Position numbers and translations under genes: made by a program | Shown here: piece by piece, positions 1-64,000 of the stretch | Position numbering within the stretch: position 1 is the first letter of the stretch | Layout: every line of letters starts with the position of its first letter | IMG/VR virus record: IMGVR_UViG_3300043466_003163 | Coordinates: 24,590 to 88,589 of that record | Length of the DNA stretch: 64,000 nucleotides | Direction: 5' to 3' (one strand) | From: a virus | Notes under the pieces: model-generated | What the model was told of the DNA's origin: nothing | Seen by the model: only the letters and a program-made list of their open reading frames with translations | Database searches by the model: none

Positions 1-435
1 AATTATGTGCAAGCCCCCATATCGTATGTTGAAAAAATAATACAAACAGAAAACCCAAAAAATATAATAATAGTTTATGAAGATTTTTCAAACCCAAGTG
101 TTAATTATCTAATAAATAATTATAAAAATATTGTTTTGGTTAATAATTTAATAGAAGGGATAAGTTATATTTTATCTGCAAAAAAAATAGTTATAACTGG
201 AGTCGGAACATTTGCTAGAAGTTTGGTAATGTGTTCTAACAATATTGAAAAAGTTTTCGTACCATCTTTTTTAAAAAAAGATAATAATAATGATAACACT
301 CTTTATGATTATGATTGTTGTGTTGATTATTCAGATTTAGAAATAATAAAAATTAATATACCAAACTACTTAACAACCAATAGCTGGGAATGGAATAATG
401 AAATAAAAAATTTATATGTAACACATAAATTATAA
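1..435 (+). CDS. 3' part of a glycan-related transferase-like protein (5' truncated)
   Basis: The frame is open to the left edge, so only the C-terminal ~144 residues are present. The visible part alternates hydrophobic strands (NIIIVYED, IVLVNN, KIVITGVGTFA) with helices, as in the C-terminal Rossmann half of GT-B-like or polysaccharide pyruvyl transferase-like enzymes. The segment ILSAKKIVITGVGTFARSL resembles the sugar-donor region of such folds. It lies 31 bases before GDP-mannose dehydratase on the same strand, which fits a role in surface or virion glycan synthesis. The fold guess comes from strand pattern and context only; no catalytic motif identifies the enzyme. Confidence 0.45.
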   Translation, partial: NYVQAPISYVEKIIQTENPKNIIIVYEDFSNPSVNYLINNYKNIVLVNNLIEGISYILSAKKIVITGVGTFARSLVMCSNNIEKVFVPSFLKKDNNNDNTLYDYDCCVDYSDLEIIKINIPNYLTTNSWEWNNEIKNLYVTHKL

Positions 436-466
436 TAATTGATAACATTAAATTAAAAAATATATA

Positions 467-1444
467 ATGAAAAAAGCACTTATTACAGGAATTAATGGTC
501 AAGATGGTTCCTACTTAGCCGAATTACTTTTAGATAAGGGATATGAGGTTTGGGGTACAGTAAAAAGAAATTCAGTATCAGAAACACAATCCAATAGAAT
601 AGATCATTTAAGGGACTTTAATAAAGTAAATTTAGAATACGCCGATTTGACTGATATGGCATCTTTAATTAGAGTACTATCTTTAGTTCAACCAGACGAA
701 GTGTATAATTTAGCAGCACAATCACACGTAAGAATATCTTTTGATCAACCAATTTATACCGCAAATGCAACAGGATTAGGTACGTTAAATTTATTAGAAG
801 CAGTTAGGATGGTTTCACCACATTCCAAAATTTATCAAGCATCTTCATCAGAGATGTTTGGTAACAATATTGATATTGACAGTTACCAAAGAGAAACTAC
901 CCCGATGAACCCTGTTTCTCCTTATGGTTGTGCCAAAGTATTTTCTTACAACATTTGTAAGAATTATAGAAATTCATACGGAATGAAAATTTGGAATGGT
1001 ATTCTATTCAATCACGAATCACCAAGAAGAGGGACAAATTTTGTAACTAACAAAGTTGTTAAAGCCGCTGTCAGAATCAAGTTAGGGTTACAAGATAAAC
1101 TACATTTAGGAAATCTTGACGCAACAAGAGATTGGGGGCACGCAAAAGATTATGTTAAGGCAATGTGGATGATGCTACAAACAGATACACCTGATGATTA
1201 CGTTTGTGCAACAGGAATATCACATTCGGTTAAAGATTTATGTGAATACACATTTACAAAATTAAATTTAGATTTTAAAGAATTTGTTGTTGTAGATGAA
1301 AAACATTTCAGACCTGAAGAACTGCATGATTTAAAAGGCGACTCATCAAAGTTAAGAAATGAATTAGGATGGAAACCTAATTATACTTTTGAGTCTATGT
1401 TAGATGAAATGATAGAATATTGGTTGGATTATTATGGGAAATAA
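467..1444 (+). CDS. gmd: GDP-mannose 4,6-dehydratase
   Basis: Converts GDP-D-mannose to GDP-4-keto-6-deoxymannose, the first step to GDP-L-fucose. It is an extended SDR with the NAD(P)-binding motif TGINGQDG (residues 7-14), the active-site stretch SSSEMFG (126-132) and the YxxxK pair at Y153/K157, followed by NHESPRRGTNFVTNK, typical of Gmd. The length of 325 aa is close to bacterial enzymes (~345-370). The stop overlaps the start of the GDP-fucose synthase gene by 11 bases, so the two are probably translationally coupled. Phage copies of this pair usually feed glycosylation of virion or host surface sugars; which applies here cannot be seen. Confidence 0.95.
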   Translation: MKKALITGINGQDGSYLAELLLDKGYEVWGTVKRNSVSETQSNRIDHLRDFNKVNLEYADLTDMASLIRVLSLVQPDEVYNLAAQSHVRISFDQPIYTANATGLGTLNLLEAVRMVSPHSKIYQASSSEMFGNNIDIDSYQRETTPMNPVSPYGCAKVFSYNICKNYRNSYGMKIWNGILFNHESPRRGTNFVTNKVVKAAVRIKLGLQDKLHLGNLDATRDWGHAKDYVKAMWMMLQTDTPDDYVCATGISHSVKDLCEYTFTKLNLDFKEFVVVDEKHFRPEELHDLKGDSSKLRNELGWKPNYTFESMLDEMIEYWLDYYGK

Positions 1445-2345
1445 AATTTTAGTAACAGGTGGAAATGGTTTAGTTGGATCAGAATTTATAGGAGACAAAT
1501 ATTATAAACCCACATCAAAAGAGTATAATCTAATCGATAAAGAAGAAACACACCATTTAATGTCTAAAAAGTTTTACGGTGTTATTCATTGTGCCGCTAA
1601 AGTAGGTGGAGTTGGTGCGAATTTGAATTATAAAGGAGATTTCTTTTATGATAATATAATGATGAATACAAATGTTATCAATGGAGCTAGATTATCTGGA
1701 GTTAAAAATTTAGTATGTTTTCTTTCTACATGTATATTTCCTGATAATATTGATTATCCATTAACTGAAAAAAAAATACATCTTGGTCCACCACATTTTT
1801 CTAATGATGCCTACGCCTACGCTAAAAGAATGGCGGATGTTCAAATAAAAGCATATTGGGAACAATATGGTTTGAATTATAAATCGGTAATACCTACAAA
1901 TATTTATGGACCAAATGATAACTATAGTTTAGATAATGGACATGTGATACCTTCATTAATACATAAATGTTATTTAGCTAGAGAAAATAAAACTGACTTT
2001 ATCGTTTGGGGTAGTGGTAAACCTTTAAGAGAATTTATTTTTAGTAGGGATGTTGCCAAATTAACCGAATGGGTTTTAGAGAATTATAATGAAAATGAAC
2101 CTATAATATTATCAACCTCAGATGAAATATCTATAAAAGAAATAGTATCTATAATAGTAGAATTAATGAATTTTAAAGGTGATATTATTTTTGATGAATC
2201 AAAACCTGATGGGCAATATAGAAAACCTAGTGATAATTCTAAAATAAAGTCGTATTTACCTAATTTTAGTTTTACACCGTTATATGATGGATTAAAGGAA
2301 ACTATTGAATATTTTGAAAATAATTACGAAATTATTAGAAGATGA
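1434..2345 (+). CDS. fcl: GDP-L-fucose synthase (epimerase/reductase)
   Basis: Bifunctional 3,5-epimerase and 4-reductase that turns the Gmd product into GDP-L-fucose. SDR fold with TGGNGLVG at residues 8-15, the family stretch HCAAKVGGVGAN (52-63), STCIFPD (98-104) and the catalytic Y127xxxK131. At 303 aa it matches bacterial Fcl/WcaG (~310-320). The start lies inside the end of gmd. With gmd it makes a complete two-step GDP-fucose module; two glycosyltransferase-like genes follow within 4 kb, although PhoH and other phage genes lie between. Confidence 0.93.
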   Translation: MGNKILVTGGNGLVGSEFIGDKYYKPTSKEYNLIDKEETHHLMSKKFYGVIHCAAKVGGVGANLNYKGDFFYDNIMMNTNVINGARLSGVKNLVCFLSTCIFPDNIDYPLTEKKIHLGPPHFSNDAYAYAKRMADVQIKAYWEQYGLNYKSVIPTNIYGPNDNYSLDNGHVIPSLIHKCYLARENKTDFIVWGSGKPLREFIFSRDVAKLTEWVLENYNENEPIILSTSDEISIKEIVSIIVELMNFKGDIIFDESKPDGQYRKPSDNSKIKSYLPNFSFTPLYDGLKETIEYFENNYEIIRR

Positions 2346-2382
2346 TCTTTAATTTTTCATTATTAATTAATAAATTTAATGT

Positions 2383-3135
2383 ATGAGTAGAAGTAGAAGA
2401 AAAAATAAACAACTTTCTGAAGAAGAAATTTTAGAAATGGAAGCGTTCCTTAATAGGAATAACATAGAAGAAGAGAAAGTTTTTAAAACAATCTCAATAA
2501 ATGTAAAATCTAAAACAGAAAATCAAAAAAAATTAATAGATTCTATACGTAATAATGAGATAACTATTTGTAGTGGTTTACCAGGATCTGGAAAAACATT
2601 TTTATCTTGTGCAGAGGCATTAAGACTTGTTACTACACAAGAAAAATATAAAAGAATCGTTTTAGTTAAATCTATTACACCCTTAAAAAATGAAGAGATT
2701 GGGCATCTACCTGGTGATTTAAAAGAAAAAATGGCACCAATAATGGAATCTTTTACTGACAATATAAGAAAAATAATTGGTAAAAGTAGAATGGAGAAAT
2801 TAATTGAATTGGGTGTTATTGAAATTGTCCCTATCGCTTTTGCTAGAGGTAGAAGTATAGACAGTTCAATAATCCTAATTGATGAAGCTCAAAATATTAC
2901 ATTGGATAACATTAGAACGCTTATGACTAGAATAGGCGACAATTCCAAAATGGTTATTATGGGGGATGTTAAACAAAAAGATTTACGTAATAAAAAAGAA
3001 AGTTCTTTAGAGATTGTTTTAGAAAAATTTAAGGACGTTGAGGGATTTGGATGTGTTGAATTAAGGAATCCTGAAGATGTTGTTAGAAACCCTATAATAA
3101 AAATAATTGAGGAGATTTTTGAGGGATTAGAATAA
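2383..3135 (+). CDS. phoH: PhoH-like P-loop ATPase
   Basis: PhoH-family NTPase, a common auxiliary gene of marine T4-like phages whose exact role is unsettled (RNA metabolism or phosphate stress have been proposed). Walker A is GLPGSGKT (residues 65-72); Walker B/DEAQ is ILIDEAQN (around 164-171). The 250 aa length suits a single PhoH domain. The first ~45 residues are charged (RSRRKNKQLSEEE) and outside the core domain. Same strand and 37 bases after fcl. Confidence 0.93.
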   Translation: MSRSRRKNKQLSEEEILEMEAFLNRNNIEEEKVFKTISINVKSKTENQKKLIDSIRNNEITICSGLPGSGKTFLSCAEALRLVTTQEKYKRIVLVKSITPLKNEEIGHLPGDLKEKMAPIMESFTDNIRKIIGKSRMEKLIELGVIEIVPIAFARGRSIDSSIILIDEAQNITLDNIRTLMTRIGDNSKMVIMGDVKQKDLRNKKESSLEIVLEKFKDVEGFGCVELRNPEDVVRNPIIKIIEEIFEGLE

Positions 3136-3152
3136 TAAAAATACATTAAACT

Positions 3153-3320
3153 ATGGAAAAGTTTATTTTAAAGACAAAGAATGGAGAAAAGATAAATATT
3201 ACAGAACAGGAAGATTTAGATTTATCCATAGAATTTTTTGCTAAAATGAAAAAAATTAGTAAAAAAGAATTATTAAAAATTTATATCGTAGAAAAATATG
3301 AAAATAGGAATATCGATTGA
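3153..3320 (+). CDS. Small acidic/basic hypothetical protein (55 aa)
   Basis: ATG at 3153 gives a 55-residue protein starting MEKFILKTKNGEKINITEQ and ending ENRNID, with two predicted helices in the second half. It sits in the 17-base gap after phoH and overlaps the next gene by 23 bases in another frame, the dense packing expected of phage genes. No family is recognised. Coding status rests on position, lack of in-frame stops and a sensible amphipathic composition. Confidence 0.6.
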   Translation: MEKFILKTKNGEKINITEQEDLDLSIEFFAKMKKISKKELLKIYIVEKYENRNID

Positions 3321-3915
3321 TGGTGTTATTAGAGATTTTATAACAAAATTTGAATCTGTTTATGATAAATATCATCCGTTAGAAACTGAAGGGGGTGAAG
3401 AACCCCAAAAAAGAGAAATAAATAATTTAAATCTTTTAGAACATTTTGTTTTTACTGGTGGTACTGACGAATTAAATAAATTTCTTTATGTTGATGCGTC
3501 TTTAGAAATATTTGGACATGCTGGAGAAACAAAATTAAATTCTGTAGAACATTTAAATCAATTACATAACATTATTGAGGATATGGGTCATACCCCAATA
3601 GTTATAAGTAAAGAATTAAATAATAGTAAACCTGCGACTTTATTCTTTTTATCTAAATTATCGTCCAAAGTTAATAATATAATATTTGTGAGAGATAATG
3701 AAAAGAAATGGGAACATGTCGATGTATTAATAACTGCAAATCCTGAATCTTTAGATAAAAAACCTGATGGTAAAATTTCTATTAAAGTTATTAATCATTA
3801 TAATAAAGATTGTTCATCCGATTATACCATAATTGATTTAAAAGAGTTATTGGATGATAAAAAACTATTGGAAAAAATATTAAATACGGAAACTATAGAA
3901 TTTGAGGATATATAA
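3298..3915 (+). CDS. HAD-like (5'-nucleotidase-like) protein lacking the nucleophile Asp
   Basis: The N-terminus MKIGISIDGVIRDF looks like motif I of NT5C-type HAD phosphatases (DxDGVxxDF), followed about 90 residues later by a hydrophobic strand ending in Ser (PIVISKE, motif II-like) and a KPATLFFLSKL helix. In place of the first Asp, the nucleophile, there is S6; the second Asp, D8, is kept. A phosphatase of this family needs the nucleophile, so I infer a non-catalytic, possibly binding or structural role. C-terminal strands (DVLITAN, YTIIDLKEL) fit a Rossmann core. The 205 aa length is normal for the family. Confidence 0.6.
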   Translation: MKIGISIDGVIRDFITKFESVYDKYHPLETEGGEEPQKREINNLNLLEHFVFTGGTDELNKFLYVDASLEIFGHAGETKLNSVEHLNQLHNIIEDMGHTPIVISKELNNSKPATLFFLSKLSSKVNNIIFVRDNEKKWEHVDVLITANPESLDKKPDGKISIKVINHYNKDCSSDYTIIDLKELLDDKKLLEKILNTETIEFEDI

Positions 3916-3960
3916 TCTTTACTTATTCTTAAAATTAAATAAAATAATAAATAAAAGCTT

Positions 3961-4281
3961 ATGGATAATTTACTTTTAGAAATTGGTGGTAAAGAATTAT
4001 ATTTTGATATTGATAGACTTTCAGATGTAGTTAAGATAGAATCTAAAATTACCCCTAACCAACCCTTAACTGATTCAGAAGGTGAGGAAATTATGGACGA
4101 ATCTTTATTACAGATAGATATAACTAAATACGAAATGTATAGAGAAATGATATCAACTATTTTAAATTATAATGAAGAAATAGATGATAAATTAGGTTTT
4201 GTTGGTTTAAATAAGACTAACGTACCTTTTAAAATAGCTTATAATACTTTACTTATGAAAGGTATTATTAAGGAATTATAA
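3961..4281 (+). CDS. Hypothetical phage protein (106 aa)
   Basis: Unrecognised protein with an N-terminal beta stretch (LLLEIGGKELYFDIDRLSDV) and a helical C-terminal half ending GIIKEL. No cysteines, signal or membrane segment. It is acidic. Between the HAD-like protein and a glycosyltransferase on the same strand, with short gaps, so probably co-transcribed. Confidence 0.7.
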   Translation: MDNLLLEIGGKELYFDIDRLSDVVKIESKITPNQPLTDSEGEEIMDESLLQIDITKYEMYREMISTILNYNEEIDDKLGFVGLNKTNVPFKIAYNTLLMKGIIKEL

Positions 4282-4302
4282 TAATAAAATAAAAAAACTA
4301 TT

Positions 4303-5418
4303 ATGAGTGAACAATTAGAAAGAATTAAAGAGTCTATTGAAAAAATTAAAAACAAAGATTTTGGAATTTATTTTTTTACTATTGATACTAAAGGTAACCC
4401 AACCGCAGGTGTCGCAACAATTTATGAACATGTTAAAAAATTAAGAGAGTTAGGGTATAACGCTCAAATTTTACATGATAAAGACGATTACAAACTACGT
4501 GAAGATGAAAATGGTATGGGTATTGCGGAATGGTTAGGTGAGGAATACGCAAATTTACCACACGTATCTATAGAATCGCAAAAACTACAAGTAAGTGCCT
4601 CTGATTTTGTAGTAATACCTGAAGCGTTTGCTAGTATTATGAAACAAACTGTTAATTTCCCTTGTAAAAGAATTGTATTTTTACAATCTTACGAATACAT
4701 TTTTGAAATGTTAGAAATTGGTGAGGGTTGGGAGCAGTTTGGTATTAGAGATGTTATCACCACAAATGAAAATCTTAGTAAGTATGTAAACTCATTGTTT
4801 AGAGGTTTATCTACTGATGTTATACCTGTAGGGATTCCTTCCTATTTTGAGTATGATGGAAAACCAAAAATACCTACGGTATCTTTATCTGCTAGAGATA
4901 AAAGAGAATTGCTTAAAATAGTGAAAATATTTTACCAAAAATACCCACACTATAGATTTATCACTTTTAGAGATATGTCAGGATTACCTAGAAAACTATT
5001 TGCTAAAGATTTGAGTAAGTCTTTTTTAAGTGTTTGGATAGATGAATTATCTAGTTTTGGTACATTTCCATTAGAATCGATTAAAGTTAATACACCAGTT
5101 ATTGGTAAAATACCTAGAATGGTTCCTGAATGGATGGGTACGGTTGATGAAACTGGTAACCTTATTTTAAATGATAATGGTGTTTGGACTGCCAATTTAA
5201 ATGCAATTCCTGATATTATTGCAACTATGGTAGGTTTGTATTTAGAAGATGCATTACCTAAAAATATTTTAGATGGAATGGTAGAGTGGAAAGATAAATA
5301 TTCTACTGAAGAATCAGATAAAATTTTGTCAGAAGTTTATGATAATATCTTTAAACGAAGAATTGTTGAATTAGAAGTTAGTTACCAACAATTATCTACT
5401 AAACAAGAAATCGTATAA
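4303..5418 (+). CDS. GT-B glycosyltransferase-like protein (GT4 type)
   Basis: At 371 aa, an N-terminal Rossmann half shows a donor/acceptor loop TKGNPTAGVATIYEHVKKLRELGY, as in GT4 enzymes (GG/AG-helix-RELGH pattern). A second half has PVGIPSYFEYDG, KIPTVSLSARDKRELLKIVKIF and a late SFLSVWIDELSSFGTFPLES stretch, matching the position of the GT4 E-x7-E region. It probably transfers a sugar from an activated donor to a phage or host acceptor. Close to gmd/fcl on the same strand, which makes a GDP-sugar donor possible but unproven. Confidence 0.75.
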   Translation: MSEQLERIKESIEKIKNKDFGIYFFTIDTKGNPTAGVATIYEHVKKLRELGYNAQILHDKDDYKLREDENGMGIAEWLGEEYANLPHVSIESQKLQVSASDFVVIPEAFASIMKQTVNFPCKRIVFLQSYEYIFEMLEIGEGWEQFGIRDVITTNENLSKYVNSLFRGLSTDVIPVGIPSYFEYDGKPKIPTVSLSARDKRELLKIVKIFYQKYPHYRFITFRDMSGLPRKLFAKDLSKSFLSVWIDELSSFGTFPLESIKVNTPVIGKIPRMVPEWMGTVDETGNLILNDNGVWTANLNAIPDIIATMVGLYLEDALPKNILDGMVEWKDKYSTEESDKILSEVYDNIFKRRIVELEVSYQQLSTKQEIV

Positions 5419-5440
5419 TAATTTTTAAATTTAAATTAAG

Positions 5441-5578
5441 ATGTCTAAGATTCAAAGTGCCACATATTACGTAGGTAACGCTAGAAAAAAAAGAAAAGGT
5501 GTTCATGCAAAGACTAAAACTAGTAAAACTAAATCGAGTAAACTCTATAAGAAAAAATATAGAGGACAAGGTAAATAA
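5441..5578 (+). CDS. Highly basic 45-residue miniprotein
   Basis: ATG at 5441 encodes a 45-aa protein with Lys and Arg in about 40 percent of positions, including RKKRKGVHAKTKTSKTKSSK and ending KYRGQGK. No hydrophobic core is evident. The composition suits a nucleic-acid binding or condensed-DNA protein. It lies tightly between two glycosyltransferase-like genes on the same strand. Similar short basic proteins with a GVHAKTK-like core are, as far as I recall, frequent in marine T4-like phages; I know of no assigned function. Confidence 0.75.
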   Translation: MSKIQSATYYVGNARKKRKGVHAKTKTSKTKSSKLYKKKYRGQGK

Positions 5579-5605
5579 TAACATAAAAAATAATTAAAAT
5601 TAAAT

Positions 5606-6382
5606 ATGAATAGTATTTCATTAATAGTACCAGTACATAAATTAGAAAAAGAATTTTTAGATAGTTGTATATTGAGTATTAAAAATCAAAAAGAAAAGCC
5701 TGATGAGGTTTTATTTGTAACAACAAAAGATGAAGAAATTACATCTTTTTTAACTGATTATGATTTTGGTGATTTAAAAGACGTTGTTAAAGTTATTACA
5801 AATGACGGAGATGATTACGGGTTTCAATCACAAATTAATTATGGTGTTAAATCATCAACGTCAACATACTTTACATTTTTAGAATATGATGATCAATTAT
5901 CACCAATATGGATTAAAAATGCTAAAGAGTATATTCATCATTATCCAGAAGTTGGGGTATTTTTACCTATTATTTATGAAACTGATGAAAATGGTAATTT
6001 TATTTCATTCACAAATGAAAGTGTTTGGGCAAAAGATTTTACTGAAGAATCAGGTTATTTAGATAATAATGCGCTACAAAGAGTTCAAAACTTTAATTTT
6101 GATGGTATGGTTGTAAAAAAATCTGATTTTGAGGAATATGGTAAACTTAAAAGTAATATAAAATTGACTTTCACATATGAATTTTTATTAAGAATGACTT
6201 ATTTTTCTGTACCTGTTATGGTAATCCCTAGATTAGGGTATAAGCATTTAAACAATAGAGAGGGATCTTTATTTGTAGAGTATAAAAATACTATTGATGT
6301 ATTAGAAAGTAAATTTTGGGTAAATAAAGCCAAAAAAGAATATTTCTTCAAAGAAGATAGAGAAATAACATATGAAGTATAA
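5606..6382 (+). CDS. Glycosyltransferase family 2-like protein (GT-A)
   Basis: Starts with the family opening SISLIVPVHKLEKEFLDSCILSIKNQ, then ITNDGDDYGFQSQINYGVKSS and a metal-binding DxD-like site in FLEYDD (around residue 93). NFDGMVVKKSDFEEYG and FTYEFLLRM follow, as in GT2 proteins. The 258 aa length fits a minimal GT-A domain. It would transfer a sugar from a nucleotide-sugar donor in the cytoplasm; acceptor unknown. Ends 8 bases before the sigma-factor gene, indicating a common transcript. Confidence 0.75.
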   Translation: MNSISLIVPVHKLEKEFLDSCILSIKNQKEKPDEVLFVTTKDEEITSFLTDYDFGDLKDVVKVITNDGDDYGFQSQINYGVKSSTSTYFTFLEYDDQLSPIWIKNAKEYIHHYPEVGVFLPIIYETDENGNFISFTNESVWAKDFTEESGYLDNNALQRVQNFNFDGMVVKKSDFEEYGKLKSNIKLTFTYEFLLRMTYFSVPVMVIPRLGYKHLNNREGSLFVEYKNTIDVLESKFWVNKAKKEYFFKEDREITYEV

Positions 6383-6390
6383 ATTTGTTT

Positions 6391-7125
6391 ATGTCAGAAG
6401 AACCTAAAAAAAGGGGTCGGAAGAGAACAAAGAATTTATATTTTGGTCCAGAACAGGAAGAAGCAGTAGTTAATTTTTTAACAAGTGAATCGTATAGTGA
6501 AAGAAATAAAATTTACAATGAGCATCTAAAAGGCCCAATTGATAAGATGGTTGAGTCCATCATAAGGCGTTATAAATTATATAGAAAAGAATATGAGTAT
6601 GAGGACGTACATTCTGATACTCTTTCTTTTTTGATAACTAAAATGCATAATTTTAAACCCGATAAGAATAAAAAAGCTTATTCTTATTTCGGTACAATAT
6701 GTAAACATTATCTTTTAGGACAATTAATAAAAGATGATAAAAAATTAAAATCTGATGTGTCATACGAAGATGTTTACAACACAGTAGAAACTATGGAGGA
6801 TTTAACCTATACCATAGATGATGATAAGTTGCAGTTAGATATTTTTATTGAGGAAATTTCTGCAAGTATTAAGGCAGAAATGAAATATAATAAATTATCG
6901 GATACTGAATCTAAAGTTGGGTCCGCATTAACAACTATTTTAGATAATTGGGAGACTATATTTGAACAAATAGAAAGTGGTAATAAATACAATAAAAATT
7001 TAATACTTTCTTATATCAGAGAAATATCTGATTTATCAACCAAAGACATCAGAATAGGTATGAGAAGATTTAAAAAGATATATGTTTTTATGAAGAATGA
7101 TAAATTAGAAGATGATTCTATATAA
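6391..7125 (+). CDS. gp55-like late-transcription sigma factor
   Basis: Resembles T4 gp55, the small sigma-like factor that directs host RNA polymerase to late promoters. The recognisable core is a conserved region 2-like helix set: RYKLYRKEYEYEDVHSDTL, then LITKMHNFKPDKNKKAYSYF and KHYLLGQLIKDDKK, paralleling gp55 residues around its LHNFDETKYKNPHAYIT segment. At 244 aa it is longer than T4 gp55 (185 aa), with a basic N-terminal tail (EEPKKRGRKRTK) and an extra C-terminal helical part. I use the ATG at 6391 rather than the in-frame TTG at 6385. Its likely targets are the ATATTTAT motifs described separately. Confidence 0.75.
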   Translation: MSEEPKKRGRKRTKNLYFGPEQEEAVVNFLTSESYSERNKIYNEHLKGPIDKMVESIIRRYKLYRKEYEYEDVHSDTLSFLITKMHNFKPDKNKKAYSYFGTICKHYLLGQLIKDDKKLKSDVSYEDVYNTVETMEDLTYTIDDDKLQLDIFIEEISASIKAEMKYNKLSDTESKVGSALTTILDNWETIFEQIESGNKYNKNLILSYIREISDLSTKDIRIGMRRFKKIYVFMKNDKLEDDSI

Positions 7126-7138
7126 AAAACTAATATCA

Positions 7139-7148
7139 GATATTTATA
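7139..7148 (+). promoter_or_regulatory. Candidate late promoter element GATATTTATA
   Basis: GATATTTATA lies 14 bases before the ATG at 7162, followed by an A-rich stretch. The same sense-oriented element precedes about 25 gene starts in this window and is proposed as the gp55-dependent late promoter. Confidence 0.5.
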
Positions 7149-7161
7149 GAAAAAGATTAAT

Positions 7162-7545
7162 ATGAGTAGACCGAAAAAAACTAAGATCAATTTAGATAAA
7201 AATAGTTTACAAGAATTAATGCAAGAAATCTATAATGATTGCACTAATATAATGAGTAGTGCTAGAAGAGAATTAACTGAAAGAAAACATAGGGTAGATA
7301 TTGAAGATATCAATGATGAATATCAAATAGGTAAAGTAAACAATGAGACACTAAAAATTATTGAGACTACTATTGATAAAAAAATTGCCTTAGCAAAATT
7401 ACAATCACAAATTTTAGGTAACAATTCAAACGATAACGAACAAACTTCATCTAATGGGGGTATTACTGAAGATGATAAAAATATTCTTAGGGAGTTATTT
7501 AAAGAGAAGGCTATAACTAAAAATACTGAATACGATGTAGATTGA
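7162..7545 (+). CDS. Possible small terminase subunit
   Basis: 127 aa, mostly helical: a basic start (MSRPKKTKINLDKN), a long central helical region containing ETLKIIETTIDKKIALAKLQ, and a disordered Asn/Ser-rich linker before a C-terminal helix. The size and central coiled-coil-like segment are compatible with the oligomerisation core of T4-type small terminases, and the gene sits in a structural operon. There is no decisive motif, and it is far from the large subunit gene at 20.7-22.5 kb, so the call is tentative. A candidate late promoter precedes it. Confidence 0.35.
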   Translation: MSRPKKTKINLDKNSLQELMQEIYNDCTNIMSSARRELTERKHRVDIEDINDEYQIGKVNNETLKIIETTIDKKIALAKLQSQILGNNSNDNEQTSSNGGITEDDKNILRELFKEKAITKNTEYDVD

Positions 7546-7546
7546 T

Positions 7547-9253
7547 ATGAATGAAAAATTTAGAAATGTTGTTTGTGAACCTAAAGATGTTATTGGTGAT
7601 ATTAAAAGACAGATACTTGAATTAATATCACTAAATCAAACTATTTGTAATAATCTACCTGATTTATCAATCCCCAATATAATACCTGAAGTACCTGATC
7701 TTAATATAAGTCAAAGAATTATTGATTTATTAAATGATATATTGGCAACAGTTTCAGGAATCAATGTTGATGAGATGAGGATGCAATTAATTAATTGGTT
7801 AGTTGAGCAACTAAGACCCCTTTCTGAAGATTTATCGTTAACTCTAATAGATAAAATTAAATGTTGTTATGCATGTAAAATAAGTCCTAAAATACCTAAT
7901 TGGTTATTTGTTACTGATCCGTCAACAATAGTATTTGATTCTAATGGCGTTCCTGTACCTAACTCTGGTAGTCCAGGTATTGGAATAAATATAGAAATTA
8001 ACAAGATTGATTTAAGTTGTTTATTTGCGGTTGAACCTAATAGTAGTGTAGGTAAATTATTTTATGACGGTAACTCAAATGAAGATATAAACGCATTTTT
8101 ATGGGATGTAATACAAGAAAATGGTAATCCATTGATATGGAAAGACCCAATTTCAGGTAAAGAAATTGCTGAAATAAGATATTTAGAAAATAGTTCTACC
8201 GCTTTCGTTAAGAGTGATGGTACAGTAAATTATCAAAACATAGAATCGAGACCTAGAGTTTTTAATGTAAGGATAGTTAATCAAACTTACCAAAATAAAA
8301 CTCTAATTAATTTTTTAATTGATTACTTTAATAGTCAAAATCCATTATTTAATCCTGAAAAAGTGGTACCAAATGTTATAGATTTAATTTATGGTTCTTT
8401 AACTAATAAGGTTAAATTACCAGATGAGTGTTTGAATAAAGTTGTTGAACTAGAAAAATCTATTGAGGATTATGTAGATAAAGGTGTAGACAATCCTGAA
8501 GTTACTTTAGATGATAGTTTTTATACTTTTACTTCTGCCCAATTAGCTAATATAAAACAAACAGTCAATGAAAAAAAATTAGGAGTAAAACAATTCCAAA
8601 AATGTTGTAGTAAACAAACTAGTAGTATTTCATTTGAGACTTTAGATACTATAGATAAAGAAATAAAAAATTCATCTAATTTAGAACAAAAAATACAGAC
8701 TTATACTAAAGCGTTAGATACTTTAATTTCTGAATCAGTTGCGGGTGTAAAAAATTTAGAAAAAAATAATGCAACATCTGAATTTTTAGCAAACTTTATC
8801 AGTTCATTACAAATTGCATTAACTAAAATAGTTTTAACACCTAAAAATCTTTTAATGTTAAATATTTTTTATTATTTAGTTAATTCTAAACCAGTCGAAA
8901 AAGTTAGGATTAAAGAAATATTGAGGGAATATGAATGTATTATAAGTGCAATTATTGCCGATTTGATAAGGAAAATTGTTTACGAATTTTTATTACCTAT
9001 GATTTTAAAAGCATTAAAAGAAATTATTTTATGTGCAGTTAGAAAAAAAATTAAAGAAATTAATATAAATTATTTAAAAACTAAAAGAAGTCTATTACCT
9101 CCATTTGTTACTGATACTGCAAATGCGATAGAAGGACTTTTAGGTAAGGCGGAAAATACTGTAGATAAGGCTAGAGGATTTACAGATAAAATAAATTTAG
9201 ATTCATTGAATAATGTTAATCTATTTAATAATAAAGGAAGATTTTGTGATTAA
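7547..9253 (+). CDS. Large putative virion protein (568 aa)
   Basis: Not recognised by domain. Long alternating helical regions (LNQTICNNLPDLSIPNIIPE; ILATVSGINVDEMRMQLIN; C-terminal IVYEFLLPMILKALKEIILC) surround a beta-rich middle (residues ~120-250). Cysteine pairs (CCYAC near residue 106, CC near 353) are notable. It starts one base after the preceding stop and is followed three bases later by the next gene, so it is in the same operon as the gp5-like hub protein. Baseplate or tail component is an inference from context. Confidence 0.6.
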   Translation: MNEKFRNVVCEPKDVIGDIKRQILELISLNQTICNNLPDLSIPNIIPEVPDLNISQRIIDLLNDILATVSGINVDEMRMQLINWLVEQLRPLSEDLSLTLIDKIKCCYACKISPKIPNWLFVTDPSTIVFDSNGVPVPNSGSPGIGINIEINKIDLSCLFAVEPNSSVGKLFYDGNSNEDINAFLWDVIQENGNPLIWKDPISGKEIAEIRYLENSSTAFVKSDGTVNYQNIESRPRVFNVRIVNQTYQNKTLINFLIDYFNSQNPLFNPEKVVPNVIDLIYGSLTNKVKLPDECLNKVVELEKSIEDYVDKGVDNPEVTLDDSFYTFTSAQLANIKQTVNEKKLGVKQFQKCCSKQTSSISFETLDTIDKEIKNSSNLEQKIQTYTKALDTLISESVAGVKNLEKNNATSEFLANFISSLQIALTKIVLTPKNLLMLNIFYYLVNSKPVEKVRIKEILREYECIISAIIADLIRKIVYEFLLPMILKALKEIILCAVRKKIKEININYLKTKRSLLPPFVTDTANAIEGLLGKAENTVDKARGFTDKINLDSLNNVNLFNNKGRFCD

Positions 9254-9255
9254 TT

Positions 9256-9702
9256 ATGGCTAGTGGATGTGAATCAAATGATAGAAACGATATCTATAAA
9301 AATATAGGTATTGCTGGTGCACTCGTAACAATTGCTTTGTTACTTAAAAATGCGTTTAAAACACCTAAGAAAAAACCATTCGTCTCTAAGGAAGAAATTT
9401 TAATTGGTACTAAAACTAGAGAAGGTCTTAGTGCAATTAGAATGGCATCTAAAATTATTGAAAGGAAAAAGGAATTAGGTATCCCAACAACACCGTTAGA
9501 AAGTGGTGGAGTTAATTTAGATTTACAGATGGAGGTAGTTAGGTGTGAAACTATTATTGATGAATTTTTAACTCACGCTAGAGTAGAATCTGCATTCCCT
9601 CCTGGTGTTCCTATAACTGCAACTGGTGGTAATGCTGGTGGACCAATAGTTGTTCAAGGTGCAACAACAAATTCAGTTAAGGTTGATGGTATTGTAACAT
9701 AA
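9256..9702 (+). CDS. Membrane-anchored or hydrophobic-helix phage protein (148 aa)
   Basis: After a short polar start, residues ~17-30 form one hydrophobic helix (IGIAGALVTIALLL) followed by a basic stretch (KTPKKKPF), giving a single potential transmembrane segment. The middle is helical; the C-terminus (from ~115) is Gly/Thr/Val-rich and low in complexity. No family recognised. Three bases after the 568-aa gene and before the hub gene, suggesting a virion or assembly role. Confidence 0.6.
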   Translation: MASGCESNDRNDIYKNIGIAGALVTIALLLKNAFKTPKKKPFVSKEEILIGTKTREGLSAIRMASKIIERKKELGIPTTPLESGGVNLDLQMEVVRCETIIDEFLTHARVESAFPPGVPITATGGNAGGPIVVQGATTNSVKVDGIVT

Positions 9703-9712
9703 TGTTAGTTTT

Positions 9713-9904
9713 ATGAGTGATAATAAAATAAATTGGGATAATTTGAGTAATGCTTCTATAAAAATGAATTTAGAATCATTAATGCATGAACAAATATCTT
9801 TAAGAGAAAAAATAATCAAATTATCAGAAAAATTAGAATCTATAGAGAAAGAATATTTTTATGGTAATAAAGTTTTAATTAAAAGATATAAAGGTGAAGA
9901 ATGA
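9713..9904 (+). CDS. Small coiled-coil protein (63 aa)
   Basis: The protein is almost entirely an amphipathic helix (SIKMNLESLMHEQISLREKI through IKLSEKLESIEKEY) with leucines at heptad spacing, then a basic tail. Its stop overlaps the start of the hub gene (ATGA type), so translational coupling is likely. Function unknown; chaperone or small structural adaptor are possibilities. Confidence 0.65.
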   Translation: MSDNKINWDNLSNASIKMNLESLMHEQISLREKIIKLSEKLESIEKEYFYGNKVLIKRYKGEE

Positions 9905-11208
9905 TGAATAATTTTTATAATGATAGTACAAATACTAATGTAATCCCAATTATAAGGGTAGGTGAAGTAATATCTATTGCGGATACAACTAAATCAGGTA
10001 GAATTAAAGTTAGAATAACAGGCGTTGATGATACAGAAAGTGATAAAAGTTTAATTGATTGTGTACCATTAATACCAAAATATTTAATTACGTTACCTAA
10101 AGTAGGTGAATGTGTTTTTGTTTTTCAATACGAACATAATGATTCATCACCGACAGCATCTTTCAAAAACAAAAGATTTTGGATTGGTCCGTTAATATCT
10201 CAACCAATTAAATTAGATGGTGAAACATACAATTCATCACTTTCAATTTTACCTGATGGGTATAGTAAATTAAAAGATCCTAATTTAGAAATTGGTGCCT
10301 ATGGTGATGATGAAGATGTAATTTTACAGGGTAGATATAATACTGATATTATACAAAAAGATAGACAAATTTGGTTAAGGGCTGGTAAAAATATAGAAGG
10401 TTCTGTAAATAAATTTAATGATAAAACTTTAGGTTATGTCCAAATAAAATTTGGGGGAGAAAAACTAAAACGTACTTTAGTTGATAAAGAAATTGTCACA
10501 TTTGTAGAATTACAACCTGATATAATAATCACAGCAACTTTGAATACAGTAACTAATTCAGGTAATATTCTTTCTGGTAATTTACCTGAAGAGTCTTATA
10601 GGGGTACAGATATTAATAGAACTGAAGTATTTATAACTATAACTGACGCAAAAACAGGTACAGTTAAAAATTCTTTTGAAAACATAAATAGCTTCTTAGG
10701 TTCAGGATCTAGAGAAAGTGCATTAGGAGCTGCAAAAACTTTTATAGATACAAATAAGGGTGCGAGATGGAAAATTAAATCTACTTCAGTAGACTTAATA
10801 AAAATATATAAGGGTGATAATGGTATTGCAACATTTACTAGTGAACCTGTAGAAGTTAGAAAAAAAATAAAAGAACTTAAATTAGAAAAAAATAAAAGTG
10901 ATAGTACCAGTGTAGTTAATATAGTGGCAAATAAAATTAATTTGATTAGTCATGATGGTGAACACACATTTAATTTAACTGACCCCAAAAATTTAATTAC
11001 TGATGACGAACAAACAAAAATAAACAATGAAGCTCACCCAATCGTATATGGTGATATTTTGGTGGAATTTTTAGATTTAGTTAAAAAATATGTACAACTT
11101 CATGTACACCCATATCATGGTTTACCTGCGGATCCGAGTTCTATAGTAACAAATGTCACAAGTTTTGATTTAAATAAGATTCTCAATAAGAATATTAATA
11201 GCAATTAA
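9901..11208 (+). CDS. gp5-like baseplate hub/spike protein with N-terminal OB fold
   Basis: Residues ~15-100 show the OB-fold pattern of T4 gp5 and VgrG-type spike proteins: IIRVGEVISIADTTKSGRIK, then VRITGVDDTESDK, CVPLIPKYLITLPKVGECVF and KNKRFWIGPLIS. No lysozyme domain is visible, unlike T4 gp5. The C-terminal third contains KINLISHDGEHTFNL, comparable to the start of a beta-helix region, and ends with HVHPYHGLPADPSS. It probably forms part of the membrane-piercing hub at the tail tip. 435 aa. Confidence 0.7.
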   Translation: MMNNFYNDSTNTNVIPIIRVGEVISIADTTKSGRIKVRITGVDDTESDKSLIDCVPLIPKYLITLPKVGECVFVFQYEHNDSSPTASFKNKRFWIGPLISQPIKLDGETYNSSLSILPDGYSKLKDPNLEIGAYGDDEDVILQGRYNTDIIQKDRQIWLRAGKNIEGSVNKFNDKTLGYVQIKFGGEKLKRTLVDKEIVTFVELQPDIIITATLNTVTNSGNILSGNLPEESYRGTDINRTEVFITITDAKTGTVKNSFENINSFLGSGSRESALGAAKTFIDTNKGARWKIKSTSVDLIKIYKGDNGIATFTSEPVEVRKKIKELKLEKNKSDSTSVVNIVANKINLISHDGEHTFNLTDPKNLITDDEQTKINNEAHPIVYGDILVEFLDLVKKYVQLHVHPYHGLPADPSSIVTNVTSFDLNKILNKNINSN

Positions 11209-11220
11209 GATATTTATTAA
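11209..11220 (+). promoter_or_regulatory. Candidate late promoter element GATATTTATTAA
   Basis: GATATTTATTAA begins one base after the stop of the hub gene and ends 10 bases before the ATG at 11230, with an A-rich spacer. Same motif and orientation as the other proposed late promoters. Confidence 0.5.
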
Positions 11221-11229
11221 TAAAAAGAA

Positions 11230-12639
11230 ATGGTATACAGAACTTATATAGATAAAAATAATACTATTATTTATGGTACATTAATTAATACGGGTAGAAA
11301 TCCTATTGCTGAATTATATTATGGTGGTAAAGAAACTCAACCTAACTATACAAGACATTTACTTTACTTTGATGTAACCAATTTACAGGATAAATATAAT
11401 AATGGTGAGTTAGGTGATTTATCGGATGTCAAACATGTATTAAGAATGACTAATAGTTCTTTTTTCGATAGGGATTTACAAGCACAAAAATTATTAGATG
11501 GTAAACAAAGGACATCTTCTTTTGATTTAATTTTATTTAGAGTTAATCAATTTTGGGATGAGGGTTGTGGGTATGATTACCAACAAATTAGGTATCTTGA
11601 TTATGGAGGGGATATTACTTTTGTAGAATCCGCAAGTAATTGGTTAAATTCCACTACATCCACATCTTGGTCCGAACCAGGAGTGTATTCAGGTTCACCT
11701 TTAAGTAGTATTACTGTTACAACACAACATTTTGATAAAGGTAATGAAAATATTGAAATGGATATTACTAACGAAGTTAATGATTTAATAACTGGTGGTA
11801 CAACAAATTATGGTTATGGGGTATCATTTGACTATGATTTAGAAACAAAAGAAATAGTTCCAGCACAATATGTAGGATTTTTTACTAGACATACACAAAC
11901 TTATTATGAACCTTTTGTTGAAACCACATTTAATAATACTATAAAAGATGATAGAAAAAATTTTTATAGGGGTAAATTAAATAGATTATATTTCTATACA
12001 AATTTAGGGGGCGAGCCAACTAATTTAGATAATAAACCTAGTGTCACTATTAAAGATACTAATGAATCAATTATTTCTGCATTTACTAGCAATGATGTAA
12101 AACAATCAGATAAAGGAATATATTATATAGAATTATTTATACCAATAAATAATAAGGAATGTGGTTTATTTACAGATACTTGGTCAGATATAACCATAAA
12201 TGGTGTTAGTTTATCTGATATTACTTTAGAATTTGAAGTAAAAGATGATACCGAATATTACAATTTTGGTAATAATGAGTCTTTACCTATTGAATATTTA
12301 GTAAATCTTAGTGGTATTATGAGAGATGAAAAAATTAAAAGAGGTGATAAAAGAAAAGTTTTTGTAAACGCTAGAATACCATATACTATTAATGAAACTA
12401 GTGTTATAGATGGGTTACAATATCGTTTATGGATTAGAGAGGGTACAACTGAGGTTAATGTAATAGATTGGACTGATGTTAATAGGGCATATTTAAAAAA
12501 TTATTTTATTTTAGATACTTCTTGGATGATACCTAATGAATATTATGTGGATATTAAGTTAACATCTAATCAATTAGTTAAAACTTATACAAATACACTT
12601 AAATTTAGTATAGTTAATCAAATTGAGAATCTACATTAA
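11230..12639 (+). CDS. Beta-rich structural protein, DNRLRE-like (tail or fibre component)
   Basis: 469 aa with a repeated beta pattern and few helices. The N-terminal third (ELYYGGKETQPNYTRHLLYF, then DVTNLQDKYNNGEL and LILFRVNQFWDEG) resembles DNRLRE-type jelly-roll domains found in surface and phage structural proteins: a Y-x-R-x-L-LYFDV strand followed by an F-RV-x-x-W-x-E-G strand. The C-terminal part has immunoglobulin-like strands (ITLEFEVKDDTEYYNF). It ends convergently with the next gene, with a 26-base overlap. Confidence 0.55.
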   Translation: MVYRTYIDKNNTIIYGTLINTGRNPIAELYYGGKETQPNYTRHLLYFDVTNLQDKYNNGELGDLSDVKHVLRMTNSSFFDRDLQAQKLLDGKQRTSSFDLILFRVNQFWDEGCGYDYQQIRYLDYGGDITFVESASNWLNSTTSTSWSEPGVYSGSPLSSITVTTQHFDKGNENIEMDITNEVNDLITGGTTNYGYGVSFDYDLETKEIVPAQYVGFFTRHTQTYYEPFVETTFNNTIKDDRKNFYRGKLNRLYFYTNLGGEPTNLDNKPSVTIKDTNESIISAFTSNDVKQSDKGIYYIELFIPINNKECGLFTDTWSDITINGVSLSDITLEFEVKDDTEYYNFGNNESLPIEYLVNLSGIMRDEKIKRGDKRKVFVNARIPYTINETSVIDGLQYRLWIREGTTEVNVIDWTDVNRAYLKNYFILDTSWMIPNEYYVDIKLTSNQLVKTYTNTLKFSIVNQIENLH

Positions 12640-13438
12640 TTGGATTTATAGTTTCAGGTAAATTAAATTTAGTATTAGATATTTTTTCTAATACATCATT
12701 CATAATTAATGTAAAAAGATTATTAATTACTTCTTTATTTAATTTTTGTGGGTATGGGACATCAAAAGACATAAAATTTTTCCATCCTTCCCCATCCGTA
12801 TTACTTTTATATTTAACAGTGATATTAAAATTATTCATATCAATAGTCTCATCATCTATATTAAAATATCTACCATCTAAAATAGTACCATCAACTTTTT
12901 TGGCGTTACAGTCTATTTCAAAACTCATACTTCTGGCACCATACTCAAAACTATTTAAATATCGTACTCTATCATTTTTTGAAATAGAAAAAGAAGGGAA
13001 TGGTACATAAAAATATAAACCTCTGTAAGAGGTATTAACATTAACATCACGATTTTCATACTCACCTAAATCCTCATTTTTGAAAGATATTTTTGTAGAT
13101 AAATTAGAAAAATCATTTTTTCTAATAAATTCTTCTAATAATTTATATAAATTCTCAAAAAATAAACTTGGCATTGGGTAATTTTTTCTATAACTATCAA
13201 ATTCAGAAAATAATTCCCTTTTATTCCAACTATATGTTCTAGTTAAAGTATATGCGTCTACATAATCTAGTTCAAAATCCTCTATTAATTCTGCCGCCAC
13301 TTCAAACATATTAAAATCTTTATCTAAACCATATTTTTTATATAACATATATAATATCTTTTTTTCAAAAGGAGAAAATTCTGTACTAACATCTATTATT
13401 TTAGACTCTAATAATATGTATTTCTTTTTTACTGCCAT
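12614..13438 (-). CDS. Hypothetical phage protein (274 aa)
   Basis: Starts MAVKKKYILLESKIIDVSTE; a GTG two codons upstream is in frame but the ATG at 13438 is preferred. The N-terminal half is helical (PFEKKILYMLYKKYGLDKDF), the second half beta-rich with GLYFYVPFPSFSISKNDRVR and an acidic loop. No family recognised. The start lies only five bases downstream of a host-type -7 box, suggesting a leaderless transcript. Lone minus-strand gene between the plus-strand structural operon and the capsid operon. Confidence 0.65.
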   Translation of the reverse strand: MAVKKKYILLESKIIDVSTEFSPFEKKILYMLYKKYGLDKDFNMFEVAAELIEDFELDYVDAYTLTRTYSWNKRELFSEFDSYRKNYPMPSLFFENLYKLLEEFIRKNDFSNLSTKISFKNEDLGEYENRDVNVNTSYRGLYFYVPFPSFSISKNDRVRYLNSFEYGARSMSFEIDCNAKKVDGTILDGRYFNIDDETIDMNNFNITVKYKSNTDGEGWKNFMSFDVPYPQKLNKEVINNLFTLIMNDVLEKISNTKFNLPETINPINVDSQFD

Positions 13439-13443
13439 AATCA

Positions 13444-13451
13444 CAAATATA
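13444..13451 (-). promoter_or_regulatory. Host-type -7 box TATATTTG
   Basis: On the minus strand TATATTTG sits five bases before the ATG at 13438, matching the Bacteroidota -7 consensus TAnnTTTG. The spacing would place transcription start at or next to the start codon. Confidence 0.5.
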
Positions 13452-13472
13452 ATAATAAATATTTTAAAAAAT

Positions 13473-13505
13473 AAAAAAGGGTAGAAAAAATCTACCCTTT
13501 TTTTT
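13473..13505 (-). terminator. Rho-independent terminator after the major capsid gene
   Basis: A 7-bp stem GGGTAGA/TCTACCC with a 5-base A loop is flanked by A and T runs on both sides, so it can work in either direction. It lies 18 bases downstream of the capsid gene stop on the minus strand. Confidence 0.85.
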
Positions 13506-13522
13506 AACCTATTGATTTACGA

Positions 13523-15274
13523 TTATCTCAATTCGTTGATATCAAACGTTACTACACCGTCAACAGTTACAGTTCCGTAGAATCTGTTGTTAACCATTTT
13601 CTTAGCGTATCTCGTCATAATACCCTTCGTTGGAGCGAAGTTGAATGGATTTTGTAATGTAGGAGTCAATTGTAGAGGTACATACGGAGCGTAAATGTAA
13701 CCTGTATCTAACAATGACTTACCTTTATGTCCAACAATAATTGAGTTAGCTGGTGCGTAAGGGTCTCTATACACAGTATATCTACCACCTAATGAACCAA
13801 TTTTCTCAATACCCATATTGTACTGATCTTGCTCAGGAGAAGCGTTTGATACGTGGAAGTATTCTAAATCATCGAAAATTGCTGAAACTTCAGAAGATAC
13901 AACGATAAAGTTAGCACCAGCTCTCAAAGTAGATTTGTGGATTTGAGCTGAAATTTGGTTGATTTTAGTAATCAACGTTTGATTCCACTCTTTTTGAGTG
14001 TAAGCATTGAATCCACCACCGTTGTTAGCTCTTTTCCAACCGTTGTAATCCCATCTCAATTGCCAAGCCGCACCTTTTCTTAAATCTCTTAAGATCTCTC
14101 TATCGATCTCAGCAGCAACCTGCTCAGACAATAAAGCTGTAAGTTCAGCCTCAGCATCGATGTTATGGAATGCACTAACGTCTTGTGCTAATTCTGGTGA
14201 CCAAGTAGCTCTTAGTTTTCTTTCTGTAACTGATACTACTACTTCATCTAATTCAAAAGATACTTCACCCATTTCTGTAGCGAATTCTAATGAATCATAT
14301 CTTCTCCAAGATATTGTTAAACCTGTGAATGTTGTAGCTGAAGATGCTCCAATGTAACCATCAAAAGTTTTAGAAGCACAATCAACACAAGTTGGGTGTG
14401 TTAAATCTAATTCGATTAACAATTTACCATCTGCAGTACAGATATCACTATAATCTACAATTCCTCTACCATATTTTTGTGTAACCAATCTGAAAGGAAC
14501 TTCAGAACCAGATGCGATGATAGAATTTCCTGATGGGTCAACGATTGCTGGAGTAGAAACTACTTTCAAAGAAGATAAGAAAGTTTCAGTATCCATTTCA
14601 TTACCATCTGGACCAGTTAATCTACCAGCATTTGTAGTAGAGAAACCTGTTACTGCTAAAGTAACGTGTCTAAATGAACCGTCAGCTGCTTTTGCTTGTG
14701 CAGTAAGAGCTGTAGGAACTTGTACACCACTAGAGTTTAATACAACACCTTGGTAACCTGCAGTTGCGAAAACTATTTGTTTACCTTTTGAAGCGTCATA
14801 TAAACCATCATTATAAAACAAATCATACAATGATTTAGTTTGGAACTCAGTAAGAGTTGTTGATCCACAAGCTGAGATTGTACACTCAGGTAATGCACCG
14901 TGACCATCTAAATCTTTACCGTTCAAAGGAACTTGTGTTGTAGATGTTTTTGGTACAAAGTAGAATAATTTACCGATTGGCATGTTCATCGCTTGTACCG
15001 ATACGATATCGTTAGCCAATAATTTAGAGAATACTCTTCTTACAATTGGGAAAACAACTGTTTCGAATGATCCAGAAGAATCAGCAGAAGTTGACTCACT
15101 CAATAGAGCAGACGCTTGGTTTTCGTATAATTGTGCGATGTTCTCTTTGATGTGACCTTTTAAACCATCTAAGAAACCTAAAGAGTTCCACTTAGAGATA
15201 GTTTTAGATCTAATTTGCTTTAGGTGCTCAAGTCCGATATTACCGACTTCACCAGAATTTAACAAATGTCCCAT
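13523..15274 (-). CDS. Major capsid protein, gp23-like
   Basis: T4 gp23-type capsid subunit, 583 aa (T4: 521). Recognisable stretches: FETVVFPIVRRVFSKLLAND, PIGKLFYFVPK, RKLRATWSPELAQDVSAFHN, EAELTALLSEQVAAEIDREI and the C-terminal YDPYAP-like RDPYAPANSIIVGHKG, then TRYAKK. A processing site matching the T4 rule is present: ALLSE|STSADSSG, cutting after residue 60 (T4 cuts after 65). Codon use is more regular and GC content higher than in neighbours, as expected for a highly expressed gene. Last gene of the head operon, with a strong terminator behind it. Confidence 0.95.
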   Translation of the reverse strand: MGHLLNSGEVGNIGLEHLKQIRSKTISKWNSLGFLDGLKGHIKENIAQLYENQASALLSESTSADSSGSFETVVFPIVRRVFSKLLANDIVSVQAMNMPIGKLFYFVPKTSTTQVPLNGKDLDGHGALPECTISACGSTTLTEFQTKSLYDLFYNDGLYDASKGKQIVFATAGYQGVVLNSSGVQVPTALTAQAKAADGSFRHVTLAVTGFSTTNAGRLTGPDGNEMDTETFLSSLKVVSTPAIVDPSGNSIIASGSEVPFRLVTQKYGRGIVDYSDICTADGKLLIELDLTHPTCVDCASKTFDGYIGASSATTFTGLTISWRRYDSLEFATEMGEVSFELDEVVVSVTERKLRATWSPELAQDVSAFHNIDAEAELTALLSEQVAAEIDREILRDLRKGAAWQLRWDYNGWKRANNGGGFNAYTQKEWNQTLITKINQISAQIHKSTLRAGANFIVVSSEVSAIFDDLEYFHVSNASPEQDQYNMGIEKIGSLGGRYTVYRDPYAPANSIIVGHKGKSLLDTGYIYAPYVPLQLTPTLQNPFNFAPTKGIMTRYAKKMVNNRFYGTVTVDGVVTFDINELR

Positions 15275-15312
15275 TTTTATTTTTTTTTGTTTTGTTATTT
15301 TTTTATTATTAT

Positions 15313-16578
15313 TTATGAGATTCTTCTCATTAAATCTTTAATAGCTGTAATTTGAGGATCAACATATGCAGTAGATTCATTCAAATTAGTAGTCTTATAA
15401 GATTTTACTGTTTTATTAACTTTATTTTCTACAGACTCATTAATTGGTTTTGTATTCTCTAATTCAGTTTTAATTGTCTTATAGATATTTTTAGATTCTT
15501 TAATTGTTTCCGCATTGTCGAATCTTTTTAAGATATCCATTTTTTCTTTCTTAGTAGTAGAATGTTCAGTAAACAATCTATTAACGTAAGCTAAATTAGT
15601 ATTGAATAAAGCAACTTCATTAAGTTTGTCTTTGAATACGTTAAGTGCTTTTTTATACTCTTCGTTTTTATTTTTCAGCTCTTCGTATTCCTTCATTATT
15701 TTTGATTCGGAAACTGTGTTTTTGTTAGGTTTTTTAGAAATTAACGGTTTACGAACACTTCTAGATTCTCTAGCAGCAAGTCTAGCGCCATGATATCTTT
15801 GTTTACCACCAGATCTTCTGTGTCTTTGTAACTTGTCTTCTTCTAGTCTAGGTTCTTCATCTTCGCCACCTTCACCATCTTCATCGACAATTGTTTCATA
15901 CATAGATGAAAGTTCGTCTAATTGAATTTCGTAAATGGTTTCTTCGCTGTCTTCGTACATAGAACCTGAACCACATTCAGAGCAATACTCATCTTCTTCT
16001 AAACCGAATCTATCCATAGATTCCTTAATGTAATACTCTACACCTGTTTCGCGATCTGTCAAATGAATTCCTTTTTCATCTTTAACAACTTCTACTTCGT
16101 CATTATCACCTAATTTGTTTTTAAATACGTGAATAACTTCTTCGTCAGAAGCATCTGTTAAGTCTAAAACTTCTTCCCCTCCTGGTTCCTCAAAACCAAA
16201 ATCAAATTCTTCAGGTTCTTCTTCACCTTCTTCTGAATCTAAATCTAAATCAACATCTAAATCTAAATCAACAGGTTCTTCTTCACCTTCTTCAGAATCT
16301 AATTCAGATGGTTCTTCTTCACCTTCTGGAGATTCAGTCTCTTCTTCATCGTCAAGATCTAACTCAACATCTTCTTCATCATCATTGGATCCTTCTAAAT
16401 CTATATCGTCTATTTCTACTTCTTCATCTTCCTCTTTTAAAGATGACTCAACGATACTTTCAATTTCTTTCGACAAGTGTGCCGCAAGCATTTCTTTCGT
16501 GTTGGCTTTTAAGGCATCCTCTAAAGACTTAGCTTCTAGCAAAGCCTCTTCGATGATAGATTTCTTTTTTTCAGCCAT
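15313..16578 (-). CDS. Acidic prohead scaffold/core protein (gp22-like)
   Basis: 421 aa in the position of T4 gp22, between protease and capsid genes. The N-terminus is helical (KKSIIEEALLEAKSLEDALK); residues ~45-150 are extremely acidic with repeated EGEEEPxxLD units; a lone CSEC pair occurs near 200; a coiled coil (MKEYEELKNKNEEYKKAL) follows and the tail ends AIKDLMRRIS. Sites of the I/L-N-E-S type occur in the tail (PINESVEN, NLNESTAY), consistent with the extensive gp21 digestion known for T4 gp22. Sequence similarity to gp22 is weak, so the call relies on position, composition and cleavage sites. Confidence 0.75.
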   Translation of the reverse strand: MAEKKKSIIEEALLEAKSLEDALKANTKEMLAAHLSKEIESIVESSLKEEDEEVEIDDIDLEGSNDDEEDVELDLDDEEETESPEGEEEPSELDSEEGEEEPVDLDLDVDLDLDSEEGEEEPEEFDFGFEEPGGEEVLDLTDASDEEVIHVFKNKLGDNDEVEVVKDEKGIHLTDRETGVEYYIKESMDRFGLEEDEYCSECGSGSMYEDSEETIYEIQLDELSSMYETIVDEDGEGGEDEEPRLEEDKLQRHRRSGGKQRYHGARLAARESRSVRKPLISKKPNKNTVSESKIMKEYEELKNKNEEYKKALNVFKDKLNEVALFNTNLAYVNRLFTEHSTTKKEKMDILKRFDNAETIKESKNIYKTIKTELENTKPINESVENKVNKTVKSYKTTNLNESTAYVDPQITAIKDLMRRIS

Positions 16579-16676
16579 TTTGTTTCTTTTTTAGTTTTTA
16601 TTATTTTATTATTACATTTACGCTAAAATGCGTTTCCTAATAAATATGTAGTTTTTTTGAAAAAGATTAATTTTTT

Positions 16677-17366
16677 TTAATCTAATAAAAAATTGTTTAA
16701 ATTATTTTTTAATAAATCTAAATCTTTTTTAGTTTTTGATTCTGACATTTGTTGTTCTCTAGATGGTTCTTCACTATAAATCCAAGAACCAGGTGTAGAT
16801 GGTGAAGTTACAATATCCCAACAAATAAGTTCATAATCATCCTGAACTACATTTTTACCACCTTCTTTTTCTAATGAACCTACCCCTCTAGATGAAACAC
16901 CAATTTTTAAACCTTTTCTTAAATAATTTGCTACCCTATCTCCTTCACAAGAAATAATTCCTTGATTGACAAATCCTGGTGACATTATGATTTCTAATTT
17001 ACCCATCAATATATTACCTTCCCACCATAAGTCTACAACATTATGTGAAATTCTACTTACCGCAACTATTGACGATTCTGGGTGATCAGCTTCACCTAAT
17101 GCTCTTTTTTCTTTTATAAGTTTAAGATAGTTTTCTGCTTCCCTTCTTAGAATTGCTTCGGGATATACTCTTTCATTTCTATTCTCTACACCGTATTTTT
17201 GCATAACGGCATAAACAACTAAAGGTTCTTCTATTATAGGTGTACCTTCAGTTAATTTATTTACTTCATTTACAAAGTGTCTATTATCTTTAGGGGAAAT
17301 ATATCCTGCGTCATATTCGATTAGGATTCCCTTTTTTCTAAAGTCATTCTTTTTTAAGATTTCCAT
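16677..17366 (-). CDS. Prohead maturation protease, gp21-like
   Basis: Serine protease (herpesvirus assemblin-type fold) that digests the core and trims the shell during head maturation. Catalytic His is in GEADHPES (H95); catalytic Ser is in KIGVSSRGVG (S158/S159). The 229 aa length matches T4 gp21 (212). A self-processing site fits the family rule: QQMSE|SKTKK after E209, which would release a 20-residue C-terminal helix. In T4 the protease cuts after L/I-x-E; the many I/L-N-E sites in this window are its probable substrates. Confidence 0.92.
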   Translation of the reverse strand: MEILKKNDFRKKGILIEYDAGYISPKDNRHFVNEVNKLTEGTPIIEEPLVVYAVMQKYGVENRNERVYPEAILRREAENYLKLIKEKRALGEADHPESSIVAVSRISHNVVDLWWEGNILMGKLEIIMSPGFVNQGIISCEGDRVANYLRKGLKIGVSSRGVGSLEKEGGKNVVQDDYELICWDIVTSPSTPGSWIYSEEPSREQQMSESKTKKDLDLLKNNLNNFLLD

Positions 17367-17412
17367 AATAATGATATAGTTTTATTATAAATATATCATT
17401 ATCCTAAAAAGA

Positions 17413-17850
17413 TTATTTTTTAGTTTTATAGAATTTAAAAATAGAATTATTTTCAAAACAGTTATTTACTACATCGTAAATAATTGTTTTTGTGTGGTCA
17501 ATTATGTTTGGTTGATTTAATGATAAATTTTTCTTTTGATAAAGTGTTATCTCACAAGACATAAAACTTCTTTTATTAATATCAAAACCTGAAGTTCTCA
17601 TATCTAAATCCACTATGTATCTATCACTATAGAAATAATCTTTATTTAGAGTATTATTTAATTTTTGTTTTATTTTTTTTCTGATATTACTTAAAAAAAT
17701 ATCATAATTATTTTCTTCCCCATCATTTATTATCTGTCCCCACGCAGTAAAGTTTATATACAAACTTTTTGATTCTTTATTGTTTACTGTACCAATTTTT
17801 GTTTTATAGTTGTCTAATAAATCTAATTTGATTTCTTTTCCTAATTTCAT
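17413..17850 (-). CDS. Hypothetical head-operon protein (145 aa)
   Basis: Unrecognised protein lying between the core-like protein and protease genes. It has mixed beta structure, with a central amphipathic helix (LSNIRKKIKQKLNNTLNKDY) and a strand pair RYIVDLDMRTSGFDINKRSF then MSCEITLYQKK. Basic overall. It has its own upstream TAAATTTG box and follows a terminator, so it may be transcribed independently of the portal block. Connector or neck role is possible but not shown. Confidence 0.65.
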   Translation of the reverse strand: MKLGKEIKLDLLDNYKTKIGTVNNKESKSLYINFTAWGQIINDGEENNYDIFLSNIRKKIKQKLNNTLNKDYFYSDRYIVDLDMRTSGFDINKRSFMSCEITLYQKKNLSLNQPNIIDHTKTIIYDVVNNCFENNSIFKFYKTKK

Positions 17851-17898
17851 TAAAATTTTCTTTCATATTATGTTATTTAAAGTTTACATATAATAATA

Positions 17899-17906
17899 CA
17901 AATTTA
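17899..17906 (-). promoter_or_regulatory. Host-type -7 box TAAATTTG
   Basis: Minus-strand TAAATTTG, 49 bases before the start at 17850 and downstream of no other gene on this strand after the terminator at 17936. A TTTG occurs upstream but with a spacer of only 12, shorter than the usual ~19, so the promoter call is moderate. Confidence 0.35.
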
Positions 17907-17932
17907 TTCGTGAAATGTCAAATTATGGTAAT

Positions 17933-17957
17933 AAAAAACCCTCACTAAGAGGGTTTA
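17933..17957 (-). terminator. Terminator after the core-like gene
   Basis: Stem AAACCCTC/GAGGGTTT with loop ACTAA; on the minus strand it ends in six T. It lies three bases after the stop of the 259-aa gene and separates the terminase-portal block from the protease-capsid block. Confidence 0.85.
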
Positions 17958-17959
17958 TA

Positions 17960-18739
17960 TTAATCATTTGTGATTGTTTGTTTTAAATTATAAAACTTAA
18001 TTATGTCATCACTAAAATTATCTTTTTGATATTTAGTATTTAATAGTTTATCTTTAACTTTAAGTAACTTATCTTTTAAATCTAAATCAGATGACTCATT
18101 CAATTTAGAATCTACTGTAATTACACAATCTCTTTTTAATTTATTGTATATATCTTCTTTTTCACTATCACTACCATTTAAAATTGAGTGTATGATTTTT
18201 TTATCTGATTCATTAATATCACTATATTTGCTATTAAACTTATTTACAAATAATTTAGTTAAAACACTAGGTGGTACATTAATAGTTTCATGATTAATTT
18301 CTTCTGTAAAGATTTCATTTTTTGTAGTCATAAATTCTATTAATTTATTAGTTGCCTCATTTATTTGATTTATATTTGAAGGTGTTTTTTTAGTACTACC
18401 TAAATAAGATATATTTTTATAAAATTCATTATTTTCTTTAACAATTTTTTTACCCTTTAAAAGTTTTAATAAAGAATTGTTAGATTCATTAATTTTATTT
18501 TTATCAATAGATTTAAGTAGCTCAATATTTTCATTTAAATATTCTTTCGCCTCAAATTTATCGTCAAATTTTTTAGTCTCTAAATTCTTATATATTAAGA
18601 ATTGATCTCTAATAGTTTTATTTTCTTTTAATGTTTTTAAATACTTTCCAAATAATTTTTTACCTGATGAATCTTTTTTAATTACTGATTCAATAATTAT
18701 TTTTTTAAAAGTATCCTTTATATTACCAAAATTTTCCAT
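17960..18739 (-). CDS. Putative internal core protein with many prohead-protease sites
   Basis: 259 aa, Lys/Asn/Glu-rich and helical. It sits between portal and protease, where T4 encodes core proteins gp67 and gp68. It contains at least six sites fitting the protease rule: IIIES, TLKEN, YLNEN, KINES, QINEA, DINES and KLNES. These occur roughly every 25-60 residues, so digestion would yield a set of short peptides. No sequence similarity to a named family is visible. The role as prohead core component is inferred from position and site density. Confidence 0.6.
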   Translation of the reverse strand: MENFGNIKDTFKKIIIESVIKKDSSGKKLFGKYLKTLKENKTIRDQFLIYKNLETKKFDDKFEAKEYLNENIELLKSIDKNKINESNNSLLKLLKGKKIVKENNEFYKNISYLGSTKKTPSNINQINEATNKLIEFMTTKNEIFTEEINHETINVPPSVLTKLFVNKFNSKYSDINESDKKIIHSILNGSDSEKEDIYNKLKRDCVITVDSKLNESSDLDLKDKLLKVKDKLLNTKYQKDNFSDDIIKFYNLKQTITND

Positions 18740-18752
18740 AGATGTTTTATTT

Positions 18753-18762
18753 AATAAATATT
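18753..18762 (-). promoter_or_regulatory. Candidate late promoter element AATATTTATT
   Basis: Minus-strand AATATTTATT lies 13 bases before the start at 18739 followed by AAATAAAA, between the portal and core-like genes. Same layout as other proposed late promoters. Confidence 0.5.
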
Positions 18763-18778
18763 AATTAATTTAAAAAAA

Positions 18779-20689
18779 TTAATCTATCATATTATCTATT
18801 TGTTTTGTTATCTCATTTATCTTAGAATTTAATTTTTCTGCACCATCCTCAAACATATCTAAACTATATACATTCTCATTTTTTTCTAAACTTTCAGTTA
18901 ATTTTTTTAAATAAATTCCTTGATATTTTTTTACCTTTTCTAAATATTTTTTATTTTGTTGTTCTAATAGTAAGTTATCCGTTTTTTTGGTTGATTCCAT
19001 AGCAGGTTCAGCACCTCCCGCAAGTTCAGCACCTCCCGCAGGTTCAGCACCTCCCGCAGGTTCAGCACCTCCCGCAGGTTCAGCACCTCCCGCAGGTTCA
19101 GCACCTCCACCAGCACCTGGTTCTGCAGCACCAGCACCTGCCATCAGTGAATCAAAATCACCATATAATCTATCAACCCTATCAAATATACCTGTCTTTT
19201 TAATAACTTCTGCAGTTTGTTCCATTTCTGCTGCCGCAGCTTTTTCTAATCTTTGTTGTTCTAAATCATTCCTTATTTCTTCCTCAGACATACCTAAAAT
19301 TTCTTTTTTGGCTCTAGTCATTGACATTGCACCAAATCCATTACCTGCGTCCGCAACTGCATCTTTATAAAGGGTTACTTTTAATTGAGTTTGTTCTACT
19401 TTAAGCATTTCTGCTTGAGTTGATGGGTTATTTAAAGTTAAAGTAAAATTTTCTAATTCATCTTCTAACCCTAAAATGTATAAATGTATGATTGCAATCT
19501 TATTTAATTCTTGCAACATAGCTTGTTGTATTCTATTTATAGTTCTAGCAAATCTTATATCTTGTAAAGCTAAATTCTTACCTTCACCATTTGCTTCCTC
19601 AAACCCTAAAAATGGTTTAGGTACTCTAAGAGCCGTAAATAATTTTTTCTGTAAATACTGAATATCCGCAATTTCAGATAAGTTAGTTGCACCAGCGAGT
19701 GTATCTATTGGGCTAGGGGCATTTGCATCTCTAACTGGAATAAAATAATCCTGATCCTGAGCCATTTGATTATAACGTGTATCTATTTGTCCTGTGTTTT
19801 GATCGATAACAGGACTTCTCTTAAAGTTATTTGCGATTTTATTAACATATGCGGGTACGTCTTGTTCATCAATGTTACCAACATAAATTTTAAATATTCT
19901 TCTTTCTGGTGCCCTTGTAACTCTATAAATTAACATTGCATCTTCAGAAAGTAATAATTGTTTCCATATTCTTCTACCTTTTTCTAACATAGATGTTCCA
20001 TAAGGTAATCTTCTATCATCACCTAATAATCTAAAGTGTGCAACTTGCCACGCATTAAATTCAACATCTCTTTGACCCCAAACAAATTTTACTGGATTAT
20101 ATTTATCAGTTTCAGCATTCATAGAATTCTCACCAAAACCTTCATTTTCTTTTCTAGTAATTTCTATATTAGGTAATTGTTTTACCCCTAATATTCCTTC
20201 TTCACTATCTATGTTTAAAAATAAAAAATTATCTCCGTATTTACAGGTATTTCTTGTCCACATTGGAAGTGAGGTGTGGATATCTAATCTATTAAAAAAT
20301 AAATCTTCTAATATTCTTCTAACTCTTTTACTTTCAGAAAAAATATTTATCATTTTATTTTCTGAATTAAGTGTAGTAGATTCTTCCATCATAATGTCTA
20401 ACGCTGCAGAAATTTCAGGAAAGAATTCCATACCCTCAAAATCTGCGTATGATGCCAATCTAGTTGTTTCATAATAAACGGAATGTTGATAAATATTATT
20501 ATCAACTTTTTGCCACATATTAGCCAAATAGGCATCTTGCTGTCTTTTTAATTTTTCAAATTCAAATTCTTCTTTTGATTTTGTTTTTAATAATTCTTTA
20601 TCGTTTAAAGAATATCTAGATTTATTTTGTTGTTTTACTTCTGGTCCAAATAAATCATTCAATTGTTGGAATACAGTTTTTCTTGCCAT
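18779..20689 (-). CDS. Portal vertex protein, gp20-like
   Basis: 636 aa (T4 gp20: 524). Forms the dodecameric connector for DNA entry. Family stretches include YADFEGMEFFPEISAALDIM, FSESKRVRRILEDLFFNRLD, NTCKYGDNFLFLNI, HFRLLGDDRRLPYGTSMLEK, VTRAPERRIFKIYVGNID and LRVPKPFLGFEEANGEGKNL. After residue ~500 there is an inserted low-complexity tail made of GGAEPA units encoded by an 18-bp tandem repeat, then a helical C-terminus with LLLEQQ and KLTES sites that could be protease targets. Second gene after terminase in the operon. Confidence 0.93.
   Translation of the reverse strand: MARKTVFQQLNDLFGPEVKQQNKSRYSLNDKELLKTKSKEEFEFEKLKRQQDAYLANMWQKVDNNIYQHSVYYETTRLASYADFEGMEFFPEISAALDIMMEESTTLNSENKMINIFSESKRVRRILEDLFFNRLDIHTSLPMWTRNTCKYGDNFLFLNIDSEEGILGVKQLPNIEITRKENEGFGENSMNAETDKYNPVKFVWGQRDVEFNAWQVAHFRLLGDDRRLPYGTSMLEKGRRIWKQLLLSEDAMLIYRVTRAPERRIFKIYVGNIDEQDVPAYVNKIANNFKRSPVIDQNTGQIDTRYNQMAQDQDYFIPVRDANAPSPIDTLAGATNLSEIADIQYLQKKLFTALRVPKPFLGFEEANGEGKNLALQDIRFARTINRIQQAMLQELNKIAIIHLYILGLEDELENFTLTLNNPSTQAEMLKVEQTQLKVTLYKDAVADAGNGFGAMSMTRAKKEILGMSEEEIRNDLEQQRLEKAAAAEMEQTAEVIKKTGIFDRVDRLYGDFDSLMAGAGAAEPGAGGGAEPAGGAEPAGGAEPAGGAEPAGGAELAGGAEPAMESTKKTDNLLLEQQNKKYLEKVKKYQGIYLKKLTESLEKNENVYSLDMFEDGAEKLNSKINEITKQIDNMID
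19005..19108. repeat. 18-bp tandem repeat inside the portal gene
   Basis: Five full copies and a partial sixth of GGTTCAGCACCTCCCGCA (second copy has A for the first G) encode Gly-Gly-Ala-Glu-Pro-Ala on the minus strand. The copies are almost identical and far more GC-rich than the surroundings, so copy number is probably unstable by slippage. Confidence 0.95.
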
Positions 20690-20715
20690 TATATTTTTTT
20701 CTTTATTACTATTAT

Positions 20716-20725
20716 AATAAATATT
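20716..20725 (-). promoter_or_regulatory. Candidate late promoter element AATATTTATT
   Basis: Minus-strand AATATTTATT, 26 bases before the portal start at 20689 and 15 bases after the terminase stop. Confidence 0.5.
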
Positions 20726-20740
20726 GTGGAAAATTAAATA

Positions 20741-22531
20741 TTATTTAATACCAAATAACCAATTATATTCTCCATTATTGTTATTGTCGTGAGGTTGTTT
20801 TGGGTGATAAGATGGTGTATTAACATAAAATGGATTAACATATCCTTCTTTCATCATAGGTTTTGACGGTGTAGTAGACATATTCACCCAACTCTCTAAC
20901 ATAGCCTTAGTTTGTTTTTCAACTTGTTCTAATTTTTTAAAAGATGTTTGTATTATAAAAATACACATCGCATATGCCATAATTATATCATCATGATATC
21001 CTTCCATATGATCTGGTCTACCATTTTTATATACAAATGTTCTTAACTCAGATATCATCCTTTGGGAACGTATTATAGTTTTATTTTCTCTAATATGTTC
21101 TTCTAATTCCGAAACCATTTGTAATCTGGTGTTACCCACATTAAACCCAGGAACTTTATCACCCTCTTTATATTTTGTTTTTGCATATTTCTCACTCAAT
21201 TTTCTACTTTTTGGGTCATCATAATGTAAAAATTTATAATCCATTTCCATTAATTTTAGTACCGTTGATACTCCCATACCACCAGTAATATCTATAACTG
21301 TATAGGCATTATACATATTACCGTACTTATATACTATTTCCGCCAATATATCAGGTGGTAGTTTATATTTAAATTCTGCAACTTGTTCTAAATTTTCAAA
21401 GTCTAATATTACTATTGTAGAACTATCTTTTCCATCACCTCTACTAACGTCTACACCCATAATATATTTATGACCAACTTCAGGTTCTTTCCAAATCCAC
21501 ATAGACTTTTCAATCTCTGACGCAAAATTAGGGTCAGTAACATAATTTTCTTCATGATATGTAATATATTCATCATCTATTACGTTACCTCCTGAACCAA
21601 TAAAAGATACATCTAATTCTTGTGCAATCTTTTTAGCATCACCCATATCTGCTGCCATCTCTTCATACCAAGGGGATAGAGGTTTCCAACCATCTTTTAT
21701 CATCACCTCATAGTATTCTATCGTAGATTCGTCAGTTTCATAAATTTTATCGAGATATTCCCACCTTAATCTAGTTCTGTCTAATGTTTTACAAAGTAAT
21801 TTTTCATCGTCACCTCTTTTCCAATATAAATTTCTATTATATCTTACATCTTGATACCACTTCATCTCAACAATGTTGAAATTGTTTTCTTTTTTCTTTG
21901 CCCCATCATACGTTTTATAATATAAAGGATCCATACCATTTGGTGTAGAAATTAAAGATATCTTACCACCCGTACCTAATGATGCTAAAGCCGCCCCAAA
22001 AACTTCTGAACCATTATCGATAAACGCCGCCTCGTCCATTACTAAGAATGTTGGTGTAAAACCCCTCAATGCATCTTTTGAAGTTGCTAAGGCTCTTATT
22101 TCACATCCATTTGATTTTAATTTTAAATGACCTTTAGAATTTATTTCTAAATAATCTGTGCCTTCATCTAACCCCCAAACCCAATAAGGAATTTGATCTA
22201 AGAAATCTTTAATTTTTTTAAGAAATTCTTGTGCTAATGTTTGTTTGTTGGCTAATATCAAAACTTTATGTGGATTATCAGGATCACCAAAAGCAGTTTT
22301 AACTGCAATATATGCGGCAGTTGTTGTAGATACACCCGCCTGTCGAGGTTTAGTAACTAAATTACGATTATACTTTTCATACGATTTAATAATTTCTTTT
22401 TGTTTATAAAATAACTTAAATGGTACATTACCTCCTTGAGTTAAATCGAATGTTTTTAAAAAAGTTTCTATCGCATAAATTGGATCACCTAAACATCGAG
22501 CATATGTCTTTAATTGTTCTGCTCTTTCCAT
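20741..22531 (-). CDS. Large terminase subunit, gp17-like
   Basis: DNA-packaging motor, 596 aa (T4 gp17: 610). ATPase domain: Walker A TKPRQAGVST (residues 60-69), Walker B FLVMDEAAF (162-170) and a coupling motif LISTPNG. Nuclease domain: acidic metal-binding clusters MGVDVSRGDGKDSST (about 355-370) and TVIDITGGMG. FHDD-type late motif is represented by GYHDDIIMAYAM. All catalytic residues are intact. First gene of the portal-core block on the minus strand, with its own candidate late promoter. Confidence 0.95.
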   Translation of the reverse strand: MERAEQLKTYARCLGDPIYAIETFLKTFDLTQGGNVPFKLFYKQKEIIKSYEKYNRNLVTKPRQAGVSTTTAAYIAVKTAFGDPDNPHKVLILANKQTLAQEFLKKIKDFLDQIPYWVWGLDEGTDYLEINSKGHLKLKSNGCEIRALATSKDALRGFTPTFLVMDEAAFIDNGSEVFGAALASLGTGGKISLISTPNGMDPLYYKTYDGAKKKENNFNIVEMKWYQDVRYNRNLYWKRGDDEKLLCKTLDRTRLRWEYLDKIYETDESTIEYYEVMIKDGWKPLSPWYEEMAADMGDAKKIAQELDVSFIGSGGNVIDDEYITYHEENYVTDPNFASEIEKSMWIWKEPEVGHKYIMGVDVSRGDGKDSSTIVILDFENLEQVAEFKYKLPPDILAEIVYKYGNMYNAYTVIDITGGMGVSTVLKLMEMDYKFLHYDDPKSRKLSEKYAKTKYKEGDKVPGFNVGNTRLQMVSELEEHIRENKTIIRSQRMISELRTFVYKNGRPDHMEGYHDDIIMAYAMCIFIIQTSFKKLEQVEKQTKAMLESWVNMSTTPSKPMMKEGYVNPFYVNTPSYHPKQPHDNNNNGEYNWLFGIK

Positions 22532-22543
22532 AATATTTTATTA

Positions 22544-22553
22544 TATAAATATG
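22544..22553 (-). promoter_or_regulatory. Candidate late promoter element CATATTTATA
   Basis: Minus-strand CATATTTATA starts 22 bases before and ends 12 bases before the terminase ATG at 22531, followed by TAATAAAATATT. Confidence 0.5.
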
Positions 22554-22561
22554 GATATACT

Positions 22562-23416
22562 TTAAAAAGCAATTAAATTACCATTTTCCCACTCATCATA
22601 ATTTGGTCCAAATGTATATGTGACATTGTTACCTGACCCTATTTTTTGTATGATACCCGATTTATTTAAGGCACTCCAAAATGTAGCATGTTGTCCACCA
22701 CCTAACGATGAACCTATATATTTTAAAAATCCTGTTTTAGTTTTAATCTTTTCTGATGGATCTTTTAAATAATTAATTACATCTCTAACCATAGAATTTT
22801 CTTTTCTATTAAAAGTGAATCCTTTATCTTTTGGAATTAATAGTAAACCATTATCTTCCGCGTATTTTTTAACTACCTTAAAAGTCCTCTTTTTTAGAAA
22901 ACTTAATTTATCTGTGACAATTGATAGTTTTCTTACCGCATCTTTAGCTGGGTATTTATTAAACATTATGGGTATCACTCTATCTATTGAGGATTCTATT
23001 AAGTCAATTAAAAAATTATTGCGATAGGAATAAGGTAATTTTAATTTAAAGTCAACAAGTTTATAAAAATTATTTATAACATCTTCCTTATTTCTGACTA
23101 AATACATTGAGTAATCTTCAATTATATAGTCAAACATAGGGTATAAAAATTCATAATCCTTTAAATATGTGTTATAGAAATAGCCTGATTTAAATTTTTC
23201 TAAAAAAATATTATAAAGTTCTCTATCATTTTGTACGACATTTAAAATAGTATTAATATCCTTTTCATCATTAAGATAAAAAATTCTATGAAAAACGTCT
23301 AAAAACGCAGAGGGGTTAACCCAATTATTTGAGACTTTTTTAAAATGTTCTATTTCATCTCTATAATCTTCAGATAATAGTTTTTTATATTGACTTTCAG
23401 TAATGATTATTTTCAT
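22562..23416 (-). CDS. Protein with capsid-targeting-like N-terminus (284 aa)
   Basis: Begins MKIIITESQYKKLLSE|DY, a clear member of the shared N-terminal segment family; the predicted prohead-protease cut is after residue 16. The remainder is helical with no recognised domain until the C-terminal ~75 residues (MVRDVINYLKDPSEKIKTKT, then FLKYIGSSLGGGQHATFWSA and a short beta end), which look like a small winged-helix-type unit. First gene after terminase in the minus-strand direction upstream; probably a virion protein. Confidence 0.6.
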   Translation of the reverse strand: MKIIITESQYKKLLSEDYRDEIEHFKKVSNNWVNPSAFLDVFHRIFYLNDEKDINTILNVVQNDRELYNIFLEKFKSGYFYNTYLKDYEFLYPMFDYIIEDYSMYLVRNKEDVINNFYKLVDFKLKLPYSYRNNFLIDLIESSIDRVIPIMFNKYPAKDAVRKLSIVTDKLSFLKKRTFKVVKKYAEDNGLLLIPKDKGFTFNRKENSMVRDVINYLKDPSEKIKTKTGFLKYIGSSLGGGQHATFWSALNKSGIIQKIGSGNNVTYTFGPNYDEWENGNLIAF

Positions 23417-23419
23417 ACC

Positions 23420-24442
23420 TTATAAATTGCCTATTATGTAGTCATTTAAATGTTCTGACACTTTAGAACTATCAGGGTAAAAATAACTCATATCTCTAGT
23501 TTGTAATTTGTCATCTATACAATCTAAATATTCTGAAATCACATTTAAAAAATAACTTTCATATTCTTCTGGTAATTGACCTTTACATTCGACATATCTT
23601 TCAATGTAGTACATAAAAATTTTATCTACATTAAACTTTAATACTTGTTTTTTATTTTCAGTTTCTCCCCATTCACCTTCAGAACCTATTGTATCTACTA
23701 TTTGTTCTTTTAATTCAGAAAATAATTCATCTTCTGCTGCAGATTCATATGACCATCTATAATGATTTTCTAATTCATTTCTTAAATCGTAAAAAATATC
23801 ATCCTCATCAATTAGATTTAAAATAGTTTCGGTATCGTCAACCATCTCTTCTGTTAAAACATCGGTATCGTAACCTTCTGGTTCATATTCTAACTCTTTC
23901 CCAATAAAATCATTTTCCTTTATATAATTTTTTATATGTTCTATAGATTTTTCATCTAAATTATCTACAACATCATTTTCAAAATCCACATCAAACCAAC
24001 CATAGATTTCTGCCCAATCAGGTTCTAATATTCTTCTTACAAAATCTCTATCGTCAGACTCAAAAAATTCTGAAAAATCATGCCATTCATCACATATTAA
24101 ATATGGTGTTTCGCCCATCCATTCTATGTCATTAAAATGTTTTTCGTTCGCATATCTATCTTTATTAAGAAATTTTTCGACCCAACCCGACTCACTCAAT
24201 ATTTGATGTATATCTTCCGCATAAAACCATTTACCTAATTCACTGGTATCTATATAATCTAAAGGGTTCTCATCGTTATCTATAATATATTTAAATACCC
24301 CCTCAAATATATCTTTTTCACTAAAACTATTATCAGTAATATCTTTTATATTATTTATATGTTCTATATAATCATCACCAATTTCGTCAAAGTACGTTAC
24401 AATTAATTTATTTATTAATTTTTGTAATCTACTATCTTCCAT
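23420..24442 (-). CDS. Acidic helical phage protein, paralogue of the gene at 47856
   Basis: I start it at the ATG at 24442 (MEDSRLQKLINKLIVTYFDE), because this places the late-promoter element 16 bases upstream; a longer frame would begin inside it. Very acidic, helical, with a module around residues 130-195 (DDRDFVRRILEPDWAEIYGW, then FDVDFENDVVDNLDE and HIKNYIKEN). A related module occurs in the 308-aa protein at 47856 (EDRDYDIRKMVKDYFDGEYD). Function unknown. It has ILSES near residue 84, a possible protease site. Confidence 0.6.
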   Translation of the reverse strand: MEDSRLQKLINKLIVTYFDEIGDDYIEHINNIKDITDNSFSEKDIFEGVFKYIIDNDENPLDYIDTSELGKWFYAEDIHQILSESGWVEKFLNKDRYANEKHFNDIEWMGETPYLICDEWHDFSEFFESDDRDFVRRILEPDWAEIYGWFDVDFENDVVDNLDEKSIEHIKNYIKENDFIGKELEYEPEGYDTDVLTEEMVDDTETILNLIDEDDIFYDLRNELENHYRWSYESAAEDELFSELKEQIVDTIGSEGEWGETENKKQVLKFNVDKIFMYYIERYVECKGQLPEEYESYFLNVISEYLDCIDDKLQTRDMSYFYPDSSKVSEHLNDYIIGNL

Positions 24443-24457
24443 AATAAAATGTTTTTT

Positions 24458-24467
24458 AATAAATATA
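24458..24467 (-). promoter_or_regulatory. Candidate late promoter element TATATTTATT
   Basis: Minus-strand TATATTTATT lies 15 bases before the ATG at 24442 and decides that start over the longer frame. Confidence 0.45.
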
Positions 24468-24478
24468 TTACATAATAT

Positions 24479-24503
24479 AAAAAATCCCACATTGAGTGGG
24501 ATT
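24479..24503 (-). terminator. Terminator after the 474-aa gene
   Basis: Stem AATCCCAC/GTGGGATT with loop ATTGA, ending in six T on the minus strand; 24 bases beyond the stop at 24527. Confidence 0.85.
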
Positions 24504-24526
24504 AAATAATTTATTATAGGATGTTA

Positions 24527-25951
24527 TTACATAAATTTGTGTAATTTTTCTACTAATTCAAAATCACCTTTATCTAAAGCGTCATCTATTAATTTTTCTA
24601 TTTCACGTTTACTCATTTTAGAATAATCAACCTCTTCGTCTTCTTTTTCTTCAGTTTCAGGTTCATCACCTAAATGATTTAATATATCATCCATATCATC
24701 ATATCCTGTATCGTCAAACATATCAGATAAACTATCATTTTTATCTTGATTATGTAAATCTTTTAAGGTTTGAATTACTTCTTTACATTTTTGACTTCCC
24801 GATAAAATTTCTTTCATAAAATCATGAAATTGTTGTGCGGGTAGTTTAGTTAATTCTCTAAACAACCATTGTTTAATATCGTAATTTTCATTACCTACAC
24901 AATCTAAGAATTTTTCCCACATACCTGGTCCTAATCTCATACCCCAAATCTCCCCTTCATCTGTATCAGCCTTAGAGATTACTTCCTTTTGTTCATCAAA
25001 GTCCAAATGTCCGTCAGCCCAATTAATTGCGGATAATTCTAAAGTACCTTTAATTAATTCATGAACTAAAAGAGGGAAAATCCAAGCTTTAGCTACTACA
25101 ACTGGCATATCATCACCTTCTTCTAAGTTAATGTCTTCCATATCTTCTTCTTCATCTTTATTTTCTGGTTTTTCAGCCTTTCTCCATTCTATCTTTTCAA
25201 CACCACCAACTTGTCCAGTCATTATAGAATCAGGAATTATCCAGTATTGGAAATCTGCTAATGACATTAATTTACCATATAGAACCATTAATCTGGGATC
25301 CAATGCGTCTAATTCATCTGCCACCATATGAAATATATAATGTCCTTTTTTAGCTGCTCCTTGCATTAATGCATTTATAACTCTCCTTTTGTCAACCTCT
25401 AATTCTAATTCTTCCATTCTTTTAGCACTTTTAGGTTGTTTAGGTGTTTCAAAGTCAGAACCATAATCTTGATCGTCTTCCTCTTCTTCATCAGATTCAT
25501 GACTTAATTCTGAACCAGGAGGTGTTAAAGTAGCCTCTAACATTTGTTCAGGGATATCGAACTCTTCTGATACTATATCTACCGCCAATCTTTCTAATGC
25601 TTCTTTATGTCTAGTTTCTATTTGACTTATTTCACCCATTATTTGAAACATTAATTGCATCATATTAGGAGTTATGGTATTTATACCGTGATATCTTTTA
25701 ACTTTGTTAACAATTTCTTTAAATCTTTGTCCTGCTAATTTTTCAGAATAATTTTGTGTTCCAGAACCTGCGGGTATAGATTTACTACCACCAAAAATAT
25801 GTTCTCCACTTCTTAATTTACCTTCTAAACCTGGATGCATTCTTTCTGGATGTTCAGGATCATATTCTACGGCTTCACTTATTCTTTTAATTCTAACTTT
25901 TTCTGAAAGAACTCTCTTAGTTACTTCACTAATTATATTTTTTCTTTTCAT
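24527..25951 (-). CDS. Putative virion protein with processed N-terminus (474 aa)
   Basis: The N-terminus (MKRKNIISEVTKRVLSE|KVR) is basic-amphipathic and ends in a prohead-protease-like site after residue 17; a second one, RISEA, follows. Residues ~85-150 are helical (RFKEIVNKVKRYHGINTITP; MMQLMFQIMGEISQIETRHK), then an acidic linker (SDEEEEDDQDYGSDFE), a conserved-looking folded part (HYIFHMVADELDALDPRLMV through WGMRLGPGMWEKFLDCVG) and another acidic tail. No named family. Last of a five-gene minus-strand operon of acidic proteins, so a head-associated role is likely. Confidence 0.6.
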   Translation of the reverse strand: MKRKNIISEVTKRVLSEKVRIKRISEAVEYDPEHPERMHPGLEGKLRSGEHIFGGSKSIPAGSGTQNYSEKLAGQRFKEIVNKVKRYHGINTITPNMMQLMFQIMGEISQIETRHKEALERLAVDIVSEEFDIPEQMLEATLTPPGSELSHESDEEEEDDQDYGSDFETPKQPKSAKRMEELELEVDKRRVINALMQGAAKKGHYIFHMVADELDALDPRLMVLYGKLMSLADFQYWIIPDSIMTGQVGGVEKIEWRKAEKPENKDEEEDMEDINLEEGDDMPVVVAKAWIFPLLVHELIKGTLELSAINWADGHLDFDEQKEVISKADTDEGEIWGMRLGPGMWEKFLDCVGNENYDIKQWLFRELTKLPAQQFHDFMKEILSGSQKCKEVIQTLKDLHNQDKNDSLSDMFDDTGYDDMDDILNHLGDEPETEEKEDEEVDYSKMSKREIEKLIDDALDKGDFELVEKLHKFM

Positions 25952-25966
25952 AATTTATATATTTAA

Positions 25967-26644
25967 TTAATTTCTTTGATTTAATAAACTAACCCACATT
26001 TTAAAACATTCTTGACTTATTTTTTCAAAAACTCTTTGGACTATAGTTAACTCTAATTCCCCATTTGAATTTTCTATTCTTGTTATTGCAGCCCTTATTA
26101 AAATATCTCTAACTTTATTTTTATTCTCTAACAAATAGTTAATATTTTCTTTTTGTGATTCTAACGATTCAATTTCAGAATCATTCTCACCTTCTTCATT
26201 ATCATATTCTAAATCTTCTATTTCAGATTCTATAGACTCAATATCTTTACTCATACCATATAACCATCTATGTAAATCTTCTTTAGTCCAGTTAAGAATT
26301 ACATGACTACCAAACATATTAATAACCCCACTATCCCTTAAATTTTTAAAGTATTTGAATATTTCTCTTTTTTCTGGTGAAGGTATCTCACTTACATAAA
26401 AAACATCTTCTGTATTTTCTTTTATAGAAAGTTTTTTATTGATGTATTCGACTAAATCTTTTTTCTTCATTTTAGGGTTAACACTTTCTTCTTTTTTCTT
26501 TTTAGAGTGTTTAACGTCTTTACACATTTCAGTCGCCTTACTTTTAGATATTTCTCTTTCAGATTTAGGTGCATTCATTTGCCAACAAGCCCATCTTCTT
26601 TGTTTTTCAGTATATACTTCGTCTAAAATATCTATTTTTTTCAT
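25967..26644 (-). CDS. Phage protein with YTEKQRRWACWQM N-terminal module (225 aa)
   Basis: N-terminal segment EVYTEKQRRWACWQMNAPKS followed by SKATEMCKDVKHSKKKK forms a small Cys-containing module that I recall as widespread in phage proteins of unknown function. The middle has a helical domain (EIFKYFKNLRDSGVINMFGS, WTKEDLHRWLYGM), then a long acidic coiled coil (SEIEDLEYDNEEGENDSEIE) and a C-terminal helix. Its start overlaps the upstream gene's stop by four bases. Confidence 0.6.
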   Translation of the reverse strand: MKKIDILDEVYTEKQRRWACWQMNAPKSEREISKSKATEMCKDVKHSKKKKEESVNPKMKKKDLVEYINKKLSIKENTEDVFYVSEIPSPEKREIFKYFKNLRDSGVINMFGSHVILNWTKEDLHRWLYGMSKDIESIESEIEDLEYDNEEGENDSEIESLESQKENINYLLENKNKVRDILIRAAITRIENSNGELELTIVQRVFEKISQECFKMWVSLLNQRN

Positions 26645-26907
26645 TTTAAACTTTTTTTAAATTGTTTCTTTTTTAAATTTTTAGATACAATTTTTTCTTC
26701 TTTATCTTCTTCATTAACAGTAACCGATTTAACTGTTCCTGTTTTTTCATCTTTTACACCATAAGTACCCTTTTCTAAAGTATCAAAAGCACTATTAAAT
26801 TCGTTTTGATCGTAAACTGTCATTTGTTCTGCCTCGTCAATGTATCTTTCCATAAGTTTTCTTCTGATAGCCCTTTTTATTTCCGACTCATAAATTCTAA
26901 TTTTCAT
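26641..26907 (-). CDS. Small protein with capsid-targeting-like N-terminus (88 aa)
   Basis: Begins MKIRIYESEIKRAIRRKLME|R, a basic amphipathic helix ending in L-M-E, which fits the shared N-terminal family; predicted cut after residue 20. The mature part has a short YGVKDEKTGTVKSVTV beta unit and a strongly basic C-terminus (KNLKKKQFKKSLK). Stop overlaps the next gene's start. Could be an internal head protein. Confidence 0.55.
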   Translation of the reverse strand: MKIRIYESEIKRAIRRKLMERYIDEAEQMTVYDQNEFNSAFDTLEKGTYGVKDEKTGTVKSVTVNEEDKEEKIVSKNLKKKQFKKSLK

Positions 26908-26910
26908 AGT

Positions 26911-27309
26911 TTACGTATTTATTGTTTCTTTATCATATTTTATAATCATATCTTTTTCATATAGTTTATCTTCTACTGAAGAAATTGTTTCCCCAAAAGT
27001 AAAAAATAATCTTTTTTCTGGATATTCATCATACCCTTCCATATTTTCCCAACCCAATGCTATAATACCATCGACTGCATCCCACATTGCAAATGAATCA
27101 GATTCTTGTACTAAATCTAATTTAAGTGTTGTGTTTAAAGTACCTGATTTTTTTATGAATTTAGTTTCAGGTGGTTCTGGATTTCCAGAAGAAGGATATG
27201 AATCCCAACCATCACCGTCTATATCTTCTAAAATATCAGAAAAGAGGAACTCATAAATGTAGCTCCCCTCCCAGTTTTGTCCTATTTTATTAATATAAAC
27301 TAAATACAT
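26911..27309 (-). CDS. Hypothetical phage protein (132 aa)
   Basis: Acidic, beta-containing protein: MYLVYINKIGQNWEGSYIYE, then ILEDIDGDGWDSYPSSGNPE, LVQESDSFAMWDAVDGIIAL and FFTFGETISSVEDKLYEKD. The conserved-looking WxSYP and ALGWENMEGYDEYPEKRLFF stretches suggest a defined fold, but I recognise no family. Shares one base with the stop of the upstream 593-aa gene. Confidence 0.6.
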   Translation of the reverse strand: MYLVYINKIGQNWEGSYIYEFLFSDILEDIDGDGWDSYPSSGNPEPPETKFIKKSGTLNTTLKLDLVQESDSFAMWDAVDGIIALGWENMEGYDEYPEKRLFFTFGETISSVEDKLYEKDMIIKYDKETINT

Positions 27310-29090
27310 TATCTAAACATTCCTCTTCTTCTGTATGATGGACGAATTCTTTCTTCGTCACCTAATGCCTTAGGTTTTGGTTGAACTTTAGGTCTTTTTA
27401 TTCTATCCCAATCTGTTCCTGTACCTGGTTTAGTTCCTGGTCTTGTAGTAGTTCTTTCTCTTTCTTTAGTACCAGGTTCACTATTTCTTAAAAAATCAAT
27501 ATCTAAATCAATAAAATCATCACCTTTATTATCAGAAAAATCTAATACACCATCAGAATTATTATCTAAATCTAATCTATTTGGGATTCTATCAAAGTCT
27601 CTATCTAAATCTCCTGTTGGTAAATAACCTTGACCTAATTCCATTGCGTCTATAGTAGACATTTCATCTTCATCTATATATCTTCTTCTATCTCTTTTTC
27701 GACCTTCTTTTCTTAAAGCTGCAAAATCTGCTGAAGTTATTTTACCGTAAGGTTTAGCTCTATCTATTTTTTTTCTACCATCTTTAAACCCAGTATGTTT
27801 TTCTCTTAACATAGTATTCTCATTCAAACCACATTCCATACATAACCCTTCTCTCATTATTCCACCACATTCAGAACACATACCTCTACTACTTTCATTG
27901 ATACATGATTTACAACCAGCACCCATACATCTTTCACAAATATTTCTACCTTCTCTTAAAACTTTTTTAAGTGATTTTTTTGTAGTGTTTCTTAAAAAAG
28001 ATTCTAATAGTTGTTTTTTAGAAAAAATTTTACTTTCATTAGTTTCTTCTTTAGTTTCTTTTGTTTTATATACTAATTTATGTCCAGAGCATTCACACTC
28101 ACCTTTTTTCAGTAACATTGCAATCATATCAGGTGTTATCTCTAAAGATTTTTTTGTTTTATCTTCTACTTCAGATAATTCTACACCTTCTGGTTCTGCA
28201 GGTTCTTCTGTTTCTTCACCTTCTGGTTCTGCAGGTTCTTCTGTTTCTTCACCTTCTGGTTCTGCAGGTTCTTCTGTTTCTTCACCTTCTGTTTCTTCAC
28301 CCTCGATTTTTGCGATAATATCTTCTTTATCACTTTCATCCATATCATCTAAATGTAGAGCAGATATAATAGAATTAATTACATATTTTTCTAATTCTGG
28401 ATCAACTTCTTCTTTATCTCTTAACATTTGACCAATTTTACCAGTAAGTTTTTGTATTTTTTTAGTAGTTTCATCACTACCTTCTTCACCTTCTGTATCC
28501 GTATCTTCTTCATCACCAAAATCTACATCTGCAATATCACCACCCATATCAACATCAGGTTCTTCAGATTCAACGTCATCCTCAACAGGTTCTTCTGTTT
28601 TAGGTGCGTCTACTTTTATAACTTTCTTTTCATCTGATATGATTTGTTCTTTATCTTCTTTCTTCTCATCTTCATCTTCTAAAACAAAACCAAAACCCGC
28701 ACCTCCAGCAATTGCTCTACCATCAGATTCAAAAATATTAATATTACCTTTGATGCCATATGATTCATTTAACATATCAAATTTTATATTTAAATGTTTT
28801 AGTGCCTCCGCATAAGAACGATATCTTTCATCATATTTATTTTTTAAACCACCAATGTAGTTAAAATCTTCAGCTAAAAATTTACCTGATGGTTTATTAG
28901 AAGTTTTTATAAAATAATCATGATTTTCTCTAACAATACCATATACAATACCATTAGGTCCCCTTTTTATTAATTCTAATTCTGAAAATGATTTACTTTC
29001 ATTTAAAGTATTCATTTTACCCATAAGATCTAACATTCTATTTAATTTGTCTTGACCTTTTAATGTTTTTGGATTTACGTGTTTTCCCAT
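27309..29090 (-). CDS. Large acidic virion-type protein with zinc ribbons and repeats (593 aa)
   Basis: Domain order: helical start with a protease-like site (NTLNE|SKSF), a beta domain (GPNGIVYGIVRENHDYFIKT, residues ~45-110), DMLNE|SYGI, a long acidic low-complexity region with three GEETEEPAEPE repeats, a Cys segment CECSGH, then two Cys4-like clusters (CERCMGAGCKSC and CSECGGIMREGLCMECG) and an Asp-rich calcium-binding-like stretch (RLDLDNNSDGVLDFSDNKGD). The tail is Arg/Thr/Pro-rich. Further N-E-S/N sites (CINES, GLNEN) flank the ribbons. A head or internal protein processed into pieces is my inference. Confidence 0.6.
   Translation of the reverse strand: MGKHVNPKTLKGQDKLNRMLDLMGKMNTLNESKSFSELELIKRGPNGIVYGIVRENHDYFIKTSNKPSGKFLAEDFNYIGGLKNKYDERYRSYAEALKHLNIKFDMLNESYGIKGNINIFESDGRAIAGGAGFGFVLEDEDEKKEDKEQIISDEKKVIKVDAPKTEEPVEDDVESEEPDVDMGGDIADVDFGDEEDTDTEGEEGSDETTKKIQKLTGKIGQMLRDKEEVDPELEKYVINSIISALHLDDMDESDKEDIIAKIEGEETEGEETEEPAEPEGEETEEPAEPEGEETEEPAEPEGVELSEVEDKTKKSLEITPDMIAMLLKKGECECSGHKLVYKTKETKEETNESKIFSKKQLLESFLRNTTKKSLKKVLREGRNICERCMGAGCKSCINESSRGMCSECGGIMREGLCMECGLNENTMLREKHTGFKDGRKKIDRAKPYGKITSADFAALRKEGRKRDRRRYIDEDEMSTIDAMELGQGYLPTGDLDRDFDRIPNRLDLDNNSDGVLDFSDNKGDDFIDLDIDFLRNSEPGTKERERTTTRPGTKPGTGTDWDRIKRPKVQPKPKALGDEERIRPSYRRRGMFR
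28186..28284. repeat. 33-bp tandem repeat in the 593-aa gene
   Basis: Three consecutive copies of a 33-bp unit beginning CCTTCTGGTTCTGCAGGTTC, plus a partial fourth, encode the 11-residue unit GEETEEPAEPE on the minus strand. Copies are identical, so the array is recent or maintained by slippage. Confidence 0.92.
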
Positions 29091-29111
29091 TTTATTTGTT
29101 TTTTATTTATT

Positions 29112-29435
29112 TTATCCGTTAGTTGGTAATCCTGTTTTAATATTTACAAATTGATATTCTTCAGTTCCACCAGTTGAAGTTATTAATCCTGTTTGGAATA
29201 CACCTAATGGTTTAGGATTCCCTAAAAGTAAAAATCCTGAATTTAATGTAGTGGTTGGAGGTGCTTGTATTATATTATCTAATGTTTTTCCTGCCACACC
29301 AGTTACGGTAGCACCATTAATAGTATAAGATCCATTAGAATTAAAATATACTGCACTGTAAACATAGTTATCAAAATCAGCAGTTACATTAGTATGTATT
29401 ACTGAATATGTTCCAGTTAAATAAGTTGTTCCCAT
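29112..29435 (-). CDS. Small beta-rich protein, possible decoration or fibre protein (107 aa)
   Basis: Almost entirely beta-forming, Thr/Gly/Asn-rich, with few charged residues: GTYSVIHTNVTADFDNYVYS, VYFNSNGSYTINGATVTGVA and STGGTEEYQFVNIKTG. No cysteines, signal or targeting segment. Composition resembles small phage surface proteins. A late-promoter-like AATATTTATTTATAA stretch lies 10-25 bases upstream of the ATG. Confidence 0.5.
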   Translation of the reverse strand: MGTTYLTGTYSVIHTNVTADFDNYVYSAVYFNSNGSYTINGATVTGVAGKTLDNIIQAPPTTTLNSGFLLLGNPKPLGVFQTGLITSTGGTEEYQFVNIKTGLPTNG

Positions 29436-29475
29436 ATATTATTTTATAAATAAATATTACGTTTTGATTAAAAAA

Positions 29476-30270
29476 TCACAATTTATAATTATTATATATT
29501 TTAGATTCTTTTAAAGTAAGTGATTTATCATACGCTTTGGTTTCTATATCACTTAACTTATCTAAATACATAGTTCTTCTTAATACTTTAAAAGATATAT
29601 TTTCAAAAGAATACTCACCTTCTCTATCTAATCCAGTTTGTCTCATTTTCTTTATTTTATCTTTTAAATTTTTAACCATTCTTATGGTTTTATCGTATTC
29701 ACCAGATTTATACATAAAATATATTTCTTCTATCGTATCTACTATACTGTTAACTTTTTGTTCTACTTTTTTACTATCTATTTCCTTTTTAGTGGAGTCA
29801 GGTTTTACTACCCATCCATCCCATAAAATAGAATAAACCCCACTAGAAACATGAGGTTCTTCAGTATCTTGCATATATAACTCTACATCATATCCTTTAA
29901 TAGTAATATCATGTTTTTCATTCCATAAGTTTTTCTTTGAATTAAAGTATTCTTTAACTAATTCTTCATTTTCATCAACATCATCAAAGTTAACTAAAAT
30001 ATGTAAATCTACATCGGAGAATTTTGACCAGTTAAAATTAGCCAAACTACCAGTTAAAATAATGTCTTGAATGTCTACCCAATCTATATTTAAAGTTTCA
30101 AAAAAATCATCTGCAATCATAAGAAGTCTTCTTCTTATTTCCGAATAAATATGTTGATCTTTATCGAATATTTTAGGGTTTAATGTTGATCTTACCTCAA
30201 AAGAAGATAAGTCAATATTTTCTTTTTTGATTATATCGTTTACTTCTTGTTCTGTAATTTTCTTAACCAT
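29476..30270 (-). CDS. Nucleotidyltransferase-fold protein
   Basis: Pol beta superfamily signature: LTGSLANFNWSKFSDVDLHI (GS-x10-DxD, around residues 72-91), with a third carboxylate likely in IKGYDVELYM. Such proteins are frequent beside head genes of marine T4-like phages; substrate unknown. The N-terminus starts MVKKITEQEVNDIIKKENID, similar to the shared N-terminal family but without a clear cleavage site until much later; the C-terminus has LTLKESK. 264 aa. Confidence 0.75.
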   Translation of the reverse strand: MVKKITEQEVNDIIKKENIDLSSFEVRSTLNPKIFDKDQHIYSEIRRRLLMIADDFFETLNIDWVDIQDIILTGSLANFNWSKFSDVDLHILVNFDDVDENEELVKEYFNSKKNLWNEKHDITIKGYDVELYMQDTEEPHVSSGVYSILWDGWVVKPDSTKKEIDSKKVEQKVNSIVDTIEEIYFMYKSGEYDKTIRMVKNLKDKIKKMRQTGLDREGEYSFENISFKVLRRTMYLDKLSDIETKAYDKSLTLKESKIYNNYKL

Positions 30271-30283
30271 AAAATTTTTATTA

Positions 30284-30293
30284 TATAAATATA
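30284..30293 (-). promoter_or_regulatory. Candidate late promoter element TATATTTATA
   Basis: Minus-strand TATATTTATA ends 13 bases before the nucleotidyltransferase ATG at 30270, followed by TAATAAAAA. Confidence 0.5.
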
Positions 30294-30315
30294 AGGATAA
30301 ATATATAAAAAATAA

Positions 30316-30329
30316 GAAACGGGCATTTT
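30316..30329. repeat. Left half of inverted repeat flanking the 119-aa gene
   Basis: GAAACGGGCATTTT directly after the stop of the 119-aa gene; its inverted partner AAAACGCCCGTTTC is at 30726-30739 (13 of 14 positions complementary). On the minus strand this copy is followed by a T-rich run. Confidence 0.7.
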
Positions 30330-30333
30330 CTTA

Positions 30334-30693
30334 TTAGTCGTTAAGGACTTGTTTTTTTGAAATTGTTTTTTTATTATCTAAATGTTCGAAGTACATATCG
30401 ATTAATTTATCTATTCGAGAATCAATATAACTTCTTGTTTGTCTTATTTCATGATGAATATCTTTTACATCATTTTCTAAATGTCTAAAAATATTATCAT
30501 GATATTCATCTACTTTTCTATAACAACCATCTATTCGATAGTTTATTGATTGTTCTGTTTGATTTAATTGAGTAATTAAATCGTTTTTTTCTTTCTTTAA
30601 CTTTTTTACCTGAAGCGTAAGCCATATCACAAGTACACCTAATAGCACACCTAAAACAGAACCTACACCTAAAGCGAATGAAATTGTTTCCAT
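30334..30693 (-). CDS. Membrane-anchored coiled-coil protein (119 aa)
   Basis: An N-terminal transmembrane segment (residues ~5-28, LGVGSVLGVLLGVLVIWLTL) precedes a basic stop-transfer (KKLKKEK) and a long coiled coil (LNQTEQSINYRIDGCYRKVD through IRQTRSYIDSRIDKLIDMYF). Predicted orientation is N-out or periplasmic short tail with a cytoplasmic coil. The architecture is reminiscent of i-spanin or membrane remodelling proteins, but no spanin partner is seen. Flanked by a perfect-looking inverted repeat. Confidence 0.6.
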   Translation of the reverse strand: METISFALGVGSVLGVLLGVLVIWLTLQVKKLKKEKNDLITQLNQTEQSINYRIDGCYRKVDEYHDNIFRHLENDVKDIHHEIRQTRSYIDSRIDKLIDMYFEHLDNKKTISKKQVLND

Positions 30694-30725
30694 AATTTTT
30701 ATTTTTTATTTTATTTATTATTAAT

Positions 30726-30739
30726 AAAACGCCCGTTTC
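30726..30739. repeat. Right half of inverted repeat flanking the 119-aa gene
   Basis: AAAACGCCCGTTTC immediately after the stop of the 62-aa gene at 30742; inverted partner at 30316-30329. The GC core is unusual for this AT-rich intergenic DNA. Confidence 0.7.
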
Positions 30740-30741
30740 TA

Positions 30742-30930
30742 TTAATTTGTGATGGTTATGATTTCATATCTCCATCCACTATCTGTATTAGTATTTAATA
30801 ATTTACATAATTTTGATACCTCATCAAAATTAACGGTTTCAAAAACTTCATTATCTGAATTTAATAAAATAACATGTAATTTTTTACCGTTTAAATTCAT
30901 AATTTTTTTAATCTGATAACTTTTATTCAT
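30742..30930 (-). CDS. Hypothetical small protein (62 aa)
   Basis: Compact alpha/beta protein: strand KLHVILLNSDNEVFETVNF, helix VSKLCKLLNTN, strand WRYEIITITN. No recognised family. Overlaps the stop of the 65-aa membrane protein gene by four bases, so it is co-translated in the thyA-region operon. Confidence 0.6.
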   Translation of the reverse strand: MNKSYQIKKIMNLNGKKLHVILLNSDNEVFETVNFDEVSKLCKLLNTNTDSGWRYEIITITN

Positions 30931-31124
30931 AACTTTTCATTTTTATATTCTTTCCAATTAACCCAAAAACCAATAGCGACTAATATATTCATACCAAAAT
31001 AAGTAACTATTTCATATATATCTTCATATATATTTAAACTAAGATGAATATGACCAACTACCCAAAATGGAATAGCTAAATTTTGACTCACCCATAATAA
31101 AAAATATTTAAAAAAGTTTTTCAT
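30927..31124 (-). CDS. Small membrane protein with two helices (65 aa)
   Basis: Two hydrophobic segments, FFKYFLLWVSQNLAIPFWVV (3-23) and YFGMNILVAIGFWV (42-55), with charged C-terminus KEYKNEKL. Function unknown; a holin is conceivable by size and topology, but no lysis partner lies next to it. Its start overlaps the end of the 162-aa gene by 17 bases. Confidence 0.6.
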   Translation of the reverse strand: MKNFFKYFLLWVSQNLAIPFWVVGHIHLSLNIYEDIYEIVTYFGMNILVAIGFWVNWKEYKNEKL

Positions 31125-31596
31125 ATTTTAATCCCCATTTTTCACTTATTTCAGTGAATTTATTGTTTATTATTTCTTTTTTAATTCCATTTAAAGATGA
31201 TAAATCATTCTCAAATTGTAAACCGTGTTCATTGTTTGCGTCCGTAATTTTTTGACTAAGAATGGAAAGTTCGTTTGAGGTGAAGAATTCCGTACCGTAG
31301 TCAACAATTCTAAGTTCCACAAGAATCTTATCATCAAAGGTTTTTATTTGGTGTGTCATAATTAATTTATTTTGTTTTGAGAGTTTAGCGTAACTAAACG
31401 GATTAAAAATTTCCTTATCATAACCAGTGATAACCATTTCAAACTCTACTTCATCACCATCTTTATATTTTGTTTCATCAACAACTTCTGTTTGATGTAG
31501 TGGTGTCCACATCCAATGCGTTCCGTGTGCGAATGAATGTAGGTCTGACCATCTAATAAACCAACCTTCTTCTTTTTTTTCTAAAATTCCTTTCAT
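31108..31596 (-). CDS. Hypothetical protein (162 aa) downstream of thyA
   Basis: Soluble protein starting MKGILEKKEEGWFIRWSDLH, with a His-rich loop (SFAHGTHWMWTPLHQ) and a beta strand YKDGDEVEFEMVITGYDKE. Base composition is less AT-rich than neighbours, like thyA. The N-terminus superficially resembles the short targeting class but lacks the following helix, so I do not count it. No family recognised. Confidence 0.6.
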   Translation of the reverse strand: MKGILEKKEEGWFIRWSDLHSFAHGTHWMWTPLHQTEVVDETKYKDGDEVEFEMVITGYDKEIFNPFSYAKLSKQNKLIMTHQIKTFDDKILVELRIVDYGTEFFTSNELSILSQKITDANNEHGLQFENDLSSLNGIKKEIINNKFTEISEKWGLKYEKLF

Positions 31597-31598
31597 AA

Positions 31599-32825
31599 TT
31601 AATTTGATAACGGTGCTTTAATTGTTGGATGTGATTGATAATTTTCAACAACAAAATCCGTATTTTCTAAATGAGTAAATAAAGATATATCTTTAGATAG
31701 TGATTTATAAAATTCATCTGTTTTCATATGTACCAATTTTGGTAGTTGGTAAGGTTCTCTTATAATTTGTTGTCCTGCTTGTGTTAAATGGTTTTCATAC
31801 AAATGTGTATCACCCAAGTTACCAATCAATTCATCAGGAACCATATTCACTGTCTTAGCAATGATTTCTAATAACAATCCATAAGATGCAATGTTGAATG
31901 GTAAACCTAAGAATGTATCTACTGAGCGTTGATTCCACATTAAAGAGATTGCTCTGGTTGGAATGTTATACTTATTCAAAACCTCTAATGTTTTACTTTC
32001 AGGAATTATTAATCCTGATTTATATTTCATAAATTCATAAGGGTCTAAACCTCTTTTAGCATATTCTAAAATTCTGTCATTTAAACTTAACTCTCTTGTA
32101 TAAACTTGAAATCCATAATGACAAGGTGGAAGTACCATTAAATCCAATTCTCCAACATTCCAAGCATTAACCATTAATCGTCTTGAATCTGGGTTTGTTT
32201 TAAGGTCGTTAATCAGGTTTGTGATTTGATCGTTATTAGGTACGTCATTATAATCGGTTACAGATCCATGGTTCCAGCCAGAAGGAACTCTTTTATAACC
32301 ACCCCAATTTCTCCATTGCTTACCATAAATAGGTCCTAAATCACCCCATTTTTCAGCAAACACATTATCTGTTTTGATTTTGTTGATGAACTCTTCTTGC
32401 GTGAAAGGTCTAAAATACCCATTAGAGATGGAACCACTCACAGTTCCATAAACATCAATAGATTCCATATCAAAACCTGTTATTGTAATAACACCATTTC
32501 CTTTTACTTCAAAATCATCGAATGTTAAATCCTTTGTTTTATTATAATAATTCTTATAAGCATCACCATCCCATATATGACACCCATTATCAACCAAGAA
32601 CTTAATGTTTGTATCACCACGTAGGAACCATATTAATTCCGTTACAATAAGACGGAATGGCATCTTCTTTGTTGTTAGGAGAGGAAACCCCTCACTCATT
32701 TTATGACGGATTTGTCTACCAAAAACAGAACGAGTTCCTGTACCAGTTCTATCTTGTTTTTTAATACCATTTTCTATGATGTCAAATAATAATGATTGAT
32801 ATTGTCTATCTAAAAGATTATTCAT
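31599..32825 (-). CDS. thyA: Thymidylate synthase (ThyA type) with insertions
   Basis: Methylates dUMP to dTMP using methylene-tetrahydrofolate. Conserved motifs: RTGTGTRSVFGRQIRH, FPLLTTKKMPFRLIVTELIW, catalytic Cys in LPPCHYGFQVY (around residue 235), PDSRRLMVNAWN, RSVDTFLGLPFNIASYG and GDTHLYENH. At 408 aa it is much longer than E. coli ThyA (264) owing to two insertions, one after AYKNYYN (about 50 aa) and one after FQVYTREL (about 45 aa). Composition is visibly richer in GC than neighbours, suggesting more recent acquisition. Overlaps the KTSC gene by eight bases. Confidence 0.95.
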   Translation of the reverse strand: MNNLLDRQYQSLLFDIIENGIKKQDRTGTGTRSVFGRQIRHKMSEGFPLLTTKKMPFRLIVTELIWFLRGDTNIKFLVDNGCHIWDGDAYKNYYNKTKDLTFDDFEVKGNGVITITGFDMESIDVYGTVSGSISNGYFRPFTQEEFINKIKTDNVFAEKWGDLGPIYGKQWRNWGGYKRVPSGWNHGSVTDYNDVPNNDQITNLINDLKTNPDSRRLMVNAWNVGELDLMVLPPCHYGFQVYTRELSLNDRILEYAKRGLDPYEFMKYKSGLIIPESKTLEVLNKYNIPTRAISLMWNQRSVDTFLGLPFNIASYGLLLEIIAKTVNMVPDELIGNLGDTHLYENHLTQAGQQIIREPYQLPKLVHMKTDEFYKSLSKDISLFTHLENTDFVVENYQSHPTIKAPLSN

Positions 32826-33114
32826 TTTTTTTTAATTTATTAATTTGTTCCATTATTGGCGATATATCCACTATATCTTTAGATTTATCAAAAGAGTATT
32901 TTTTAATTACTGTATTAAGTAATTTTCCTTGACTTTCACCACTCTCAAATAAATTATAATCTGTAAAAGTCACGTCCTTATAGACATATTGTAATCCAGA
33001 TTTAAATATAATTGCCAATTTACGTTCATTTTTTAAATATTTTGAACCTATTACGTTTGATGAGTCGTATATACATTCTACCGAATTATTTTCTTCATGT
33101 TTTAAAAGTACCAT
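32818..33114 (-). CDS. KTSC-domain-like small protein (98 aa)
   Basis: Residues ~15-75 match the KTSC pattern: SSNVIGSKYLKNERKLAIIF, then KSGLQYVYKDVTFTDYNLF and SGESQGKLLNTVIKKYSF. KTSC domains are short beta folds found in phage and bacterial proteins, some next to RNA-related genes; function here unknown. Co-directional with thyA and overlapping its start. Confidence 0.65.
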   Translation of the reverse strand: MVLLKHEENNSVECIYDSSNVIGSKYLKNERKLAIIFKSGLQYVYKDVTFTDYNLFESGESQGKLLNTVIKKYSFDKSKDIVDISPIMEQINKLKKNE

Positions 33115-33117
33115 ATT

Positions 33118-33342
33118 TTAATTTTTAAATAATTTATATGAGTGAATATCTTTCATCTCAAAAATTTTCCCACTAACTGAAGCGGGAATATTTACATCGG
33201 ATGAATTTTCTTCTGTTATGATAACATAATTTCCTGTTATTACTATTGCAGAATCTAAAAATTCTTCTTTGTCAGTTGGTTTACCTTCTTTATCTTTTAG
33301 AAGTAATACTATTTTACCGAATTTTGGTGCGGATGGTATCAT
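33118..33342 (-). CDS. Hypothetical small beta protein (74 aa)
   Basis: Short beta-rich protein (FGKIVLLLKDKEGKPTDKEE; FLDSAIVITGNYVIITEENS). First gene after a host-type promoter whose -7 box ends five bases before the ATG, so it likely leads the thyA-region transcript. No family recognised. Confidence 0.6.
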   Translation of the reverse strand: MIPSAPKFGKIVLLLKDKEGKPTDKEEFLDSAIVITGNYVIITEENSSDVNIPASVSGKIFEMKDIHSYKLFKN

Positions 33343-33346
33343 TTTA

Positions 33347-33378
33347 CAAATATATATATAATATTATTATTTAACAAA
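33347..33378 (-). promoter_or_regulatory. Host-type promoter for the thyA region
   Basis: Minus strand: TTTG (33375-33378), 20-base spacer, TATATTTG (33347-33354), then only four bases to the ATG at 33342. This fits the Bacteroidota consensus TTTG-N19-TAnnTTTG closely. Confidence 0.65.
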
Positions 33379-33387
33379 TTAAATATA

Positions 33388-33427
33388 AAAAAAAATCCAT
33401 AACTGTAAAGCTATGGATTAAAAAAAA
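33388..33427 (-). terminator. Terminator after hsp20
   Basis: Stem AATCCATA/TATGGATT (33394-33401 and 33412-33419) with a 10-base loop and A/T runs on both sides; on the minus strand it follows the Hsp20 gene stop at 33439. Confidence 0.85.
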
Positions 33428-33438
33428 TAGGATATTTT

Positions 33439-33888
33439 TTAATCTATTTTAACTTTTCTTTTATATGATTTTGTTTTAGTAGGTTTCTCTTTAGGTAAAA
33501 AAATTGTTGTTATACCATTTTCTGTTTTTGCAAAAATTTCTTCACTTACAACATTGGAAGGTACTTCAAATACCCTATAAAATTTAGACCAATGATATTC
33601 TTTAGAGATATATTCACCTTTTTCTGTTTTATCTTGTTTACGTTCCCCACTAAAAATTAATTTATCCCCACTAATTTCAATATTTAAATCTTGTTTTGTT
33701 AGTCCTGGTGTAATAATTTCGTATTTGTAAACCCACTCATCCTCAAAAATATTGGTAGACACTAAATTATCCCCGACTCTAAAAATTTTAGTACTCCCTA
33801 AGTTATTTTTAAAATCATAATTAGAAAACGAATCTTTCCCAAATAAATTTTCAAACTCGTTAATTAAATCAATAAAATTTCTGTTCAT
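33439..33888 (-). CDS. Small heat shock protein (Hsp20/alpha-crystallin)
   Basis: 149 aa with an alpha-crystallin domain from about residue 50: YKYEIITPGLTKQDLNIEIS, GDKLIFSGERKQDK, FYRVFEVPSNVVSEEIFAKT and ENGITTIFLPKEKPT. Acts as an ATP-independent holdase. Hsp20 genes are common in T4-like phages of marine cyanobacteria and others, presumably aiding folding during infection. Monocistronic, with a candidate late promoter and terminator. Confidence 0.93.
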   Translation of the reverse strand: MNRNFIDLINEFENLFGKDSFSNYDFKNNLGSTKIFRVGDNLVSTNIFEDEWVYKYEIITPGLTKQDLNIEISGDKLIFSGERKQDKTEKGEYISKEYHWSKFYRVFEVPSNVVSEEIFAKTENGITTIFLPKEKPTKTKSYKRKVKID

Positions 33889-33916
33889 TTTAATTATATT
33901 TTTTAATTTTTGTTAT

Positions 33917-33926
33917 TATAAATATT
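33917..33926 (-). promoter_or_regulatory. Candidate late promoter element AATATTTATA
   Basis: Minus-strand AATATTTATA, 28 bases before the Hsp20 ATG at 33888. Confidence 0.45.
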
Positions 33927-33968
33927 TTTAGTCAAATGGTATACCATTACAAAAAATCTGTCAAAATG

Positions 33969-34892
33969 TCAGGGATTATTTATATGTTTACCTTTTATTT
34001 TATAATAATTGACATCTATATCTTTTTCTTCTAGTAAATTTTTGGGGATATAAGTTTCACCTGTTTCTAAAAAATGATTCATTCGTTTGTTACCAAAATC
34101 TATATTAAACTCCACCAAATCAATACCTATAAACTTTCTATTATTTTTTAGTGATGCAACACCAGTTGTGGACGATCCAGCAAATGGGTCTAAAATGATA
34201 TCATTCTCATCACTACCAATCCTCACAAACCAATCTGCTAATTCAACAGAGAATGGTGCTGGGTGTAAAACACTTGGGTTTGATTCTGCAGCAGCAATAA
34301 TGACATTATGTGGTAGAGAACCATTTTCGTTTAATTCCCTCATCTGAGAATCATAAATACCATCTCTAGAATTAATAGTAGTTACTGGTTTTTTAAATCT
34401 TCTTTTAGTGACTTCAGAATGTTCAGTTCTACAATTATCCGCCCTAAATTTAGGTTTATTTGAGTTAGAGAAATGGAATACGTATTCATATCTATCTATT
34501 GCCCTATATTTACAATTTGTTGGTACTGCATTCTTTTTAAACCATATATATGGTTTTGCTACTAAATACCAACCCTGTTTCCTCATTTTATATTTTAATT
34601 CATCTAAAACTGGATGAACTACACCATTTTCTATCTTATCATTTATGTTTAGAAAAAAACTACCATTTGGTTTTAATACTTTTAAGAATAATTCAGTAAA
34701 TTCTAGAAACCAATCAACATAATCGTCTACATGTATAGAACCTATTTCTCCATCACCTTCTCCACTGTAATTTTTTCTCATAGAATAATAGGGTGGTGAT
34801 GTAAATATCATATCTACTTTTTCACCTTTTTCTACCATATTTTTTAATATAATTTTTGTGTCCCCTAAATGTAATTTGTATTGACTTTCCAT
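33969..34892 (-). CDS. DNA methyltransferase, beta class (amino-methylating)
   Basis: Motif IV MIFTSPPYYSMR (residues 28-39) comes before motif I DPFAGSSTTGVAS (about 234-246), the beta-class order. TSPPY rather than DPPY is common in N4-cytosine enzymes but also in some N6-adenine ones, so the base is uncertain. The 307 aa length lacks room for a restriction domain and no endonuclease is adjacent, so it is an orphan phage enzyme, likely protecting DNA from host restriction. Confidence 0.9.
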   Translation of the reverse strand: MESQYKLHLGDTKIILKNMVEKGEKVDMIFTSPPYYSMRKNYSGEGDGEIGSIHVDDYVDWFLEFTELFLKVLKPNGSFFLNINDKIENGVVHPVLDELKYKMRKQGWYLVAKPYIWFKKNAVPTNCKYRAIDRYEYVFHFSNSNKPKFRADNCRTEHSEVTKRRFKKPVTTINSRDGIYDSQMRELNENGSLPHNVIIAAAESNPSVLHPAPFSVELADWFVRIGSDENDIILDPFAGSSTTGVASLKNNRKFIGIDLVEFNIDFGNKRMNHFLETGETYIPKNLLEEKDIDVNYYKIKGKHINNP

Positions 34893-34903
34893 TTTATTAT
34901 GTT

Positions 34904-34922
34904 TAAATTTGAAACAAATATA
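34904..34922. promoter_or_regulatory. Divergent host-type promoters between methyltransferase and clpC-like gene
   Basis: Plus strand TAAATTTG at 34904-34911 with TTGAC 20 bases upstream faces the ClpC-like gene; minus strand TATATTTG at 34915-34922, with TTTG 20 bases upstream (34943-34946), faces the methyltransferase. Both boxes fit TAnnTTTG and overlap closely in opposite directions. Confidence 0.55.
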
Positions 34923-34924
34923 AT

Positions 34925-34934
34925 GATATTTATA
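34925..34934 (+). promoter_or_regulatory. Candidate late promoter element GATATTTATA
   Basis: GATATTTATA lies 18 bases before the ATG at 34952, just downstream of the host-type box, so this gene may have both early and late promoters. Confidence 0.45.
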
Positions 34935-34951
34935 ATATAAAACAAATTAAA

Positions 34952-37432
34952 ATGAAAAAAGTCTTACCTAAAGTTAAAAAAGTGATTAATATGTCACTAA
35001 AACAGGCAAAAATGTATGGAGATACGGAAGTTCGTATTGAACATATAATAATATCATTAATAAATGACTATAATAATAACGCAATACGAGTTTTAAATGA
35101 TTTAGGTGTAGATGTCGATAATTTACATAAAAAAATAGAGATTTCTCTTTTAAAAGAAAAAAAAGAAGAGTTAGTTATTGCTCAGAGCGGTGATTTACCT
35201 TTAGAATATGTATCAGAAAAAATTTTAAAAGGTGCGGAAAAGGAATGTGATGAATTAAATGATGATTTTTTGGATACTCACCACATATTATTATCCACAT
35301 TAAAAATAAAAAATAATGTTAATAGTATTTTAAAAACTATGAAAATAAATTATAATATAGTAAAAAAACATATGGAAAAAAATATAATACAAAATAGTAT
35401 TGATCCTATAGATAGTGAAGATGATAACTTCTTTAAAGATAATAAAAAAAGTAATAAAAAAAGTAATAAATCTAATGAAACCCCTATTTTAGATAACTTC
35501 TCAATTGACGTTACTAAAAGAGCATCTGAAGGTAAAATTGATCCTGTTATAGGTAGAGATGAATCAATACAAAGAGTAGCTCAGATATTAGCGAGAAAAA
35601 AGAAAAATAATCCTGTTTTGATTGGTGATCCTGGTGTTGGTAAAACGACAATTGTTGAAGGTTTGGCATTAAAAATATTTCAGGGGGACGCACCTAGAAC
35701 TCTTTTAGATAAAAGAATTTTATCATTAGATATAACTTCATTAGTTGCTGGTACAAAATATAGAGGTCAATTTGAAGAAAGAATTAAAGGTATTGTTGAC
35801 GAACTTATGAATGTGGATAATGTAATTTTATTTATAGATGAATTACATACAATTGTTGGTGCAGGAAACGCATCAGGTTCTATAGATGCTGCCAATGTAT
35901 TAAAACCAGCCTTAGCGAGAGGTGATATACAAGTTATTGGGGCAACAACTTTAGATGAATTTAGAGAAAATATAGAAAAAGATGGTGCATTAGCTAGAAG
36001 ATTTCAACAAGTTTTGATTAATCCCCCTTCAGTTGAGGACACAATTAAAATTTTAAATAAGATAAAAATATCGTATGAAAATTATCATAAAGTTTTTTAT
36101 CCACAAGAAACTATAGAACAATGTGTAAAAATGGCTGATAGGTATATTACCGATAGGGAATTTCCTGATAAGGCAATAGATATTTTAGATGAGGTAGGTT
36201 CTAGAACTCAGGTTAATGCTAAACCACCAAAAGGTATAAGTACCTTAGAAGAAAAAATTAATGAGATTAAAGAAAGAAAAAGTAATGTCGTTAAAAAACA
36301 AAAATATGAAGAAGCTGCTAAACTAAGAGATGAAGAAAGAAACATCAACGAAAAACTGGAAGTAGAAAAAGAAAAATGGTTAGAAACTATTAATAAAGAA
36401 AGAAAAAAGATAACTCCTGAGGATGTTAATGAAGTTGTTTCTATTATGACAGGTATACCATTAAAAAGACTTAGTGGGGATCAAGGTAAACGAATGTTGG
36501 AGATGGAAAATGAATTAATGAAACATATTATTGGACAGGAAAATGCGTTAGAAAAAATAGCTAAATCTCTTAGAAGAAATAGGGTAGGTATTAGAAATCC
36601 AAAAAAACCAATAGGTTCTTTTATGTTTTTGGGTCCTACAGGTGTTGGTAAAACTCATATTGCTAAAAAATTGGCAGAATATATGTTTGGAGAAGAAGAC
36701 TCTTTGATTAGATTGGATATGTCAGAATTTCAAGAAAAACATTCTATTTCTAGATTAATTGGTTCTCCTCCTGGTTATGTCGGTCATGAAGATGGGGGTC
36801 AATTAACAGAAAAAGTTAGAAGAAAACCTTATTCTATCGTATTATTCGATGAAATTGAGAAAGCAAATAAAGAAATATATAATACATTATTACAATTATT
36901 AGATGATGGACAATTAACTGACAGTTCAGGTAGAAAAGTAAACTTCAAAAATTGTATGGTAATTATGACATCAAATGTAGGAGTTAAAAAATTACAAGAT
37001 TTTGGTACAGGAGTTGGTTTCGGAACTAAATCAAAAATAGAAAGAGAAGAGTCAGTAAAAGAAGGTATGTTACTCGATGAACTTAAAAAACAATTCCCAC
37101 CAGAATTTTTAAATAGATTAGATGACGTAATTATATTTAAATCTTTAACCAAAGATCAGATAGGTAAAATTGTAGATTTAGAAATATCTAAATTAGAAGA
37201 TAGAGTTTTAGAAATTGGGTATACATTACAAATAAATAAAACCGCAAAAGATTATTTAGTTGATCAGGGGTATGATGAAGAATATGGGGCAAGACCTTTA
37301 AATAGATCAATTCAAAAATATATTGAGGATCCCGTTTCAGAAGAAATTTTGAGCGGTAGAGTTAAAGAAGGTCAAACTATTAAGGTAAGTTACTCCAAAC
37401 CTAAAGAAGAAATAATTGTTAAAATTTGTTAA
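34952..37432 (+). CDS. ClpC/ClpA-like AAA+ unfoldase
   Basis: 826 aa, two AAA+ modules. N-terminal Clp repeats ([36 protein letters not shown]), first Walker [10 protein letters not shown] (about 224-232) with [12 protein letters not shown], an UVR-like middle segment ([16 protein letters not shown]), second Walker [10 protein letters not shown] (about 561-569) and C-terminal [19 protein letters not shown]. The ClpP-docking loop tripeptide is present (GVGFGT, near 688), so it could pair with host ClpP. Arg and Walker B residues appear intact. Preceded by both host-type and late-type promoter elements. Confidence 0.93.
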
Positions 37433-37488
37433 AAAATTTTGATATTATAAAAACTTTTTACAATATTTGTATTATAAAAATAAAAATT

Positions 37489-37989
37489 ATGAAAAAGTTT
37501 GTTGTTTCTATTTCCCTTTTAGTAAGTGTTTCGTGTTTCGGACAGGATTATTTCACTGAATATTGTTACTCTAACAACAAAAAAATTGTTAGTGAATTAA
37601 ATATCGATTCGTTAGAGAATGTTCTATTCGAAAAAATCAACGATTTTCGAAAACAGAATGGTTTAAATCTTTTGGTCATGGATGAATCATTAAATAATTA
37701 TTCCGAAAAATGGTCAAGAAATATGTTGAGTAAAGACAAAATCTATCACTCGAGTATTGGTGAAAATGGTATTGTGTCGGAAAATGTTTATTTGACTAAA
37801 AGTTTTGGTGTATTCCCAATGGAAAAAAGTAATATTCTAACAATATCCGATAGAATTTTCAAAAGTTGGGTAAATTCTGAAAAACATAGAAATAACATGT
37901 TATTGGAAAATGTTGAAAATATTGGTGTATCGATTGTTTTATTACCTAATGGTATGATTGATGAGTCAGCAACAATGGTGGTTAATTAA
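37489..37989 (+). CDS. Secreted CAP/SCP-domain protein
   Basis: The ATG at 37489 (not the longer frame) gives a signal peptide, MKKFVVSISLLVSVSCFGQ|D, with the FGQ ending typical of flavobacterial exported proteins; SVSC could alternatively act as a lipobox. The mature part is a CAP domain: LFEKINDFRKQNGLNLLVMD, YSEKWSRNMLSKDKIYHSSI, ENVYL and WVNSEKHRNNMLLENVENIG, retaining the His and Glu of the family cavity. Likely exported to the periplasm or surface of the infected cell. Role in infection unknown. Confidence 0.8.
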   Translation: MKKFVVSISLLVSVSCFGQDYFTEYCYSNNKKIVSELNIDSLENVLFEKINDFRKQNGLNLLVMDESLNNYSEKWSRNMLSKDKIYHSSIGENGIVSENVYLTKSFGVFPMEKSNILTISDRIFKSWVNSEKHRNNMLLENVENIGVSIVLLPNGMIDESATMVVN

Positions 37990-38005
37990 CCACCATTGTT
38001 TATTT

Positions 38006-38536
38006 TTAGAAATCCGTATCATATAAACATTCTGAAATAGATTTAATATTTTCTATATCTTTTGTGAAATCATATTTTTTAACCCATTCCTCAATTGATT
38101 CACCGCTTTCTGGTACATATTCAGGTTTTATATGTTTTATTTTTAGTGACACATCACTATCACCAGATTCAAATGTTTTGACAACTTCTTCTAGATGCCT
38201 TCTACACATATTAACAGTTTTCTCAACAGCCTTTTCTTTAATTCCTGAATTAGTTATTTTAGATAAAATGCCAGCATTTAATTTTTTATTTTTTAATCCC
38301 TCACAATTTGTTATAGAGAAAATTACACCATCTCTTAATTTAGTGTATAGATTATTTTTATCTCTAGATGTTTCAGTGGCAGTAAGACCTACTGTTGTAC
38401 TATCTGACCTTAACCATGATGGGAATGTTTGAAAACAAGAACTGAAATCTACTTTAGATTCATTAATAAACTTTAAAATAGATTTGATTTCTCTTTCAGT
38501 TAGTGTTATAATTTGATTATTTTTTTTTATTTTCAT
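38006..38536 (-). CDS. Protein with capsid-targeting-like N-terminus (176 aa)
   Basis: I use the ATG at 38536, which starts MKIKKNNQIITLTEREIKSI and continues LKFINE|SK; this restores the shared N-terminal segment and puts the protease site after residue 26. The mature part has Cys residues and a helical core (LYTKLRDGVIFSITNCEGLK; VEKTVNMCRRHLEEVVKTFE). No family recognised. The start lies within the end of the upstream 653-aa gene region, minus strand, and the gene is convergent with the CAP-domain gene. Confidence 0.6.
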   Translation of the reverse strand: MKIKKNNQIITLTEREIKSILKFINESKVDFSSCFQTFPSWLRSDSTTVGLTATETSRDKNNLYTKLRDGVIFSITNCEGLKNKKLNAGILSKITNSGIKEKAVEKTVNMCRRHLEEVVKTFESGDSDVSLKIKHIKPEYVPESGESIEEWVKKYDFTKDIENIKSISECLYDTDF

Positions 38537-38564
38537 TTTTTTAATATTAATATTTAAATCGTTA

Positions 38565-40526
38565 TTAAAAACCTGGACAACAAGTTGGGCAAGTCCATTT
38601 TGGTACAAATGGACGAGTTCTAGGTTTAAACGATACTCTACCTAATTTTTTCCTAATTTTTCGTATACCTCTTTTTAAATCGTTCCATGTATCTGTTAAA
38701 TTAAATTCACCATTTGCATCAAATTGTAAACCTAAACCCGGAACTGCAATAACGTAGTAATCTTCACCAACTTCCTCTTTTGTTACGACTTCTGGTTTTT
38801 TAAGTGTTACAGTTAAACCACCTAAATTCATTCTATAAGGGCCATAAACTTTATTATATTCTCCACGAAGTTCTTTTTGTGAAATTTCTCTACCTGCATA
38901 TTTGCTCGCCTGAATAGCCGATGATTCAGTTCTGTTACCGTAAAACATTTGTGGTGTAATTTTTTTACCTGCATCGTTAAATCTTTTATATGCAATTTGG
39001 AATAGTTCACCATATTGGGATATAGGTACTTCAGATCCATCAGCATTTTTACCGTCAATCTTTTCCCATCCAGGTCCAATATTTGGACGAGTAACTTTAG
39101 ATCCTAACACTATATTGTATTTACCTAACCCTAATCTATCTAACATATTACGTATAGATGTTTCTATAGTATCACACCTATCTTCCGCCAATTGTATATT
39201 ATTTTTTTCACTAAATGTTTTATCTTTACTCTTATAAGTGGTTCTTACTTTACTAGTTGACCCATAAACATAAATATTTATAGATTCTACTACTAATGCA
39301 AAATCTTCACCTAAATTATGTTGGTTTCTTAATTTAATAACATCGTCTTCCTGTTGATTGATGAATTTTCTAAGTAATACAATTTGTTCTTTTAAACCTT
39401 CTCTGGCCGAATCAGACATTTGAGTTCCGTCATCTGGGAAAAAGTTTCTACTCATTTCATTTCTTTTTTCAGTATCTTCTGTTACTGGTGGGTATTGAAA
39501 CATTTGACTTTCACCTGTAACCATTTTAGGTATTACTTTCACTTTACCGTCATCTAATCTAACTTGTTCTAAAGATTCAGGTTTATCAGTTATTTTTATA
39601 GTATTTATCTTACCAATTATTTTTTTAAATGTATCCTCACCCATTTTTTCCACATCTTCGGATAGTTTAGACAATAATTGTTTTTTTAAACCAGCCCCTT
39701 GAACTTCTCCAACTTTAATTTTTGAGTCACTATCCGCCTTTAACCCAATAGCACCCTTTTTTTGTAAATTTAATCCGACTAAAGCACTTACTCTATTTAT
39801 TGTATCATTAACATCATTATGTTTACCTTCTACAAAATCTACTATCGATTCTAATCTTTCACTTATATCGTTTATATCAGATTTAGGTAAAAATACGTTG
39901 GCCGAGTTTAATGCCTCCGCTTCTTTTTTTAATTTTTCTAATGTTCTAGTAGACTCTAATTTTTTTATTTGTTCTAAACCTTTAACATCAGTAATTTTTG
40001 ATTTTAATGTTTCTATATTTATTTTTGATAATAATGTGGGAATATTTTTTTGCATTTCCTCATCATACTTATCAGGTTTAACTTCGTTTTTTTTATTTTT
40101 TTTAGTAGGTTCGGTTTTTGTAATACCGTAATAAATCTCACCAAACATCCAGTTCTTTAAACTAGATTTAGTTTCTGGACTATCATTATTTATAAACCAT
40201 TCCATCATTATTTCATAAGATGGATTATTTTTGATTGATGTGTCAATATAGTCATCTACTTCTTTAACATATTTAATTATGTCTTTTATTTTTGCATTTT
40301 CCCAATTTACAGAACCACCTTTTGACCAATCATGAAATTTAGGGGGTTCAGTAGAGTTTGTTTGTGGTTGACCTTCTTCTCCTTCTTCTTTTAATAAGTG
40401 TTTTTTTAGAATTCTTTCCTCCAAAAGTCTATCATATGAGGTAACATTTTCTCTATAATGAGATGAATTAAAATTCATTAATTTTCTCATTTTAAATATC
40501 TCCTCACTTAAATTTTTTGATCCCAT
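38565..40526 (-). CDS. Large putative virion protein with OmpA-like region (653 aa)
   Basis: The N-terminus is unusual but contains two sites fitting the protease rule (YDRLLE|ER and HLLKE|EGEEG near residues 36-47). The middle is helical (residues 70-330). Around 400-480, VVESINIYVYGSTSKVRTTY followed by NNIQLAEDRCDTIETSIRNM and LGLGKYNIVLG resembles the OmpA-C fold pattern (beta strand, then a helix with L-x-x-x-R). The C-terminus is basic (RGIRKIRKKLGRVSFKPRTR) and ends with CPTCC. OmpA-like peptidoglycan binding would fit an injection role; both points are inference. Confidence 0.5.
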   Translation of the reverse strand: MGSKNLSEEIFKMRKLMNFNSSHYRENVTSYDRLLEERILKKHLLKEEGEEGQPQTNSTEPPKFHDWSKGGSVNWENAKIKDIIKYVKEVDDYIDTSIKNNPSYEIMMEWFINNDSPETKSSLKNWMFGEIYYGITKTEPTKKNKKNEVKPDKYDEEMQKNIPTLLSKINIETLKSKITDVKGLEQIKKLESTRTLEKLKKEAEALNSANVFLPKSDINDISERLESIVDFVEGKHNDVNDTINRVSALVGLNLQKKGAIGLKADSDSKIKVGEVQGAGLKKQLLSKLSEDVEKMGEDTFKKIIGKINTIKITDKPESLEQVRLDDGKVKVIPKMVTGESQMFQYPPVTEDTEKRNEMSRNFFPDDGTQMSDSAREGLKEQIVLLRKFINQQEDDVIKLRNQHNLGEDFALVVESINIYVYGSTSKVRTTYKSKDKTFSEKNNIQLAEDRCDTIETSIRNMLDRLGLGKYNIVLGSKVTRPNIGPGWEKIDGKNADGSEVPISQYGELFQIAYKRFNDAGKKITPQMFYGNRTESSAIQASKYAGREISQKELRGEYNKVYGPYRMNLGGLTVTLKKPEVVTKEEVGEDYYVIAVPGLGLQFDANGEFNLTDTWNDLKRGIRKIRKKLGRVSFKPRTRPFVPKWTCPTCCPGF

Positions 40527-40601
40527 ATGATTATATTATATTTCTAACATAAATACCATTTTGGGTATCAATGTTTTTATTTTTTTTATACTACCTTTTA
40601 A

Positions 40602-40742
40602 TTATTTTAACCTTCTTTTTCTATTAATTGTAGATTCTGAAATTTGATTTCTTTTTTCTCTTTTAACTTCGTTAACAATAGTTTCGATAAGATTAATCAT
40701 TTCTGATTCTGTTAATCTAATAGTTTTTTTACCCTGTCTCAT
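40602..40742 (-). CDS. 46-residue mini-cargo: targeting segment plus basic peptide
   Basis: Minus-strand ATG at 40742 encodes 46 aa. The first 25 residues, MRQGKKTIRLTESEMINLIE then TIVNE, are an archetypal member of the shared N-terminal family. Predicted cleavage after VNE leaves a 21-residue, strongly basic peptide containing VKREKRNQISE and ending NRKRRLK. The gene lies in the otherwise empty gap between two minus-strand genes. A targeting segment with almost no cargo parallels the small internal peptides of T4 heads. This is the cleanest case for the propeptide hypothesis. Confidence 0.75.
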   Translation of the reverse strand: MRQGKKTIRLTESEMINLIETIVNEVKREKRNQISESTINRKRRLK

Positions 40743-40770
40743 TTTTTTTATTTTTTTGTTTTGTTATTTA

Positions 40771-42408
40771 TTAAAGCATATTACCTTTAGTCATTTCTAA
40801 GAATTTGTTAAAATCTTCTACACCTTTTTCATCTAAATTTTTAGTACTTATAGATAACATAACTAAACTACCATTACCCTCCCTATACATATCCATTGCA
40901 ACATCTAAATTAAATTTAGTGATTGGGTTTTCAGTTAAATTAAGTAAGAAAAGATTTGTTAATTTTTCATACCCCCTTAATGGTACTTCTTTTATATTAT
41001 TATTTTTTGCGATAAACACGTTAAAATTTTCGTGATTCGGTAAATACTCTATTGGTGGTAGCCTTTTTAAATCACAATTATTTGCATTAAGTCTCTCTAA
41101 TTTATGGAATTTAGATAAATCAGGTATTTCTTTTATAGATAGTCCTGAGAAATCTAAAGAAGTAGTATTATCAGAATCTAAGTAATCTATGATATTTACT
41201 TCTTCTGTGTTTTGCATTAACCATTGTAAATATTTATTACTTTGTAAAGGACCTTTTGTTTGTGATGCCATCTTTTTTATATTGTTAACACCCTCTTGAT
41301 AAATTTCAGGTGAAATAACATCCCCAACACTACCACCAAACATATTTAGATATTTTATGTAACTACTATCCATTAATCCAGTACCTTTTTTAACATCCAT
41401 TTCAGTTAACTTACCTAACTCTTTATTAAAGAATGTTTTTAAACCAGGAAATCTATTAAGTACCTCTGATAATTTACCACTTCTTTCTATTGAGCTATTA
41501 TTTTTATCATGTAACTGATTAGATTCGAAATGGAATTGTAATGGGTATAAATTTCCTTCATCATCACCATCAAATAGTTTTTTTGGCATAATTACATAGT
41601 ATTCAGATAAAGAACCATCAGGTTTAGGATTATTTCTTCTATAAGATTCAAAATAACTATTACCTTCCCTTCTTGTACACCAAGAAGCTAAAGGTCCTAA
41701 TGGATCACAACTCGATTCTATTGTTAATGGTGTATAAACTAAAACATCGTTATCTCTATACACTAATTTAGCTTCACCTAAATCAATATATTTTTTAAGT
41801 TTTTTCCATAATCTACTTTCACCTTCTTCACTGTCTTCTTCATCTTCAGAACCAACAAAAGGACTAACTACTGAATATAAATGTGCTAAATCATTATACT
41901 GATTAATATTTGTTACATCTTGAGGTGCATTAGGTCTATTAGGCGCACTTCTTTTAAATACTTTTTTATTTTTAACTGAATCAAATACTGTTAAAAATTC
42001 ATTTGCTTCTGGTAAATCTTCCGTTAAAAATCTAATCGCTTGATCAACATCACCTTCATTAATATGTCTCATAAATACTTGTATCATCCATTGTACATAT
42101 TGTTTATTAGATGACGGATCTGCCTCAACTATGTCATTAAAAATATGTTCACTTAACTTTACTGATTGTTTTCCTTTTTTGTTTTTTACAATATATGCTA
42201 TATCTACACCATTATGATCTTCTATTGGTTCTATAATAGGTTTATTTGGCTTCATTCCACCTGAAGTTCTTTTGTCATCCTTTTCATCTTCTCCATCTAC
42301 CGCATCATCTAATAGTTTAGGATCAATAACATTTTGTGTTTTTAAATACTGAACTCTATCTTCTTTTAATAAAATTCTATACTGATTTTCAGTTATAATA
42401 TATTTCAT
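40771..42408 (-). CDS. LRR-containing protein with capsid-targeting-like N-terminus (545 aa)
   Basis: N-terminus MKYIITENQYRILLKE|D matches the shared family. Residues ~195-330 contain a conserved-looking domain (LWKKLKKYIDLGEAKLVYRD; PLASWCTRREGNSYFESYRR; YPLQFHFESNQLHDKNNSSI) that I recall from many phage proteins of unknown function. The C-terminal ~130 residues are leucine-rich repeats (LDFSGLSIKEIPDLSKFHKL; LERLNANNCDLKRLPPIEYL). Probably a packaged protein with a binding function; no enzyme motif is evident. Confidence 0.6.
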   Translation of the reverse strand: MKYIITENQYRILLKEDRVQYLKTQNVIDPKLLDDAVDGEDEKDDKRTSGGMKPNKPIIEPIEDHNGVDIAYIVKNKKGKQSVKLSEHIFNDIVEADPSSNKQYVQWMIQVFMRHINEGDVDQAIRFLTEDLPEANEFLTVFDSVKNKKVFKRSAPNRPNAPQDVTNINQYNDLAHLYSVVSPFVGSEDEEDSEEGESRLWKKLKKYIDLGEAKLVYRDNDVLVYTPLTIESSCDPLGPLASWCTRREGNSYFESYRRNNPKPDGSLSEYYVIMPKKLFDGDDEGNLYPLQFHFESNQLHDKNNSSIERSGKLSEVLNRFPGLKTFFNKELGKLTEMDVKKGTGLMDSSYIKYLNMFGGSVGDVISPEIYQEGVNNIKKMASQTKGPLQSNKYLQWLMQNTEEVNIIDYLDSDNTTSLDFSGLSIKEIPDLSKFHKLERLNANNCDLKRLPPIEYLPNHENFNVFIAKNNNIKEVPLRGYEKLTNLFLLNLTENPITKFNLDVAMDMYREGNGSLVMLSISTKNLDEKGVEDFNKFLEMTKGNML

Positions 42409-42448
42409 ATCTTATTTTTTTATATAAATATTACAAATTTTTAAAAAA

Positions 42449-43300
42449 TTATTCTACCATATCAGATCTAACCCACCCACTCGTATAATCACCAACTTTC
42501 TTTTCTAATGTTACTTTATACCATTTATTTCCTTCTCCATCTATTTTAACTTCACTAACCTTACCTATTTTATCGGGAATAGATATTTTAGTAACTCTAT
42601 CACTTTCTCTGTCTGCTTTTGCTCTGACATTAACATATCCATCACCACTTTTTTTAGGGTATACTACTTTACCGATTAAATTAGATTTAGAACTTATTTT
42701 TTCAGTAGATTTATTTCCTTTATTACCTTTTGGTATGTATTTACCTAAAATATAGTCATGAATTCTTTTTGCGGATTCTTTCCTAATATCAATAGTACCA
42801 TCACAATCCCCACATCTTTCTACTAAGGTTGCAAACTTAACCGCCTTTTTTTGTACAGTATCAGCCTTCATTGCGGAATTAAAGTTTTTTACTTCATATT
42901 CGTCAGAAGATTTTATATCTTTAGGTAAATTTGGTATGTGTTTACCATTATTTAACTTATATCCGTCTATTAATTCTAATTTTATGAAATCTAATTGAGT
43001 ATTTTCACTAGACCATTTAGATTCTTTATGTATTGCAAAATTAATTAATGCCTTTTTTCTATCACCCAACCATTGCATCAACCCTATAGCACCATTAGGA
43101 CTCTGTATTGATGCATCAAATTGGGATTCTGCCCACATATTACCAGCCATTGCACATGCATGATCAGCACTAAAACCTCTAGAAGATAATTTTTTAACGA
43201 TACTTACTGCCTTATCTAAATATTCATCAGTAATAATTTCTTGTTTAGTTTCAAACAACAATACTTTTTTTAATTGTGTTTCTGTTATAATAATACGCAT
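42449..43300 (-). CDS. Lysozyme-like hydrolase with SH3 domain and targeting-like N-terminus
   Basis: Order: N-terminal segment MRIIITETQLKKVLLFE|T (cut predicted after 17), a phage tail lysozyme-like domain (residues ~30-170) with SADHACAMAGNMWAESQFDA and the catalytic Glu E58, then NGAIGLMQWLGDRKKALINF, and a C-terminal bacterial SH3 domain (GDGYVNVRAKADRESDRVTK; GKVSEVKIDGEGNKWYKVTL). It should cleave peptidoglycan and bind the wall. If the N-terminus is a head-targeting propeptide, the enzyme would be carried inside the virion rather than used only for lysis. Confidence 0.75.
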   Translation of the reverse strand: MRIIITETQLKKVLLFETKQEIITDEYLDKAVSIVKKLSSRGFSADHACAMAGNMWAESQFDASIQSPNGAIGLMQWLGDRKKALINFAIHKESKWSSENTQLDFIKLELIDGYKLNNGKHIPNLPKDIKSSDEYEVKNFNSAMKADTVQKKAVKFATLVERCGDCDGTIDIRKESAKRIHDYILGKYIPKGNKGNKSTEKISSKSNLIGKVVYPKKSGDGYVNVRAKADRESDRVTKISIPDKIGKVSEVKIDGEGNKWYKVTLEKKVGDYTSGWVRSDMVE

Positions 43301-43341
43301 TTCATCTATTTATTAATAAATATAGTATTTTTTTGTCTTTT

Positions 43342-43740
43342 ATGAAAAAACCTGTCAAAAATAGTAAAAAAGTTAGTAAAAAAGAAATTTTTTTGACGCA
43401 AATTAAAAAAGAAATTAGGAAAATATGTAAAAAATACCCCAAAATCAAACAAAAAATCAAAAATATTACTGATTTAGAGAAAAAATTGTATTATGCTATG
43501 GTTTGGGAGGTTACTGAAAGTCAACCATTGTTTATTTTGGAGAATTTCGATAAGAGGGGTTGGAAAAACTATCATTTAGATCATATTTACCCTATATCTA
43601 TGGGATATAAAGAGCAAATAGCCCCAGAAAAGATCGGAAATATTAAAAATTTAAGATTTATTCATTATGAGGAAAACTTAAAAAAGGGATCTAAAATTAC
43701 AAACGATTCTAAAAAATCATTAAAAAGATTAATAAAATAA
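43342..43740 (+). CDS. HNH endonuclease-like protein (132 aa)
   Basis: Basic protein with an HNH-type core: WKNYHLDHIYPISMGYKEQI (first His/Asp pair), then IGNIKNLRFIHYEENLKKGS (Asn and His positions). The N-terminal ~50 residues are Lys-rich (KNSKKVSKKEIFLTQIKKEI) and probably bind DNA. No Cys pair for structural zinc is seen. Free-standing plus-strand insertion between minus-strand genes, as usual for phage homing endonucleases; ATG at 43342 is used rather than the upstream TTG. Confidence 0.75.
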   Translation: MKKPVKNSKKVSKKEIFLTQIKKEIRKICKKYPKIKQKIKNITDLEKKLYYAMVWEVTESQPLFILENFDKRGWKNYHLDHIYPISMGYKEQIAPEKIGNIKNLRFIHYEENLKKGSKITNDSKKSLKRLIK

Positions 43741-43762
43741 AATCCCTATTTTTAGTTTAAAA

Positions 43763-43951
43763 TTAGAAAAGTTTTTTAGCTTTTTCGACTAAATCTGCTT
43801 TTTGTGCCTCTAATAAAGATAGTTTATTTTTTTGTTCTTTATTTAATTCCATACCAGCAGCTTCAGATTTTATATCTGCAATTTTAGCATCTAATTTATC
43901 GTGTGCCAATAAAATTGAGTGGTACATTCTTGCTTTTTCTTCGTTATTCAT
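43763..43951 (-). CDS. Small coiled-coil protein (62 aa)
   Basis: Helical throughout: ARMYHSILLAHDKLDAKIAD then AAGMELNKEQKNKLSLLEAQ, with a basic C-terminus. No targeting segment or known domain. Immediately downstream (minus strand) of the 171-aa gene. Confidence 0.6.
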   Translation of the reverse strand: MNNEEKARMYHSILLAHDKLDAKIADIKSEAAGMELNKEQKNKLSLLEAQKADLVEKAKKLF

Positions 43952-43972
43952 AATTTTAATTTTAAAACTTTG

Positions 43973-44488
43973 TTATTGGTTATTAAATCCTAGTCTATTT
44001 CTAAATCTACCATGTACTTTAACCATCATTAAAGCTAAAGGTTCCATTTTTTCAGTTAATTCATCGATAATATTTAAAATTTCCGAAATTAGTTCATCTT
44101 CATTCATTTCTACACCTATTCCTAAACCTTGATTATATATTAATCTTAATTGTTTTTGAAACTTTTGTAAAGCTTTAAGATAATTTAAAACTAATAAATA
44201 AAAATCTGTGTCAACAAAAATTTCGTCCTTATAAGAATTAATCATATCTATATCACTAGTTAGTTTATTTGAAATGTTTTCACAAAAAGCTAAATAATTT
44301 TCTTTTCTTAAATTTTTTTCTTTAGTATTCATTAAAAATGATCCTATAATCTCACTAAGAGTATTAAATTGTATAAAAATAGTAGATTGTATTTGTGAGG
44401 CATGTTCTCCCATAGATGTTTGATCATCATAACCACCTATTTCGTTTATCAATCTTTTTAATTGATTCTCATTTATTTTTATTTTCAT
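43973..44488 (-). CDS. Helical protein with capsid-targeting-like N-terminus (171 aa)
   Basis: N-terminus MKIKINENQLKRLINE|I, cut predicted after residue 16. Remaining residues are helical with regular hydrophobic spacing (IQSTIFIQFNTLSEIIGSFL; LVLNYLKALQKFQKQLRLIY; ISEILNIIDELTEKMEPLAL), suggesting a four-helix-type fold. Function unknown. Confidence 0.6.
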   Translation of the reverse strand: MKIKINENQLKRLINEIGGYDDQTSMGEHASQIQSTIFIQFNTLSEIIGSFLMNTKEKNLRKENYLAFCENISNKLTSDIDMINSYKDEIFVDTDFYLLVLNYLKALQKFQKQLRLIYNQGLGIGVEMNEDELISEILNIIDELTEKMEPLALMMVKVHGRFRNRLGFNNQ

Positions 44489-44499
44489 ATTTTTTATTT

Positions 44500-44509
44500 A
44501 ATAAATATA
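44500..44509 (-). promoter_or_regulatory. Candidate late promoter element TATATTTATT
   Basis: Minus-strand TATATTTATT, 11 bases before the ATG at 44488, followed by AAATAAAAAA. Confidence 0.5.
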
Positions 44510-44527
44510 ATTTTTTTTATTAAAAAA

Positions 44528-44558
44528 TTTGGTAATTAAAAAAAAAGTGTTATATTTG
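44528..44558 (+). promoter_or_regulatory. Host-type promoter TTTG-N19-TATATTTG
   Basis: TTTG at 44528-44531, exactly 19 bases, then TATATTTG at 44551-44558; the ATG follows 19 bases later at 44578. This is a full match to the Bacteroidota vegetative promoter consensus. Confidence 0.8.
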
Positions 44559-44577
44559 TCTATATAAATCAAACAAA

Positions 44578-45072
44578 ATGAAAACTATTTTAATTTTATT
44601 ATCTACTTTAACTTTAACATTTTTAAGTTATAGTCAAAAAAAATCTCTTTTTGAATGGCCTATAGTTGATGAGTCTATTGATATTTACGAAGCTAAAAAA
44701 GAGGGTTTTGCAATGTCATTTAATGAATCGAATTCTTACGTATATAGAGGTAAAGTAGATTTGAGTGAACTATATAGTATCGAATCAGACATTGAATTGG
44801 GTACGTCAACCGTTAACTACTTTTATTTTTTCGATATTAAAAAGAAAAAAGTTACTGTTTTAGAAAATCGTAATATGGTTTACAAATACAATAAATTAAA
44901 AGTTAAAGATAAAGAAGGTATATTAGTTTTTAAAAGAAAATATCGTAAAAATATCATTGAGATTCGTGTTGATTTAATAAATAATGTATTTCAAATATCA
45001 GAATACAATAAAAAATTAAAAATAAATAATGTTAGTGTTTCTTTAGATATTGCCTTTTACCCTAAAAAATAA
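44578..45072 (+). CDS. Exported hypothetical protein (164 aa)
   Basis: Signal peptide MKTILILLSTLTLTFLSYSQ followed by KKSLFEWPIVDES; the YSQ end is typical of flavobacterial export signals. Mature part is beta-rich (SYVYRGKVDLSELYSIESDI; VNYFYFFDIKKKKVTVLENR; IIEIRVDLINNVFQISEYNK). No family recognised. Own host-type promoter and terminator, so it is an independent, probably early gene acting outside the cytoplasm. Confidence 0.75.
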   Translation: MKTILILLSTLTLTFLSYSQKKSLFEWPIVDESIDIYEAKKEGFAMSFNESNSYVYRGKVDLSELYSIESDIELGTSTVNYFYFFDIKKKKVTVLENRNMVYKYNKLKVKDKEGILVFKRKYRKNIIEIRVDLINNVFQISEYNKKLKINNVSVSLDIAFYPKK

Positions 45073-45098
45073 AACCGATGATTACTCATCGGTTTTTT
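45065..45098. terminator. Bidirectional terminator shared by convergent genes
   Basis: Stem CCGATGA/TCATCGG (45075-45081, 45086-45092) with loop TTAC and A/T runs on both sides. It ends the exported-protein gene on the plus strand, and the stop codon of the minus-strand 58-aa gene is inside its loop. Confidence 0.85.
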
Positions 45099-45258
45099 CC
45101 ACTTCAGCAATTTCTAAGTCTCTATTTTTTAATTTTTCTAATTCTTGTGTGAAATACTCATTAAATTTTTTCTGAACAAATTTTTGTTCTGATTTAATTC
45201 TTTCTGTTCTAGCCCTAGATTTTTGTTTTTGATTTTTTCTATGTTTACTTTTTGGCAT
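45082..45258 (-). CDS. Basic small protein (58 aa)
   Basis: ATG at 45258 encodes MPKSKHRKNQKQKSRARTER, a helical middle (SEQKFVQKKFNEYFTQELEK) and an acidic end (EVEKTDE). The N-terminal 25 residues are about half basic. No known domain; similar short K/R-rich proteins with an MPKSKHRK-like start occur, as I recall, in other phages. Stop codon lies within the terminator hairpin. Confidence 0.7.
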   Translation of the reverse strand: MPKSKHRKNQKQKSRARTERIKSEQKFVQKKFNEYFTQELEKLKNRDLEIAEVEKTDE

Positions 45259-45318
45259 AATTAATATTTTTATAAGTAATAATAATGATATTTTACTACA
45301 ATGTCAATATTTATTAAT

Positions 45319-45720
45319 ATGAAATTTTTAGATATCTTATCAGAAAATACAAACATTTCTTTTAAAAATAAATGTAATATAACGATAATAAATTCCAAAG
45401 GAAAAGAAATTACCGTTGATTGTGAAATACCTAAAACACAGGAAGAGAAATCTATTGGATTAATGTATAGAGACAATCTTTGTGATAATTGTGGGATGTT
45501 TTATGATGAAGTTAATAGTGGTTTTTGGATGAAAAATGTTAAATTCCCATTAGATATGATTTTTGCAAAAAATGGTATTATAGTAGATATTAAAAAAGCA
45601 TTACCTAATGACCCAACAATTATTTCACCTTCAGAAGATTCTGATTGGAATTTAGAAGTTAATGAAGGTTTTTGTGAAAAAAATAATATATCTTTGGGGG
45701 ATAAAATCTATAGATCGTAA
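45319..45720 (+). CDS. DUF192 family protein
   Basis: Matches DUF192: CEIPKTQEEKSIGLMYRDNL, CGMFYDEVNSGFWMKNVKFP, LDMIFAKNGIIVDIKKALPN and a C-terminal NNISLGDKI strand. Start is ambiguous: ATG at 45301 or 45319. I choose 45319, since MKFLDILSE|N is a short version of the shared N-terminal segments and an AATATTTATTAAT element lies just upstream. DUF192 proteins are usually exported in bacteria and of unknown function. Confidence 0.75.
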   Translation: MKFLDILSENTNISFKNKCNITIINSKGKEITVDCEIPKTQEEKSIGLMYRDNLCDNCGMFYDEVNSGFWMKNVKFPLDMIFAKNGIIVDIKKALPNDPTIISPSEDSDWNLEVNEGFCEKNNISLGDKIYRS

Positions 45721-46715
45721 ATATCTGGATTCATCTCACCAAACTTTCTAACTAAAGAACCCGCTTTAGCATTCGCCTCATCTTCCCAAGGAGATCCTGT
45801 TTCACCTTCTTCTGGGTTACCTCTTAAATCGCCTCTACTATTTTGTTGATGGTGTACCATTTCATGTCCGATGGATCTAATAATATCCGCATCCGCCCTA
45901 TTTTTAGTTAAAATAGTTATTTTATTTTTATCTATGTTGTAATTACCCAAAGTATCTAATTCATCCCCACTATCAACCAAATCAACTTTAAAATCATCCC
46001 CTAATGAAAGTTCAGATTTGGCGAATTCAATAAAATCATCAATTACCCCTTCATTCATTATAGATATATTTTTTTCCTCAGATAGATTTTTAACAATTTC
46101 AGGTAATTTATTAAAAAATTGGGTTAGTACATAATCCATACTATTACCATCACTAACATTGAAATCTTTATCTAATAGTTTCATAATAACTATCCTATTT
46201 GATGGGTTATTACAAACACCAACCCTATATCCCTTATTTAAGACATCCCAATGAAAATAACAATTAAACCCCCTTAAAAAATCTGATGTTAGTTTTAATG
46301 ATTTAAATCTAAAATACCATTCACCTGAGTCACCCATTTCATCGTCATAACCTAATTCACCTGAGTCAACTAAGGTATTTAACCATTCATATATTATCTC
46401 ATGATAAAATTCATCGTAATCATATTGATATTGAGGTTTTTCTACTCTATAATAATAATAATCACCATCTTCGTCTTCTTCGTAATCCCAACCTAATTTT
46501 CTAAATTCATCTTCAGAATTTATTAGGTTTTGTGTCTCACTATCTAGTATACCTAAATCTTCCATTTCACCAATACTACCGAAACTAACTAATTCATCTG
46601 TTTTTTCTTCTATATAGAAACTGGATAATATGGTAGATACTATTTTATCTAGATAGTTTTTTAATTTAATATTTTCTACCTCTTCTTTTAAAATATGTTT
46701 TATAATTTTTTTCAT
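45708..46715 (-). CDS. Zinc metallopeptidase-like protein with targeting-like N-terminus
   Basis: N-terminus MKKIIKHILKE|EVENIKLKN belongs to the short class of the shared segment. A long acidic middle (YEEDEDGDYYYYRVEKPQYQ) precedes a second likely site (ISIMNE|GVID) and a C-terminal peptidase-like domain: ILTKNRADADIIRSIGHEMV with HEMVH (around residue 285), HHQQNSRG and a downstream Glu in WEDEANAKAG that could be the third zinc ligand. Intact HExxH suggests activity. Overlaps the next gene's coding end by ten bases on the same strand. Confidence 0.7.
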   Translation of the reverse strand: MKKIIKHILKEEVENIKLKNYLDKIVSTILSSFYIEEKTDELVSFGSIGEMEDLGILDSETQNLINSEDEFRKLGWDYEEDEDGDYYYYRVEKPQYQYDYDEFYHEIIYEWLNTLVDSGELGYDDEMGDSGEWYFRFKSLKLTSDFLRGFNCYFHWDVLNKGYRVGVCNNPSNRIVIMKLLDKDFNVSDGNSMDYVLTQFFNKLPEIVKNLSEEKNISIMNEGVIDDFIEFAKSELSLGDDFKVDLVDSGDELDTLGNYNIDKNKITILTKNRADADIIRSIGHEMVHHQQNSRGDLRGNPEEGETGSPWEDEANAKAGSLVRKFGEMNPDIYDL

Positions 46716-47188
46716 GCCCAACTGTATGAATTTATGAAATATTTGTTATCTGCAACACCTAAAACTTTAATTTTGTCTATACCGACTATAACATTTAATT
46801 TACTACCATTTTCCCACTCAACCATTAAATGATCCTCACCAAAAGTATATACTGTACTAATATTTCTAACCACACCTTTAGTTCCTGGTTCGATAGGGTT
46901 AGGATCATCAATCATTTCAACCATTTCTATAGTGTCTCCAGGAAGTGCCATACTACCATTACCATAGTTTTTCCTAATCCAATTCTTAATTAACCAAAAA
47001 AAATCTTCACTATCTATTTCTATCCCATAATTATTTACTAAGTCTAGTGAAATATCTTTTTTTGCAATGTTTAATAAATTTTCATAGAGATAAAAGTTTC
47101 CAAAGTTAGATGAATTATTAGGGTAGGTACCTCTATTGTAGTCTTTATTTAAAAAGTCTAATATTTTATTTAGGTATTCTTTTTTCAT
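46712..47188 (-). CDS. DUF4314-like protein with YLxKI-module start (158 aa)
   Basis: I start at MKKEYLNKILDFLNKD (ATG at 47188), which resembles the opening of the YLxKI module family found at 54-64 kb. The C-terminal ~70 residues fit DUF4314: LPGDTIEMVEMIDDPNPIEP, GTKGVVRNISTVYTFGEDHL and MVEWENGSKLNVIVGIDKIK. DUF4314 is a small beta-barrel of unknown function. Start and stop overlap neighbours by a few bases, indicating an operon with the peptidase gene. Confidence 0.6.
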   Translation of the reverse strand: MKKEYLNKILDFLNKDYNRGTYPNNSSNFGNFYLYENLLNIAKKDISLDLVNNYGIEIDSEDFFWLIKNWIRKNYGNGSMALPGDTIEMVEMIDDPNPIEPGTKGVVRNISTVYTFGEDHLMVEWENGSKLNVIVGIDKIKVLGVADNKYFINSYSWA

Positions 47189-47189
47189 T

Positions 47190-47831
47190 TTATAATGGAT
47201 TATATTCACCCATTTTAAACGGTTCTAAAATTGGATTAATTGCATGTAATGAATAACTACCATCTGGTCTATATTCAGCATAAACAAATTCCGCCCCCAA
47301 TACTTTATTACTACCATCAGCAGTATAAAAATAATCAGAAATAAATGGGTTGTATTTTATTTCTTCTGCTATACCTTTTAATGTAATTGGGTCATCAGGT
47401 AATTCTTGAACTACACCACCGACACCGACAACTTGTTCTCTATCAGCCATTTCACCTTCATCTCTAGTAGTTCTCATAATTTCATGATAACCAGGACTTA
47501 TATCGAAATTAATGTCACCCCCTAAAAGAATATCATTAGTATAACCTATAATCCCAGCTTTTTGATTCTTTCTACCCGTTTTAGTTCTACCATAAACCCC
47601 AAACGCACCATTCTTATTATGTTTTATATTATGTCTATTGGTGTGGAACCACACTTCCTTACCTATTAATTCAGGAGAATCACCTTCTAAATAACCATGT
47701 TGTGCTTTTGAAGCAACTACTGGATCTATCATATTTTCATGCCATGGTGGTGTTTCATTCAGTAAGTTACCTCTCATTTCCATAAGAAGATTTACTTTTT
47801 TAATATTATATTTTTTGTCTTTAGTTCTCAT
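47190..47831 (-). CDS. Hypothetical protein with processing-like sites (213 aa)
   Basis: N-terminus is basic (MRTKDKKYNIKKVNLLME|MR, then GNLLNE|TPPWHENM), with two sites fitting the protease rule in the first 30 residues. The mature part is mixed alpha/beta: GKEVWFHTNRHNIKHNKNGA, AGIIGYTNDILLGGDINFDI and VLGAEFVYAEYRPDGSYSLH. No domain recognised. Co-directional with the DUF4314-like gene, overlapping its longer possible start. Confidence 0.55.
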   Translation of the reverse strand: MRTKDKKYNIKKVNLLMEMRGNLLNETPPWHENMIDPVVASKAQHGYLEGDSPELIGKEVWFHTNRHNIKHNKNGAFGVYGRTKTGRKNQKAGIIGYTNDILLGGDINFDISPGYHEIMRTTRDEGEMADREQVVGVGGVVQELPDDPITLKGIAEEIKYNPFISDYFYTADGSNKVLGAEFVYAEYRPDGSYSLHAINPILEPFKMGEYNPL

Positions 47832-47855
47832 AATTTATAAATATAAAAATTTTCA

Positions 47856-48782
47856 TTAATGGTTATATATTCTATCACTTAATATATCATTAAAATAATT
47901 CCAATTAATGTCACCGTTTCCACCATATCTAAAATGTTTATCCGTATTAATACGTATTAGGTCTTCAGGAAAAAAATAATTACTTGTACCGTAATATCCA
48001 TCAGATTCTCTACTTTTTATGTCGTAAAATATATCATCAAAAGAACTTGGGTATCCACTTGATAAATAATCATCTAATAACTCCCCAAAATGTTCTGAAT
48101 TAACCAAATCACCAATTTCCACACTACCCCTATATTCAAAACCACTATTAGTAGTTATAAGTTTTCCAACAAAATTAGATAAATAATTTTCAACCCCATC
48201 TATAAAATCTGAATGTAGGTAATCTATATCTGCATGAAATTGAGCGTCTCCTGCAGCACAACCTATTTCAGTTCCATATTCCTCCTCAATAAATTCCATA
48301 AAATCTTCTTTACTACCTTCCCCATCTAAATCTTCTAAATATTTTTCTTTTAACATTTTCATGTTATCTGAATCAATTTTACTTATCAACCAAGAATCTG
48401 TATCAAAACAATCATAATCGTACCCATAATCATATTCACCATCAAAATAATCTTTTACCATTTTTCTAATATCATAATCTCTATCCTCATAAAATAAATT
48501 AGATAAATCTTCAGAATCTAATGTAAAATCAATGTAAAAAGGTGCCCTATTTTCGTGTTCTGTTAAATACTTATAAACAATATTATATTCTTTTTCGGAA
48601 CCCTCAAAGTCATCATCTGAGTCTAAATTTAAGTCTTTAAGTACCCCAAATATATTTGACGGATCAGCATCAAAAATATTAAATATTTTTTCATAAACTT
48701 TTTTAGGGAAAATATCATCTTTACGGTAATCTAAATCATCATTTTCTACCTCATCAAACTCTCTAAATAATATTCTTTTCAT
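47856..48782 (-). CDS. Acidic protein, paralogue of the gene at 23420 (308 aa)
   Basis: Starts MKRILFREFDE|VENDDLDYR, a degenerate version of the N-terminal segment. Extremely acidic with many Tyr/Asp. A module at ~90-155 (LDSEDLSNLFYEDRDYDIRK; MVKDYFDGEYDYGYDYDCFD) is similar to that of the 340-aa protein at 23420. Its later part has EYGTEIGCAAGDAQFHADID and VENYLSNFVGKLI. Function unknown. Overlaps the upstream gene's stop by four bases. Confidence 0.6.
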   Translation of the reverse strand: MKRILFREFDEVENDDLDYRKDDIFPKKVYEKIFNIFDADPSNIFGVLKDLNLDSDDDFEGSEKEYNIVYKYLTEHENRAPFYIDFTLDSEDLSNLFYEDRDYDIRKMVKDYFDGEYDYGYDYDCFDTDSWLISKIDSDNMKMLKEKYLEDLDGEGSKEDFMEFIEEEYGTEIGCAAGDAQFHADIDYLHSDFIDGVENYLSNFVGKLITTNSGFEYRGSVEIGDLVNSEHFGELLDDYLSSGYPSSFDDIFYDIKSRESDGYYGTSNYFFPEDLIRINTDKHFRYGGNGDINWNYFNDILSDRIYNH

Positions 48783-49363
48783 ATATTTGCGTAATCTATT
48801 AAATCAATTAATTCATTTTTTATAAATAAATAGTCATTTTCTGTTAATGTATCTGTAATATCATAACTAGTCTCACTATGTGCATCATGTATTTTTAACT
48901 TGTGCCATTTGATAAATTTTTTAAAACTATCCATATCATTTAAATCTACAATTTTTAATCCTGAATTCTCATTACGGAAATTTCTCATATCTATTTTATA
49001 AGAAGGGTAATTAGAAAATTGGAAAAACTCATCGAATAATATATTTGGTAGTCTATAAATAGTATTTTCTCTTTTTAAACCATACGAAATTAAATCATAG
49101 ACTTTTTCTGCACTTTCGTAGTCTAACCCAAATGAGTGTATAAGGTATTCCACAATAATTTCATTAAAATACCCACCTTTTTTTAATTGTATATTTATAC
49201 CACTTCTAGAATCAGGTTCTATAATCTTACCATCGGAACCCCAAATATTTGTTTTAACTTTACCATCATATAAATAAAATTCATCTCTAACTAAATCATA
49301 AACTTTATTTATAACTTTTTCGTTTGAGTATTCTAGAAGTATTCTTTTTATTTTTAATGACAT
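48779..49363 (-). CDS. Protein with short targeting-like N-terminus (194 aa)
   Basis: N-terminus MSLKIKRILLE|YSNEKVINK fits the short class. Body: VYDLVRDEFYLYDGKVKTNI, FNEIIVEYLIHSFGLDYESA and a C-terminal helix DYLFIKNELIDLIDY. The YLIHSFGLDYESAEKVYDLI stretch resembles the YGLTxxExxxVWxxY half of the module family. No enzyme motif. A TATATTTATAA stretch precedes it. Confidence 0.6.
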   Translation of the reverse strand: MSLKIKRILLEYSNEKVINKVYDLVRDEFYLYDGKVKTNIWGSDGKIIEPDSRSGINIQLKKGGYFNEIIVEYLIHSFGLDYESAEKVYDLISYGLKRENTIYRLPNILFDEFFQFSNYPSYKIDMRNFRNENSGLKIVDLNDMDSFKKFIKWHKLKIHDAHSETSYDITDTLTENDYLFIKNELIDLIDYANI

Positions 49364-49407
49364 TTAATTTTATTTATAAATATACTTTAAGATTAATAAA
49401 TTTTTTT

Positions 49408-49415
49408 TAAATTTG
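49408..49415 (+). promoter_or_regulatory. Host-type -7 box TAAATTTG
   Basis: TAAATTTG ends four bases before the ATG at 49420, with a CTTTAA about 20 bases upstream. Suggests a leaderless or nearly leaderless transcript. Confidence 0.55.
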
Positions 49416-49419
49416 TATT

Positions 49420-49692
49420 ATGGAAAGAAAAAAAGTTAAAAATGTAGTATTATCTTCTGAAGAGATTAAAAAAAGAGAGGAGAGTGGAGAAGAAAAAAAA
49501 TCTATATTCCTTAATTCAGGTAATGACACTAAAATAAGATGGGATAAAGTTAAAGGTATTAATGGTAAAATAGTTAGATTTAAAACTGGTGATAAAAATA
49601 GGAAGGAAGAATTAGATAAAAAAAAATACCGCCAATTATATGTAGGAATTGACGGTAATGATTTATATCTTTATTATGAAATTATAGAGTAA
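49420..49692 (+). CDS. Basic hypothetical protein (90 aa)
   Basis: Lys-rich start (MERKKVKNVVLSSEEIKKRE), then a compact beta part (TKIRWDKVKGINGKIVRFKT; YRQLYVGIDGNDLYLYYEII). No family recognised. Independent plus-strand gene in a minus-strand region, with a host-type promoter box directly in front; probably expressed early. Confidence 0.65.
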   Translation: MERKKVKNVVLSSEEIKKREESGEEKKSIFLNSGNDTKIRWDKVKGINGKIVRFKTGDKNRKEELDKKKYRQLYVGIDGNDLYLYYEIIE

Positions 49693-49693
49693 T

Positions 49694-50092
49694 TTATCTA
49701 GTTCTATTATTGTCTCTTTCTGAACTTACAGAATTATCTAAATCCTCTATTATAATGTCATTTGTATCTATAACCATTTGGTAAGCCTCTAAAGCATCTG
49801 CAATATGTTTAGACAATCTTTCATAAGATTGATTAGTCATACTAGATTTATTAGATTTATCTAAAATTCTTTCTAATTCTAACATAGTCTCCTCTAATTC
49901 TTCATTTAAATCTTTTAATGATCCAGTTAATTCATACGCATATTTAGTATAACTATAACCAGTTCCTTTAAACATACCACCTATACCTTTTATTGATGAA
50001 GCTAACCCCTCATCAACTTTAGAATTTTCAACTATTCTTTTAAGTTCAGAATTTGATAATTTTATTACCTTACCATTTTTTTTAATTTTCAT
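49694..50092 (-). CDS. Helical protein with variant targeting-like N-terminus (132 aa)
   Basis: N-terminus MKIKKNGKVIKLSNSELKRI then VENSKVDE|G is homologous in pattern to the long class (compare the protein at 38006), but the terminal site is V-D-E. The mature part is helical: LTGSLKDLNEELEETMLELE, RILDKSNKSSM and KHIADALEAYQMVIDTNDII. Function unknown. Preceded by TATATTTATAA. Confidence 0.55.
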   Translation of the reverse strand: MKIKKNGKVIKLSNSELKRIVENSKVDEGLASSIKGIGGMFKGTGYSYTKYAYELTGSLKDLNEELEETMLELERILDKSNKSSMTNQSYERLSKHIADALEAYQMVIDTNDIIIEDLDNSVSSERDNNRTR

Positions 50093-50154
50093 AATCTTTT
50101 TTTATTATAAATATATTATTTTAAATAAAAATTTTTTAATTAAATTTTTTTTTG

Positions 50155-50162
50155 TATATTTG
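50155..50162 (+). promoter_or_regulatory. Host-type -7 box TATATTTG
   Basis: TATATTTG within a T-rich region, 19 bases before the ATG at 50182. The -33 position holds a T run rather than a clear TTTG. Confidence 0.6.
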
Positions 50163-50181
50163 CATATAAAATTAAGTAATT

Positions 50182-50583
50182 ATGATTTTTAATTTCACAC
50201 AACCAAAAATAGAGGGAGATATTAAATGTAGTGGTGATTGCATGATTAGGGCTGTAACTAATATTAGTAAGGAAAACTATTCAAAGGTACATAAACTTAT
50301 GTATAATAATGGATGGAGAGCCTCACGTAAAAACTCTAAGGGTGATTGGGAATCCCACATTACTAAAACATTAAAGGAATTAGGAATTAATTATGAAAGA
50401 GTTTCATTTCCTGGTGTTAAAGGTGAAAAGCGTATGACAGCCAAAACTTTAGCAAAAATTGATCCTAATGGTCGATATATAATTAGGGTATCCAAACATG
50501 TTGCAGCTTTAGATAGTGGTAAATTGTTAGATACTTGGGATTGTTCAGATAAATGTATATATTTCGCATGGAAAATAAAATAA
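50182..50583 (+). CDS. Papain-fold-like cysteine protease or related (133 aa)
   Basis: Contains a possible Cys-His-Asp triad in the order of papain-fold enzymes: KCSGDCMIRAVTNISKENYS (C20), IRVSKHVAALDSG (His about 110) and LLDTWDCSD (Asp about 120). The GDCxxRA and H-x-A-x-x-x-x-G-x-x-x-D-x-W-D spacing resembles short phage and bacterial peptidase C39-like proteins. Substrate unknown. Host-type promoter in front; plus-strand early-type gene, overlapped at its end by the DUF6283-like gene. Confidence 0.55.
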   Translation: MIFNFTQPKIEGDIKCSGDCMIRAVTNISKENYSKVHKLMYNNGWRASRKNSKGDWESHITKTLKELGINYERVSFPGVKGEKRMTAKTLAKIDPNGRYIIRVSKHVAALDSGKLLDTWDCSDKCIYFAWKIK

Positions 50584-50768
50584 AAAAATGTTGTAAAGAA
50601 TGTCCTTGGGTTGTTAAAAATAAAAATAACGATTCGATCACTAGTCACTCAAAAAAGCTTAATAAAAGACATAATTGTCATATGTTAATTAAAAATAAAG
50701 ATATTAAATTATGGGATACATTCCCAAAATTCCAGTGTGTAGGTAATAAATTATTTTTAGATAATTAA
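50568..50768 (+). CDS. DUF6283-like Cys/His-rich protein (66 aa)
   Basis: From the ATG at 50568: MENKIKKCCKECPWVVKNKN, then KRHNCHMLIKNKDIKLW and FQCVGNK. The CCKECPWV and HNCHM elements match the small DUF6283 group that probably binds a metal through Cys/His. It overlaps the cysteine-protease-like gene by 16 bases in another frame, so the two are likely translated from one message. Confidence 0.65.
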   Translation: MENKIKKCCKECPWVVKNKNNDSITSHSKKLNKRHNCHMLIKNKDIKLWDTFPKFQCVGNKLFLDN

Positions 50769-51001
50769 TATCTACCTGAGATATATATAAATAAAACTTC
50801 AGGTATTTTAACACATTGAGTATGCCATCCGTTTCTATCGTAACACCCCATAACTTCTAAACTCCTAACTATATTTTTAATTTCTCTAGGGGCTTTAGCA
50901 GTCACATTTTCAATATATTGTTTATTGTATAATTTTTCTGAGTCATAATAAGACTCATTTAATATTTTTTTTAACTGATTTTCTGTTAAAATGATTTTCA
51001 T
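50765..51001 (-). CDS. Small protein with capsid-targeting-like N-terminus (78 aa)
   Basis: MKIILTENQLKKILNE|SYYDSE matches the middle class exactly, predicted cut after residue 16. The remaining 62 residues include a helix (KAPREIKNIVRSLEVMGCY) and a Cys/His pair (HTQC). No domain recognised. Three bases from the peptidoglycan-binding gene, same strand, and convergent with DUF6283. Confidence 0.65.
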   Translation of the reverse strand: MKIILTENQLKKILNESYYDSEKLYNKQYIENVTAKAPREIKNIVRSLEVMGCYDRNGWHTQCVKIPEVLFIYISGRY

Positions 51002-51003
51002 AG

Positions 51004-51789
51004 TTATACTGCTGCTTTATATCCATCACAATTATCTACACACCACTTACCAAATTCGAACATTCTCATTTGTTCTTTTGTTGGGTCTCTCATAGGCATT
51101 AAATTAATATATCCAGGTTTGAAGTATTTTCTACAACCTTCACAACTAAAATCATTTGATATTTTATCATCTTTTACCCATCCGATACAACCCTCAAAAC
51201 CTTTATAATCTGGTGCGGGTATTATAATGTGTTTTTTAACACAATCTTTAAGTATTTTACAATCAATCCCATCAATAATTTTTATAGGATCATATTCATC
51301 TCTTTCTTGCCATCTATCATCATCTCTTTCTTGCCATCTATCATCTTCTTTACAATCACACGATGGACAAAATTCATTTTTAGGTAGAGATTTACTATAC
51401 GCCAAAGTAGTACACATCGCCTTCCAAGTATTATAACCAACAATACCATCAACAACTAACCCATATTTACTTTGTAGACTTCTTTGGAATTCTTTTACTG
51501 CGTCTTCAGTATGACCTTTAAATATTCCATCACATCTTCTCCAGTCAGTGGCACAAAAATCAGTCATACCTCCACCACCATACTTGGAATTATATCCATG
51601 AACTGCTAAAATGTGTTGTATCATTTTAATTACATCTCCTGAAGATCCTTTAGCAGCAATTTTTCTTCTACATATTATATCACAAATTATATCACCTCTA
51701 GTGATTAAACCTAAATATGATTCATTTAATACATTTTTAACAATTTTTTTAAACTGAGTCTCAGTCAATCTATATACCTTTTTTTTCAT
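51004..51789 (-). CDS. Peptidoglycan-binding protein with capsid-targeting-like N-terminus
   Basis: Order: MKKKVYRLTETQFKKIVKNV then LNE|SYLG (cut after residue 24); a PG_binding_1 domain (residues ~45-130) with GSSGDVIKMIQHILAVHGYN, CDGIFKGHTEDAVKEFQRSL and VVDGIVGYNTWKAM; a Cys-rich stretch FCPSCDCKEDD; a tandem DDRWQERD repeat; and a C-terminal Cys module (IDCKILKDCVKKHIIIPAPD) shared with the protein at 55032. Lacks a hydrolase domain. Wall binding during or after DNA delivery is the obvious inference. Confidence 0.75.
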   Translation of the reverse strand: MKKKVYRLTETQFKKIVKNVLNESYLGLITRGDIICDIICRRKIAAKGSSGDVIKMIQHILAVHGYNSKYGGGGMTDFCATDWRRCDGIFKGHTEDAVKEFQRSLQSKYGLVVDGIVGYNTWKAMCTTLAYSKSLPKNEFCPSCDCKEDDRWQERDDDRWQERDEYDPIKIIDGIDCKILKDCVKKHIIIPAPDYKGFEGCIGWVKDDKISNDFSCEGCRKYFKPGYINLMPMRDPTKEQMRMFEFGKWCVDNCDGYKAAV

Positions 51790-51790
51790 T

Positions 51791-52069
51791 TTAAATAAAT
51801 AAATTTATGTCATCATCATCTTCATATTCTGTACCTACATTAGTTAACCATTGATCAAATAAAGTGGCGTATTCTTCATCAGTCATTCCTTCTTTAATCT
51901 CACCCAACCAAGATTCGAATTCTTCTAGTTGTAAAGGAGATAAATCACCCCAACCAAATTTAAATTTCATTATATATAATACATTATCCTCATCTATTAA
52001 AGATTCACCTAATAATTTTTTATTTGCTTCAAAAATAAACCTTCTTTTCATTTTAAGTAATCTACTCAT
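51791..52069 (-). CDS. Small acidic protein with targeting-like N-terminus (92 aa)
   Basis: N-terminus MSRLLKMKRRFIFEANKKLL then GE|SLIDED; the basic amphipathic start ends in L-G-E, a permissible protease site. Body: YIMKFKFGWGDLSPLQLEEF, ESWLGEIKEGMTDEEYATLF, with an acidic C-terminus. Function unknown. Preceded by TATATTTATTAATA. Confidence 0.55.
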   Translation of the reverse strand: MSRLLKMKRRFIFEANKKLLGESLIDEDNVLYIMKFKFGWGDLSPLQLEEFESWLGEIKEGMTDEEYATLFDQWLTNVGTEYEDDDDINLFI

Positions 52070-52134
52070 AATTAATTTTTATTAATAAATATAAAAAAAC
52101 TGCTAAAAAATTTTTTTATTTAAAAAATTATTTT

Positions 52135-52142
52135 TATATTTG
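52135..52142 (+). promoter_or_regulatory. Host-type -7 box TATATTTG
   Basis: TATATTTG, 19 bases before the ATG at 52162; same spacing to the start codon as at 44551 and 50155. The -33 position is a T run. Confidence 0.6.
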
Positions 52143-52161
52143 TTCTATAAATCTAATAATT

Positions 52162-52314
52162 ATGATAGTAGAATCTTTTAGAAACCTTAATGGTACGGAC
52201 AGAAAAGTAATTAAGTTTGCTTTGTTTCCTTTATTTGTAAATGGTAAATTTGTTTGGTTAAAACGTGTGGTTATCCATCAAGACTTTATTGATGGTGAAT
52301 GGGTAGATTTATAA
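52162..52314 (+). CDS. Small plus-strand protein (50 aa)
   Basis: ATG at 52162: MIVESFRNLNGTDRKVIKFA, LFPLFVNGKFVWLKRVVIHQ, ending DGEWVDL. It reads as a small beta hairpin domain; FPLFVNGKFVWLKRV followed by a Q-x-x-x-DGEWVD end looks like short phage proteins seen near early regions. Own host-type promoter and strong terminator make it a convincing independent gene. Function unknown. Confidence 0.7.
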   Translation: MIVESFRNLNGTDRKVIKFALFPLFVNGKFVWLKRVVIHQDFIDGEWVDL

Positions 52315-52333
52315 TTAACTATTAAAATATTGA

Positions 52334-52405
52334 AAACCCATCATGGTAGCGAACCTGATGGGTTTATTTTTTGTCCGTAGACAACAACGGTCCTAATCCG
52401 TTTTA
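52334..52405 (+). terminator. Strong terminator, followed by a weaker second hairpin
   Basis: First: stem AAACCCATCA/TGATGGGTTT (52334-52343, 52356-52365), loop of 12, then ATTTTTT. Second: AACGG/CCGTT (52386-52390, 52398-52402) followed by TTATCTTT. Both end the 50-aa gene transcript on the plus strand. Confidence 0.8.
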
Positions 52406-52462
52406 TCTTTAATTTTATATATAAATATTTACTTTAATCAAAAATATGATTAGATTTTTTAA

Positions 52463-52864
52463 ATGGAAGAAAAAAGTATATTAAACTGGGATTTACATCA
52501 AAAATTAATTGAGGGGAGATTTGGTAAAAGAAAAATAACTAAAATTATAGAAACAAATATCTATTCTAAATACGAAAAAGAATATTTAGAAAATAATAAA
52601 AGAATATTTTATGTTAACTCTATTGATATATTATCTGATGATACCGTAGTTTTAGAATGTTATTATCAAGATAGAAAAAAATATTATTTATCTGACAAAT
52701 TTGTTTTATACAATGATTACCCACTAAACGATAGGAATATCGTCAATAAAAAATGTGAAATTTTTTGGGTGATTAAATCATTTCGAGAATATATTCTTAA
52801 CGAAGAAAATCGTTTATATAAACATAAAATTATTTTAGAAGATTTAATTAGAAGTTTCCTTTAA
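52463..52864 (+). CDS. Hypothetical protein (133 aa)
   Basis: Charged alpha/beta protein: MEEKSILNWDLHQKLIEGRF, strand VNSIDILSDDTVVLECYYQD, IFWVIKSFREYILNEENRLY and a C-terminal helix. No family recognised. A GATTAGA-rich leader and TATATAAATATTT element lie upstream. Its 3' end overlaps a minus-strand small gene by 21 bases. Confidence 0.55.
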   Translation: MEEKSILNWDLHQKLIEGRFGKRKITKIIETNIYSKYEKEYLENNKRIFYVNSIDILSDDTVVLECYYQDRKKYYLSDKFVLYNDYPLNDRNIVNKKCEIFWVIKSFREYILNEENRLYKHKIILEDLIRSFL

Positions 52865-52972
52865 ATAAAAACTTTTTAATATCTCTTCGTTTTTTTTGAT
52901 TACGGATAATCTTTTGTTAAGATTAGACATATTTCTTTTTTGTCCTTTTATTTTTTTTCTTGCTTTAGCCAT
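52844..52972 (-). CDS. Basic 42-residue protein
   Basis: ATG at 52972: MAKARKKIKGQKRNMSNLNK RL, then SVIKKNEEILKSFYLKETSN. About one third basic in the first 22 residues. It fills the gap between the 133-aa gene and the next minus-strand gene and converges with the former. Comparable in size and charge to the miniproteins at 5441 and 45082; function unknown. Confidence 0.6.
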   Translation of the reverse strand: MAKARKKIKGQKRNMSNLNKRLSVIKKNEEILKSFYLKETSN

Positions 52973-52989
52973 AGTTGTTTTTTTTAATC

Positions 52990-53589
52990 CTAATTATATT
53001 TATGAGAGAAAAACTCTCTACCATTTAAAGATATTTCATGATGATTAAGTAAAAAACCATCATCTATTAATCTTTCATAATCTTTTGTTGGTGTCATAGA
53101 CATTTTAGTATTATATATTAAAATATCTTGTTTAAATCCTTCTTCTATATAATATTCAAATTCAGACATTTTTTCAAACTCACTATCGTATTCTTCATCG
53201 TCTCCAGTTACAATTGCAAAATTAAATTTTTTATCTGATAATGGTAAAGTTTCTTTTAAAACATCATCTCTTTTATACATTCTTTTCCACACATTAAAAG
53301 CATCTCCCCTTATATCACCATCTCTGGAAACCATTAACCCATTGGGATAACAAAACATTAAAGCAATTTCTAAAACTGTTGGACCAAAACCCTTTTCTGC
53401 CGCAACCATAGGAAAATAATAAGTACCATCTTTACTTCGACTTAAACCCACAAAACCTAAAATTTTACTATTTTCAAAATCATACAATGTAATATTCATA
53501 TCATCGTATATTGAAATAATTATATTTCTAGGTAATAAAGACATTTTTTTATATTCCTCTTTTAATATTCTCCGTATTATTTCCTTCAT
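52990..53589 (-). CDS. GNAT-like protein with short targeting-like N-terminus (199 aa)
   Basis: N-terminus MKEIIRRILKE|EYKKMSLLP, short class. The following ~110 residues have GNAT-like features: ITLYDFENSKILGFVGLSRS, YYFPMVAAEKGFGPTVLEIA (acetyl-CoA-binding-like turn) and LMVSRDGDIRGDAFNVWKRM. The C-terminal part is acidic and helical, then GREFFSHKYN. I am moderately unsure of the acetyltransferase assignment since no canonical Q/RxxGxG/A is present. Confidence 0.5.
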   Translation of the reverse strand: MKEIIRRILKEEYKKMSLLPRNIIISIYDDMNITLYDFENSKILGFVGLSRSKDGTYYFPMVAAEKGFGPTVLEIALMFCYPNGLMVSRDGDIRGDAFNVWKRMYKRDDVLKETLPLSDKKFNFAIVTGDDEEYDSEFEKMSEFEYYIEEGFKQDILIYNTKMSMTPTKDYERLIDDGFLLNHHEISLNGREFFSHKYN

Positions 53590-53617
53590 ATTATAACAAT
53601 AAATATATTTTTATAAG

Positions 53618-54688
53618 TTAAAAAGGCATTTTTTCTGTTATTTCTTTTGCCAATTCTTTAATATATTTTTTAAAAATAACTTCCCCCAAATTTTCGTCTA
53701 CCCCAAAATTATTTACAACATAATCAATATCTAACGCACCTATCTTCCATCCATCAAAATGTAGCCAAGTATGTATATTCCAAGATTTATAAGCGTATTC
53801 TTCCCAAGGATACATAGGAAATTTTATGGCAATAATTTTTTCAGTAACAGTACCACCATAATTTTTATCCAATATTTCGTACTCAGTATCATCTAACATT
53901 GTTTTTACAATGTAATCGTAGAACTTTTCTTTTCTATCTACTGATTCCGTAACATAACTTTTACCTTTATCATCTTCAAATCCTATTAATTGACCAGTTT
54001 TAGAATCGTATTCTTTTTCCACCCAATCCCCATAGGCATCTTCGTAATACACCATCAATTTTTTATTAGTGTAAGGAATTTCTAAATATATTTGTACATA
54101 TTGTGGTGTTTCCGTAAAAATAGACTCAGACATATGGATTGTTATACGCCACCCATAAATCATTCTAAAAATATCCCCCCAATCACTCATAGGTATATTA
54201 AAATTATTAAAATCAACCATATAAGGTTTTTTTAATAAAGGAATTATTTTTTTATAATACGAATTTTTAACTTCTGTTGACTCATTAATATTTCTATTAT
54301 GTCTTCTATCAATTACCTGACCTTTATCATTTATAAAATATATTAGTTTTCCATATTCATCAAATTCTCTTCTAGCCCATTCACCTTTTGAATTATAATA
54401 GTATATCAAATTTCCGTATTCATTATGTTCATAAATTTGCCAAGCCCCATTATCGGTTTCAAAATATATGATTTCTGAATTTTTATCTACAACACTGTAA
54501 CCTTCATAATTGATAGTGTCCACAATAACTTTTTGATTAAATAAATTAGAAAAAATATCTTTCCACAAACCTTTAGGTATATCCATATTTATTAAATCTT
54601 TAAAATATGGTTTTTCTAATGATTTAGATATTTTTTCTATAACATCCTCTTTAGATTCTTTTAGTATACCCTTAATTGTTACTTTCAT
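53618..54688 (-). CDS. Modular protein with YD-like repeats and YLxKI-type module (356 aa)
   Basis: Starts MKVTIKGILKE|SKEDVIEK. Two copies of a KPYxxDxxNxxIPxxxWxDIF unit (~25-45 and ~155-175) are each followed by YD-repeat-like strands (YEHNEYGNLIYYYNSKGEWA; REFDEYGKLIYFINDKGQV; KEYDSKTGQLIGFEDDKGKS). Linkers carry RNINE|STEV and YVTE|SVDRK. The last ~100 residues (EKFYDYIVKTMLDDTEYEIL) belong to the YLxKI module family. It reads as a polyprotein of three units separated by protease-like sites. Confidence 0.6.
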   Translation of the reverse strand: MKVTIKGILKESKEDVIEKISKSLEKPYFKDLINMDIPKGLWKDIFSNLFNQKVIVDTINYEGYSVVDKNSEIIYFETDNGAWQIYEHNEYGNLIYYYNSKGEWARREFDEYGKLIYFINDKGQVIDRRHNRNINESTEVKNSYYKKIIPLLKKPYMVDFNNFNIPMSDWGDIFRMIYGWRITIHMSESIFTETPQYVQIYLEIPYTNKKLMVYYEDAYGDWVEKEYDSKTGQLIGFEDDKGKSYVTESVDRKEKFYDYIVKTMLDDTEYEILDKNYGGTVTEKIIAIKFPMYPWEEYAYKSWNIHTWLHFDGWKIGALDIDYVVNNFGVDENLGEVIFKKYIKELAKEITEKMPF

Positions 54689-54719
54689 TAATTTATTTTC
54701 TATATAAATAGTTATTTGA

Positions 54720-55001
54720 TTAAAATACTGAATCTATTAGAATTTCTTTATATTCGTCCCATATTAATTTTGTGATTTTATAATCATCAACATTAAAGTT
54801 GTCATATAAATATATACTTAATTCTACTGGTGGGTTTTCATAAGTAATTATTCTTCTAACTTTACTATTAGGTATTAATAAAACTTTTTTCCAAGGAAAA
54901 CTAATGTACGGTTTTTGGGATGGTGATAAACTTTTTATTTCAGTTTCGTCTACTAAAACAGAAATTATATAATTAATATATTTTTTTATTTTTTCTTCCA
55001 T
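54720..55001 (-). CDS. Single YLxKI-family module (93 aa)
   Basis: KKYINYIISVLVDETEIKSL opens the module and DYKITKLIWDEYKEILIDS closes it, with beta strands between (YISFPWKKVLLIPNSKVRRI). Same overall pattern as the modules at 56418, 58728, 59761 and 62916-63871. Function unknown. Confidence 0.6.
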   Translation of the reverse strand: MEEKIKKYINYIISVLVDETEIKSLSPSQKPYISFPWKKVLLIPNSKVRRIITYENPPVELSIYLYDNFNVDDYKITKLIWDEYKEILIDSVF

Positions 55002-55031
55002 TTTAACACATTTAACCTATTAATTATTTTT

Positions 55032-55790
55032 TTATTGTGGTATTGTTATAAAATGTTCAGTGATTTTACCAAAAGATCCTTGAAATATATGAGTTACTGG
55101 ACCATAACAACCTATATTTTTTTTACATTTACTATTCATTAAAGACTTACCATCACTCGCAGAGTGCCCCCAACCACCTCTTCTTTCTAATTGATAATGT
55201 ATATCAGATAATTCTAGCGGAATTGAGATGGTTAGTTTATAATTTTTACCAACCTTACTAGATTTATAATCAATTTCATCAATAATTGGTTTTGCTTTTA
55301 AAGAAGATAAAAAAGTATTTATTTCACATATCAGAACGTTAAATATTTGGTGAATTGTATCCCCCTTACTTCCAGAAGCGTGTGCAATACTTATACCTGT
55401 AGAAGGACCAATATAAGTCAATTCAAATAAAGAGGGTGTTTTTGTAAAAGTAAACATATCACCAAAAACATATTTATTCACCCCCCATTGTTTACATGAT
55501 TTCCAATCTGACCCTATTATAGATTTATTTTTTTCTTTTGGTGATGGGGTAATTATTTCTATAGGATTTATTTTTTTACTATTCATAGAAATACAGTATT
55601 CAAATTTTTTATTATTTTGTGTCTTTATTATATATTTAATGACACAATCTTTTATGGTTCTACACCCAACATCATCAAATATTTTTAATGAATCGTTAAT
55701 ATCATAATCATCATTCGATAACAATGAAAACTCATCTTCATTTAAAAATTTTTTTATTATTTTTCTTAATTCCGTATTAATTAATTTCAT
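55032..55790 (-). CDS. Protein with targeting-like N-terminus and shared Cys module (252 aa)
   Basis: N-terminus MKLINTELRKIIKKFLNE|DE, cut predicted after residue 18. A Cys module (VGCRTIKDCVIKYIIKTQNN, then KFEYCISM) resembles the C-terminal part of the peptidoglycan-binding protein at 51004. Further on: SDWKSCKQWGVNKYVFGDMF, ISIAHASGSKGDTIHQIFNV, HYQLERRGGWGHSASDGKSL and CKKNIGCYGPVTHIFQGSFG. No enzyme motif recognised. Confidence 0.6.
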   Translation of the reverse strand: MKLINTELRKIIKKFLNEDEFSLLSNDDYDINDSLKIFDDVGCRTIKDCVIKYIIKTQNNKKFEYCISMNSKKINPIEIITPSPKEKNKSIIGSDWKSCKQWGVNKYVFGDMFTFTKTPSLFELTYIGPSTGISIAHASGSKGDTIHQIFNVLICEINTFLSSLKAKPIIDEIDYKSSKVGKNYKLTISIPLELSDIHYQLERRGGWGHSASDGKSLMNSKCKKNIGCYGPVTHIFQGSFGKITEHFITIPQ

Positions 55791-55814
55791 ATATAATAAA
55801 TATATATAAAATTA

Positions 55815-56378
55815 TTAAAATGTTAAAGTAATAAGTTCACATTTTATTTCAGGTATAGGAGAATCACCCCAAAAAGGTTTTCTATTGACAAAAGATATTA
55901 TCATTTCATTAGTCCTACTACAATCTATTTTTTGACTACTTAATATGTTTGGTAACTGATAATAATAAGGTAAAAAATAAATATGTGGATTTACTAAATC
56001 GTATCTATGTTTATTTACAAAGTTATAAACTACTTCATTTAAATCATTCACTAATTTATCCCATATAAATCTAAAGTATTTTGGTGGTAAACACATATCA
56101 TTTACAAAATAATCATAAACTTCACCGATTATATCAGTAATGTATTGTTTATAAAAATGATTATCGTAATAAGTATTACTATAATGTGGTTTTAAATCGA
56201 TTCCTCGCATATAATTACTTATCGAATTATTAACCTCATCGTCAAACACCAAAAAATGTTTTAAATCGTTATATTTTTTAAATGCAATAACAACTCGATT
56301 AAAACCTTCAAAATGGAATACTAAATCAAAATTATGATCTTTGTATATTTTTTCAATATATGTTGTATAATTAAACAT
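55815..56378 (-). CDS. Hypothetical protein (187 aa)
   Basis: Tyr/Phe/Asn-rich: MFNYTTYIEKIYKDHNFDLV, FHFEGFNRVVIAFKKYND, YFRFIWDKLVNDLNEVVYNF. The FRFIWDKLVND segment recalls the closing helix of the YLxKI module, with an opening YIEKIY; it may be a diverged, longer member. No other similarity recognised. Confidence 0.5.
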   Translation of the reverse strand: MFNYTTYIEKIYKDHNFDLVFHFEGFNRVVIAFKKYNDLKHFLVFDDEVNNSISNYMRGIDLKPHYSNTYYDNHFYKQYITDIIGEVYDYFVNDMCLPPKYFRFIWDKLVNDLNEVVYNFVNKHRYDLVNPHIYFLPYYYQLPNILSSQKIDCSRTNEMIISFVNRKPFWGDSPIPEIKCELITLTF

Positions 56379-56417
56379 ATATTAAGATTAATAAAAAAAA
56401 ATTTATTTGTCAAATAA

Positions 56418-57332
56418 TTAGTGATAACGTGGATTACGTATACCCCATTCATTTATAAGTATTTGATCCACTTCATATGAATAATCTTCCCATAAACTAT
56501 ATGATTCATCCATAGTTAACCCATAAGTATCCCTACAATACTGAAAAAAGTCTGCCCTATCAAAATGTCTTATTCTACTATATTGTAAATTGGTAAATGG
56601 TGTTGAGATATTAACCCACCCAAAGTTAGAATTAGAAGTAATGTATGTATCAGATAAAAGATATTCTAAAATTTTATTTAAATATTCATCTCTTTTAGGA
56701 TTTAATGTAGATTCATTCATAGAATCCCCACCTTTAAATTTATTAAACATTTTTTTACTATAAATTTCCCACACATAATCAAACTCCTCATCCGTCAACC
56801 CATAATTATGACCACAATATTCTTTAAATTCATTATAAAATGCGTCTGAAGGTTCTAATAAAGACATATATGAAGAATAAAAATTGATGGGTGGATATAA
56901 AATTACCTCTAAATTAACAATAATCTTAGTATCTTTAATTAATAAATCTACAATCTTATCGTAAAATATTTTTTGGTTATTCCCTATTGATTCGTTAAGA
57001 TTATTTTCATCCATCATTCCTTCTACCTCATCCCTTAATTTAGTGAATAATATTTTTGAGTATCTATTAAATATCTTTTGTATAATATTTTTATCGGTAA
57101 TGCCGAATTGATCGTTCATATAAGTATAATCGTCACTACCAACTTGCCAACTACCCAATAAGTATAAATGATAATCTAAACCGTCCCAATCCTCAGTATA
57201 AACTTCTTTCCCGTAAAAGGGGTATATTATTCTAACAATAGGATCACCTTTAATAGTTTTAATCTTATAGTTAGTATCTTCTAACATATAAGATACAATC
57301 TTATCTATTACACTATTTTCTTTATCCTTCAT
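56418..57332 (-). CDS. Three tandem YLxKI-family modules with processing-like linkers (304 aa)
   Basis: Module 1 (~7-105): VIDKIVSYMLEDTNYKIKTI to YGxTDKNIIQKIFNRYSK; linker NNLNE|SIGN; module 2 (~118-205): YDKIVDLLIKDTKIIVNLEV to YGLTDEEFDYVWEIYSKKMF; linker DSMNE|STLN; module 3 (~215-300): YLNKILEYLLSDTYITSNSN to YGLTMDESYSLWEDYSYEVD. The linkers have the N-E-S tetrapeptide of the predicted prohead-protease sites, so three separate units may be released. Start overlaps the upstream 37-aa gene by ATGA. Confidence 0.65.
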   Translation of the reverse strand: MKDKENSVIDKIVSYMLEDTNYKIKTIKGDPIVRIIYPFYGKEVYTEDWDGLDYHLYLLGSWQVGSDDYTYMNDQFGITDKNIIQKIFNRYSKILFTKLRDEVEGMMDENNLNESIGNNQKIFYDKIVDLLIKDTKIIVNLEVILYPPINFYSSYMSLLEPSDAFYNEFKEYCGHNYGLTDEEFDYVWEIYSKKMFNKFKGGDSMNESTLNPKRDEYLNKILEYLLSDTYITSNSNFGWVNISTPFTNLQYSRIRHFDRADFFQYCRDTYGLTMDESYSLWEDYSYEVDQILINEWGIRNPRYH

Positions 57333-57442
57333 AAAGTTTGTACAATTTTATTATTAACATCTAAGAAAAATTCGGTTAATTTATCCTCCATTTCATCATC
57401 AAACTCAACAAAATCATCACCATCATGTAAATCAAAAGTCAT
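57329..57442 (-). CDS. Small acidic protein (37 aa) coupled to the three-module gene
   Basis: ATG at 57442: MTFDLHDGDDFVEFDDEMED, then a helix ending VNNKIVQTL. Its TGA overlaps the ATG at 57332, so translation of the larger gene may depend on it. It follows a terminator, so it is the first gene of its transcript. Confidence 0.5.
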   Translation of the reverse strand: MTFDLHDGDDFVEFDDEMEDKLTEFFLDVNNKIVQTL

Positions 57443-57492
57443 AAACTCATAATTTTCATTCTTTATTTTATTAATAAATATTGTGTAACAAT

Positions 57493-57520
57493 AAAAAACC
57501 TCATCGGATGATGAGGTTTT
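57493..57520 (-). terminator. Terminator after the zinc-ribbon gene
   Basis: Ten-base-pair stem AAACCTCATC/GATGAGGTTT (57496-57505, 57510-57519), loop GGAT, six T following on the minus strand; 31 bases after the stop at 57551. Confidence 0.9.
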
Positions 57521-57550
57521 AGTATTTTCGAAACCTTGTTTTTATTTTTA

Positions 57551-58579
57551 TTAGTCAATAACGATAGCTCTTAACGAGTTAGATGTTAATGAATCTGATT
57601 TTATGTAAATTAGTTTATTTTCATGTCTCTTTAAGAAATTATCTAAAGTATCATTATAGGTTGACATAAGATATTGTTTACCATCAATTATCATATTAAC
57701 TGCCAAAGTATAATGAATTTCAGTTTTGGTTCTAACCATTTGATGTCCGCATTCAGGACAAAACTTCCAAGATGATTTTTTAATCTTTGTTGTACATTTT
57801 GGACACCTCTCAACTAAATCTTTCTTTTCAAATGGTTTTTGTGATTCTGGTAAAATTTTCCAAACTGATGTTGATACTGACCAAACATTAAAGTTTTTAT
57901 TTACAGTTTTAAATGTTTGATCACTTGAAGACCCTTTTTCCACTCTACCTGTTTCAACTGATTTAGATTTTTTTACAAAACTTCTACTTCTTGGTTTTTG
58001 GTCATATTTCGACTCAAACTTATTTGATCTTACATTGTTACTGAAACTTAGTGTACCACTATTATTAGAAGTAAAAGTAACGTCCGTAGGTCGATAAGTG
58101 TAATCAATATTTGAGGTGTATAAATTGTTTCCAATTACATCATTAGTTGATGTAAGGTGATCAATACCACCAGTGGTAATAGTACCATAATTTTGATTCC
58201 ATTTAATGTTATTTAATAAGTCAATAATTGGATCTTCTTCCTCATAAAATACAACCTCAACGTCTCCATTGTTTGCAATTGCATTCATTGTTTCATTTGT
58301 CGAATCTACAGTATAAGTCTCAAACTTAAATTTGTTAGGGACATCGATGTACCTCTCAAGAAATATTCTTTCTCCTGGTCTTAGTACAATTCCTCCTCCA
58401 TTAATAAATTCTCCGTTTATTTTGATTTTTGATAAGACGGTTTTTCTTGATGGGTTATAAAGTTCTATCTCAAACTCCGATCCGTCTTTTAGATAAACAT
58501 TCTGTCCGAATTGTTTAATTCTTTGTTTGTTTTTTGTGATATACGCACATGGGTTATCACTGTTTACATTGTAATTCAT
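57551..58579 (-). CDS. Conserved phage protein with C-terminal zinc ribbon (342 aa)
   Basis: Beta-rich N-terminal domain (residues ~30-115: DGSEFEIELYNPSRKTVLSK; GGGIVLRPGERIFLERYIDV; PNKFKFETYTVDST), a Ser/Asn-rich linker, and a zinc ribbon CPKCTTKIKKSSWKFCPECG (around 258-277), then a short beta end. I recall similar N-terminal domains in virion-associated proteins of T4-like phages. Codon use is more GC-rich than neighbours, like capsid and thyA, suggesting strong expression. Preceded by TATATTTATAA at about 58683-58692. Confidence 0.65.
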   Translation of the reverse strand: MNYNVNSDNPCAYITKNKQRIKQFGQNVYLKDGSEFEIELYNPSRKTVLSKIKINGEFINGGGIVLRPGERIFLERYIDVPNKFKFETYTVDSTNETMNAIANNGDVEVVFYEEEDPIIDLLNNIKWNQNYGTITTGGIDHLTSTNDVIGNNLYTSNIDYTYRPTDVTFTSNNSGTLSFSNNVRSNKFESKYDQKPRSRSFVKKSKSVETGRVEKGSSSDQTFKTVNKNFNVWSVSTSVWKILPESQKPFEKKDLVERCPKCTTKIKKSSWKFCPECGHQMVRTKTEIHYTLAVNMIIDGKQYLMSTYNDTLDNFLKRHENKLIYIKSDSLTSNSLRAIVID

Positions 58580-58727
58580 TTTTCCTTATTTTTATTTTTT
58601 GTTATTATTGGAGATCGATTCGTTGGTAGTTATCCAACTCAAATGTTATTTAAACACTCGAACCCCATCAACAAGGTTTCAATTATAAATATAAGGTATT
58701 TTTATTTTATTGTAAATAGTTAAATAT

Positions 58728-59480
58728 TTACCACCAACCAAAACCACCAAATTTAGTGGCGTTAAAACCAAATTTTCTATTTAATACTGTTACTAACTCA
58801 GATTCCCAAATTTTAGTTTTATTAAAATAATTATTTAGAGTTTCCATCATTTCATGATGAATTATAATCACATCAAATTCAGGATTAGTGATATCAGGGC
58901 GGTTGTAACAAGGTTCAGGTAATTCTTCATAAATTTCGATAGGGTAATCACCCATAATATTATAATTTTTACCATCTACAAGTTTAAATAGATAATCGTT
59001 ATACTGATATTCTTCATCTGGTAAAACAAAACCGATTGCGTAAGGATCGCAACATATACCCATACCACAATTAAATTCTGCCCAATCAATCGATGAATCT
59101 GATAAATTAGGGTATTCTATATCTAATACTCTTTCTACAGTACTAATCATTTTATTTTCAGATTCATTAATAGGGTTAGATTTAAAATCATTTAAAATTT
59201 TCCTACATAAATTTTTTATATAGTTATCCATCACATAACTCGATTCCGTTTTATCTAAACCATAAGTATTATTAAGAAATTCTAAAACATTGTCATCCAT
59301 ATACCACCCAGACTCAATCCAATCCTTTATTTCTTCAATTACATAGTTATAAGAAATTTGTGCGAAGGGAAAACTTATACTAATCAAGTCACCAAAAGGG
59401 AAGGATCCATCTTTTGGTATCATATATGAGGTATCTTCTACTAAATACCTTACAATTTTATCTAAATATTTTTTATCCAT
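58728..59480 (-). CDS. YLxKI-family module fused to a Cys/Trp-rich domain (250 aa)
   Basis: Residues 1-100 are the module: KKYLDKIVRYLVEDTSYMIP to YGLDKTESSYVMDNYIKNLC. Linker SNPINE|SENKM has a protease-like site. C-terminal domain (~110-250): WAEFNCGMGICCDPYAIGFV, YPIEIYEELPEPCYNRPDIT, DVIIIHHEMMETLNNYFNKT. The HHEMME is not an HExxH. The N-terminal 16 residues are identical to those of the gene at 59761, evidence of recent duplication. Confidence 0.6.
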   Translation of the reverse strand: MDKKYLDKIVRYLVEDTSYMIPKDGSFPFGDLISISFPFAQISYNYVIEEIKDWIESGWYMDDNVLEFLNNTYGLDKTESSYVMDNYIKNLCRKILNDFKSNPINESENKMISTVERVLDIEYPNLSDSSIDWAEFNCGMGICCDPYAIGFVLPDEEYQYNDYLFKLVDGKNYNIMGDYPIEIYEELPEPCYNRPDITNPEFDVIIIHHEMMETLNNYFNKTKIWESELVTVLNRKFGFNATKFGGFGWW

Positions 59481-59504
59481 ATATTATTATAAGTATAAAC
59501 AAAA

Positions 59505-59760
59505 ATTTATTTATAACGTAAATATAAATCTATGATATGGTTAGAATACCATCCCCACACACGATCAGACTCAATTTTATCCAATCCGTAATGAGTTAAC
59601 ATAGTATAATAAAAACATTCAGGTACAATATCTATGGTTCAAAAAAACAGAAATATTACAATCAAACAAATACCAATGAAATGGTGACTCCTTTTTTCTA
59701 GTCGTGTTTTCGATTATGTCACTTATAACATAATTATTAAATCTCTTATTATTAGTAATA
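59505..59760 (-). pseudogene. Decayed YLxKI-family module
   Basis: Reading the minus strand: an open stretch directly out of frame with the end of the 59761 gene gives NNKRFNNYVISDIIENTTRK then KKESPFHWYLFDCNISVFL; after a seven-T run the frame shifts to VPECFYYTMLTHYGLDKIES followed by DRVWGWYSNHIIDLYLRYK and a stop. The second part has the family ending YGLxxxExxxVWxxY. Together they make one complete module broken by at least two frame changes and without a start. It looks like a former second module of the adjacent gene. Confidence 0.75.
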
Positions 59761-60066
59761 TTAATATCCAAACCCAATCTCATTTATTTTTTTCATATAT
59801 TCTTTCCAAACCCAATCAATCTCATCTTCAGTTAACCCGTAGTTATCAATACAATAATATTTAAAGTAAATCAACTGTGAGTCCAACCCACTATACGCAG
59901 TATCTTTCAACAACCCAAATGTGTGTAAATAAACTGATTTAAATCCAGTCCTTCCCGCAGTACTTTTACCACCACCCAAATAGTAAGGTGGGTTAAACCA
60001 ACCATAACCGATTTCAGTATCTTCTACCAAATACCTTACAATTTTATCTAAATATTTTTTATCCAT
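59761..60066 (-). CDS. Single YLxKI-family module (101 aa), possibly truncated
   Basis: Opens MDKKYLDKIVRYLVEDTEIG and closes YGLTEDEIDWVWKEYMKKIN, then ends EIGFGY. In the other frame, coding-like sequence continues straight into the decayed module at 59505, so the present stop may result from a frameshift that cut a two-module protein. Upstream TATATTTAGAT is a weak late-type element. Confidence 0.6.
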   Translation of the reverse strand: MDKKYLDKIVRYLVEDTEIGYGWFNPPYYLGGGKSTAGRTGFKSVYLHTFGLLKDTAYSGLDSQLIYFKYYCIDNYGLTEDEIDWVWKEYMKKINEIGFGY

Positions 60067-60129
60067 ATCTAAATATAAATACCAGAATATTTAAAAAACA
60101 AATATATAAAAAATATTTTAACCCATCAA

Positions 60130-60139
60130 AGTATTTATT
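60130..60139 (+). promoter_or_regulatory. Candidate late promoter element AGTATTTATT
   Basis: AGTATTTATT ends four bases before the ATG at 60144 (sequence continues TAAT ATG), so the transcript would be leaderless or nearly so. Confidence 0.4.
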
Positions 60140-60143
60140 TAAT

Positions 60144-60536
60144 ATGAAAGGAATTATTAAAAGAATTTTAAATGAAGAATACCAATTAACTGAAACAGAA
60201 TATATGGGTGATATAATTCCATCACATTTTTTAGAAGAACTGGGAATTAAATTATTTAATGAAGATGATGTTGCCAGTTTTACTGAAATACAATTTGATA
60301 CAAAACGTGTGGTGATTAATCTTTTTACTTATAGTAAAAAATTTAGAGAGTATACGGGTTATGAAGATTCTAATGATATACCGAGAGAATTTAAATATAT
60401 TTATGTTTTTAACATAAATGATTTACCTATAAATTTTATAAAGTATATAATAAAAGTATTAAACGATAAATATACAAATAGTTATTTATTTCCATTTTTA
60501 GACATAATACCAAAAGGTATTTTTAAGAACATTTAA
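60144..60536 (+). CDS. Protein with short targeting-like N-terminus (130 aa)
   Basis: N-terminus MKGIIKRILNE|EYQLTETEY, short class, on the plus strand, showing the segment is not tied to one operon. Body: IIPSHFLEELGIKLFNEDDV, VVINLFTYSKKFREYTGYED, YIYVFNINDLPINFIKYIIK and the end PFLDIIPKGIFKNI. A duplicated copy of the last ~45 bases is at 63914. Function unknown. Confidence 0.6.
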   Translation: MKGIIKRILNEEYQLTETEYMGDIIPSHFLEELGIKLFNEDDVASFTEIQFDTKRVVINLFTYSKKFREYTGYEDSNDIPREFKYIYVFNINDLPINFIKYIIKVLNDKYTNSYLFPFLDIIPKGIFKNI

Positions 60537-60538
60537 AT

Positions 60539-60871
60539 TTAGTAATTACTACAATTACTAATAGTACCATAGAAAAATTCTGTTATATTATCTTTTACAC
60601 CCAGTGAAGATAAAAATTCTATTACCTCATCATATTCTAAACCAGGAAAATCATTTTTAACACTCCAAACCAAATGATCTAATGTCTCTGAAATATATCT
60701 TGGTCCTTCATTTACATTCCAGTAGTTACAAATTTCTATAGGAGATAGTGAATCTATATAATCTCTAATGTAGAGATTAATATTTTTTATTTTAGAATTA
60801 TTATTTTCTGTAATAACTTTACTAACAATTCTTCGTAAATCTGATTCGGTTAGTCTTATAATTTTTTTCAT
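60539..60871 (-). CDS. Protein with long-class targeting-like N-terminus (110 aa)
   Basis: MKKIIRLTESDLRRIVSKVI then TE|NNNSKIKN; cut predicted after residue 22. Mature part is helical: LYIRDYIDSLSPIEICNYWN, ISETLDHLVWSVKNDFPGLE, VIEFLSSLGVKDNITEFFYG. No domain recognised. Three bases from the convergent gene end at 60536. Confidence 0.65.
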   Translation of the reverse strand: MKKIIRLTESDLRRIVSKVITENNNSKIKNINLYIRDYIDSLSPIEICNYWNVNEGPRYISETLDHLVWSVKNDFPGLEYDEVIEFLSSLGVKDNITEFFYGTISNCSNY

Positions 60872-60883
60872 ATATTTATCCTA

Positions 60884-61210
60884 TTAACCCAATTTTTTCA
60901 TATCTACCCCACCAGCATTACCTTCATCTTTAGAACTCCTTACAAATGATATCACTGAAAGTATATTTTCTTTTGACAATTCCTTCTCAACACCATTTCT
61001 ACCTCTAACTATACAACCACCATTACCTGTTTCTACAATTGATGCAACATTTATATCCATATAGAATTTTGAGAATCTAATTTTTGCGGATGTACCTTTA
61101 ACATCTACTGTAACTGTACCATCTTTATTTACGATAAATGTGGCACCATATAACATCAAATTTTCATTAATAAGTCTTTTGAATTGATTTTCCGTTATAA
61201 TAATTTTCAT
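60884..61210 (-). CDS. Protein with middle-class targeting-like N-terminus (108 aa)
   Basis: ATG at 61210: MKIIITENQFKRLINE|NLML; cut after residue 16. Mature part starts with a beta unit (YGATFIVNKDGTVTVDVKGT, AKIRFSKFYMDINVASIVET), then GNGGCIVRGRNGVEKELSKE and a Gly/Asp-rich tail. Function unknown. Preceded by ATATTTATACTA. Confidence 0.65.
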   Translation of the reverse strand: MKIIITENQFKRLINENLMLYGATFIVNKDGTVTVDVKGTSAKIRFSKFYMDINVASIVETGNGGCIVRGRNGVEKELSKENILSVISFVRSSKDEGNAGGVDMKKLG

Positions 61211-61229
61211 ATAGTATAAATATATCATA

Positions 61230-61262
61230 AAATAAAAAACCCCATCATTTCTGATGAGGTTT
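61230..61262 (-). terminator. Terminator after the 178-aa gene
   Basis: Stem AAACCCCATCA/TGATGAGGTTT (61236-61246, 61251-61261), one mismatch, loop TTTC, followed on the minus strand by six T. Confidence 0.85.
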
Positions 61263-61280
61263 CTGTAGATTTTAAAAATA

Positions 61281-61817
61281 TTATTTCCCTTTTCTCATTT
61301 TTTCTAGTTCTACATCGAAAGCCCTTTTTAAATCGTTAGGTGACAATCCCCCTATTGAGTCATATGGTTCATCTGGATCTGCGTATAACTTTTCTACATA
61401 ATATTGTATATCACCTGCCAATTCAGTTTCATTATGTTCTTCTAATAAATCAATAAGTTCAAACTCATTTAATTCCTCAAGATAATCACTAGAGATACCG
61501 TATTCACTCTCCAATAATTCCATAGCCTCAAAGATTAAACCATCCAATTCATATGCAGACATATCTTTATCCTCCAGTTCATCTTCACCATAATCAACCT
61601 CTTCATCATATTCTTCATCATCACCGTAATATGGGTCATACATACTTCTATCTTTATAGTCATCATCTTTACTTTTTGTTTTAGCAAATGCTTTTTTCAA
61701 ATCATTTACTGAGTACCCTCCAATTGAGTCGTATGGTTCGTCCTCCATTTCATTTATTGTTCGTTTAACGATTCTTCTTAAATCTGTTTCTGTTAATCTA
61801 ACTATTTTCTTTTTCAT
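61281..61817 (-). CDS. Acidic protein with long-class targeting-like N-terminus (178 aa)
   Basis: MKKKIVRLTETDLRRIVKRT then INE|MEDEPYD; cut after residue 23. The mature part begins and ends with a duplicated unit (EPYDSIGGYSVNDLKKAFAK and EPYDSIGGLSPNDLKRAFDV) enclosing a very acidic middle (YGDDEEYDEEVDYGEDELED) and a helix (AYELDGLIFEAMELLESEYG). Function unknown; its acidity is like that of core or DNA-mimic proteins. Confidence 0.65.
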   Translation of the reverse strand: MKKKIVRLTETDLRRIVKRTINEMEDEPYDSIGGYSVNDLKKAFAKTKSKDDDYKDRSMYDPYYGDDEEYDEEVDYGEDELEDKDMSAYELDGLIFEAMELLESEYGISSDYLEELNEFELIDLLEEHNETELAGDIQYYVEKLYADPDEPYDSIGGLSPNDLKRAFDVELEKMRKGK

Positions 61818-61865
61818 ATTAATTTTTTATTTATAAATATATTAATTTATTAAAAATGATTATTT

Positions 61866-62879
61866 TTATCTTTTAATTTCAACACGACCCCCTACGTTAA
61901 TCATATTCTGAATGTCTTCTTCAGTATATTCCTTAGATAAAGGAGAAGTACCACTAATGATTAAATCACCACCTACTGATTTTAATTTACCAAAATCAAC
62001 AAGACTTTTACTGGTTATCCACAATTTACCCCCAATTACTTCTAAATTTTGTAATGATTCAATCTCATCATTATGTACCGAAACCTTACCTGTCACTTCA
62101 ACAAGATCATTCAAGTCTGTAAAATAATCTATTTCTAAATCACCATCTATTTTTGTGACTCCATCTTCTATACCATCATAACTACTTCTTTCAGTCTCAC
62201 TATCACTTTTTGTATTTAAATCTTTTCTATATGATTTACCATCAACTTCGTTTGATTGTTCAATTTTAACCATATTATATAAGAACTCAGCCACTTGATT
62301 ATGTCCACTAATATTATTTTTTCTTAACTCATTTCTAAAATGTGAGATGATACGTTCTAACATAAATAAATTTACATTTTCATAACCTTTTTGAATGTCT
62401 AACCTTTCTAATTTAACCAAACCTTTTCTCTCTAAAGATTTAAGTTTTCTAACCGCAAATTCATCAGCGACCTGTTCAACCTCATACATAAACTTTGCGG
62501 CATCTGATAAAGATAAATGTTCTTCATATATCTCCAACATTTTTTCTTTACCATATTTCTTAAACTGATATTGGTGGGCCATTTCGTGAAACAAAACAAA
62601 CAATACCTTACCCAATGAATAATTTAAAATAGTCGGATTTAATATTAATCTATTACCCAATGCCAAACCATCTCCCATTTTCATTTTTTGGAATTTTACA
62701 TTCTCACATCCCCCCATTTTAAAAGTGTTTATTATTTCCGATTTTAATTCTTCACTTAAATCATATCTATCGTCTAATATTTTAATAAATTCAGACTCAC
62801 CTTCTGTTTCTTCATTAATCACATGTGTAACAATTCTATTTAACTGATTTTCTGTTAACCTAACTACCTTCTTTTTCAT
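61866..62879 (-). CDS. Zinc peptidase-like protein with long-class targeting-like N-terminus
   Basis: MKKKVVRLTENQLNRIVTHV then INE|ETEGES; cut after residue 23. Residues ~25-160 hold a peptidase-like domain: KVLFVLFHEMAHQYQFKKYG (H98, E99, H102) and YEVEQVADEFAVRKLKSLER with a possible third ligand in EQVADE, as in ImmA/SprT-like gluzincins. The C-terminal ~100 residues are right-handed repeat strands (LVEVTGKVSVHNDEIESLQN; LEVIGGKLWITSKSLVDFGK; LKSVGGDLIISGTS). Intact HExxH suggests a working enzyme. Confidence 0.7.
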   Translation of the reverse strand: MKKKVVRLTENQLNRIVTHVINEETEGESEFIKILDDRYDLSEELKSEIINTFKMGGCENVKFQKMKMGDGLALGNRLILNPTILNYSLGKVLFVLFHEMAHQYQFKKYGKEKMLEIYEEHLSLSDAAKFMYEVEQVADEFAVRKLKSLERKGLVKLERLDIQKGYENVNLFMLERIISHFRNELRKNNISGHNQVAEFLYNMVKIEQSNEVDGKSYRKDLNTKSDSETERSSYDGIEDGVTKIDGDLEIDYFTDLNDLVEVTGKVSVHNDEIESLQNLEVIGGKLWITSKSLVDFGKLKSVGGDLIISGTSPLSKEYTEEDIQNMINVGGRVEIKR

Positions 62880-62915
62880 AATAATAAATATTAATACATT
62901 TATAAAAATTACGAA

Positions 62916-63281
62916 TTAGAGGGGTCGGGGTGATGGAACGGTTCGGTCGTACAATGATCCATCTTTACATATATACGGACTATTAACTATTTGTATAAAT
63001 ATATTACGGTATCTTTCCCACGCATATTCAATCTCACCTTCAGTTAAATTATAGGTATCTTTACAGTAATCAGAGAAATTAGAAAATGGTGTTTCAAATT
63101 TAAGAATATAATATACATTACTAAAATTTAGACGTGATATACCCATAAAGGGGAACAAAATATGACCAGAAGAGTAAGTAACAAACTGACCACAATCACT
63201 ATTAAACTGTTTCGGGTAACTTACTTCTGTATCCTCTACCAAATACTGAATAACCTTATTTAAAAATTTTAACTTATACAT
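62916..63281 (-). CDS. YLxKI-family module (121 aa)
   Basis: Opens KLKFLNKVIQYLVEDTEVSY and closes TYNLTEGEIEYAWERYRNIF, then a short tail. Between them, FVTYSSGHILFPFMGISRLN strands. Overlaps the next gene's stop by eight bases; last of three consecutive single-module genes. Confidence 0.6.
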   Translation of the reverse strand: MYKLKFLNKVIQYLVEDTEVSYPKQFNSDCGQFVTYSSGHILFPFMGISRLNFSNVYYILKFETPFSNFSDYCKDTYNLTEGEIEYAWERYRNIFIQIVNSPYICKDGSLYDRTVPSPRPL

Positions 63282-63576
63282 CTACACATATTATTTTAAC
63301 ATAATCTTTTACTTTAAATTTCAGTAGTTCTAAATATTTTTTAAACACATAATGAGATTCAAATTTATCCAAACCATATTTATCGTAACAATAATGAGTG
63401 AAAGAGATAAAACGGGGGTATTTATAATATATCCTGTGAGAGGTTTCAGACTCAAACAAAAAACTAACTCCAATCGACAATGTAAAATAAACCCTAACTA
63501 TTTTATTATCTCGATCTATTTCTGTATCCTCCAGTATATATTGTATAATTTTATCTAAACATTTTTCTTTATTCAT
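63274..63576 (-). CDS. YLxKI-family module (100 aa)
   Basis: Opens EKCLDKIIQYILEDTEIDRD and closes YGLDKFESHYVFKKYLELLK. Central strands IVRVYFTLSIGVSFLFESET. Overlaps both neighbours by eight bases, so the three modules are encoded in series but as separate genes. Confidence 0.6.
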   Translation of the reverse strand: MNKEKCLDKIIQYILEDTEIDRDNKIVRVYFTLSIGVSFLFESETSHRIYYKYPRFISFTHYCYDKYGLDKFESHYVFKKYLELLKFKVKDYVKIICVDV

Positions 63577-63871
63577 TATACCACATTTTTAATCTACCGT
63601 CAATAACAATTCTATTTTCAATAATAAGTCTATATATTTCCCACACATAAATGGTATCCAATTCACTTAAACCATAATTATTTTCACAATATTCTTTAAA
63701 GGAGGGACCTGGTAAATCTTTTTTTAAAAAAGTCTTATGTATATAAAAGGTGTCATTGACATTAAAAAATGGAGTAGATCCTCCGCCTTCCACATTAACA
63801 TATTTTATGGAAGTATCTTTTACAATACATTCTAAAACTTTAGTGAGAAAAGTTAACTGTATATCATCCAT
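63569..63871 (-). CDS. YLxKI-family module (100 aa), first of the triplet
   Basis: Opens QLTFLTKVLECIVKDTSIKY and closes YGLSELDTIYVWEIYRLIIE. The start codon is five bases after a host-type TATATTTG box, so it leads the tri-cistronic transcript. Function unknown. Confidence 0.6.
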   Translation of the reverse strand: MDDIQLTFLTKVLECIVKDTSIKYVNVEGGGSTPFFNVNDTFYIHKTFLKKDLPGPSFKEYCENNYGLSELDTIYVWEIYRLIIENRIVIDGRLKMWYNE

Positions 63872-63875
63872 AGTA

Positions 63876-63883
63876 CAAATATA
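63876..63883 (-). promoter_or_regulatory. Host-type -7 box TATATTTG
   Basis: Minus-strand TATATTTG, then TACT and the ATG at 63871; same leaderless-type layout as at 13444 and 33347. Confidence 0.5.
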
Positions 63884-63913
63884 GATAAAATATTTTAAAC
63901 TAAAAAATTTTTT

Positions 63914-63961
63914 ATAACGTTTTTAGATATAATACCAAAAGGTACGTTTAAGAATCTCTAA
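63914..63961 (+). pseudogene. Duplicated 3' fragment of the gene at 60144
   Basis: Plus-strand codons read FLDIIPKGTFKNL-stop, against FLDIIPKGIFKNI-stop in the gene at 60144; DNA over ~45 bases is largely identical (TTTTTAGAyATAATACCAAA core). An in-frame stop lies just upstream at 63896, so only the gene end remains. A relic of a tandem duplication at this end of the region. Confidence 0.75.
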
Positions 63962-64000
63962 GTTTATAGATTAATGATTTAGTATATTTATTCCATACAG

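What the first reader, a model, noticed from the sequence alone, without database searches (positions are those of the whole stretch)
40602..40742. 46-codon gene made almost only of the targeting segment
Unannotatably short gene encoding the complete long-class segment plus 21 very basic residues. A conserved targeting segment with virtually no cargo is hard to explain unless the segment is a functional unit; the product would be a basic internal peptide suited to DNA condensation.
Basis: partly seen in the sequence, partly recalled or inferred. Interest (0 to 1): 0.75.

Follow-up and report, generated by a model that had tools for sequence, protein, structure and literature searches.

The report
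Conserved mini phage-head peptide gene
A tiny gene in a T4-like virus of bacteria, kept by all 22 related viral sequences found, encodes a short helical tag followed by a few arginine-rich residues, and most likely carries a small DNA-binding peptide into the virus head, where the virus's own protease would cut it loose.

Summary
The 46-codon gene is real. It recurs in 22 viral contigs (17 distinct proteins, 44-60 aa), once per genome in those searched and always at the same place, just downstream of a 545-aa segment-bearing gene. Its protein is under strong purifying selection (pN/pS 0.17, P about 4e-10). The phage has a T4-type head: Gp23 capsid protein, S77 prohead protease and T4-type portal. 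In 16 cargo-bearing paralogues the N-terminal segment stays conserved up to a [I/L]-x-E and then stops abruptly, matching the T4 gp21 cleavage motif. The phage's own capsid protein shows a similar putative junction, LL[S/N]E|S/A.

In the short family that cleavage-like site is eroded: the P3 residue is always V, and the Glu is Q or K in 5 of 17 proteins. A new invariant site, [I/V]-x-E|S, lies 11 residues further on. So the likely mature product is not a fragment starting VKREK. It is the 8-24-residue tail, hypervariable but arginine-rich (R/(R+K) 0.72, against 0.28 in the proteome).

Best explanation: a minimal T4-style internal-protein precursor delivering a protamine-like peptide, working like adenovirus pre-Mu. 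Packaging, cleavage and DNA binding are inferred, not shown.

The parts
40602..40742 (-). whole short gene, 46 aa, ATG start, TAA stop
   Evidence: conserved in 22 contigs; pN/pS 0.17
40668..40742 (-). residues 1-25: long-class N-terminal segment shared with larger proteins; putative capsid-targeting propeptide
   Evidence: AlphaFold2 model is one helix, residues 12-45, mean pLDDT 86; residues 12-26 amphipathic
40635..40667 (-). residues 26-36: family-specific conserved extension VKREKRNQISE ending in the invariant [I/V]-x-E cleavage-like site
   Evidence: E36 and S37 invariant in 17/17 distinct homologues
40605..40634 (-). residues 37-46: STINRKRRLK, the arginine-rich hypervariable tail, putative mature peptide
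   Evidence: family tails R 84, K 32, D+E 7 of 236 residues against proteome R 3.5%, K 9.0%
40771..42408 (-). 545-aa neighbour with short-class N-terminal segment (MKYIITENQYRILLKE) and C-terminal leucine-rich repeats; synteny partner of the short gene
   Evidence: distant PA5oct homologue annotated as structural protein with ESI-MS/MS note
38565..40526 (-). gene after the short gene; another conserved N-terminal class (NLSEEIFKMRKLMNF); this position holds variable genes in relatives
16677..17366 (-). prohead protease (Peptidase_S77), the candidate processing enzyme
   Evidence: Pfam PF03420 E 1.9e-22, PHROG head maturation protease
13523..15274 (-). major capsid protein (Gp23) with putative propeptide junction ALLSE|S
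   Evidence: Pfam PF07068 E 8.2e-72; junction LL[SN]E|[SA] in four relatives
18779..20689 (-). T4-type portal protein
   Evidence: Pfam PF07230 E 7.1e-77
51004..51789 (-). paralogous long-class segment on a protein with a peptidoglycan-binding domain
60539..60871 (-). paralogous long-class segment with unrelated cargo
61281..61817 (-). paralogous long-class segment with unrelated cargo
61866..62879 (-). paralogous long-class segment on a 337-aa protein (weak SprT-like match, below cut-off)

Best explanation
The gene encodes a minimal internal-head-protein precursor of a T4-type phage. Its N-terminal amphipathic helix is a capsid-targeting propeptide of the kind this phage also puts on larger proteins, and it would bring the product into the prohead core. 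The S77 prohead protease would then cut after [I/V]-x-E36 and release an 8-24-residue arginine-rich peptide starting at S37 inside the head. That peptide would neutralise or condense packaged DNA, much as adenovirus Mu does, and might be ejected with it. Shown here: the gene, its conservation, its selection, the shared segment, the T4-type head and protease, the conserved site and the arginine enrichment. Inferred: targeting, cleavage and the DNA role.
For: 17 distinct homologues in 22 contigs with conserved place and frame. pN/pS 0.17, P about 4e-10. T4-type head genes in the window and in most large enough relatives. In 16 cargo-bearing paralogues conservation ends at [I/L]-x-E (15/16 Glu) and drops to near background in the next columns. 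T4 gp21 cuts after L/I-X-E, and T4 capsid-targeting sequences are short N-terminal propeptides carried by otherwise divergent basic internal proteins (PMC9026906). The phage's own capsid protein has LL[SN]E|[SA] at the propeptide position. E36-S37 is invariant in 17/17 although flanking residues vary. Tails have R/(R+K) 0.72 against 0.28 in the proteome of a 27% GC phage, so the basicity is not a by-product of AT-rich codons, which would give lysine.
Against: No proteomic, structural or genetic data exist for this phage or any close relative. P3 at the conserved site is V in 2 of 17, outside strict L/I-x-E. The window's own tail (3 R, 2 K of 10) is unremarkable on its own (binomial P 0.14); the enrichment is a family property, and the homologues are not statistically independent. 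One member, L011, has a lysine-rich rather than arginine-rich tail. Several large contigs carry such segments with no detectable S77 or Gp23, though those contigs may be incomplete.
Confidence: 0.5

Rival explanations
1. A small core or scaffold component. The conserved helix itself is the functional part, helping assemble the prohead core as T4 gp67 and gp68 do, and the basic tail is only a charge anchor. After assembly it is cut up and cleared.
For: The helix is the most conserved part of the protein. It has invariant [L/M]-x-E sites at E12 and E20 as well as E36, so multiple cuts are possible. In T4, gp22 and gp67 are cleaved into several fragments that mostly leave the head (PMC9026906). 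The gene is single-copy and universal in the clade, as expected of an essential part.
Against: The gene is not in the head-gene block between portal and protease, where two other small genes lie (17413-17850 and 17960-18739). It does not explain why the tail keeps its arginine richness while its sequence changes freely.
Confidence: 0.22
2. An injected micro-effector. The released peptide is ejected with the DNA and acts in the host, for example by binding nucleic acid or a host enzyme, like T4 internal protein I.
For: T4 internal proteins share a conserved targeting sequence but have divergent mature parts with defence roles (PMC3012670; PMC9026906). The tail sequence varies rapidly.
Against: Tail composition stays constant while sequence varies, which suits a charge-based role better than specific recognition. 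An 8-24-residue peptide leaves little room for a fold.
Confidence: 0.12
3. A non-virion RNA- or DNA-binding regulator with an arginine-rich motif, whose N-terminus merely descends from the common segment.
For: Short arginine-rich peptides are common in nucleic-acid-binding regulators (general knowledge). The segment's targeting role is itself inferred.
Against: The gene lies among many genes carrying such segments, next to one whose distant PA5oct homologue is annotated as a virion protein by ESI-MS/MS. The invariant E-S junction has no obvious role in such a regulator.
Confidence: 0.1
4. A relic of a longer gene that lost its cargo.
For: L011 has an open frame of about 90 codons directly after the short ORF across an A10 run, so a fused form is conceivable.
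Against: Purifying selection, fixed location and conserved length class across proteins whose neighbours are only 55-79% identical.
Confidence: 0.03

Closest known systems
T4 internal proteins IPI, IPII, IPIII and Alt with capsid-targeting sequences (CTS)
   Same: Short conserved N-terminal segment on divergent, often basic cargos; a cleavage-like motif matching L/I-x-E; a phage with gp21-type (S77) protease and Gp23 capsid.
   Different: The T4 CTS is 10 residues with a different sequence. Here the putative propeptide is about 36 residues and the cargo only 8-24. No packaging or cleavage has been shown.
Adenovirus pre-Mu (pX) and mature Mu
   Same: Small precursor with protease sites releasing a short arginine-rich peptide inside the virion; Mu helps condense viral DNA (PMC7998265).
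   Different: Unrelated virus, protease and sequence. Mature Mu is the 19-residue middle part of a 79-residue precursor; here the basic part is at the C-terminus. A functional analogy, not homology.
T4 core proteins gp67 and gp68
   Same: Small prohead core proteins associated with S77-type maturation (PMC9026906).
   Different: Different gene position; no sequence comparison was made. The candidate here ends in an arginine-rich tail.
phiKZ and SPN3US ejection proteins with N-terminal propeptides
   Same: Shared N-termini on paralogous internal head proteins, cut after x-x-E by an S77-type protease (PMC5694885).
   Different: S/A-x-E or A-x-E motif, usually much longer propeptides, large cargos.

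Membership tests
T4-type CTS-bearing internal head protein | encoded by a phage with a T4-type capsid protein and gp21-type protease | tested here: met
   PF07068 8.2e-72, PF03420 1.9e-22, PF07230 7.1e-77; present in most larger relatives
T4-type CTS-bearing internal head protein | N-terminal segment shared with other proteins of unrelated cargo | tested here: met
   four further long-class proteins in the window and 16 over four genomes
T4-type CTS-bearing internal head protein | propeptide ends at an L/I-x-E cleavage motif | tested here: met
   I-S-E|S in the window; P3 is I in 15/17 and V in 2/17 homologues, E and S invariant. A sequence motif only; cleavage not observed
T4-type CTS-bearing internal head protein | sequence similarity to the T4 CTS itself | not tested
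   no alignment with T4 sequences was run; PHROGs and Pfam give no match for the short protein
T4-type CTS-bearing internal head protein | packaged in the head, cleaved, and found in virions | not testable with these tools
   needs virion proteomics of an isolate
Adenovirus Mu-like condensing peptide (analogy only) | short arginine-rich mature peptide | tested here: met
   tails R 84, K 32 of 236 residues; L011 is a lysine-rich exception
Adenovirus Mu-like condensing peptide (analogy only) | homology to pre-Mu or its protease | not tested
   no comparison was run; none is claimed
Adenovirus Mu-like condensing peptide (analogy only) | binds and condenses the viral genome | not testable with these tools
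   needs a binding assay

The most novel reading that the evidence does not exclude
A clade-wide tailed-phage gene whose only cargo is an arginine-rich peptide of 8-24 residues, released inside the head from a capsid-targeting propeptide whose cleavage site has been moved 11 residues downstream of the site used by its cargo-bearing paralogues: a phage counterpart, reached independently, of adenovirus pre-Mu.
Probability: 0.35. Interest if true: 0.75.

Novelty: new variant of a known kind. Interest (0 to 1): 0.52.

Why it matters
If the reading is right, this is close to the smallest natural example of T4-style head targeting: a targeting helix, a cleavage site and a peptide. It would show that large uncultivated phages may package dedicated arginine-rich DNA-binding peptides, which standard annotation misses because the genes fall below length cut-offs. 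It would also give a compact tag for loading peptides into phage heads, and it makes the targeting role of a widespread N-terminal segment directly testable.

Tried and rejected
Scan of genome contigs with the short-gene alignment found nothing. Flavobacterium phage immuto, a distant isolate with a T4-type head, was read for the same segments: the pattern used found none at the N-termini, so it gives no proteomic test. A literature search for the segment letters found nothing. Rejected: chance ORF, decaying relic, and conserved RNA element (synonymous sites diverge freely). A weak PHROG match of one homologue to a holin C-terminus (E 0.0023) was set aside: it is confined to one end of the profile, and the protein has no long hydrophobic stretch. 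The attempt to link all segment-bearing contigs to an S77 protease failed for several of them. The comparison of Glu at +13 between paralogues and short family is not significant by itself (Fisher P 0.17); the P3 difference is (P about 1.5e-8), but homologues are not independent.

Full report
Observation. The reported ORF exists at 40602-40742 on the minus strand: ATG start, 46 aa, MRQGKKTIRLTESEMINLIETIVNEVKREKRNQISESTINRKRRLK. The window is bases 24590-88589 of an 88,589-base virus record, 27% GC. The first 25 residues match the N-termini of four larger proteins in the window.

Setting. The window holds a T4-type head module: Gp23 capsid protein at 13523-15274, S77 prohead protease at 16677-17366, T4-type portal at 18779-20689 and a terminase at 20741-22531. 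The capsid protein is distantly related to those of many T4-like phages, including Flavobacterium phage immuto and Rhodothermus phage RM378. The host is not known.

Conservation. Searching with the 545-aa upstream neighbour gave eight related contigs; all eight carry the short ORF right after it. A search with the short-gene alignment itself, and a wider search with the neighbour's alignment, raised the total to 22 contigs and 17 distinct proteins of 44-60 aa. In the loci laid out gene by gene the same neighbour lies upstream, with one extra 51-aa gene between in some, while the downstream gene varies. In the 16 records searched with the short-gene alignment it occurs once. Distant homologues of the neighbour (22-29% identity) showed no short gene beside them.

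Selection. Over 30 codons and six pairs chosen to be independent there are 32 synonymous and 22 nonsynonymous differences, pN/pS 0.17, against the neutral expectation P about 4e-10. The median over all pairs is 0.30. Synonymous sites diverge freely, so the constraint is on the protein.

Where the segment ends. In 16 cargo-bearing long-class proteins from four genomes, information content is high up to a Glu 13 residues after the anchor Glu (15 of 16), preceded at P3 by I or L in 14 of 16, and drops in the columns that follow. This matches the L/I-X-E motif of T4 gp21 (PMC9026906). The capsid protein has LL[SN]E|[SA] at the position expected for its propeptide in four relatives. These are motif matches; no cut has been observed.

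Where the short family differs. At the same position P3 is V in 17/17 (1 of 16 in the cargo set) and the Glu is replaced in 5 of 17 (Q four times, K once). Conservation instead runs on through VKREK to an invariant E36-S37, with I (15) or V (2) at P3. A tree of the neighbour protein, which held only some of these loci, needs at least two separate changes at the +13 Glu. The inference is that the release site has moved 11 residues downstream.

The tail. After E36 the tails are 8-24 residues, with R 84, K 32 and D+E 7 of 236. R/(R+K) is 0.72, against 0.28 for 150,750 proteome residues of four genomes. For several tails no C-terminus of equal length among 705 genes is as arginine-rich. The window's own tail is a moderate member, and L011's is lysine-rich. 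AlphaFold2 gives a single helix, residues 12-45, mean pLDDT 86; residues 12-26 are amphipathic.

Interpretation. The simplest account is a T4-style internal-protein precursor reduced to a targeting helix, a cleavage site and an arginine-rich peptide. Arginine richness kept despite sequence turnover suggests a charge-based role on DNA, as for adenovirus Mu, which is cut from a small precursor by the virion protease and helps condense the genome (PMC7998265). T4 internal proteins show the same plan with larger cargos. Targeting, cleavage and DNA binding remain inferences.

Weak points. Several segment-bearing contigs, including one of 223 kb, show no S77 protease or Gp23; they may be incomplete or use other head proteins. 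Evidence that a segment-bearing protein is in a virion is indirect: a distant homologue of the neighbour (about 24% identity) in Pseudomonas phage PA5oct is annotated as a structural protein with an ESI-MS/MS note, and whether it carries a targeting segment was not tested.

Noticed in passing
L111:133-1977 (contigs of L018-L020): The S77 prohead protease gene is interrupted by an apparently complete intein inserted beside the conserved DHPES motif (GE|CVPEGTEIY...SWTHN|CDHPES).
   Followed up: partly
L018:4337-6568 and 6812-7534: A ClpB-like gene carries what looks like an atypically split intein at its Walker A motif: one ORF ends GDPG|CVLGDTKIKVKKISDISI, the next ends its intein part with GIISHN|TGKTT, 243 nt apart.
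   Followed up: partly
L011:2144-2437: An A10 run at the end of the short ORF is followed in another frame by about 90 open codons without an early start; either a frameshift fusion or a sequence error. No homologue in the loci held.
   Followed up: partly
L037:3998-4153: A different 51-aa gene joins a long-class segment to a basic KWSEKYKKSINCKNPKGFSQRAHCQGRKK peptide: possibly a second kind of mini-cargo.
   Followed up: no
L110 (QCKH01000009.1): One relative lies on a contig deposited in a Prochlorococcus sp. AG-409-L21 assembly; true host link uncertain.
   Followed up: no
window 38565-40526 and the gene after the short gene in relatives: Downstream genes vary in body but keep another N-terminal class, such as NEEI.RMK.LM.F, suggesting a further kind of targeting segment.
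   Followed up: no
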